Shown one piece after another: positions 1 through 35,430 of a DNA stretch of 35,430 nucleotides. The translations under genes and the position numbers were made by a program. Numbering within the stretch: position 1 is the first letter of the stretch; every line of letters starts with the position of its first letter. The notes below the pieces were generated by a model. It saw only the letters and a program-made list of their open reading frames with translations. It searched no databases and was not told where the DNA came from. Source of the stretch: Marinobacter sp. (GTDB lineage Bacteria; Pseudomonadota; Gammaproteobacteria; Pseudomonadales; Oleiphilaceae); assembly GCA_014762755.1 (NCBI GenBank), contig JABURI010000182.1:1-35430 (forward strand), given 5' to 3'.

Positions 1-116
1 ACTGGCTGACGGTGCACGTGGACTTCCGGGACCACATGTTCAACAGCGACCTGATTCGCGAATCCCAGCTGACCCATAACATCGAGCTGTCCTCCGGCAT
101 CACCCTGTTCTTCTGA
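1..116 (+). CDS. C-terminal end of an outer-membrane beta-barrel protein (partial)
   Basis: Only the last 37 codons are present, read in the frame starting at base 3 and ending at TGA 114-116. The peptide alternates polar and hydrophobic residues, carries the stretch HVDFRDHMF, and ends in LFF with a terminal Phe, as beta-barrel outer-membrane proteins do for BAM recognition. The ending resembles the outer membrane beta-barrel domain family seen in Marinobacter-like bacteria, but too little is visible to name it. A porin-like barrel of another family is equally possible. Confidence 0.5.
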   Translation, partial: WLTVHVDFRDHMFNSDLIRESQLTHNIELSSGITLFF

Positions 117-140
117 ACCCCGGACCGAGTTGATCATGGG

Positions 141-159
141 GCCAGCGATCAGCGCTGGC
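141..159. terminator. Hairpin between convergent genes, weak terminator candidate
   Basis: GCCAGCG (141-147) and CGCTGGC (153-159) form a perfect 7-bp stem with a 5-base loop. It overlaps the stop codon of the minus-strand lipoprotein gene and lies just after the plus-strand barrel gene. No run of T follows on either strand, so intrinsic termination is uncertain. Confidence 0.3.
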
Positions 160-1015
160 CCAGGTCCTCGAAAAAGGCTTTTGTGTCGGCACGGATGTCG
201 TCTAGCCGCGCCTCCCATTGATCACGGTAATCTGCCCAGGTCTCGCTGCTCAGACGGGACAGGCTCTCTCCGGCTTCGGCAACGGCCCGGGTTGCCTCGG
301 CCAGATGTTCCGCCGTCGGCTCATCCAGCGCCTCGGCTTTCTGATCGAGATCCCGCGAGGCCTGCTCGAGGATTATCCGGTCTTCCTGGGGCGCCTGATC
401 GTTATCCTCCAGGGATTCGTTCAGGGACTCCTCCAGGTCTTTCATCGCCTCCTGGAGCGCCTCGGCGAAGTCTTCCATGGCGTTTTCAGCCCGGATCCGG
501 AGCTCGTCGGAGTAGGCCTCGAGGTCCCGGGACAGTTCGTTCATGCGGGCTTCCAGGTCGTCAGAAGAGCGGGCAAAGCTGGCGGAGAGTTTCTCACCCA
601 GACTGTTGATCTGGCCCATCAGGCCACTGAATGGGGACGGGTTGAGAATGGCGTCGCCGGTACGCTGGTAATCCACCAGCCACCCCTCGGCCGTCGACAC
701 GAGGAAAGTCTCCAATTCCAACCGTTCGCCATCAGAACCTTCCTCTGTCGGCAAGCGGGTAACGATGGTGGCTTCCCGCTCCTCGATCACCACCCGGCCG
801 AAGGAGGGAACCGCGTTGGTCCAGTCCCGCTTGTAGGCATCAAACTGTTTTTCATCCGTCAGGGTGGAGAACGCCACCACATCACCGGCGTCGTTTTCGG
901 CCATGGCCTGCCAGAACGCGGCCGCCACTTCCTGGGGAGTTTCGGGCTTGCTGCAACCGGCAAGCAACAAAAGACCGGCGACCAACGCCAGCCATGGGAG
1001 TCGGGAAAACATCAT
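149..1015 (-). CDS. Predicted lipoprotein with long coiled-coil region
   Basis: This 288-residue protein starts with a lipoprotein signal peptide: MMFSRLP, a hydrophobic core, then lipobox LLAG-C21, so it should be lipid-anchored in the envelope. Residues about 25-120 look like a small alpha/beta domain of the kind found in DUF4878-like lipoproteins. Residues about 130-280 are rich in Glu, Ala, Leu and Arg in heptad-like spacing and should form long amphipathic helices. The ATG at 1015 is chosen because AAGGAT lies about 8 bases upstream; an in-frame codon at 1054 would add 13 residues before the signal peptide. It sits 41 bases after the acetolactate synthase-like gene and may be the last gene of that group. 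Function is unknown. Confidence 0.8.
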   Translation of the reverse strand: MMFSRLPWLALVAGLLLLAGCSKPETPQEVAAAFWQAMAENDAGDVVAFSTLTDEKQFDAYKRDWTNAVPSFGRVVIEEREATIVTRLPTEEGSDGERLELETFLVSTAEGWLVDYQRTGDAILNPSPFSGLMGQINSLGEKLSASFARSSDDLEARMNELSRDLEAYSDELRIRAENAMEDFAEALQEAMKDLEESLNESLEDNDQAPQEDRIILEQASRDLDQKAEALDEPTAEHLAEATRAVAEAGESLSRLSSETWADYRDQWEARLDDIRADTKAFFEDLGQR

Positions 1016-1056
1016 TGCGTAAATCCTTAGGTCAAATCGATCGCGATGATACAACG

Positions 1057-2727
1057 CTAAAGCCTGCTGGTCAGTTCCGCCAGTTCCTCGTCAAACACCC
1101 GACGGTTTTCGCTGTAATCCACAGGCACATCGACCAGGTGCACCCCGCCGGCGGCCAACGCGCGCTCGAGGGTCGGACGAAGGTCCTCGGTGCGCGAAAC
1201 CCGGTGACCGGTGGCGCCATAGGATTCAGCGTATGTCACAAAGTCCGGATTACGGTAATCCAGACCGAAATCGGCCAGCCCTTCCTGAGCCTGTTTCCAC
1301 TTGATCATGCCATAGGCGCTGTCATTGATGATCAACACCACCAGATTCAGGTCCAGCCGGACCGCTGTCTCCAGTTCCTGGCTGTTCATCATGAAGCCAC
1401 CATCACCACAGATGGCCATCACTTTCAGATTCTTATACAGCATGGAGGCCATCATGGCACTGGGCAGGCCGGCCCCCATGGAAGCCAGGGCGTTGTCCAG
1501 CAGAACGGTGTTGTTGTCGTAGGCCGGATAGTTACGGGCAAACCAGAGTTTGTACATACCGTTATCCAGGGCAATGATGCCGTCTTCGGGCATCACCGCC
1601 CGCACGTCGTGAACAATGCGCTGGGGGATTACCGGAAAGCGGTCATTCTCAGCCTGGTCCCGCAGGTGCCGGTCAACGGCAGCCTTCACCTCCATGAACC
1701 GGGTGAAATCATGGTTGTGGCAGATACCACAGTGCTCCGCCATGTACTCGACACTGTTGGCAATGTCCCCGACCACCTCGTGCTGGGGGAAGTAAACCGG
1801 ATCCACATCGGCGCCGGAGAAGTTCACGTGGATGACCTTCTTGCCACCCGGCTGCATGAAGAACGGCGGTTTTTCGACCACATCGTGACCGACGTTGATC
1901 ACCAGGTCGGCGTGGTCGATAGCCCGGTGCACAAAGTCTCCGGCCGAGAGGGCGGCATTGCCCAGGTAGCGGGGATGACGCTCATCCACCACGCCCTTGC
2001 CCATCTGAGTGGTAAAGAACGGTATGTTGGTGGTGTTGACCAGGTGGATCAGCGCCTGGGAGACCCGCTTCCGGTTGGCCCCCGCGCCAATCATGATCAA
2101 AGGGTGCTTCGCCTCACGAAGCATGTCGCAGGCAATCTCCAGGCTCTTCTGGCTGGCGGAGGGTCGCCGGGCATCACTGGGTGCGAAGATGTGGGTGACC
2201 GCTTCAGGCGCCTCGGCAGCAATGTCCTCCGGCAATTCCAGGTGCACCGCACCCGGACGCTCCTCGGAGGCCAGACGAAACGCTTCCCGGACCTTGGCCG
2301 GGATGGTATTGGCGTTGGAGATCTGGCGGGTGTATTTGGTCAGTGGCCGCATCAGGTCGACCACATCCAGGATCTGGAACAGCCCCTGCTTGGAGGATTT
2401 GATCGGCTTCTGCCCGGAAATCATCATCATGGGCATGCCACCGAGCTGGGCATAGGCGGCCGCGGTCACCAGGTTGGTGGCGCCCGGCCCGAGGGTGGAG
2501 AGGCAGACCCCGACCCGGCCGGTCAGACGGCCATAGGTGGCAGCCATAAAGCCCGCGGCCTGTTCGTGCCGGTTCAGGATCAACTGGATATCACTGCTCC
2601 TGAGTGCTTCCAGCAGATCCAGGTTCTCCTCGCCCGGAACCGCGAAGATGTACTTGACGCCTTCGTTCTCCAGGGCCCGGATGAACAGTTCTGCCCCGTT
2701 ACCCGGCTTGGCTTGCCCGTTGGTCAT
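1057..2727 (-). CDS. Thiamine diphosphate-dependent enzyme, acetolactate synthase large-subunit family
   Basis: The 556-residue protein has the three-domain layout of the TPP decarboxylase/synthase superfamily. The N-terminal pyrimidine domain carries the activating Glu55 in RHEQAAGF. A central domain follows. The C-terminal domain has the TPP/Mg2+ motif GDGGFMMN (from residue 441) and a distal IINDSAYG near 468. Classical acetolactate synthase joins two pyruvates, or pyruvate and 2-oxobutyrate, into acetohydroxy acids. No small regulatory subunit and no ilvC lies beside it, so a role in branched-chain amino-acid synthesis is doubtful. It is third in a co-directional group after an ATP-grasp ligase and a papain-like protein (65-base gap). 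GGAG sits about 9 bases before the ATG. Family assignment is firm; the true substrates are not known. Confidence 0.85.
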   Translation of the reverse strand: MTNGQAKPGNGAELFIRALENEGVKYIFAVPGEENLDLLEALRSSDIQLILNRHEQAAGFMAATYGRLTGRVGVCLSTLGPGATNLVTAAAYAQLGGMPMMMISGQKPIKSSKQGLFQILDVVDLMRPLTKYTRQISNANTIPAKVREAFRLASEERPGAVHLELPEDIAAEAPEAVTHIFAPSDARRPSASQKSLEIACDMLREAKHPLIMIGAGANRKRVSQALIHLVNTTNIPFFTTQMGKGVVDERHPRYLGNAALSAGDFVHRAIDHADLVINVGHDVVEKPPFFMQPGGKKVIHVNFSGADVDPVYFPQHEVVGDIANSVEYMAEHCGICHNHDFTRFMEVKAAVDRHLRDQAENDRFPVIPQRIVHDVRAVMPEDGIIALDNGMYKLWFARNYPAYDNNTVLLDNALASMGAGLPSAMMASMLYKNLKVMAICGDGGFMMNSQELETAVRLDLNLVVLIINDSAYGMIKWKQAQEGLADFGLDYRNPDFVTYAESYGATGHRVSRTEDLRPTLERALAAGGVHLVDVPVDYSENRRVFDEELAELTSRL

Positions 2728-2792
2728 ACTCTGGCTCTCCGTCAGACCGATGTGACCCCGAGCATAGCATTGTTTTTGCCCGCTGCAGGTGC

Positions 2793-4817
2793 TTAGTCAG
2801 TCCGGGGAGGTTCTGCCTGGAGGCTGTCCGAGGGCACCCGGTCCACACCCCAACTCCGGTAGATGGCATCAAGCACCCGGCTCAGCTCTTCTCGGCTGAC
2901 ATCTGCCGGCTCTCCGCGCTCCAGAGGATCAAAGTGGAAGATATAGAGCCGTGATGTGAACTGCTCGAACGGCAGCGACGACTCACCAAAACGCTCGCCA
3001 TGGCCGGCGGTGCTCACCCGCACACCATCGCCCCAGTTCTGGCCGCTATCGTTGTTGGGATTGAAGAAATAGACCCGCATCCGCCCTTCCGGGTCCAGCG
3101 CCACCCGCAGAATGGTGATTGCGTGCCAGCCGATGAACCGGGCGGCACTGTCGGTGACCGCAATACCGGCGGGCTGGGGGTGGATCAGAGGCTGATTGCC
3201 ATTGTAGTAGGGATGGTAGCTGGCGTAGAAATGGCGGATAAAGCCTTCCGGATCATCCAGCTTGCCGGTCTCCACATCCACGTTGATGGCGAATCCACGA
3301 CCGGCGGACCAGCCATGGAACTCCGGGTTCACCCATCGGTGCGGGTCGCCCTCGCGGTCGGCACAGAGCCGCCCCATTTCGGCGTAGATGCGGTCCAGGT
3401 GCGGCACCACCACCAGGGACACCGGGTCGAGATCGAGGGTGACTTCCGAGGCGACACCGCCGGCACTGTGCGCCGAGGACACCGGTTTGCCCTCGAAGTG
3501 CATGATGATTTCATTGTCCCGGGCCGCCCAGGCCACCATCTGCAGCAGGTAGTCCGGATCATTGTAGGCCCACATAGACAGGGCCCGGGCCGACTGGCAG
3601 GTGGGGTTGTTGCCCTGGCCAACACCCATGGGCTGGCCCAACATGTTCAACACACCCTGGATCAGCCACGCCGCCGGCTGCGGCTCATAGCCATAGGCCA
3701 GCTGCAGGCGTTCCCGGGCCTCCGGGCACAGGGACAAACGGACCTGGCGCCAGAGCGCGGGAGCCACCGGCGGCTGGTACAGAATACCCCGTTCCAACAT
3801 CAGGGCCAGGCCATACAGACCCTGGGCAGTCCCGGGGAAAATGCCCTCCCGGATCAGGGTATGGACCAACTCCCGGTAACACAGCAGGCAGTCGCGGCCG
3901 GTACTGGAGAGCCCGAGGGCCTCGCTCAGAAGCGCGTCCTGGTCTTCCAGAATAAAACGCACGAAAGTGGCGTGATACGGCGACACCAGACCGGTGTCAT
4001 GCATCGATCGGGCGAAGCCGGTGGCTTCATTCTGGAGGGCCTGGGCATCCATGGAGTCGAGGCGTTGCTCATAGACCACGGTACCGGGGTCCTCGCTGCA
4101 GGCCCGGGTCGGACCGTAAAGGGCGGAGATCAGGCGATCCGCGCCCCGACCGGCGCTGCCGAGGTCGGCGTTCGGGTCGGCCCGGCACAGGGCGATCTGA
4201 GTGATCATCCGCCGAACATCGGTTACCTGTATCGGCCGCTGCTGCAGGATGCGCCAGATTTCCTCGATCAGGCTGTCGATCACATGTTCGTACCCAATAT
4301 GTTCCGCCACGTACTGCACAACGGACTGGCTGATCAGCGCCAGTTTGCCCTGCTCTCGTTCCGCTTCACCGGTCATGCCGAACAGCAGGCCGAGATTGAT
4401 CGCAAGGACCTGGGTCAGGTAGTGATGGGCCTGTTCCGCCGAGACCGACGGATGCAGGTAGAGGCCTCTGGCGACGGCCAGCAGGCGCAATTCGCTGATG
4501 GCTTCCACCACCACGGTATCGGCAATCGGGCTCTGCAGGGAGTGGGTGGTCAGCGATGGCAGCAGGATACCCGGCTCGGCCCAGTCGGTGCCGGCGAAGA
4601 CCCCGGCCTGCTCCAGCCGCTGAGCCCGTTCTTCGATTACCCGGCAGCCATCCGGCTGCAGTAGCACCCGGCGGGCAATATCAAATACCCGCGGGAGCTT
4701 GCCGGCCCTGGCAAAGGGCCGGCTTTCTTCCAGAGCCTGGATCGACTCATCAAGTCTTTGCACCAGCTTGTCCATGTTGACCGCCGGTGCTGCACTGCCC
4801 GGTTGGTGATCGCTCAA
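2793..4817 (-). CDS. Uncharacterised 674-residue protein with papain-like catalytic pattern
   Basis: I do not recognise this as a named family. The N-terminal ~380 residues look mainly helical. The C-terminal part shows a papain-like order of residues. A Gln401 six residues before Cys407 (QGNNPTC) copies the oxyanion Gln/nucleophile spacing of papain. His565 lies in GWHAITIL, and Asn586 in a YFFNPNND...NWGDGVRV stretch resembles the family's Asn-...-WG-...-G-x-x-R/V ending. If real, this is a thiol hydrolase or acyltransferase. No signal peptide is seen, so it is probably cytoplasmic. The start is TTG at 4817, chosen for AGGAG 8 bases upstream; an ATG at 4775 has no good Shine-Dalgarno sequence. 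It lies 56 bases after the ATP-grasp gene and 65 before the TPP enzyme, suggesting co-transcription. Confidence 0.8.
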   Translation of the reverse strand: MSDHQPGSAAPAVNMDKLVQRLDESIQALEESRPFARAGKLPRVFDIARRVLLQPDGCRVIEERAQRLEQAGVFAGTDWAEPGILLPSLTTHSLQSPIADTVVVEAISELRLLAVARGLYLHPSVSAEQAHHYLTQVLAINLGLLFGMTGEAEREQGKLALISQSVVQYVAEHIGYEHVIDSLIEEIWRILQQRPIQVTDVRRMITQIALCRADPNADLGSAGRGADRLISALYGPTRACSEDPGTVVYEQRLDSMDAQALQNEATGFARSMHDTGLVSPYHATFVRFILEDQDALLSEALGLSSTGRDCLLCYRELVHTLIREGIFPGTAQGLYGLALMLERGILYQPPVAPALWRQVRLSLCPEARERLQLAYGYEPQPAAWLIQGVLNMLGQPMGVGQGNNPTCQSARALSMWAYNDPDYLLQMVAWAARDNEIIMHFEGKPVSSAHSAGGVASEVTLDLDPVSLVVVPHLDRIYAEMGRLCADREGDPHRWVNPEFHGWSAGRGFAINVDVETGKLDDPEGFIRHFYASYHPYYNGNQPLIHPQPAGIAVTDSAARFIGWHAITILRVALDPEGRMRVYFFNPNNDSGQNWGDGVRVSTAGHGERFGESSLPFEQFTSRLYIFHFDPLERGEPADVSREELSRVLDAIYRSWGVDRVPSDSLQAEPPRTD

Positions 4818-4873
4818 ACGACGTTCTCCTGAGGGCCTGCGCCAAACCCGTTTGTTATTGATTGCTCTCCCGA

Positions 4874-6106
4874 TTATACATAGAAATCGAGCTCTTCCTG
4901 ATGTTTCAGCAGATCCCGCATCCGATAGGGATCATCACCGAAGAAATAGACCAGCCCCCAATGCGTCCCGAACGCGGTCCGTTTGGTGACGGTTTCCTCC
5001 ACCGGCGGCGTGAGCTCGTGGCTTTCGAAGTAGTCGTCGTTCTCGGTCTCCTCGGGCATTTCCAGGCGGCTGACCACCCGGCGGCGCGGATAGACCCCGA
5101 AGCATCCGGCGTAGCCCTTGGCATCGACCACCTCCTTCGGGAAGAAAGCGGTAATTTCCTCTTCCGTGGTTTTCGGATCGAAGGCGAGAATCATGCCCTG
5201 GTAGGCATTGAAGCCATAGGCCCGCTCGAGCAACTCGAAGACCTTGAAGCCGGGCGGGCGATAGGCCACCTCACCGAAGTACATGGTGCCGTCACTGGTG
5301 ACAAAGTACTCGGGATGGACAAAGCCGAAGTCGATATCAAAGGTCTTGATCAGCTTTTCGATTTCCCTGGTGATTTGCTCCCGGTATTTCTCCAGGTCCG
5401 GCGTGGCCGGCACGAACACCGAGTAGCCGAGAGTGACATACTCGGAAATGTTCAGGAATCGGATTTTGCCGTTATGAATCCAGGCCTCGACGGCAAATTC
5501 CCAGCCATCCAGGTGAGACTCCATCAGCACCGGGAACTCTTCATCCGGGATGGTATCCACCTCGTCCGGGGTGCGGATCACCCGGTGACCGAGACAACCG
5601 GCCTTGTCGAAGGCCTTGAGGTGAATAGGGTCGTTCGGGTCGCCGTCCAGTTTCAGCAGGGTCTGATTCACCCGTTTCAGGAAACGGATGACATCGTCAC
5701 GGTCGTGGGCCTCCTCGAAAATACCGACGCGGATGCCGCCCAGCTGGGCACGGCGTTTCATCAATGCCTTGTCCCGAAGCAGCATGGCCTGACCAAACAG
5801 CCTCGGTTTATCCATCAGTACCGAGTTGATGGCGCCCGCCCATTCGACGGTTTCCTCAAACAATGGAATGGCAACATCGACACCCATTTCTTTCAGGGTC
5901 TGGGCGATTTCAAAGGAGCGATCGTTCAGCCTCTCGAAATTCCAGGGCACGTAGGGAATCTTGTGCTCCTCGCAATAGGCCTCTGCCCAGTCCGGAGCCA
6001 CGACGACATATCGGCGGTCAAATTTGTCCGCTGCCTCCACGGCGTTCAGACTCCATCCGAGCAGCGCGACATACCCCTTGTCGGGATCATACTGGTGCTC
6101 ACTCAT
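4874..6106 (-). CDS. ATP-grasp domain ligase of unknown substrate
   Basis: The 410-residue protein has the ATP-grasp layout. An N-terminal Rossmann-like pre-grasp domain (about 10-100) is followed by RDKALMKRRAQLGGI (111-125), a candidate ATP-contacting lysine in IHLKAF (161-166), and a hinge/lid region with ESHLDGWEFAVEAW (196-209). The metal-binding strand GEVAYRPPG (278-286) has Glu279 and Arg283. Such enzymes activate a carboxylate as acyl phosphate and couple it to an amine or thiol. The C-terminal ~90 residues are an extra region of unclear fold. It is first in the minus-strand group with the papain-like protein and the TPP enzyme, starts after AAGGAG about 7 bases upstream, and is insulated from mqo by a strong terminator. 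The substrate cannot be read from the sequence. Confidence 0.85.
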   Translation of the reverse strand: MSEHQYDPDKGYVALLGWSLNAVEAADKFDRRYVVVAPDWAEAYCEEHKIPYVPWNFERLNDRSFEIAQTLKEMGVDVAIPLFEETVEWAGAINSVLMDKPRLFGQAMLLRDKALMKRRAQLGGIRVGIFEEAHDRDDVIRFLKRVNQTLLKLDGDPNDPIHLKAFDKAGCLGHRVIRTPDEVDTIPDEEFPVLMESHLDGWEFAVEAWIHNGKIRFLNISEYVTLGYSVFVPATPDLEKYREQITREIEKLIKTFDIDFGFVHPEYFVTSDGTMYFGEVAYRPPGFKVFELLERAYGFNAYQGMILAFDPKTTEEEITAFFPKEVVDAKGYAGCFGVYPRRRVVSRLEMPEETENDDYFESHELTPPVEETVTKRTAFGTHWGLVYFFGDDPYRMRDLLKHQEELDFYV

Positions 6107-6188
6107 AGGCTCTCTCCTTATTCCACTGGGTGTCTATTAACCCTAGGCTTCATGGAGAGCATTGCAACCGGGAAGCAGGCGGCGCCAC

Positions 6189-6237
6189 AAAAAAAAGCGT
6201 GGCGGACAGCAGGGAGCCCCACTATCCGCCACGCTTT
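6189..6237 (-). terminator. Rho-independent terminator of mqo
   Basis: On the minus strand a 13-bp perfect stem (6225-6237 with 6194-6206) is closed by an 18-base loop and followed by a run of T at 6196-6189. It lies 28 bases after the mqo stop codon and separates mqo from the ATP-grasp group. Confidence 0.93.
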
Positions 6238-6264
6238 CAGCGGCTTTTATACCGATTGGCTATA

Positions 6265-7746
6265 TCAGGCGAGCTTGAGGGTCGAGAGCGTCCGCTCACG
6301 CACCTTGTTCAGCAGTGCCTCGTCGTCCACCAGGGACTGACCGTAGGACGGCACCAGATCCCGGATGCGTTCCTGCCACTGGGCACTTTTCAGTTTTTCC
6401 GGGAAACAGCGCTCGAGCACATCGAGCATGGCGTTGGCCGCTGTGGAGGCGCCCGGGGAGGCACCCAACAGGGCCGCCAGAGTGCCGTCTTTGGCCGCAA
6501 CGATCTCGGTACCGAATTCCAGCTTGCCGCCGCCGTCATCGGTCTGCTTGATGATCTGCACCCGCTGGCCGGCCATCTGCAATTTCCAGTCCTCCTCCCG
6601 GGCATCCGGGAAGAAGTTACGCAGCGAGGCAACACGGTCGCTGTGGGACTGGAACACCTCGCCGATCAGGTACCGGGTCAGATCCATATTGCTCTTGCTC
6701 ACCGACAGCATCGGCTTGAGGTTGGTGGTGCGTACCGAGCCGATCAGGTCGAAGATGGAGCCCTGCTTCAGGAAACGGGTGGTGAATCCGGCAAACGGTC
6801 CGAACAGCAGCGCCGGTTCGCCATTGATGATGCGGGTGTCCAGGTGCGGCACCGACATCGGCGGCGCGCCGATCGGAGCCTTGCCGTAAACCTTGGAGTT
6901 GTGCTGGCCAACGATATCCGGTTTGCCACACACCAGCCACTGGCCGCTGACCGGGAAACCGCCGTAACCCCGGGCTTCTTCGATGCCCGATTTCTGCAAC
7001 AGCGGCAGGGCTCCGCCGCCTGCACCGAGGAACACGAAGCCGGCTTCCAGCTTGGTCAGTTCGCCGGTTTTCTGGTTCTTCACGCGCACTTTCCAACGGC
7101 CGTTGTCGCGCTGGTCGATATAATGCACGGGGCAACTGAGCATCAGTTCGAAATTGTCCTGAGTTTCCAGCCATTCCACCATGCTGCGGGTCAGGGAACC
7201 GAAATCGACATCCGAGCCGTGATTGATCCGGGTGGCGGCCACACGCTGCATGGGGTCACGGTGGTTGACTACCAGAGGCATCCACTGTTCGAGAACGTCC
7301 GGAGACTCGGTGTATTCCATTTCCCGGAACAGGTGATGGGCACTGAGCTTTTCATGGCGGCGCTTGAGGAACGCCACGTCCTTCTCACCCCAGACAAAGC
7401 TCTGGTGCGGGGTACGGTTGATGAAGGATTTCGGGTCTGGCAGAACACCCTGTTCGACCAGGTAGGACCAGAACTGCAGGGAAACCTCGAACTGGGCGTT
7501 GATCTTCAGCGCCCGATCGATGGTCACGTCACCATCGTCGGTTTCCGGGGTGTAGTTGAGTTCACAGTAGCCGGCGTGACCGGTACCCGCGTTGTTCCAT
7601 CCGTCCGTGCTTTCATGGGCAACGTGGTCAAGACGCTCCACCATGACGATGTCCAGCGACGGATCGAGCTGTTTGAGCATCATGCCGAGGGTGGCGCTCA
7701 TGACGCCACCGCCGACCAGCACTACGTCTGCCTGTCTAACGGCCAT
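6265..7746 (-). CDS. mqo: Malate:quinone oxidoreductase
   Basis: This 493-residue FAD enzyme oxidises malate to oxaloacetate and passes electrons to the quinone pool, acting as a peripheral membrane protein in the TCA cycle. The N-terminal dinucleotide-binding motif VVLVGGGVMSATLG (9-22) is followed by ERLDHVAHESTDGWNNAGTGHAGYC-type sequence typical of Mqo. The length matches the family (about 490-500). The ATG at 7746 has CAGGGT about 8 bases upstream. It is transcribed alone, with its own terminator downstream and a 322-base divergent region shared with nhaD upstream. fumC, the preceding TCA step, lies elsewhere in the window. Confidence 0.96.
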   Translation of the reverse strand: MAVRQADVVLVGGGVMSATLGMMLKQLDPSLDIVMVERLDHVAHESTDGWNNAGTGHAGYCELNYTPETDDGDVTIDRALKINAQFEVSLQFWSYLVEQGVLPDPKSFINRTPHQSFVWGEKDVAFLKRRHEKLSAHHLFREMEYTESPDVLEQWMPLVVNHRDPMQRVAATRINHGSDVDFGSLTRSMVEWLETQDNFELMLSCPVHYIDQRDNGRWKVRVKNQKTGELTKLEAGFVFLGAGGGALPLLQKSGIEEARGYGGFPVSGQWLVCGKPDIVGQHNSKVYGKAPIGAPPMSVPHLDTRIINGEPALLFGPFAGFTTRFLKQGSIFDLIGSVRTTNLKPMLSVSKSNMDLTRYLIGEVFQSHSDRVASLRNFFPDAREEDWKLQMAGQRVQIIKQTDDGGGKLEFGTEIVAAKDGTLAALLGASPGASTAANAMLDVLERCFPEKLKSAQWQERIRDLVPSYGQSLVDDEALLNKVRERTLSTLKLA

Positions 7747-8068
7747 TGGTTTGTACCCTGGTTAGTAATGAACCTTTTTGCACCACCACGATCAGCGGCG
7801 GTGCCTGTCGGAAGCCGGTCACGCGCCAGGTAGAGTACGCTGCCGTGTGCTTCCGGTCTGAATTTGCGCGCAATTATCCCGATTTTCGCCGAAATAATAA
7901 ATTGCGAATGTCAACCGTTGAGATCCTGCCGGCTCCCGGCCCGCATGCATCCGGTCCTGTGTGTCTGTTACGGACAGTGGCCCCTTCCGGGTCAAACGTC
8001 TACAATCCAGCGCGTATTTTTTGTGGCCGGCCTGAGGCCTTGCCAGAGTCACCACTTCGGGGTGCCCA
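7747..8068. promoter_or_regulatory. Divergent mqo/nhaD regulatory region
   Basis: No credible gene is seen in these 322 bases. An AT-rich patch at 7861-7915 contains the perfect palindrome TTGCGCGCAA (7864-7873) and a separated repeat CGCAATT (7869-7875) / AATTGCG (7900-7906), which could be an operator. A minus-strand GATAAT (7878-7873) is a possible -10 for mqo, with only a poor -35 (TTTATT). For nhaD, TACAAT at 8001-8006 is a reasonable -10 with a weak -35. Promoter calls here are tentative. Confidence 0.35.
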
Positions 8069-9319
8069 ATGTCCGCTCTTGATACTGTTCTGATTATTCT
8101 TGCTGTTCTGGCTCTTCTGGGAGTCATCTTCGAAGAGATCACCCACGTCAATAAAGCCAAGGTTACGCTGTTTTTCGGCACGCTGGCCTGGGTGTTGCTG
8201 TTCCTGTTCAGCGACTCACCCGAGGAGACCCAGGCCGTCACCACCGGACTCACGGAGAGCATTGCCGAAATCGCCGGGCTGTGGCTGTTTCTGGTCGCGG
8301 CGATGACCTTCGTCGCCTACCTGAATAAAAAGGGAATGATCGAGAACGTGATCTATCTGATCATGCCGAGGCAGGTAAGCGAACGGCGACTGCTGTTCCT
8401 GACCGGTCTGTTCTGTTTCATTTTCTCGTCTTTAGCAGACAATATAACTGCCACTTTAGTCTCATGCTCCCTGATTCTGTCCCTGAATCTGGAGCTGAAA
8501 AAGCGCCTCCAGTTCGTCACTCTGGTGGTTTTTGCGGTGAACTCCGGAGGCGTTTCGCTGATCACCGGCGACGTCACCACACTGATGATCTTCCTCGCGG
8601 ACAAGGTGGAAATACTGACTTTGCTGACCCTGGCCATCCCCGCCTCCATCACGGTTTTCATTCTCGCCGTATTCCTCTCCAGGGGACTGACCGGCACTGT
8701 GACGCTGCGATCAAACACCACACCGGTGCGCCGGGTGGACGCGGTGATCAGCGCCCTGTTTTTGTTAACAATCCTGGGCACCATCGCGGGCAACGCCCTG
8801 TTCAGTATTCCGCCGGTTCTCACGTTTCTGTTCGGCCTCTCGATCATGTTCCTGGTCTCCCGATTCATGAGCAACGACTCGGACCTGGACCCGATCCTGG
8901 AATACATCCGGGTCATCGAATTCGAGACCCTGCTCTTCTTTCTGGGCATCCTGCTGCTGGTGGGCATGCTCAAGGAAATCCACGCTCTGGATTCCCTCGT
9001 GGCGATCTACGATCTGCTCCCCCCGCTGTACGCCAATTACCTGATGGGAATCTTCTCGGCGGTTATCGATAATGTGCCGCTGACGGCGGCGCTGCTGAAA
9101 GCGGGCATCGCCATGACGCCGGGAGAATGGATGGGGTTGACATACGCTGTCGGCGTTGGCGGTTCGCTGCTGATTATCGGTTCCGCCGCGGGCATTGTGG
9201 CCATGAGCAAGATCGAAGGGCTGACCTTCGGTGCCTACATGCGGTATCTTGCCCACCTCCTCGCAGCTTACACCCTCGGCTATGCCGGGGTATTCATGCT
9301 CGGACGATTCATAAACTGA
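8069..9319 (+). CDS. nhaD: Na+/H+ antiporter, NhaD family
   Basis: The 416-residue protein is almost entirely hydrophobic, with roughly eleven to thirteen predicted membrane segments, and matches the NhaD type of the ion transporter superfamily. Supporting stretches include GVIFEEITHVNKAK near residues 18-31, SSLADNITATLVSC near 120-133, NSGGVSLITGDVTT near 157-170 and FSAVIDNVPLTAALLKAG near 330-347. It expels Na+ (or Li+) in exchange for protons across the inner membrane and is common in halophiles and marine bacteria. The ATG at 8069 is preceded by the weak Shine-Dalgarno GGGGTG. The next gene starts 13 bases after its stop, so the two are probably one operon for cation balance. Confidence 0.92.
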   Translation: MSALDTVLIILAVLALLGVIFEEITHVNKAKVTLFFGTLAWVLLFLFSDSPEETQAVTTGLTESIAEIAGLWLFLVAAMTFVAYLNKKGMIENVIYLIMPRQVSERRLLFLTGLFCFIFSSLADNITATLVSCSLILSLNLELKKRLQFVTLVVFAVNSGGVSLITGDVTTLMIFLADKVEILTLLTLAIPASITVFILAVFLSRGLTGTVTLRSNTTPVRRVDAVISALFLLTILGTIAGNALFSIPPVLTFLFGLSIMFLVSRFMSNDSDLDPILEYIRVIEFETLLFFLGILLLVGMLKEIHALDSLVAIYDLLPPLYANYLMGIFSAVIDNVPLTAALLKAGIAMTPGEWMGLTYAVGVGGSLLIIGSAAGIVAMSKIEGLTFGAYMRYLAHLLAAYTLGYAGVFMLGRFIN

Positions 9320-9332
9320 GGCTTTACTCGAT

Positions 9333-10322
9333 ATGTTGATGGCTTTTGGCTCGATCATTGCCGGGCTGGTACTTCTGGTCTGGAGCGCCGACAAATTCGT
9401 CGAAGGTGCCGCGGCAACCGCCAAGCACCTGGGCATGCCCACCCTGCTGATCGGCATGGTGATCATCGGCTTTGGCACCTCCGCGCCCGAACTGGCGGTA
9501 TCGGCCATGGCGGCGGCCGATGGCAATCCCGGCCTGGCACTGGGTAACGGCTACGGCTCCAACATCACCAATATTGCCCTGATTGTCGGCCTGACCGCGG
9601 TCATCGCACCCATCGCGGTGCATTCCCAGGTGATCCGCAAGGAACTGCCCCTGCTGGTGATCCTGACCCTGATCGCCGGGTCCCAGCTGATCGACGGCAA
9701 TCTGACCCGGCTGGACGGCGCCGTTCTGCTGCTGGTATTCGCGGGTGTGATGGGCTGGTCCATTTTTCAGGGCATCCGCGGCAAGGATGACCCGCTGGGC
9801 GGGGAAACCGATGCCGAGATCATCGCCCACCCCATACCGCTCAAATCCGCCATCCTGTGGCTGGTGGTCGGCCTGGTACTTCTGGTGGTCAGCTCCCGGA
9901 TCCTGGTGTGGGGCGCGGTGACCATTGCCCAGAGTCTGGGGGTCAGTGATCTGGTGATCGGCCTGACCATCGTGGCCATCGGCACCTCGCTGCCGGAACT
10001 GGCCTCGGCCTTGGCGGCGGTGAAAAAGAACGAACATGACCTGATCCTCGGCAACATTCTGGGATCGGGAATTTTCAATACCCTGGCCGTGGTTGGGCTT
10101 GCGGCCGCGATTGAGCCACTGAAAGTCGATCCGGAAGTACTGTACCGGGACTGGACGCTGATGCTCGCCCTGACCGTTGGCTTGCTGGTCATGGGCTTCG
10201 GCCTGACGGGCTGGCGCAAGCGGATTTCCCGGTTCGATGGCGGTGCGCTGCTGCTGGTTTACGTCGCCTATACCGGCTACCTGCTCACGACCGTGGTAAC
10301 CGCAGGAACCTCCGCCACCTGA
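9333..10322 (+). CDS. yrbG: Ca2+/Na+ antiporter of the CaCA family (YrbG-like)
   Basis: The 329-residue membrane protein has the internal duplication of the cation/Ca2+ exchanger family. The first alpha-repeat has GFGTSAPEL (46-54) and GNGYGSNITNI (71-81). The second has IGTSLPEL (216-223) and GNILGSGIFN (240-249). The Glu in each TSxPEL motif is the usual ion ligand. About ten membrane segments are expected, with a charged cytoplasmic loop at 147-168. It likely exchanges Ca2+ for Na+ at the inner membrane, so pairing with NhaD makes a Na+-based cation module. No terminator is visible in the 17-base gap to the convergent acyltransferase gene. Confidence 0.92.
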   Translation: MLMAFGSIIAGLVLLVWSADKFVEGAAATAKHLGMPTLLIGMVIIGFGTSAPELAVSAMAAADGNPGLALGNGYGSNITNIALIVGLTAVIAPIAVHSQVIRKELPLLVILTLIAGSQLIDGNLTRLDGAVLLLVFAGVMGWSIFQGIRGKDDPLGGETDAEIIAHPIPLKSAILWLVVGLVLLVVSSRILVWGAVTIAQSLGVSDLVIGLTIVAIGTSLPELASALAAVKKNEHDLILGNILGSGIFNTLAVVGLAAAIEPLKVDPEVLYRDWTLMLALTVGLLVMGFGLTGWRKRISRFDGGALLLVYVAYTGYLLTTVVTAGTSAT

Positions 10323-10339
10323 CCTCAAGCGGGGCCGGC

Positions 10340-11104
10340 TTACTCGGCCTCGCCATCACCCAGCAGGTCTTCCAACCTGCCACGCACCTCACTCATGATC
10401 CCGGGCAGGTCCTGTTTGGATCTGCCCGCCACATCCAGGGGCTCGCCAACCCGCACATCCACCGGCTGGCCAAGGTTGATCTGCCAGGTTCGGGCCGGCA
10501 GTACCTGATGAATCCCCCGGATCGCCACCGGCACGATCACCGCTTCGGTATCCAGGGCCAGATGGAAACAGCCTTTCTTGAACGGCAGCAGTTTACCATC
10601 CGGTGAACGGGTACCCTCCGGCGCGGCCCAGAGTACGATACCGCTTTCCATCATGCCCCGGGCGTGCTCGAGATCCCGGACGGCCCGGTTCCGATTGGAA
10701 CGGTCCACCGACGGAAACTCGGCGGCCCGCATGGCTTGGCCAAGCAGAGGGATACTGAACAGTTCCTTTTTCGCCAGCATGCGGATCGAGCCGGGCAAAG
10801 AGACGAAACTGACCGGGATATCGTAGTGGCTGGCGTGGGTACACATGATGATGTACCGCCGGCCATCTCCGAAATCCGGCACGGCTCCCCGAACAGTCAG
10901 ATTGGCCCGCACCAGCCGCAGTAACGCGGCCGACCATTGCCGGCAATACTGGTCCACGATCCGGCGATCGAGCTTGCCGAACAGGGCCCGGAGCAGGATC
11001 AGAACCGAATACAGGGCCGTCAGCCCCACTGATCCGAGCACCACACCGGCACGGCGCAGGAGCGTGGCGGATTCGGTCAGTGGATTCAGTTTCAGTCGGA
11101 TCAT
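10340..11104 (-). CDS. plsC: 1-acyl-sn-glycerol-3-phosphate acyltransferase family protein
   Basis: This 254-residue protein of the PlsC/LPLAT family transfers an acyl chain to lysophosphatidate or a related acceptor at the inner membrane. Motif I is H90-ASHY-D95, the catalytic HX4D. Motif II lies around FPSVDRSNRN (130-139), motif III is EGTRS (163-167), and the VPVAIRG stretch is motif IV. A hydrophobic segment at about 20-40 should anchor the protein. The length fits PlsC (about 240-260). AAGGA lies about 10 bases before the ATG. Marinobacter-like genomes can carry several PlsC paralogues, so this may not be the main phospholipid enzyme; the symbol is by family. Confidence 0.85.
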   Translation of the reverse strand: MIRLKLNPLTESATLLRRAGVVLGSVGLTALYSVLILLRALFGKLDRRIVDQYCRQWSAALLRLVRANLTVRGAVPDFGDGRRYIIMCTHASHYDIPVSFVSLPGSIRMLAKKELFSIPLLGQAMRAAEFPSVDRSNRNRAVRDLEHARGMMESGIVLWAAPEGTRSPDGKLLPFKKGCFHLALDTEAVIVPVAIRGIHQVLPARTWQINLGQPVDVRVGEPLDVAGRSKQDLPGIMSEVRGRLEDLLGDGEAE

Positions 11105-11208
11105 GGTTGCTCTGTCCTTCTCCGGGGCGTCGTATTTTCAGCAGGCTGTGCCAGTAGCGGCGCATTATAGCCGGTCCCGTTGCCGCTGGAGAACAGCGGA
11201 AATTTGCA

Positions 11209-11237
11209 TTGATCAATTATCAAACTCAGCCTATAAA
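11209..11237 (+). promoter_or_regulatory. Sigma-70 promoter of sorAB
   Basis: A -35 TTGATC (11209-11214) and a -10 TATAAA (11232-11237) are separated by 17 bases, upstream of sorA. The -35 sits inside an inverted repeat TTGAT-N5-ATCAA (11209-11223), which could bind a regulator. The leader to the ATG would be about 68 bases. Confidence 0.6.
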
Positions 11238-11311
11238 TAATAAGGATATAACTGCGGCACACCGGCCGCGGAAGGCAATGCCTTCGTACAAGACCAAAAA
11301 GGAGAGGCACC

Positions 11312-12538
11312 ATGAAACACCCGACCGAGATGAAACGGGGGCCCAACGACCCCGGTCTCGAGAACCCCGGACGCAGAACCATGCTGCTGGGCAGCGCTGG
11401 AGCCATGGCGGCGGTGAGCCTGTTGGGCTTCACTCCACTGGCTCGGGCTGAAGAACCCAAAACACTCCCTGATTACGTGGCCTGGAAGGAACGCAACGCA
11501 CTCATTCTTCATAGTGCCAACACCATGGAAACCCAGCGCAGCGCCATCGGCCAGGGGGTCATCACCTCCAGCGACCGCCTATTTGTCCGCAACAACCTGC
11601 CAGCTCCGTCCGAAGACATCGTCGCTGACCGGGATGCCTGGGAAGTGAACATCCAGGGCGTGAAAAATCCGCGCGCCCTGACCATCGGCGAACTCAAGAC
11701 CATGGGAGTCACCACCGTGGCATCCGTGCTCCAGTGTTCCGGTAATGGCCGGGCCTTCTTCCCCCACGGCGCCAGCGGCACCCAGTGGTCGGTCGGCGCC
11801 GCAGGTTGCGTCATGTGGACCGGTGTTCCGCTGAAAACCGTTGTCGAGGCCCTGGGCGGCCCTGCAGACGGCATGAAATACATCACCAGTACCGGCGGCG
11901 AATCCCTGCCCGACGGTATCGATCCCAAGACCATCATGGTGGAACGTTCCGTGCCGATGCACGCCCTGGACTCAGCCATGCTGGCCTGGGAGATGAATGA
12001 CGAGCCCCTGCCGCTGACCCATGGTGGCCCGCTGCGCATGGTGGTTCCGGGCTTCTATGGCGTAAACAACGTCAAATACGTCAAGAACGTGGCCTTTACC
12101 GAAAGCCAGACCGACGCCAAGATCCAGGCCTCCGGCTATCGGATTCGTGACGTGGGCAAGAAAGGAGCCCCTGACCAGCCGTCCATGTGGGAGATGAACG
12201 TCAAATCCTGGGTCACCGCTCCCCTGGAAACCGGTCGCGCCGGCCGCAACATGATCTATGGTGTGGCCTTCGGCGGCACCAAATCACTGGAGAAAGTGGA
12301 AGTTTCCACCGATGGCGGCCAGAGCTGGAAACAGGCCCAGTTCCTCGGACCGGACCTGGGCCCCTATGCCTGGCGCCCGTTTGTGATGGCCGCCGATCTT
12401 TCCGCCGGCGAACATCGTATTGTCAGTAAGGCAACCGATGTCGATGGCAACAGCCAGCCGGAAGGCCGCACTGAAAACGAGCGTGGCTACGGGCACAATG
12501 GCTGGAAGGATCACGGAGTCACAGTCACTGTAAGCTGA
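11312..12538 (+). CDS. sorA: Periplasmic molybdopterin sulfite dehydrogenase subunit (SorA-like)
   Basis: This 408-residue enzyme oxidises sulfite to sulfate using a molybdopterin cofactor. A twin-arginine signal (R21R22 in GRRTMLLGSAG, then a hydrophobic stretch to TPLARA near 45) predicts folded export by Tat. The molybdenum-ligating cysteine is Cys142 in LQCSGNGR. The C-terminal ~120 residues form the Mo-cofactor oxidoreductase dimerisation domain, with GGTKSLEKVEVSTDGGQSW typical of the fold in its middle. AAGGAG lies just before the ATG. The next gene encodes a small cytochrome c, the SorAB arrangement in which electrons pass to cytochrome c. Sulfite is the likeliest substrate from family and context. 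Confidence 0.88.
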   Translation: MKHPTEMKRGPNDPGLENPGRRTMLLGSAGAMAAVSLLGFTPLARAEEPKTLPDYVAWKERNALILHSANTMETQRSAIGQGVITSSDRLFVRNNLPAPSEDIVADRDAWEVNIQGVKNPRALTIGELKTMGVTTVASVLQCSGNGRAFFPHGASGTQWSVGAAGCVMWTGVPLKTVVEALGGPADGMKYITSTGGESLPDGIDPKTIMVERSVPMHALDSAMLAWEMNDEPLPLTHGGPLRMVVPGFYGVNNVKYVKNVAFTESQTDAKIQASGYRIRDVGKKGAPDQPSMWEMNVKSWVTAPLETGRAGRNMIYGVAFGGTKSLEKVEVSTDGGQSWKQAQFLGPDLGPYAWRPFVMAADLSAGEHRIVSKATDVDGNSQPEGRTENERGYGHNGWKDHGVTVTVS

Positions 12539-12604
12539 CCAACCGGGGCGGCTGACCAGGGAGAAGCAGTCGCCCCACCCTTATCATTATCGGATTCATA
12601 CCAG

Positions 12605-12925
12605 ATGAACAAAAATGCTGTATTGGCCATCGCCGGCCTGATGACCTTTTCTCTCCACGTATCAGCCGATGACCTTGCCACCCAGGGCAAGCAAGTCTTC
12701 ACCCAGGAAGCCCAACCTTCCTGCACCATCTGTCATACCCTCGCCGATGCCGGATCTGCCGGTGCCGTCGGCCCGAACCTGGATGACCTCAAACCCACCG
12801 AGGAGCAGGTCAGAATGGCCGTGACCCAAGGCGTTGGTGTCATGCCGGCGTTCGAAGAGAGCCTGTCGGAAGAGCAGATCAAGGCCGTCGCGCATTACGT
12901 CTCGAGCGTAACCGGCGGGAAGTAA
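12605..12925 (+). CDS. sorB: Monohaem cytochrome c, electron acceptor of sulfite dehydrogenase (SorB-like)
   Basis: The 106-residue protein has a Sec signal peptide (residues 1 to about 21, ending VSA) and one haem-binding motif CTICH (Cys40, Cys43, His44). Met80 in GVGVMPAF is the likely sixth iron ligand. It is a class I cytochrome c of the size of SorB. It lies 66 bases after sorA and before a clear terminator, so the pair forms a two-gene transcript. It should carry electrons from sulfite to the respiratory chain in the periplasm. Confidence 0.88.
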   Translation: MNKNAVLAIAGLMTFSLHVSADDLATQGKQVFTQEAQPSCTICHTLADAGSAGAVGPNLDDLKPTEEQVRMAVTQGVGVMPAFEESLSEEQIKAVAHYVSSVTGGK

Positions 12926-12930
12926 TAGAA

Positions 12931-12953
12931 AACGGGGCCTGCGCCCCGTTTTT
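12931..12953. terminator. Bidirectional terminator between sorB and msrB
   Basis: AACGGGGC (12931-12938) pairs with GCCCCGTT (12943-12950) around the loop CTGC, followed by TTTTT on the plus strand. On the minus strand the same stem is followed by TTTTC, so it can serve both convergent transcripts. Confidence 0.9.
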
Positions 12954-12962
12954 CAATTCCGA

Positions 12963-13388
12963 TCAACCTTGCTCCCTGAAGACCATGGCGATGGAGTTCA
13001 GGCAGTAGCGCTGTCCGGTCGGCGGCGGCCCATCGGGAAAGACATGCCCCAGGTGACTGTCACAGCGCGGGCATCGGATCTCGGTGCGAGCCATCCCGAG
13101 GCTGCTGTCTTCCAGGTAGCGGATATGGTCAGGGTCGAAGGGCTGGAAGAAACTCGGCCAGCCGGTCCCGGAGTCGAATTTCGAGTCCGAGCTGAACAGG
13201 GGCAGGTCGCACAGCCGGCAGTGATAGACACCGGCCTTCTTGTTATCGAGCAGGGTGCCACAGAACGGGTGCTCGGTGCCGTGATCGAGCAATACCCGCC
13301 GCTCTTCCGGCGTCAGGTCCGCCGCTTTCTCGTCCACCTGCGCCTGCGTCAATGGTGTCAGGTCATAACCTGCTGCAGATACAGTCAT
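12963..13388 (-). CDS. msrB: Peptide-methionine (R)-S-oxide reductase
   Basis: This 141-residue MsrB reduces the R-epimer of methionine sulfoxide in proteins. Two CxxC pairs, CRLC and CPRC, form the structural zinc site. The core [10 protein letters not shown] and the catalytic Cys129 in RYCLNS are intact. No export signal is present, so it is cytoplasmic. It follows msrA by 11 bases in one operon. Its neighbour across the terminator is the sulfite dehydrogenase; both relate to oxidative and sulfur chemistry, though no regulatory link is seen. Confidence 0.95.
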
Positions 13389-13399
13389 CAGTTGTCTCC

Positions 13400-14050
13400 T
13401 CAGGCCTGGCCCGGTTCGTTGTCGGTGTATTCCGGCTTCAGTCGGTCGGCGTAGCTGTCCACCAGCTTTTCCATCTTGGGTGCAGCGACGGCCATGATGT
13501 AGGGCTGGTAGGGATTCCGGGCGGCAAAGTTCTGATGGTACTCCTCGGCCGGGTAGAAGGCCTCCAGCGGCTCCAGGCTGGTCACGATTGGATCGGGATA
13601 GACCCCGGCCGCATCCAGCTGATGGATGTAGGCCTCGGCCACCGCTTTCTGATCAGCTGTTTCGTAGAAAATGGCCGAGCGGTATTGGGTGCCCCGGTCA
13701 TTGCCCTGCCGGTTGAGCTGGGTCGGATCGTGGGCCACGGAAAAGAACACCTTCAGGAGCTCGCCAAAACTGACTTTTGCCGGATCATACCGGACTTCCA
13801 CCACCTCGGCGTGGCCGGTCGTGCCGGTGCACACCGCTTCGTAATTGGCGGTTTCCGCACGGCCCCCGGCATAACCGGAAGTCACCTGGCTGACACCGTC
13901 CATCGCCAGAAACACTGCTTCGACACACCAGAAACAGCCGCCGGCCAGGACCAGGCGCGCCTCATCACCGTCAGCGGGCAGATCCCGCTCCGGATCCGGA
14001 AAACGGCTTCTGGGTACCGTCAAACCCGGAATATTGCACGACTCTGTCAT
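13400..14050 (-). CDS. msrA: Peptide-methionine (S)-S-oxide reductase
   Basis: The 216-residue MsrA reduces the S-epimer of methionine sulfoxide. The catalytic motif is GGCFWC (Cys39, with Cys42 next to it), followed by VEAVF and later [13 protein letters not shown] and the [11 protein letters not shown] region typical of the family. The ATG at 14050 is chosen because AGAGG lies about 6 bases upstream; the frame stays open to 14200, but the extra 50 residues do not look like MsrA. It is the first gene of the msrA-msrB pair, which together repair both sulfoxide epimers. Confidence 0.95.
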
Positions 14051-14253
14051 AGGAACCTCTGGATTGAATGTTTCTGTTGCTAGCTTAAAGAGTTTTACGA
14101 CGAAACCCCAAACCGGGACTTCCTTACCAAACATGAACATTGCGCCCGGGCAGTTGCATCCCCCCCTCAGCCAACCATAATGAAAGTCAGGGTTTGCCAA
14201 CGCTTTTCACGCAGGCACTCAGCCAGAACCCGCTCGGCATCAAGGAAAGAACA

Positions 14254-15228
14254 ATGACGGCAAGGGCTCGTGCACCTGAAAACCAGAACGAACTGCTGGA
14301 GTATCGCCTCAGCCTGCGCCTCGGGCCGGTACACGCACGCCAGAGGCTCGGCATCGAGCAAGAGTCCGAAGCCATGGTCTTTGGCAAGGATCACCGCTCT
14401 TTTCACCTGGAAAACCTGACCAATGCCCCTGGGCTGATTCGATTCTGCCTGAAGTGCGTCGGTCTGTTCCGCCGGGCCCAGGCCAATACCCTGAAACTGG
14501 CCACAGTCCACAACCAGTTCGTTATTCCAGACCTCCCGGAGGCCTTCGAGGGCTACCGCATCCTGCATCTGACCGACCTGCACGTGGATATGGACGAGGC
14601 CAACCTGCAGGCGGTGATTCGCCAGATCGAGCCTCTCGATTATGATCTGTGTGTACTGACCGGAGATTACCGGCGCCTGACCTGGGGCCCGGTGGATGAC
14701 GCCCTGGCGGGCATGGGCCGGTTACGCGCCGCGATCAAGGGCCGACCCTATGCGGTACTGGGCAACCATGACTCCATCCGAATGGTGCCCGCCCTGGAAG
14801 ACATGGGTTATCAGCTACTGCTGAACGAGATGGCGCCCCTGGAACGCAACGGCCAGAAGCTGTACCTGGCCGGCGTGGACGACGCTCACTTCTACAAGGT
14901 GCACAACCTGCACCGGGCCGGGGATGACATCCCCGTCGGGGCCATCAGCATCCTGCTCAGTCACACCCCGGAAATCTGGCGGGAAGCCGCCCACGCCGGC
15001 TACGACGTGTTCCTGTGTGGCCATACCCACGGCGGGCAGATCTGCCTGCCCGGCGGTATTCCGGTAACCCTGGACTCCGATTGCCCACGGCAGCTGGGCC
15101 GGGGCTACTGGCAGGTCAACGGGATGCAGGGGTATACCTCCCCCGGCGCCGGCACCTCGGTGCTGAATGTCCGGCTCAACAGCCCACCGGAGGTGACCAT
15201 CCACACCCTGACCCGCGGCCCCCTGTAA
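14254..15228 (+). CDS. Metallophosphoesterase (YkuE/YaeI-like)
   Basis: The 324-residue protein carries all calcineurin-type motifs: DLH (Asp108, His110), GDY (137-139), GNHD (170-173), SHTPE and GHTHGGQI, which bind two metal ions. This subgroup includes phosphodiesterases acting on lipid-linked substrates at the membrane, but the substrate here is unknown. The first ~85 residues are outside the catalytic fold and include a hydrophobic patch at about 60-75. The ATG at 14254 is preferred because AAGGA lies just upstream; the frame is open from 14140. It is transcribed alone and meets the CDP-archaeol synthase-like gene head-on with a 6-base gap. Confidence 0.85.
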   Translation: MTARARAPENQNELLEYRLSLRLGPVHARQRLGIEQESEAMVFGKDHRSFHLENLTNAPGLIRFCLKCVGLFRRAQANTLKLATVHNQFVIPDLPEAFEGYRILHLTDLHVDMDEANLQAVIRQIEPLDYDLCVLTGDYRRLTWGPVDDALAGMGRLRAAIKGRPYAVLGNHDSIRMVPALEDMGYQLLLNEMAPLERNGQKLYLAGVDDAHFYKVHNLHRAGDDIPVGAISILLSHTPEIWREAAHAGYDVFLCGHTHGGQICLPGGIPVTLDSDCPRQLGRGYWQVNGMQGYTSPGAGTSVLNVRLNSPPEVTIHTLTRGPL

Positions 15229-15234
15229 TCCGCT

Positions 15235-15717
15235 TCAGTGGGGCTTGTCGCGAATGCCGAGCTGATGCAGGAGCGGAGAAAACAGGATATTGGAGAGCGT
15301 GAACAGGATGACGACGAGCAACGCACTGCCCCACCCGACCGGCAACCAGAACACGGCAAGCATCATGGGCAGTGCCGCTTCCGGAATCTGATCCAGGCCT
15401 AGTGCCCGGGCGCTGGACTGTAGGCCCATCCGGCGTTTGATGAAGCTGCTGACCATGTCGCCCAGCAACCCCAGAAACCCGAACAGCGCTCCGAACAGGA
15501 AGCCCAGACCGGTGACCAGAGAAAACAGGGCGCACGCCAGGCAGCCGCTGATCAGCCCCCGCCAGGTCTTGCTCTTACCCAGCACGGGGCGACCGTCCGA
15601 CCAGAGCCGATTACCGTCGACCGGCTGATCCCAGTGCCTGCCGAAGATGCGGGCTGCCACCACAGGGGCACCGTTGGCGAGCACCAGCATGACGTACAAC
15701 TCCAGCGATAACAGCAA
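15235..15717 (-). CDS. CDP-archaeol synthase-like membrane protein (CarS/DUF46)
   Basis: This 160-residue protein has about four to five membrane segments and resembles the CarS/DUF46 family, related to CdsA-type cytidylyltransferases. The stretch DGRPVLGKSKTWRG (40-53) is the family signature, and FGFLGLLGDMVSSFIKRRMG (about 79-98) carries the likely metal-binding Asp. Archaeal members make CDP-archaeol; bacterial members are of unknown substrate and could activate a lipid with CTP. The start is TTG at 15717, supported by AAGGAG nine bases upstream. It lies 23 bases after fumC, so it is probably co-transcribed with it. Confidence 0.8.
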   Translation of the reverse strand: MLLSLELYVMLVLANGAPVVAARIFGRHWDQPVDGNRLWSDGRPVLGKSKTWRGLISGCLACALFSLVTGLGFLFGALFGFLGLLGDMVSSFIKRRMGLQSSARALGLDQIPEAALPMMLAVFWLPVGWGSALLVVILFTLSNILFSPLLHQLGIRDKPH

Positions 15718-15740
15718 CTGCCAGTGCTCCTTTCTGCGTG

Positions 15741-17117
15741 TCAGTCCAGACCACCCCGGGTCAGTTTCAGGGGGTCCATCAACTGCTCCAGGCGCGCCCG
15801 ACTCAGGCCACTGCGTTCCTCGGCCACGTCAATCACCGGGCGACCGGTCCGGTATGCTTCCTTGGCGATGTCTGCGGCAAGGCTGTACCCGATCTCCGGA
15901 TTCAGGGCGGTAACCAGTACCGGATTACGGCCGACGCCGGCATTCAGGTTGTCCGCGTTCACTGAGAAATCCTTGATGGCCTTGTCCGCCAAAATGGTAG
16001 CCGCATTGCTCAGCAGGCCGACCATATCCAGCAGGTTGCCACCCACCAGCGGCAACATCACATTGAGCTGGAAGTTACCGGACTGGCCGGCGATTGCCAC
16101 GGCGCTGTCCAGGCCCATCACCTGGGCACCCACCATCGCCACCGACTCGGGAATGACCGGATTGACCTTGCCCGGCATGATGCTGGAGCCCGGCTGCAGC
16201 GCGGGCAGGCTGATCTCCGCCAGGCCGTGGATCGGGCCACTGTTCATCCAGCGCAGGTCATTGGCGATCTTGGTGAGCACAATGGCCACACCCCGTAGCT
16301 GGGATGACAGCGCCACGGGCGCATCCACCGCACTCTGGCCGACAAACTTGTGTTCAAGGGACCGGAACGGATAGCCGGTATTGCTCTTGAGAAACTTGAC
16401 GAATTGTCCCGCGAACTCCGGCGCCGCATTCACGCCAGTGCCTACAGCCGTCCCCCCCTGCGGCACCGCCATCAGTTCGTCGGTTGCCGCTTCCACGCGT
16501 TGCTCTGCCGCGGCCAGTTGCTCACGCCAGGTCCGCAACTCCTGACCCAGGGTGACCGGCATGGCATCCATCAGGTGGGTCCGGCCGGTTTTCACCTGCT
16601 CCGTAAACAGGGCCTCCCGCTCGTAGATAACCCCCCGCAGGTGCGTCAGTGCCGGCACCAGGGATTCTTTAACCGCCATCACCGAACTGACATGGATCGC
16701 CGTGGGAATCACGTCGTTGGAGCTCTGGCTCATGTTGACGTGGTCATTGGGGTGAATATCCACGCCTTCTTGCCGGCACAGGGCAGCGATCACCTCGTTG
16801 GCGTTCATGTTGGTACTGGTGCCGGAACCGGTCTGGTAACGATCCACCGGAAACTGATCGGCGTAATCGCCGCTGATCAGGGCATCACAGGCCTGCACGA
16901 TGGCATCGCGCCGGGCGTTGTCGAGCAGTCCGAGGCTGGTGTTGGCCTCGGCGGCTGCCTTCTTGATCTGCGCAACCGCCTTGATGAAGTTGGCGGGCAT
17001 AGGCTGGCCGCTGACCGGAAAGTTGTCTACGGCTCGCTGGGTCTGGGCGCCCCAGAGTGCATCGGCGGGCACATGGATGTCACCCAGGCTGTCTTTCTCC
17101 GTTCTGAATTCGCTCAT
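15741..17117 (-). CDS. fumC: Class II fumarate hydratase
   Basis: The 458-residue iron-independent fumarase interconverts fumarate and malate in the TCA cycle. It shows TGSGTSTNMNANEV near residue 96, TGRTHLMDAMPVTLGQE near 176 and the superfamily signature GSSIMPGKVNP at 310-320. Length and motifs are normal for FumC. The start ATG follows a GGAGGGAAC-type ribosome site. It sits between a small protein of unknown function (83-base gap upstream) and the CarS-like gene. With mqo, the window holds two consecutive TCA steps, but not in one operon. Confidence 0.96.
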   Translation of the reverse strand: MSEFRTEKDSLGDIHVPADALWGAQTQRAVDNFPVSGQPMPANFIKAVAQIKKAAAEANTSLGLLDNARRDAIVQACDALISGDYADQFPVDRYQTGSGTSTNMNANEVIAALCRQEGVDIHPNDHVNMSQSSNDVIPTAIHVSSVMAVKESLVPALTHLRGVIYEREALFTEQVKTGRTHLMDAMPVTLGQELRTWREQLAAAEQRVEAATDELMAVPQGGTAVGTGVNAAPEFAGQFVKFLKSNTGYPFRSLEHKFVGQSAVDAPVALSSQLRGVAIVLTKIANDLRWMNSGPIHGLAEISLPALQPGSSIMPGKVNPVIPESVAMVGAQVMGLDSAVAIAGQSGNFQLNVMLPLVGGNLLDMVGLLSNAATILADKAIKDFSVNADNLNAGVGRNPVLVTALNPEIGYSLAADIAKEAYRTGRPVIDVAEERSGLSRARLEQLMDPLKLTRGGLD

Positions 17118-17200
17118 GTTCCCTCCTGTCCATCCATCTACATTGAGGTTCTACCCACGACTACGAAACTGCCGCCGGGCTGTATCACCCTGCCCCGAGC

Positions 17201-17485
17201 TCAGTCATTGGTATGGCTTCGCAGCCGGACATGGTCGCAGATCCCGGTCACCTGCTCAAAATTCAGGATCAGGGTGTGCACCGTGTTGGTGTAGGTATCG
17301 TGCAGGTGGAACTTGAAGCGTTGCTGTTTTTCGCCCTGCAGGAAGGCGTCATACTCCCTCACAAGCTCGCGGACATCGCCGCCCTCGTTCTTCGTCCAGG
17401 TGGCGTTGAACGGTCCAAGCACGGCGCCGCCGGCCAGGCAGATGGTGACTTCGTGATTGGTGAGTCCGGTATCGGAATTGCTCAT
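17201..17485 (-). CDS. Small conserved-looking protein of unknown function
   Basis: I do not recognise this 94-residue protein. It has no signal peptide or membrane segment and is acidic to neutral, with a central WTKNEGGDVRELVREYDAFLQ helix and a C-terminal FKFHLHDTYTNTVHTLILNFEQ stretch that looks like beta strands. The ATG at 17485 is chosen because AAGGAG lies 10 bases upstream; upstream in-frame codons lack such a site. It is transcribed in the same direction as the kinase before it (67-base gap) and fumC after it (83-base gap). Confidence 0.7.
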   Translation of the reverse strand: MSNSDTGLTNHEVTICLAGGAVLGPFNATWTKNEGGDVRELVREYDAFLQGEKQQRFKFHLHDTYTNTVHTLILNFEQVTGICDHVRLRSHTND

Positions 17486-17552
17486 GGCGCTGGGTCTCCT
17501 TTTCCCTGAGGTTGGTGAGATAAGTGTAGACCCTGCAGGCAAAATCGTGGGA

Positions 17553-19217
17553 TCAGGAAGCCGCTTCCAGCAGGCTGGTCAGCAGCGCCCGGAGGCGGTT
17601 CGGTTTGACCGGTTTGTTGAGAATCGGCAGCTGCCGGGTGCGCATCAATCGGCGGGTCTCGTCACTCCGGTCCGCGGTCACAATGGCGGCTGGCACCTCC
17701 TGCCCCAACCTGCGCCGAATAGCGCCTATAGCCTCGCAACCGGTAAACCCGTCATTCAGATGGAAGTCTGCCAGGAGCACATCCGGTCCCTGGTTGTCAT
17801 CGAGCATGGTCAAGGCCTCGGCCTCACTGCCTGCCGCCATCACCTGACAGCCCCAGCGTTCAAGCAGCAGTCTCATGCTTTCCAGTACCGCCGGTTCGTT
17901 GTCGATCACCAGCACCCGCGCATTTCCGAAGCCTTCACTGACCGCCACCAGCGAGCTGTTGGTGGTCGTGGCCGGCACTATCACTTCTTCGTCGGCGGGC
18001 AGGGTCACCATGAAGCGGGACCCCCGGTCGGGTCGGGAGGTGACATCCACCTGGTAACCGAGAATGCGGCACATCCGCTCCACGATTGCCAGGCCCAGGC
18101 CAACACCCTGACGCCCGCCGGTTCCCTGCGGCAGCAGCTGGTGGAACTCGGTGAAAATTTCCCGGAGCTTGCTCTGCTCGATACCGACACCGGTATCCCA
18201 GACTTCGATGCGCAGTTGCCCACGTTTTTTCCGGACCGCCAGCACCACCCCGCCAGCACGGGTGTAACGAAAGGCATTGCTGAGCAGATTGCGCACGATC
18301 CGGGTCAACATCCTCGGGTCGGCGCGAACAATGGCAGGGCGCAGGCGAAGCCGGAATTCCAGGCCCGCGTTGGCGGCCACCGCTTCGAATTCCTCACCGA
18401 GCCCGCGCAGGAGTTCTTCCAGGTTTACCGGAGCCAGGTCCGGCAGCATCGCCTGCTGATCCAGCTTGGAGATATCAAGCAGGTCCGCCAGCAACTCCTC
18501 GGCCCCTTCCAGCGCCCGGTGGACCTGGTGCACCATCCGGCTTTCCTGCACCGGCAGCTGACTGTCCTGCAGGGCGGAAATCATCAGGCGGGCTGCGTTC
18601 AATGGCTGAAGCAGGTCATGGCTGGCTGCTGCCAGGTATTTGTCCTTGCTGAGAATGGCGTTCTGAAGGGCCTCGGTACGTTCCTCGACCCGCCGCTCAA
18701 GGTCCAGATTCATCTGCTCCAGCTTCTGACGTGCCTGGACCCGTTCGGTGATATCGGCGACAAAAGCTTCCACTACTTCCGGTCCGAGATCGGGGCGGCG
18801 CAACAGGGTAATCGCCACCGGCACCGGGGTATGATCCGCCCGCTGAAGACAGGTTTCCCGGGCACTGAGACTGCCCTGGTCCAGCAGCTCCTGGCGAATC
18901 GCGTCAAACTCGGCCGAGCGGCAGAACAGCTGCTCGCGCAGCCGGATCACTTTCTGAGAGAGATGTTCCGGACTGTCGTAGCCACAGATTCTTGCCATCG
19001 CCGGATTACAGGCCAGGAAGCCACCGCGCAGGTTAGCCTGGAAGATCCCATGCAGGGCATTCTCGAACAGCCATTTGTAGCGGTTCCGTTCCCGTTCCAG
19101 CTCATCAATTCGCTCCTGCAACGCAGGGTAGTAATTCTTGCGCACGGACTGGCTTCCCAGCCCGAGCAGATCGCCTATTCCGTAGCCGGTATCCTGCTGA
19201 TCAGAGGGCTTCTTCAT
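17553..19217 (-). CDS. Hybrid PAS-domain histidine kinase, ErcS'/NahK-like
   Basis: The protein of about 554 residues has an N-terminal coiled coil (LQERIDELERERNRYKWLF), a PAS domain (about 50-160), a dimerisation helix with phospho-acceptor His200 in ASHDLLQPLN, and a catalytic domain. The latter shows the N-box RIVRNLLSNAFRYT, DTGVGI and GVGLGLAI. A receiver domain has phospho-acceptor Asp484 in LLADFHLND. No membrane segment is seen, so it is a soluble sensor. The order PAS-kinase-receiver and the DLLGLGSQSVRKNYYP start resemble Pseudomonas ErcS'/NahK, linked to alcohol oxidation and c-di-GMP control. Its start overlaps the end of the ErcA-like gene; ATG 19217 has AGG six bases upstream, while ATG 19232 adds five residues. 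Confidence 0.88.
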   Translation of the reverse strand: MKKPSDQQDTGYGIGDLLGLGSQSVRKNYYPALQERIDELERERNRYKWLFENALHGIFQANLRGGFLACNPAMARICGYDSPEHLSQKVIRLREQLFCRSAEFDAIRQELLDQGSLSARETCLQRADHTPVPVAITLLRRPDLGPEVVEAFVADITERVQARQKLEQMNLDLERRVEERTEALQNAILSKDKYLAAASHDLLQPLNAARLMISALQDSQLPVQESRMVHQVHRALEGAEELLADLLDISKLDQQAMLPDLAPVNLEELLRGLGEEFEAVAANAGLEFRLRLRPAIVRADPRMLTRIVRNLLSNAFRYTRAGGVVLAVRKKRGQLRIEVWDTGVGIEQSKLREIFTEFHQLLPQGTGGRQGVGLGLAIVERMCRILGYQVDVTSRPDRGSRFMVTLPADEEVIVPATTTNSSLVAVSEGFGNARVLVIDNEPAVLESMRLLLERWGCQVMAAGSEAEALTMLDDNQGPDVLLADFHLNDGFTGCEAIGAIRRRLGQEVPAAIVTADRSDETRRLMRTRQLPILNKPVKPNRLRALLTSLLEAAS

Positions 19218-20379
19218 AGACGACCTGAACATCCCTCAGGGAGGATTTGCGCGGATTGGTAAGAATACAGGGGTCCTGCAGGGCATAGCCTGACAGGTAG
19301 GGAATGTCGGAGGTGGTCACTCCCAACTGGGCCAGGCGGGCCTCCAGGCCGACTTTCTGCTTCAGATCGATAATCCGGCTCATCAGTCGTTTCTTGATCT
19401 CCTGTTTTCCCATGCCACGGGTGTCGATATCCATGGCTTCCGCCACCCGCCGGAAACGATCCTCCGCAGAGGGGAAGTTATAGGCCACCACGTGCTCCAG
19501 CAGTAGCGCATTGCACAGGCCGTGGGGCAGATCCAGGAAGCCACCCAGGCTATGGGACATGGCGTGCACCGCACCGAGGATTGCGTTGGAGAAGGCCAGG
19601 CCGGCCTGCATCGAGGCCAGCATGATCTGCTCCCTCAGATACGGATCCGCGGTGTTGGCCACCAGCGGCTCCAGGTTGCGGTTGATCAGCCGGATCGCCT
19701 CCAGGGCATGGGTGTCGGTCAGCGGTCCACTGCCTGTGGAAACGAACGCCTCGATGGCATGCACCAGGGCATCCACGCCGGTACAGGCGGTCAGGTAGGC
19801 ATCCATGGTCTCCGTCACTTCCGGGTCGATCAGTGACACGTCCGGTACCACAGCCTTGCTGATGATGGAGAACTTGAAGCGGCGGTTGGGGTCGGAAATG
19901 ATCGCAAACTGGGATACGTCCGCCGAGGTGCCGGCGGTGGTCGGGATCAGGATCAGTGGTGGCGGTGGATTGGTGATGGTATCGACACCCTCGAACTCCA
20001 GGATGCTGCGGCCATGGGTCGCCACAATGCCGATGCCCTTGGCACAGTCCATGGGGCTGCCGCCCCCGATGGCCACGATGACATCACAGTCACTGGACCG
20101 GTAGAGCTCGGCGCCGGCCATCACCTCGTCTACCTTCGGGTTGGGCGAAACATTGGTGAACACGGTCGACTGGATGCCCGCCTCGGTCAACAGAGACACA
20201 ACCTCACCCACCCAGCCTGCGGCCGCGACACCGGGATCGGATACCAGGAGCACATGGCGGGCACCGAAGTTGCTGGCGAAATTGGCCACAGACCGGCGCG
20301 ACCCTGCACCAAACACGATTTCCGGTGAAACAAACTTGCGAAGCGCCGAGATGTCATGACTCATGGAGGCTGTTCTCAT
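19201..20379 (-). CDS. ercA: Iron-containing alcohol dehydrogenase, ErcA-like
   Basis: This 392-residue group III alcohol dehydrogenase has the NAD-binding GGGSPMDCAKG (105-115) and the iron ligands Asp203, His207 (GVDALVHAIEAF), His272 and His286 (VHAMSHSLGG...PHG), with the 4- and 14-residue spacings of the family. In Pseudomonas, ErcA lies next to the PQQ genes and is needed for normal ethanol oxidation control; the natural substrate is unclear. Here it sits between the S9 peptidase (30-base gap) and the hybrid kinase (overlapping genes), the same neighbourhood. An alternative start at 20364 gives MSHDIS; neither start has a strong Shine-Dalgarno. The symbol rests on context as well as sequence. 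Confidence 0.85.
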   Translation of the reverse strand: MRTASMSHDISALRKFVSPEIVFGAGSRRSVANFASNFGARHVLLVSDPGVAAAGWVGEVVSLLTEAGIQSTVFTNVSPNPKVDEVMAGAELYRSSDCDVIVAIGGGSPMDCAKGIGIVATHGRSILEFEGVDTITNPPPPLILIPTTAGTSADVSQFAIISDPNRRFKFSIISKAVVPDVSLIDPEVTETMDAYLTACTGVDALVHAIEAFVSTGSGPLTDTHALEAIRLINRNLEPLVANTADPYLREQIMLASMQAGLAFSNAILGAVHAMSHSLGGFLDLPHGLCNALLLEHVVAYNFPSAEDRFRRVAEAMDIDTRGMGKQEIKKRLMSRIIDLKQKVGLEARLAQLGVTTSDIPYLSGYALQDPCILTNPRKSSLRDVQVVYEEAL

Positions 20380-20409
20380 GGGCTTGTTGTTATAGGAATA
20401 GCCAACAGT

Positions 20410-22326
20410 TTAACTCAAGTAATCGGGTCGATCATTGGCCTTTTGGCTGTGCCGGCGGTAGAAACTGTGCAACCACTCGAGCATGCTGGCCTGGTTATGA
20501 CGCCGCCGGAAACCATGGCCCTCATCTTCAAACCAGTGCAGTTCCGGCGCACCACCAGCCACCTTCATGGCCTGAACCATGGCGCGGGTCTGCTCGGGAA
20601 CCACAACCCGGTCCTTGCCGCCCTGGAAAAAAATCAACGGCGCACGGATCCGGGCAGCCTGATGTAACGGGGTACGGGCCTGCCAGCGCTCCGGATGCAA
20701 GTCCGGGGCCCCCAGCAGCCAGTCAAGGTAACCGGACTCGAACCGGTGGGTCATCGACCGCAATCGCATGGGATCGGTAACGCCGAACAGACTGGCACCG
20801 GCGATGAAACGGTCACTGCTGATCAGCGCCATCAGTGCGGTGTAGCCCCCGGAACTGCGCCCCTGAATGAAGGTCCGTTGACGGTCCGCAAGGTCCCGGG
20901 TGGCCAGGAAATCTGCGGCGGCGCGCATATCCGCCACATCAATTTCCCCCCAGCGTCCGGCCAGGGCCAGACGGAACTGGCGACCGAAACCGCTGCTGCC
21001 ACGGTAGTTTACCTCGGCCACAGCGAACCCCCGCTGACACCAGAACTGGACCTGTGGATTGTAGACCGGGTAAGCGGCGGAGGTAGGCCCGCCATGGGCC
21101 ACCAGAATCAGGGGCGGAGGGTCATCGGTGACCTGCTCGGGGGTATACAGGAAACCCTGTATCGGCACATCCTGACTGTCCGGCGCCGGGAAACTGAAGG
21201 AGACCGGGGGAATGACCGAATAGCCCGGGAATGGCTGCTCAAGTCCGGCGAGAATTCGCACCTCACCATTCAGGGGATTCACCTCAACAATAGCATCCAG
21301 CCGGTCCGGGGAGCGAGCCACGCAGAGCAGCTGCCCACGCCAGTGCACCAGGGAACGGAAATCGGTGAATCCCTCAGCCAACCGAACTTCTTCGGCGTTA
21401 TTCCCGACACTGAGCCAGAGTTCACCGATGCCCTCACGATAACGGACGCGGGCCCAACCGCCACCCTCCATGGGGCAATGGTGGCATTCTCCCAACTGCC
21501 AGGGAGCATTGGCGTGATCCAGCCGGGGGACAGCGGACGAATGCCAGACAATCCCCCCGTCCTGCAGCTCCAGCCGCCAGGGCTGCCACCAACCGTCATG
21601 GTCAGACAGCACCCACAGGTCTTCTCCGTGGAAGGCCGGCTGCTGAATGGAGCCGTCCGTCGGCGCCGAAACGCAGTGCAGGTTCTGCAATCGCCCCGCC
21701 AGATCCAGCTCCCCGGTCCACAATCGGGTGCGCAGCCACGGCATGTCCGGTAGTTGCCAGGTGATCCAGGCAATCCTCCGACCGTCCGCGGACAGTGCCG
21801 GGGCGCCGTAGAAATCCTCGCCCTCGTGCACTATCTGCACGTCACCTTCGACTGCGATGGCCACCAGTTGCTGCTGGCCGCCACATTCGCGCACACCCAG
21901 GACCCGGTTGCGGCACCCATCTGCAACCAGCCCGCCCCAGTTGGTTTCCGGCTCATCCAACAATATCGTCGGCTGCGACGACGATGGCGACACGGCGATC
22001 AGCTGTTGCTGATCAGTGACGGCGATCACCCGGTCACCCAGCACCGCCAGCGAGCCGCCGCCATACCCATTGATTCGGCTGCCGATACCGCTCGTGCCGG
22101 TTGGCAGGGTTGCGAGTCCCCTTTCACCCATGTGCCGGATGACGTTGCCGCCACAATCGGGATCCGCCTCCAGCCAGAATAACCCTGCGTCGGAGACCGC
22201 CAGCTCCGCCCGCTGAGCGTGCCCGGCGCAGACCTGGTGCGCACTGAGTAAGGGAGAGGACAGGGAGGAACCCCCGGATTGCCGGGGCGGTTCAGCCCCG
22301 GAAGAACAGCCTGGAGTTGTTGGCAT
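20410..22326 (-). CDS. S9 prolyl oligopeptidase-family peptidase of the PQQ cluster (PqqH-like)
   Basis: The protein of about 638 residues has an N-terminal beta-propeller (to about 380) and a C-terminal alpha/beta hydrolase. The triad is Ser491 in GRSSGG, Asp572 in GGKDRVV and His604 in EGHGF. S9 enzymes cleave short peptides, with the propeller as a size filter. Its place straight after pqqE matches the probable peptidase next to pqqE in Pseudomonas aeruginosa (PA1990, pqqH), so a role in processing the PqqA peptide after crosslinking is plausible but unproven. No signal peptide is visible. The start at 22326 overlaps pqqE by 35 bases and lacks a good ribosome site; the frame is open to 22362. 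No M16-type pqqF is present here. Confidence 0.85.
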
Positions 22327-23449
22327 TGCGGTATACCAGCTCGTCAAGGCCGGCCGTGGCATGGTCCGCGGCTCTCCGTGCCGCCAGGATTCGGTCGTGA
22401 TGCGGGGATTTGCCGCACACCGGGTCAGCGTTGTCGGCGTTGCCGGTCAGCAGGTAGGCCTGGCAGCGGCAGCCGCCAAAGTCCTTGCCCTTTTCGTCGC
22501 AGGAGCGGCACGGCTCCGGCATCCACTGATCCCCGCGGTAATGGTTGAAGCCCGGACTGTCGTACCAGATTTCTCTCAGGCCCAGATCCTTCACATTGGG
22601 GAAATCGATGGGCAACAGCCTTGCGCTGTGACACGGCAAGGCGGTGCCATCCGGCGCCACGGTCAGGAACAGGCTGCCCCAGCCGTTCATGCAGGCCTTC
22701 GGGCGTTCCTCGTAATAATCCGGGGTGACGAAGATCAGCTTCATCGCGGAGCCCTTGGCCTGCAGCCGGGCCCGGCCGTCGTTGACCTCGGCCTCCGCCC
22801 GGACCAGCTGCGCCTTTGAAGGCATCAGCCCTTCCCGGTTCTCGAAGGCCCAGCCGTAATACTGGCAGGTGGCCAGCTCGACATAGTCGGCATCCAACCG
22901 CTCGCACAGGTCGATGATGTCCGGCATCTGGTGGATGTTGTGGCGGTGAATGACGAAGTTGAGCACCATCGGGTAACCCGCCGCCTTGACGGCCCTGGCC
23001 ATGGCCAGCTTCTGCTCGAACGCCTTGCGGGAGCCGGCCACGGCATTATTCAGTTCGGGGTCGGAGGCCTGAAAGCTGACCTGGATATGATCCAGACCAG
23101 CCTCGGCAAACGCCTCCACCCTGGCTTCAGTGAGCCCCAGGCCGGAGGTGATCAGGTTGGTGTAATAGCCCAGCTTCCGTGCCTCGGCAATCAGCTCCGG
23201 CAGGTCCTGGCGCACCAATGGCTCGCCGCCGGAAAAGCCCAGCTGGGCCGCGCCCATTTCACGTCCCTGCCGCAGCACGCTGACCCACTGTTCGGTGCTG
23301 AGTTCCTGTTCGGTCTGGGCGAAATCCAGCGGGTTGGAGCAGTAGGGGCACTGCAGGGGGCAGCGATAGGTCAGCTCCGCCAGCAGCCACAACGGCGGCC
23401 CTGCCTGGTGCGGATTGTTGACCGTTGCCGGAGCGTCCGCGCGAGTCAT
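22292..23449 (-). CDS. pqqE: PqqA peptide cyclase (radical SAM)
   Basis: The 385-residue radical SAM enzyme forms the first carbon-carbon bond between Glu and Tyr of PqqA. The SAM cluster motif is Cys30-x3-Cys34-x2-Cys37 in [11 protein letters not shown], followed by GFSGGEPL. The C-terminal SPASM-type region has further cysteines in [33 protein letters not shown] and DPVC for auxiliary iron-sulfur clusters. Its ATG overlaps the pqqD stop by four bases (ATGA), so translation should be coupled, which suits the known PqqD-PqqE partnership. Confidence 0.97.
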
Positions 23450-23709
23450 GTCAGTTCAATCCAGTGTTGCTGTTCGGCGTCTTCGAGAAAGGCACGCACA
23501 TCCGGGCCAAGGTCACCGGCCTCGGGGAATTGCTGCTGCAGGGCCGCGATGATGGCATCCACATCCCGCTGGCCATCGATCTCGTTCAGGATGGCCCCGG
23601 CACTGCCATTGAGTTTCACCATGCCCTCCGGGTACAGCAGTACGTAGCAATCCTGGGCCGGTTCCCACTGGAACCGGAAACCGCGGCGGAAACGGGGTAT
23701 CTGACTCAT
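23446..23709 (-). CDS. pqqD: PQQ biosynthesis peptide chaperone PqqD
   Basis: The 87-residue protein is the RiPP recognition element that binds PqqA and delivers it to PqqE. It shows [24 protein letters not shown] and a winged-helix-like C-terminal part with the [17 protein letters not shown] core. The ATG at 23709 is set by GAGG six bases upstream and by family length; the frame stays open to 23817 inside pqqC. It overlaps pqqE by four bases and starts 11 bases after the pqqC stop. Confidence 0.96.
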
Positions 23710-23720
23710 GGTGCCCTCGC

Positions 23721-24476
23721 TCACAGGCCCCGGTGCCACACTTGCTGGTCGGTGACGGTGTGATACGGGGGCGTTTGATGCATGTAGGCCATAGTCAGCG
23801 CATCCAACATAGACCATAGGATATCCAGCTTGAACTGAAGGATTTCGAGCGCCCGGGTCTGCTGGGCCTCGGTGACAAAGTGATCCAGGGTGATGCTCAG
23901 TCCGTGCTCCACATCCCGGCGGGCCTCGGACAGCCGCTTGCGGAAGTAGCTGTAGCCGCCCTCCTCGATCCAGGGGTAATGCTGCGGCCAGCTGTCCAGC
24001 CGGGACTGGTGGATCTCCGGCGCGAACAGCTCGGTCAGGGAGGAGCAGGCCGCTTCCTGCCAGGTCGCCCGGCGGGCGAAGTTCAGATAGGCGTCCACCG
24101 CAAAGCGTACCCCCGGCAGGACGTGGCGCTGATCAACCACTTCTTCACGGGTCAGGCCCACCGCTTCGGCCAGGGACAGCCAGGCCTCGATGCCGCCGAC
24201 GTCACCGTCGTGGCCATCGTGGTCCAGAATCCGCTGCAGCCACAGCCGACGCACTTGAGCGTCCGGGCAGTTGGCCATGATCGCGGCATCCTTCTGGGGG
24301 ATTTTGATCTGGTAGTAGTACCGGTTCGCGACCCAGCCGCGGATCTGTTCCGACGTGCACTGCCCGCCATACATGGCCTTATGGTAGGGGTGGTGGATAT
24401 GGTAGTACTGCCCCTTGCTGCGCAGGGCCTGTTCGAAGGCCTCGCGGTTCATTGCGGTGTTGGCTTTGGCGTTCAT
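23721..24476 (-). CDS. pqqC: Pyrroloquinoline-quinone synthase
   Basis: The 251-residue cofactor-free oxidase carries out the final ring closure and oxidation to PQQ with molecular oxygen. The all-helical TENA/THI-4-like fold is shown by [53 protein letters not shown] and the late [13 protein letters not shown]. The active-site His and Tyr residues of these stretches are present. Length is typical. The start overlaps the pqqB end by four bases. Confidence 0.97.
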
Positions 24477-25402
24477 GGCTGCCCCGACAGATCAATGTGC
24501 ATGCCGTCCCAGGACACCTCGATACCGTGCTCGCCCAGCTCGGCGCGCTCAGGAGAGTCTTCGTCCAGGATCGGGTTGGTGTTGTTGATGTGTATAAGGA
24601 TCTTGCGGCTGGCCGGCATGGTGTCCAGCACCTCGATCATCCCGCCGGGGCCCCTCTGGGCGAGGTGGCCCATGGCCTGACCGGTTTTCGTGCCCACCTC
24701 CTGGCGGATCATCTCGTCGTCGTGCCAGACGGTGCCGTCCACCAGCAGGATGTCCGCCTTGCGCATCCAGGCCAGGATGCGCTCATCCGGCTGCCCCAGC
24801 CCCGGGGCGTACAGCACTGTGGTGCCGGTGCGGGTATCGCGCAGAAAGAGGCCGATGTTGTCGCCCGGATGCGGGTTGTCACGCCGGGGTGAATACGGCG
24901 GCGCGTTGCTGAGCAACGGAATAGCCGTCAGGCGAAGGGACGGAGCGCAGGGAATGCTGAACTCCACCTGCTCGGAGGCCTCGATCTCGCGCCAGTTCAG
25001 ACCCCCGCTCCAGTGCTCCAGCATGGTAAACAGCGGAAAGCCGGAGCTGAGGTCATCGTGCACCTGGCGGGTACACCAGACATCCATGGGTAAGCCCTCC
25101 CGCAACGACAGCAGGCCGGTGGTGTGGTCCACCTGGCTGTCCATCAACACGATGGCGCTGATGCCGGTATCCCGCAGGGCGCGAGCCGGCTGCATGGCCG
25201 GAAAGGCTGCAAGCTGGGAACGGATATCGGGTGAGGCGTTGAACAGAATCCAGCGTTCGCCGTCTTCGCTGACAGCAATGGAGGACTGGGTGCGGGCACG
25301 GGCATTCAGGGTCCCGTTCCGAAAACCGGCACAGTTGCGGCAGTTACAATTCCACTGGGGGAACCCACCGCCGGCGGCGGAGCCGAGGATATGAATCTGC
25401 AT
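24473..25402 (-). CDS. pqqB: PQQ biosynthesis protein PqqB (metallo-beta-lactamase fold)
   Basis: The 309-residue protein begins [19 protein letters not shown] and contains [11 protein letters not shown], the metallo-beta-lactamase-like metal site of the family, and cysteines of an NCNCRNC zinc site near residues 18-24. PqqB hydroxylates tyrosine of the crosslinked intermediate in current models. Length is normal (about 300-310). It follows pqqA after a 53-base gap holding a hairpin, and overlaps pqqC by four bases. Confidence 0.96.
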
Positions 25403-25423
25403 GGAAGCAATCCGCAGAGGAAA

Positions 25424-25447
25424 CGGCCAGCCCGAAAGCGCTGGCCG
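25424..25447 (-). terminator. Hairpin between pqqA and pqqB, likely attenuator
   Basis: CGGCCAGC (25424-25431) pairs with GCTGGCCG (25440-25447) around an 8-base loop. On the minus strand it is followed by TTTCCTC, a weak T tract. It could end part of the transcripts or block 3' decay, so that pqqA mRNA exceeds the mRNA for the enzymes. Confidence 0.55.
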
Positions 25448-25455
25448 GACCTCAC

Positions 25456-25527
25456 TCAGCGGTTGGCGAAGTACATAGTGACTTCGAAACCGATCCGCAG
25501 GTCTTCATAGGCTGGTTTGGTCCACAT
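25456..25527 (-). CDS. pqqA: PQQ precursor peptide PqqA
   Basis: This 23-residue peptide reads [14 protein letters not shown] then EVTMYFANR. It is the ribosomal substrate for PQQ: Glu15 and Tyr19, with the conserved E-x3-Y spacing, become the cofactor skeleton. The MW-KP start and the length match known PqqA peptides. GAGGTGA lies about five bases before the ATG. It is the first gene of the minus-strand PQQ operon. Confidence 0.97.
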
Positions 25528-25575
25528 AATGCTCACCTCTTGTCATTGTCATCATTGCCGGAACATTGGGCGTAA

Positions 25576-25610
25576 TGGCCGGCATCACCGGCCACACCTA
25601 CTTATACTAG
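25576..25610 (-). promoter_or_regulatory. pqqA leader hairpin and candidate -10
   Basis: A perfect 7-bp stem (TGGCCGG 25576-25582 with CCGGCCA 25588-25594, 5-base loop) lies in the pqqA leader. A TATAAG (25606-25601, minus strand) just upstream would place the transcript start at or next to the hairpin, which might stabilise the mRNA. No good -35 is seen, so an activator may be needed. The promoter call is tentative. Confidence 0.4.
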
Positions 25611-25693
25611 GGACTGAGCAAAACGGCCCATATGGTACTTTAGAACTGTTCTTCGCCCCCTGAAAGTAGCACCGTCCTGGCTCCGAGGTCGAA

Positions 25694-25721
25694 TTGAGAC
25701 TGTCCTCCAGACTCCTAGCAT
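25694..25721 (+). promoter_or_regulatory. Sigma-70 promoter candidate of the NosR-like gene
   Basis: TTGAGA (25694-25699) and TAGCAT (25716-25721) are spaced by 16 bases, about 40 bases upstream of the start codon. AGGAG lies seven bases before the ATG at 25758. Confidence 0.45.
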
Positions 25722-25757
25722 GGAACAAGGAAAATAATAACTTTCAGGAGTCTCCAG

Positions 25758-27878
25758 ATGGCCGGGCGAATATTACTCATCCTGCTATGCCTTTACCTGT
25801 TCCCGATGCCTGTCAAAGCCGATCTCACCGACGCCAGGCGGGCGGTTATCCAGCAACTGTTCCCGTCAGCCACCGTTATTGAGGATAAGCTGGCGGATGT
25901 GCCGGTCTATCCGGTTCACCAACTCCAGGAGCTGCTCGGTTACGCCTATGAGTCCACGGATCTGAGTCGACTCCAGGGCTTTGCCGGCAAACCGATCCGG
26001 ATGATGATCGGCCTCGACACCAAAGGCCGCTTTACCGGAGTCAAAGTACTGGACCACCACGAACCGGTGTTCCTGCATGGGCTGGGTGAAGAACCGATGT
26101 TCGAGTTTGTGGACCAGTACGAGGGCCGCTCCCTGCGGGAGCAGATCATCGTGCAGTCATCGAATTCCTCCCGCTCCGGCAAAACCTCGGAGGGTGACGT
26201 GGTTTACTTTGATGGGGTCAGCAAGGCCACGGTTTCGGTCCTGATCATCAACGACACTGTCCTCTCCTCCAGCCTCAAGGTGGCGCGCCAGAAACTGGAG
26301 GCCTTCGCCCAGGCAGCCCCTACCCGCGCACGACCGGACTTTTTCGAACCGCTGGACTGGAACCAGCTGATCGAACGGGGCTTCATCGGCCGCGCGGCGA
26401 TTGCGATCAAATCCGTGGAGGAGCAGCTGGGGCGCCCTCTGTCCGATTACCCTGCCGACCTGGCGCCGATCGATAACGAACCGTTTGCTGAGCTCTTCTT
26501 CGCCTACATGAATTCGCCCATGGTGGGCCGGAACCTGCTCGGGGAAGCGGGCTATCGCCGATTCATGGAACGCCTCGGGGAAAACGACAAGGTCATGCTG
26601 GTGGCTTCCCGGGGAGCCTTTCCCCATGTCAGCGCCGACTTCACCCCCGGCAGCTCGCCCAACCGCATAGGCCTGGTGCAGAACAACCTGGCGGTGGAGA
26701 TGCGGGATCTCAACTGGCTGGACCAGAACCTGCCCCTGGGAGCGGAGGGAATGCCCGAGTTTGCGGCGGTCAACCTGTTCCGGGTTGGCGGGAACGCCGG
26801 CTTCAATCCCGGTGCCGGATCAACTCTGAAGCTCCATATCGAACTGGCGCGAAACCATCTGATCAAAGACAGCACCACCTTTGATCTGCCGGTTTCATTC
26901 AATGACCAGCTGTTTGAAAAAGTGGCGGTTGCCGCACCGCCGGAGTCGACCCGAGAGCCGGTATGGGTCGGTCTCTGGAAGGAACGCTGGTGGCAGATTA
27001 CCCTGCTGATGGCCAGCCTCACGGCGCTGACGGTTGTTTTTGCCAAACAGAAAACTCTCAGTCGTCACCCGGTGCTGGTGCACCGGTTCCGTTGGGGCTT
27101 CCTGTTCTTCACGCTGTTCTTCATCGGTTTCTATGCCCAAGGCCAGCTGTCGGTGGTGAACATCTACACCCTGTTGCTCGCCCTGTGGGATGGTTTCTCC
27201 CTGGACGTATTCCTGCTCGACCCGGTGATTTTCATACTGTGGACCTACACCTTCATCACCCTGTTCATATGGGGCCGAGGGCTGTTTTGCGGCTGGCTCT
27301 GCCCCTTTGGCGCCCTGCAGGAAATGGCGGCCTGGCTGGGTGCAAAGCTGCGCTTCCGGCAGGTCAAGGTCACCGAGCACTGGCACCGCCGGCTGATACT
27401 GCTGAAGTACCCCATCCTGCTGGGGTTGGTGGGCACCGCCTTTTATTCCCTGACGCTCGCCGAGCAACTGGCCGAAATCGAGCCGTTCAAGACCAGCATC
27501 ACCCTGCTGTTCTGGCGCTATTGGCCCTTTGTGGCTTACGCGGTGGGTTTGCTGGTGATCGGCATGTTCATTCACAAGTTCTACTGCCGCTACCTGTGCC
27601 CGCTGGGCGCGGGACTGGCAATACTGGGCCGTTTCCGGCTGCTCAGTTGGCTGGAGCGCATCGACCGCTGTGGTTCCCCCTGCCAGCACTGCAAGAATGA
27701 ATGTGGCATCAACGCCATCCGAAAGGACGGACGGATCGATTATAACGAGTGCATCCAGTGCCTGGAGTGCGTGATCATCCTGCGCGACGAAACTCAATGC
27801 GTGGACAGCATTATCCGTAACAAACAGATGCAAAAGCAGCGGGCCAGGATTCTGGCGACGGATGCGATGGGGGCTTGA
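25758..27878 (+). CDS. NosR/NirI-like membrane flavoprotein with iron-sulfur clusters
   Basis: The 706-residue protein has a signal peptide (1-21) and a periplasmic FMN-binding domain (about 60-185) with D-GVSKATVS (152-160). Thr158 would carry covalent FMN, though the usual SGAT glycine is Lys. A further periplasmic region runs to about 410. Several membrane segments follow, with two cytoplasmic CxxxCP motifs (GLFCGWLCPFG, FYCRYLCPLG). A C-terminal ferredoxin-like part has Cys638-x3-Cys642-x2-Cys645-x3-Cys649 and Cys665-x2-Cys668-x2-Cys671. NosR/NirI proteins move electrons from the quinol pool towards periplasmic enzymes. No nos or nir genes are here; it is divergent from pqqA and may serve alcohol oxidation. 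It is not claimed to be NosR itself. Confidence 0.87.
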   Translation: MAGRILLILLCLYLFPMPVKADLTDARRAVIQQLFPSATVIEDKLADVPVYPVHQLQELLGYAYESTDLSRLQGFAGKPIRMMIGLDTKGRFTGVKVLDHHEPVFLHGLGEEPMFEFVDQYEGRSLREQIIVQSSNSSRSGKTSEGDVVYFDGVSKATVSVLIINDTVLSSSLKVARQKLEAFAQAAPTRARPDFFEPLDWNQLIERGFIGRAAIAIKSVEEQLGRPLSDYPADLAPIDNEPFAELFFAYMNSPMVGRNLLGEAGYRRFMERLGENDKVMLVASRGAFPHVSADFTPGSSPNRIGLVQNNLAVEMRDLNWLDQNLPLGAEGMPEFAAVNLFRVGGNAGFNPGAGSTLKLHIELARNHLIKDSTTFDLPVSFNDQLFEKVAVAAPPESTREPVWVGLWKERWWQITLLMASLTALTVVFAKQKTLSRHPVLVHRFRWGFLFFTLFFIGFYAQGQLSVVNIYTLLLALWDGFSLDVFLLDPVIFILWTYTFITLFIWGRGLFCGWLCPFGALQEMAAWLGAKLRFRQVKVTEHWHRRLILLKYPILLGLVGTAFYSLTLAEQLAEIEPFKTSITLLFWRYWPFVAYAVGLLVIGMFIHKFYCRYLCPLGAGLAILGRFRLLSWLERIDRCGSPCQHCKNECGINAIRKDGRIDYNECIQCLECVIILRDETQCVDSIIRNKQMQKQRARILATDAMGA

Positions 27879-27900
27879 GTCCCGGGGCATACCTGAAGTT

Positions 27901-27985
27901 GGGGTCAGATGAAGGCTTTCATCTGACCCCGGCATTTGGCTCGGGCTCTGGCAAAGGGGTCTGAAGAAAACTTTCTTCTGACCCC
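27901..27985. repeat. Two tandem REP-like palindromes
   Basis: Two 30-base palindromes share the ends GGGGTC...GACCCC. The first (27901-27930) has a perfect 13-bp stem and loop GGCT; the second (27956-27985) has 13 pairs with one mismatch and loop AACT. They are 25 bases apart, just after the NosR-like gene. GGGGTCAGA-type palindromes are typical of REP elements moved by RAYT (Y1) transposases in gammaproteobacteria; no such transposase is in the window. They may also act as 3' mRNA stabilisers. Confidence 0.75.
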
Positions 27986-28013
27986 ATGTTCGCGCCCCCC
28001 GTGTTCGGGATAC

Positions 28014-28035
28014 AAAAAAGCCCCGGGGAGGGGCT
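28014..28035 (-). terminator. Rho-independent terminator of the aldehyde dehydrogenase gene
   Basis: On the minus strand AGCCCC (28035-28030), a 5-base loop and GGGGCT (28024-28019) are followed by a T run at 28019-28014. A second hairpin, CGCGGGC/GCCCGCG (28071-28077 / 28087-28093), lies between it and the stop codon without a T tract. Confidence 0.88.
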
Positions 28036-28109
28036 GAACAGATAACACACATCCTTGTGGGGACACGAAGCGCGGGCCCATCAAGAGCCCGCGAACCGAT
28101 GCTTGCAGA

Positions 28110-29630
28110 TCAGAAGAAACCAAGCGGGTTGGTGTCGTAGCTGACCAGCATGTTCTTGGTCTGCTGGTAGTGCTCGAGCGCCATCTTATGGGTCTCGCGG
28201 CCAACACCGGACTTCTTGTAGCCACCGAAAGCCGCGTGTGCCGGGTAGGCATGGTAGCAGTTCATCCAGACCCGACCGGCCTGAATGTTGCGGCCCATGC
28301 GGTAGGCGCGGTTGGTATCGCGGGTCCAGACACCGGCACCCAGGCCGAACTCGGTGTCGTTGGCGATGGCCAGGGCTTCTTCCTCGGTCTTGAAAGTGGT
28401 GACACCCACCACCGGCCCGAAGATTTCCTCCTGGAACACGCGCATTTTGTTGTCGCCCTTGAACAAGGTCGGCTGGATGTAGAAGCCGTTGTTGAATTCT
28501 TCGTCCAGGTGCTCGCGGTCACCGCCAGTCAGCACCACGGCACCTTCCTGCTTACCGATCTCCAGGTAGGACATGATCTTGTCGAACTGTTCCTTGGAGG
28601 CCTGGGCACCCACCTGCACATCGGTATCAAGCGGGTTGCCACGCTTAATGGCCTTGGTGCGCTGGATGACCTTCTGCATGAACTCCTCGAACATGTCTTC
28701 CTGAACCAGGGCACGGGACGGACAGGTGCACACTTCGCCCTGGTTGAAGAACGCCAGCACCAGACCTTCCACGCACTTGTCGATGAATTCCGGCTCGGCC
28801 TTCATAACGTCGGAGAAGTAGATGTTCGGGGACTTGCCGCCGAGCTCCACAGTGGACGGAATGATGTTCTCGGCCGCACACTTGAGGATGTGGGAGCCGA
28901 CCGGGGTGGAACCGGTGAAGGCGATCTTCGCAATGCGCTTGCTGGTGGCCAGGGCCTGGCCGGCCTCGATGCCGTAACCGTTAACAATGTTAAGAACGCC
29001 CGGCGGCAACAGATCGCCAATGATCTCCATCAGTACCAGGATGCTGGCGGGAGTCTGCTCGGCCGGCTTGAGCACGGTGCAGTTACCGGCAGCCAGACAG
29101 GGACCCAGTTTCCAGGCCGCCATCAGCAGCGGGAAGTTCCAGGGAATGATCTGGCCGACAACGCCCAGCGGCTCATGAAAGTGATAGGCCACGGTGTTGT
29201 GGTCGATCTCACCCATATGGCCTTCCTGGGCACGGATACAACCGGCGAAATAGCGGAAGTGATCGGCCGCCAGAGGAATATCGGCGTTCAGGGTTTCACG
29301 GACGGCTTTGCCGTTATCCCAGGTTTCGGCAACCGCCAGTTTTTCCAGGTTGGCTTCAATGCGATCCGCGATTTTCAGCAGAATATTGGAACGCTCGGTG
29401 GGCGAGGTCTTGCCCCAGGCCGGCGCGGCCTTGTGCGCCGCGTCCAGGGCGAGATCAATGTCTTCGGCGGTGGAACGAGGAATCTCACAGATCACCTCAC
29501 CGGTCACCGGCGTGATGTTCTCGAAATACTGACCCTTCACGGGCTCTACCCACTCACCGCCAATGTAGTTCTGGTAGCGGGATTTGAAGGAAACGACAGA
29601 GCCTTCTTTTCCAGGTTGTGCGTAGATCAT
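28110..29630 (-). CDS. exaC: NAD-dependent aldehyde dehydrogenase, ExaC-like
   Basis: The 506-residue enzyme oxidises short aldehydes such as acetaldehyde to the acid. It has [36 protein letters not shown] cofactor region (read in two parts, about 165-195), FTGSTPVGS, the general base Glu in VELGGKSPN, the catalytic cysteine in [12 protein letters not shown] and EEIFGPVV. Length equals Pseudomonas ExaC, the partner of PQQ ethanol dehydrogenase. The ATG has AGAGGT about seven bases upstream. It lies near the PQQ genes but is transcribed alone, with its own terminator. The PQQ alcohol dehydrogenase itself is not in the window. Confidence 0.9.
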
Positions 29631-29684
29631 GGTATCGACCTCTTGTTGTGTTTATCGCAGGGCAACGCGGCCTTTCGCGTTTAC

Positions 29685-29770
29685 TCATTCAATGTAGACC
29701 CCGATCCGGAATAGTTGAATGATTCGATAGAGGCGAAAAACTCGTTCATTGGTAGTAGATGGACTACCAA
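29685..29770. promoter_or_regulatory. Inverted repeats upstream of exaC, candidate operators
   Basis: Two inverted repeats lie in the divergent exaC/guanidine region. TCATTCAA (29685-29692) and TTGAATGA (29715-29722) are 22 bases apart, about two helical turns plus arm, centred about 74 bases before the exaC start. TTGGTAGT (29749-29756) and ACTACCAA (29763-29770) are perfect with a 6-base gap. Either could bind an activator or repressor; no protein can be named. Confidence 0.4.
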
Positions 29771-29798
29771 CGTCAAACGCACCGATGACGCCCCCGGC

Positions 29799-29815
29799 TG
29801 CACCACGGCAGAGCA
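29799..29815 (+). promoter_or_regulatory. Possible NtrC-type enhancer site
   Basis: TGCACCA-CGG-CAGAGCA has the 7-3-7 layout of the NtrC consensus: the left arm is perfect and the right arm matches at 4 of 7 positions. It lies about 80 bases upstream of the sigma-54 core, a normal enhancer distance. It is suggestive only. Confidence 0.35.
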
Positions 29816-29888
29816 AGCGCCCCCGATCGGGGCGACAGGCACTGAAAAAACACCCTCAACCGGCCCGAAAGTGCCCTGTTTCACGGTT

Positions 29889-29904
29889 TGGCACGGACCC
29901 TGCT
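29889..29904 (+). promoter_or_regulatory. Sigma-54 promoter of the guanidine operon
   Basis: TGGCACGGACCCTGCT has the -24 TGGCAC and a -12 CTGCT, with exactly 10 bases between the invariant GG (29890-29891) and GC (29902-29903). Only one position departs from the common TGGCACG-N4-TTGCW consensus. The start of transcription would be near 29915, about 60 bases before the riboswitch. Sigma-54 control fits a nitrogen-scavenging role. Confidence 0.75.
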
Positions 29905-29972
29905 AAAGCAATAACACGCAGCGAGACGTCGGTTCCTGGAACCACAATCAAAGCGCGACAATCTGACAAATG

Positions 29973-30067
29973 GTCGACTAGGGTTCCGGCCCGCGTACTG
30001 CGGGTGACTGGTCCGAGAGTCGACGGCCTTTTCCAAGGCTACACGGCGGGACAAAAGCCCGGGAGGA
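29973..30067 (+). ncRNA. Guanidine-I riboswitch (ykkC)
   Basis: The sequence carries the hallmark conserved blocks in order: CTAGGGTTCCG (29978-29988), ACTGGTCCGAGAG (30007-30019), ACACGGCGGGAC (30041-30052) and AAAAGCCCGGGAGG (30053-30066). P1 is formed by GTCGACT (29973-29979) with AGTCGAC (30018-30024). A variable hairpin CCCGC/GCGGG sits at 29990-30004, and a second stem GGCCTT/AAGGCT at about 30025-30040. This class binds free guanidinium and turns on guanidine export or degradation genes. It sits 58 bases before the first gene of the carboxylase operon. Confidence 0.95.
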
Positions 30068-30105
30068 TCGTTCAGTTACTGACGCTTCTCGTGTTTTTGA
30101 ACCCC

Positions 30106-30125
30106 TAGCCAGGAGGAAAAGGCTA
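30106..30125 (+). promoter_or_regulatory. Hairpin holding the Shine-Dalgarno sequence in its loop
   Basis: TAGCC (30106-30110) pairs with GGCTA (30121-30125), whose last A is the first base of the ATG. The 10-base loop AGGAGGAAAA contains the whole ribosome site. It is a candidate part of the riboswitch expression platform. A second possibility is the bulged stem at 30069-30084 with TTTTT at 30094-30098, a poor terminator. Confidence 0.4.
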
Positions 30126-30850
30126 TGCCCGAGACGGCAACTCCCCTCTACGACGATCTGATTCCCGGCGGATCCCACTGGTCCTTCATCATGCGCCGCG
30201 GTCACGTACTGCGCCTGATTGACGAGCACGGCGGCGCCAACGTCGGCATGCTCATGTATAACCCCGAGAACCCGCTCGAACGCTACAACATGCCGGACAC
30301 CCTGAAGAACCAGCACACTTTCCTGCTGACCAAAGGCCATGTGCTGTTGTCCGACATGGGCCGGGTCCTCGCCTCCATCATCCGCGACGACCTGGGCTGG
30401 CATGACACCGTGTCCGGCACCTGCAACGCCGACCTGGTGGAGCAGCGCTGGGGCCGGAAGACGTACCAGGAAGCGCACAACCACTATCACCGCAACGGCT
30501 TCACCAGTTTTCTCAATGAACTGGCCAAATACGGCCTTGGCAAGAAGGATCTGACAGCCAACCTGAACTGGTTCAGCAAGGTAAAAACCGATGACGAGGG
30601 CAAGATGGCGTTCGTCAGCGATCACTCCCATGCCGGAGCAACCGTAGACCTGCGGTTCGAGATGGACACGATCGTGGTGCTGCACACCTGTCCGCACCCG
30701 CTCAATCCGGCGGCGGAATACCCCAGCCACCCACTGCGGTATCAGCTGTTCAGGGCCAATCCGGTGACCGATGCCGATCCCTGCAAGACCTCGTCGCCGG
30801 AGGCAACCCGTGCCTTCGCCAACACCGCTCTTTATCACCTGATGCAGTAA
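30125..30850 (+). CDS. Carboxyguanidine deiminase subunit (DUF1989, UAAP1-type)
   Basis: The 241-residue DUF1989 protein belongs to the pair long called urea carboxylase-associated proteins and now known as the CgdA/CgdB carboxyguanidine deiminase. The pair removes ammonia from carboxyguanidine to give allophanate in the cytoplasm. Visible features are [32 protein letters not shown] (candidate metal-binding His and Cys), HNHYHRNGF and LNWFSKV. It is the first gene after the guanidine-I riboswitch, with AGGAGG nine bases before the ATG. The second subunit starts 13 bases after its stop. I cannot say which of the two names, cgdA or cgdB, applies to it. Confidence 0.88.
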
Positions 30851-30863
30851 CCGGAGGCCGGAC

Positions 30864-31502
30864 ATGATCAAAGAAAGCACCCTGCACCCGGAAACCGCCA
30901 GCTTCCGCGAAACCGTACCGGCCGGCGAGTACTTCCTGAAAGTGGTCAAGGCGGGAGAAACCATCCGCATCCTGGACCTGGAGGGTAACCAGGCCGCCGA
31001 CACCCTGTTCTACAACGCCCACAACCCGACCGACCGCTACAGCGCCGTGGATACCATCCGCGAACAGGGCAACGTGTACTTGACCGCCGGGTCCCGGCTG
31101 ATCTCCTCCGAAGGCAACGAAATGCTGGAGATCACCGCCGACACCTGTGGCCGCCATGACACCCTCGGCGGTGCCTGCGCGGCGGAGAGCAACACCACTC
31201 GCTACGCCCTGGAGAAAAAGTGCATGCACGCCTGCCGGGACAGCTGGCTGGTGGCTGTGACCGAGCATGAAGAACTGGGCATGACCAAGCGCGACATCAC
31301 CCACAACATCAATTTCTTCATGAATGTGCCGATCACTGCCGAGGGTGGCCTGACCTTTGCCGATGGCATCTCGGACGCCGGCAAGTACGTGGAGCTGGAA
31401 GCGAAGATGGATGTGCTGGTGATGATTTCCAACTGCCCGCAGCTGAACAACCCCTGCAACGCCTATAACCCGACCCCGATCGAGGTGCTGGTATGGAGCT
31501 GA
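30864..31502 (+). CDS. Carboxyguanidine deiminase subunit (DUF1989, UAAP2-type)
   Basis: This 212-residue DUF1989 protein is the partner of the preceding gene product. It shows [39 protein letters not shown] family sequence (about 22-56), [18 protein letters not shown] with candidate metal ligands Cys and His, and [10 protein letters not shown]. Both subunits share this plan, as expected for a heteromeric enzyme from a duplication. It overlaps the carboxylase gene by 10 bases, so the three should be made in step. A Shine-Dalgarno CGGAGG lies eight bases before the ATG. Confidence 0.88.
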
Positions 31503-34500
31503 GCAGCAGGGTAACCAAGGTCCTGATCGCCAACCGGGGGGCTATTGCCTGCCGGATCATCCGGACCCTGAAAGCCATGGGCATCACCTCGGTCGCGGTG
31601 TACGCCGAAGCCGACTTCGATTCCCTGCACGTACGCCAGGCCGATGAAGCCTGGTCCCTGGGTGAAGGCAATGCTGCGGCAACCTACCTGAACCAGGAAC
31701 GCCTGTTCGAGATCCTGCGCAACAGTGGCGCCCAGGCCGTGCACCCGGGCTACGGATTCCTGAGTGAGAACCCGGACTTTGCCCGCCGGTGCGAGGCCGA
31801 AGGGATTGTGTTCCTGGGACCGAGACCGGAACAGATGGAACAGTTCGGGCTCAAGCACACCGCCCGTGAGCTGGCAGAGAGAGCCGGCGTGCCGTTGCTG
31901 CCGGGCACTGGCCTGCTGAGCGACCTGGAGGAGGCCGTGGCAGCCGCCGCCGGGATTGGCTATCCGGTCATGCTCAAGAGTACCGCCGGAGGTGGCGGCA
32001 TCGGCATGTCCCGCTGCCACACCGAGGATGAGCTTCGTAAAAGCTTTGAATCGGTACAGCGCCTGAGCCAGAACAACTTCAGCAACAGCGGCGTGTTCCT
32101 GGAAAAGTTCGTCGAACATGCTCGCCACATCGAGGTGCAGCTGTTTGGTGACGGCCAGGGCACGGTGGTGGCACTGGGCGAGCGCGACTGCTCCGCCCAA
32201 CGCCGCAATCAGAAGGTGATCGAGGAGGCACCGGCCCCCGGCCTGAGCGACAATGTCCGCCAACGCATGCACCAGACTGCGAAGGCCCTGGGCGAATCCA
32301 TTGCCTACCGCAGCGCCGGAACCGTGGAATTCATCTACGACCCGGATACCACCGAGTTCTATTTCCTGGAGGTGAACACCCGCCTGCAGGTGGAGCACGG
32401 GGTGACCGAGCGGGTGTACGGCGTCGATATCGTCCAGTGGATGGTGGAATTGGGCGCAGACAGCCTGACCGATCTGGATCAGCGCGCCACCAGGCTTAAA
32501 CCGGAGGGCCATGCCATCCAGGCACGGATCTATGCCGAGGATCCGAACAAGGATTTCCAGCCCAGTGCCGGCCTGCTAACCCTGGTGGAATGGCCTACCG
32601 ACGACAGCCTGCGCATCGACCACTGGATTCAGCCGGGCACCGAAATCTCGCCGCTGTTCGATCCCATGCTCGCCAAGGTGATTGTGCACGGACGCGACCG
32701 TGAAGCCGCCCGGCAAGGACTGGTGCAGGCGCTCTCGGGCAGTCGGCTATATGGCATCGAAACCAACAGTCTGTATGTGCAGCAGGTGCTCGAAGATGCC
32801 CGCTTCCGGGAGAGCCGGCTCTATACCCGCACCCTGAACGAATTCCGCTACCTGCCACCGACCGTGGATGTGGTGTCCGGCGGCACCCTGACCACCGTCC
32901 AGGATTATCCCGGTCGGGTCGGTTACTGGGAAGTCGGGGTGCCCCCGTCCGGTCCCTTCGACAGCTACTCCTTCCGTCTTGGCAACCGGCTGCTGGGCAA
33001 TGACAAGAACGCCGCCGGACTGGAGGTGACCCTCAAGGGCCCGACCCTGAAGTTCAACCTGGGTACCCAGATTGTGTTGGCCGGGGCCGAAATTGACGCC
33101 ACCCTCGACGGCGAACCCCTGCCCTTGTGGCAGGTGGTCGAGGTCCCGGCCGGTGCCACTCTGGCGTTGGGCGCCGTCAGCGGAGCCGGCGCCCGGGCCT
33201 ATGTGCTGTTCCGTGGCGGCCTCGACTGCCCGGACTACCTGGGTTCCCGCAGCACCTTCACCCTGGGCCAGTTCGGTGGTCATTGCGGCCGGGCCCTGCG
33301 CGCCGGCGATGTGCTCCACCTGCCCGACGCGGCGCCAGTGCCCGCCGCCACTCTGCACAAGGGCATGAAGCCCGGTCTGGGCAAGACCTGGTCCCTGCAC
33401 GTGACCTATGGCCCCCACGGTGCACCGGATTACTTTACCGAGCAGGACATCGAGACCTTCTTCACCAGCGAATGGGAAATCCACTACAACTCCAGCCGCA
33501 CCGGCGTACGCCTGATCGGCCCGAAACCGGAATGGGCCCGCAGTGACGGTGGCGAAGCCGGCATGCACCCGTCCAACATCCACGACAACGCCTACGCAGT
33601 AGGCACCGTGGACTTCACCGGCGACATGCCGGTCATCCTGGGCCCGGACGGCCCTAGCCTGGGCGGCTTTGTTTGCCCGGTCACGGTGATCAGCGCCGAC
33701 CTGTGGAAACTGGGCCAGCTCAAGGCCGGAGACAAGGTCCGGTTTGTGCCGGTCAACCAGGATCAGGCCGTGGCCCTGCGGGAGGCCCTGGAGGACTCCA
33801 TCGATAGCCTGATCCCGGTAACGGTCAACGTTACCCCGACGCGCAGCAACACCCCGGTAGTGCGCTCCCTGCCCACCGACGAACACGAGACCGGCGTGAT
33901 CTACCGGTCCGCCGGCGACAACTACGTGCTGGTGGAATACGGCCCGATGGAGCTGGACATCCGGCTGCGCTTCCGGGCCCATGCCCTGGTGCTGTGGCTC
34001 CGGGAGAAGGCACATCCGTCGATTCTGGAACTGACGCCCGGCATCCGCTCCCTTCAGGTGCATTACAACAGTCGCACCCTGAGTCAGCGCGCCTTGCTGG
34101 ACCTTCTGGTCCGTGCCGAGAAGGAACTGGAACAGCAACCGGAATGGGACGTGCCGGCGCGCATCGTGCACCTGCCGCTGTCCTGGGATGACGAGGCCTG
34201 CAAGACCGCTATCGCTAAATATATGCAGTCGGTACGCAAGGACGCGCCCTGGTGCCCGAGCAATCTTGAGTTCATCCGCCGCATCAATGGCCTGGACAAC
34301 ATCGACGAGGTCAAAAAGACGGTATTCGATGCCAGCTACCTGGTGATGGGCCTGGGCGACGTGTATCTGGGCGCACCGGTCGCGACACCGATGGACCCGC
34401 GCCACCGCCTGGTCACCACCAAGTACAACCCGGCCCGCACCTGGACCGCGGAGAACTCGGTGGGGATCGGCGGCGCCTACCTGTGCATCTATGGCATGGA

Positions 34501-35119
34501 AGGCCCGGGCGGCTATCAGTTTGTCGGCCGGACCCTGCAGATGTGGAACCGCTACCGCACCACCGAGGATTTCGAGCCCGGCAAACCCTGGCTGCTCCGG
34601 TTCTTTGACCAGGTGCGTTTCTACGAGGTGAATGCGGAAGAACTGCAACGCATCCGCCGCGACTTCCCCAATGGCGATTACCCCATCAAGGTCGAGGAGA
34701 CCCGTTTCAACCTGAAGGACTACGAACAGTTCCTCGCGGACCGCGAGCAGGAGATCGACGAATTCACCGGCAAGCGACAGCAGGCGTTCGACGAGGAACT
34801 GCAACGCTGGATTGAATCCGGCCAGATCAACTTCAGCGCCGAAACACCCATCGAAGATACCGGTGAGGACGATACCGCCAACCTGCCCAACGGCCAGCAC
34901 GCGGTGGAAAGCCATGTCGCTGGGAATGTCTGGGAGTGCCTGGTGCAACCGGGCCAGGTGATCGAAGCCCAGCGGCCGGTGGCGGTGGTGGAATCCATGA
35001 AGATGGAAATCGAACTGCTGAGCCCCGTGGGTGGCCGGGTGGTCGAGGTTCGCCGCGAGGCGGGCCAGGCCGTATCCCCGGGCACACCGGTGGTGATTGT
35101 GGAAGAACAACCAGCCTGA
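31493..35119 (+). CDS. Biotin-dependent guanidine carboxylase (urea carboxylase family)
   Basis: The 1208-residue enzyme carboxylates its substrate with ATP and bicarbonate. The biotin carboxylase part (1 to about 455) has an ATP-grasp with [15 protein letters not shown] and [14 protein letters not shown]. The carboxyltransferase part (about 465-980) has the two KipA/KipI-like (AHS) halves, with GPHGAPDYF and [19 protein letters not shown]. The C-terminal biotinyl domain has Lys1170 in ESMKME. Proteins of this type are usually labelled urea carboxylase, but the guanidine-I riboswitch and the two deiminase genes in the same operon favour guanidine. No allophanate hydrolase domain is fused, unlike yeast urea amidolyase. 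A published Asn/Asp difference in the carboxyltransferase active site could settle it, but I cannot align it here. Confidence 0.92.
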
Positions 35120-35173
35120 CGCCAACAACCGAAAACAACATCATCAAGCGGGCACGACCCGAGGAGAGTTACC

Positions 35174-35430
35174 ATGAAAACACGTTACCTGAGCAAACAA
35201 CTGGGCGCCGGCGTACTGGCGGCCTCCCTGTCCATGGGCGCCCTCGCCCAGGAAAAGGATTCGTTCAGCATCGCCTGGACCATCTACGCGGGCTGGGTAC
35301 CCTGGCAGTATGCCGAAGACTACGGAATCATGAAGAAGTGGGCGGACAAGTACGATATTGAAGTCGATATCGTGCAGGTCAACGACTACATCGAGTCCAT
35401 CAACCAGTACACCGCCGGCCAGTTTGACGG
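35174..35430 (+). CDS. ABC transporter periplasmic binding protein (partial, runs off the end)
   Basis: The first 85 codons are present. A Sec signal peptide (1 to about 25, ending GALAQ) is followed by FSIAWTIYAGWVPWQYAEDYGIMKKWADKY, the start of the NitT/TauT-type (SsuA-like) solute-binding fold. Members beside guanidine carboxylase genes are called urea or guanidine transporter binding proteins. GAGGAG lies about eight bases before the ATG, 54 bases after the carboxylase stop, with no terminator between. Uptake of guanidine is the likely role. The permease and ATPase genes should follow beyond the window. Confidence 0.85.
   Translation, partial: MKTRYLSKQLGAGVLAASLSMGALAQEKDSFSIAWTIYAGWVPWQYAEDYGIMKKWADKYDIEVDIVQVNDYIESINQYTAGQFD

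Follow-up and report, generated by a model that had tools for sequence, protein, structure and literature searches.

A two-gene unit of an ATP-grasp ligase and a papain-like protein, a candidate amide make-and-break system

Introduction

Three adjacent genes of Marinobacter, predicted to encode an ATP-grasp ligase, a papain-like protein and a TPP enzyme, raise the question of whether they form one functional unit and, if so, what that unit might do. They lie in a stretch of 35,430 nucleotides that was analyzed as a whole (hereafter, the window). A sequence-only reading had described the three genes as co-directional, closely spaced and cut off by a terminator beside mqo. It had assigned them to one group, in which the ligase makes an amide or thioester, the papain-like protein cleaves or transfers an acyl group, and the TPP enzyme contributes C–C bond chemistry. 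We compared this locus with those of other genomes, and combined the comparison with family profiles and a structural model.

Organization of the locus

The described layout is confirmed by the ORF coordinates and a hairpin scan of the window. All three genes are on the minus strand, with 56 bases between the ligase gene and the gene for the papain-like protein (674 aa) and 65 bases between the latter and the TPP gene. The scan found no terminator-like sites between the three genes. The features of the locus are as follows.

149..1054, minus strand: predicted lipoprotein gene behind the TPP gene; lipobox LLAGC, recognized by eye downstream of a likely internal start
1057..2727, minus strand: TPP enzyme, acetolactate-synthase-like (NF006187/PRK08322); neighbor in Marinobacter only, outside the core unit
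2793..4817, minus strand: 674-aa papain-like protein; core of the two-gene unit
4874..6106, minus strand: ATP-grasp ligase, 410 aa; core of the two-gene unit
6194..6237, minus strand: strong terminator-like hairpin of 20 pairs, separating mqo from the pair
6265..7746, minus strand: mqo, the upstream neighbor of the pair in Marinobacter loci

Among the loci compared, the predicted lipoprotein gene adjoins the pair in Marinobacter only. Two further genes of the window lie upstream of mqo: an NhaD-type sodium/proton antiporter gene (8069-9319) and a gene at 9333-10322 whose homologue in locus L086 matches a sodium/calcium exchanger family.

The ligase and the papain-like protein occur in the same genomes

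We searched three genome samples, each with one genome per species drawn from a larger group: 58 relatives, 369 genomes of the class and 398 of the phylum. The samples overlap, and counted by handle the carriers of both genes are 52 different genomes. Among the 58 relatives, the 674-aa protein was found in 34 and the ligase in the same 34, with one 28% ligase match in G039 set aside. The class sample yielded the 674-aa protein in 13 genomes and the ligase in the same 13; this count sets aside one 674-aa match in G329 and weak ligase matches in 16 further genomes (at most 36% identity, over part of the length). The G329 match (E 6.7e-4) sits among ORFs read as glycolate-oxidase-like and was taken for chance. 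In the phylum sample, where the ligase search was limited to E ≤ 1e-30, both genes were again found in the same genomes (11 of 398). One pair carrier, G436, lies outside the class. With the weak matches set aside, no genome in the three samples contains either gene without the other. The grouping proposed by the sequence-only reading therefore stands for its first two members, and the core of the locus is a two-gene unit, ATP-grasp plus papain-like.

Gene order was read from the best 80 of at least 576 confirmed stretches. In 73 of these 80 loci the ligase ORF is directly upstream of the 674-aa gene, on the same strand. The seven exceptions are five Marinobacter loci, one Halomonas locus and one contig edge that shows part of the ligase. 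Locus L091 carries ligase and TPP genes that are both split by apparent frameshifts (about 8700-13722); the title of this draft suggests Ion Torrent reads, and the frameshifts are probably sequencing errors.

Both genes also occur in additional copies. Five genomes of the window's genus (G004, G015, G022, G026 and G030) have no full ligase gene beside the 674-aa gene and carry another ligase, 74–77% identical, elsewhere. Fragments of a ligase gene are found beside the papain-like gene in three of them (G004:C1:81418-81587, G026:C1:1260529-1260707 and G015:C7:8312-8386). In six stretches a second ligase copy (76–77%) stands next to a paralogue of the 674-aa gene (51–53%), in divergent orientation. 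G006 holds five full-length papain-like copies against two ligases, and many additional papain-like copies sit away from any ligase gene. Conversely, 5 of 19 extra ligase stretches show no papain-like gene over the length covered; two of the five are cut off by the end of their contig. Putrescine-transport-like genes (a binding protein, an ATPase and two permeases, recognized by eye) lie about 1–5 kb before a papain-like paralogue in L041, L042, L046, L048 and L055. We did not adopt a link to polyamines from these genes, since an opposite-strand gene intervenes in at least three of the five stretches and the stretches share synteny.

The carriers among the matches listed comprise Marinobacter, Halomonadaceae, Ectothiorhodospiraceae, Salinisphaera, Natronospira, Wenzhouxiangella and Desulfurispira natronophila, which are generally marine, halophilic or haloalkaliphilic. 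Further carriers among these matches are metagenome bins of Myxococcota, Actinomycetota, Dehalococcoidia and Piscirickettsiaceae. Among 72,556 plasmid records, the pair is present in only one, a Halomonas replicon of 1.8 Mb. A phage origin was rejected, as the search gave no match in phages and none that was confirmed in viral contigs; assignment to a defense system was rejected for lack of a PADLOC match.

The ligase of Desulfurispira natronophila (phylum Chrysiogenota) is 85% identical to the Marinobacter protein of the window. In the tree it nests with three gammaproteobacterial loci, all of them metagenome bins (support 0.984), and this position among Gammaproteobacteria suggests horizontal transfer. 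The same nesting, together with the patchy spread of the pair (13 of 369 genomes in the class sample), would also fit two genes that travel together without joint chemistry, for instance stress genes of independent function that move as one block. We consider this explanation unlikely, because the two genes still occur together where they are no longer adjacent (G344, with 55 kb between them) or no longer share a strand (G227 and G335), and likewise where the neighboring ligase has been lost but a further copy is present.

The TPP gene is a neighbor in Marinobacter only

The TPP protein passes the NCBIfam model NF006187 (PRK08322 acetolactate synthase) with 876.5 bits against a cut-off of 509. 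It misses TIGR00118 (IlvB), at 365 bits against a cut-off of 538.35, a model that two other proteins of the window's genome, at L001 and L002, do pass. Judged by these profiles, the protein is acetolactate-synthase-like and distinct from ordinary IlvB; the ordinary enzyme, which would have spoken against an unusual gene group, was rejected as an identification.

The distribution of the TPP gene sets it apart from the pair. It is present in 22 of the 80 loci (best 80 of at least 576 stretches), in one of them 2.4 kb off; all 22 are Marinobacter, a genus that accounts for 36 of the 80. Of the 34 relatives with the pair, the TPP homologue is adjacent in 20, lies elsewhere or 2.4 kb away in 6, and is missing at E ≤ 1e-150 in 8; in two of the six (G004 and G026) the homologue is only 65% identical. 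G047 and G051 contain a TPP homologue (63–64%) without the pair. The TPP gene is a Marinobacter-only neighbor and not part of the core unit, so the third family of the original group falls away.

A single pathway in which all three enzymes lead to a small molecule can draw on the shared strand, the short gaps free of terminator-like sites, and the adjacency of the three genes in those 20 relatives. A gene that is confined to one genus among the 80 loci, is missing from 8 of 34 pair-bearing relatives and occurs without the pair in two genomes makes such a pathway improbable. Its reliance on C–C bond chemistry is left unsupported, and we did not retain it.

The predicted ATP-grasp ligase

The ligase scores 24.0 bits against PF13535 (ATP-grasp), for which the cut-off is 27, and three relatives that were scanned are likewise below the cut-off; a precomputed table assigns PF13535 to relatives such as P0243-P0250. 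The nearest solved sequence is that of the L-amino acid ligase BL00235 (PDB: 3vot; E 9e-4). An E-x-A/G-x-R motif is common to the ligase and both L-amino acid ligases of the PDB alignment (3vot and 4wd3).

We assembled 194 ligase sequences, consisting of that of the window, those of 73 loci and 120 database proteins. The predicted metal ligands E266 and E279 are present in all 194. In ATP-grasp enzymes, the usual third metal ligand is an Asn two residues further on. At this position the ligase has Ala281, much as both aligned L-amino acid ligases carry Gly or Ala there. From these features the enzyme is predicted to form an amide from a carboxylate and an amine.

Across the carrier genomes searched, ligase identity is 74–98%. 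The lowest identity to the window's protein among the 194 sequences is 76%, whereas that of the 674-aa protein goes down to 39%, and the ligase is the better conserved partner in 72 of 73 paired loci. Given its 85% identity across phyla, and since it was not found without its partner in the three samples, the ligase probably serves a function on which its carriers depend.

Architecture and predicted active site of the papain-like protein

Searches of Pfam, NCBIfam and PADLOC gave no match for the 674-aa protein. A structural model built from 47 sequences (pLDDT 89; an earlier model from 17 sequences was mediocre, at pLDDT 73.6) comprises an N-terminal helical solenoid (about residues 15–367) followed by a papain-like domain (368–633). 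Foldseek alone returned no solved match for the protein at E ≤ 0.001, and no CHAP or transglutaminase chain is among the 50 matches listed by VIA-align for the model.

An alignment of 391 papain-like proteins, near-duplicates included, points to the following active-site residues, whose codon positions were computed from the ORF.

3597..3599, minus strand: Cys407, predicted nucleophile; 391 of 391 aligned sequences
3615..3617, minus strand: Gln401, predicted oxyanion hole; 391 of 391
3123..3125, minus strand: His565, predicted catalytic residue; 391 of 391
3060..3062, minus strand: Asn586, predicted catalytic residue; 386 of 391, with Asp in four and a gap in one

The protein shows the Gln-Cys-His-Asn order of papain-like cysteine enzymes, and its model shows the papain fold. 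Gln401 lies six residues ahead of Cys407, which is the papain spacing. The conserved tetrad and the predicted papain-like domain bear out the identity that had been given to the second gene. Since papain folds also carry out acyl transfer, the predicted cutting may instead be a transfer. The solenoid seen in the model suggests a macromolecular partner.

Comparison with known systems

A pair of activities of this kind is known from glutathionylspermidine synthetase/amidase, a bifunctional enzyme with a CHAP domain, in which an ATP-grasp synthetase and a papain-fold amidase make and break one amide. That enzyme is one fused protein, whereas the pair described here consists of separate genes and has no CHAP match in Pfam. 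The L-amino acid ligases BL00235 and 4wd3, the nearest solved sequences to the ligase (best E 9e-4, with the shared E-x-A/G-x-R motif), have no papain-like partner that we know of.

An ATP-grasp enzyme together with a peptidase is the usual toolkit of graspetide maturation. By analogy, the ligase could crosslink a ribosomally made precursor from which the papain-like protein releases the product. We regard this as very unlikely: among the recurrent neighbors (ORFs of at least 90 codons) no small gene or exporter was noticed, and the 56-base gap leaves no room for a gene between the two.

Two known analogs also combine an ATP-grasp protein with a peptidase. In RimK/RimB and the rlo operon of Pseudomonas, glutamates are added by RimK, which RimB binds and regulates, and polyglutamate is cleaved by RloA (PMC12239564). 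These systems resemble the present pair in that an ATP-grasp protein is encoded with a peptidase (PMC12239564). Their peptidases are described as retropepsin-like aspartic enzymes, whereas the partner found here is a predicted papain-like cysteine enzyme with a solenoid; we excluded membership of these families because of the aspartic peptidase. The Anbu operon contains genes for an ATP-grasp protein, alpha-E, a transglutaminase-like protein and Anbu, with protein tagging among its proposed roles (PMC6376114). Here the likeness lies in an ATP-grasp protein with a transglutaminase-like partner, in place of a papain-like one. The difference is that the Anbu operon has four genes, including that of a proteasome-like subunit, and our unit has two. 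No Anbu or alpha-E gene was noticed beside the ligase among the recurrent neighbors read by eye. In our best reading, the pair would work like RimK/RimB or the Anbu operon but does not fall under the definition of the former and, judging from the neighbors read by eye, probably not under that of the latter.

A papain-like family, 'New_papain', has been described from methionyl-tRNA-synthetase-like clusters with predicted peptide synthesis, and ATP-grasp ligases are likewise encoded in several of these clusters (PMC2922099). The clusters are set apart from the pair by their many more genes, and the main text names neither Marinobacter nor Halomonas (PMC2922099).

Deacylase genes beside the pair in other lineages

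In a few lineages a gene of the HDAC family lies beside the pair. It was found in 6 of 39 stretches from 35 genomes (G237, G316, G403, G596, G799 and G892, from five families). This rate is biased: an initial set of 16 genomes had revealed the gene in 4, and the remaining 19 were taken from orders selected around G403, G316, G237 and G227. Within the best 80 of at least 576 stretches, only L107 has it. The neighbor is absent from most loci, with none in L005 and L036-L075.

Its placement varies. The order is ligase, papain-like, HDAC in G237 and L107; papain-like, ligase, HDAC in G403; and papain-like, HDAC, ligase in G316. The HDAC gene faces the papain-like gene in G596, and in G892 the papain-like gene is followed by an HDAC gene that faces the ligase gene. 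G799 has egtD between the ligase and the HDAC-like gene, all on one strand (L265:1813-2784, minus strand); this egtD encodes L-histidine N-alpha-methyltransferase (TIGR03438, 392.8 bits). The HDAC-like protein that was checked passes PF00850, and the zinc-site motifs are kept, by eye, in six complete copies. Four Halomonas loci with partial HDAC-like matches (36–40%), 1.8–3.7 kb from the ligase and on the opposite strand, were not counted.

In one family, 11 of the 16 genomes with a ligase gene have a sirtuin gene within 1.6 kb upstream of it on the same strand, and in two more the distance is 7–8 kb. We set this link aside, as it concerns one family only and could be plain synteny. Enzymes of the HDAC and sirtuin families are deacylases that act, in the best-known cases, on lysine amides, which, as far as gene neighborhood goes, makes amide bonds the theme of the deacylase neighbors.

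Proposed function

We propose that the pair forms an amide make-and-break system of an ATP-grasp ligase and a papain-like cutter, and we give this reading about an even chance of being correct. From the earlier scheme it keeps the amide chemistry of these two genes, which our results support, and drops the three-enzyme arrangement. Judging from its fold and its resemblance to L-amino acid ligases, the ATP-grasp enzyme would activate a carboxylate as an acyl phosphate and join it to an amine. The model and residue conservation suggest that the papain-like protein would hydrolyze or transfer that amide through Cys407, His565 and Asn586, together with Gln401, while its solenoid would select the substrate. 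In some lineages, as the gene neighborhoods hint, an HDAC- or sirtuin-family deacylase might act on bonds of this kind as well.

The substrate may be a protein, to which the solenoid and the several papain-like copies point, or a small molecule, in line with the L-amino acid ligase resemblance and with carriers from saline habitats. In the latter case, the product of the pair would be a small molecule, such as a compatible solute resembling a dipeptide, and the papain-like protein would be an acyl transferase or would form the amide instead of removing it. The ligase does resemble L-amino acid (dipeptide) ligases, and the carriers listed are generally marine, halophilic or haloalkaliphilic. 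This link to salt, however, is drawn from the names of the carriers, a number of the carriers are metagenome bins, and the solenoid suggests a macromolecular partner. Across families, moreover, no biosynthetic or transporter gene was seen to recur directly beside the pair. In L036 (11426-12535, minus strand; genome G041) the ligase gene is preceded on its own strand, at a distance of 289 bases, by a gene for the ATPase of a sugar-type ABC transporter (NF008653, 471 bits); none of 130 other stretches contained a copy of it at 45% identity or more. Overall, we consider synthesis of a small molecule possible yet doubtful; if true, it would represent a new route of osmoadaptation.

Within the make-and-break reading, a more specific and clearly more speculative version, of low probability, is tagging at lysine amides. 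The ligase would write an amino-acid or peptide tag on proteins or polyamines, and the solenoid-bearing papain-like proteins would erase it; as part of the same tentative picture, the extra papain-like copies would serve different targets, and HDAC or sirtuin deacylases would be alternative erasers elsewhere. If protein tagging proves true, the pair would constitute a new modification system with a writer and an eraser. In the open-licence literature we recognized no paper on this gene pair, and an earlier mention is possible.

A further gene recurs downstream of the pair in Halomonadaceae. It encodes a large mechanosensitive channel and was seen in 33 of the 80 loci (best 80 of at least 576), for example at L114:12835-16296 on the minus strand; its position beside the pair likely reflects synteny.
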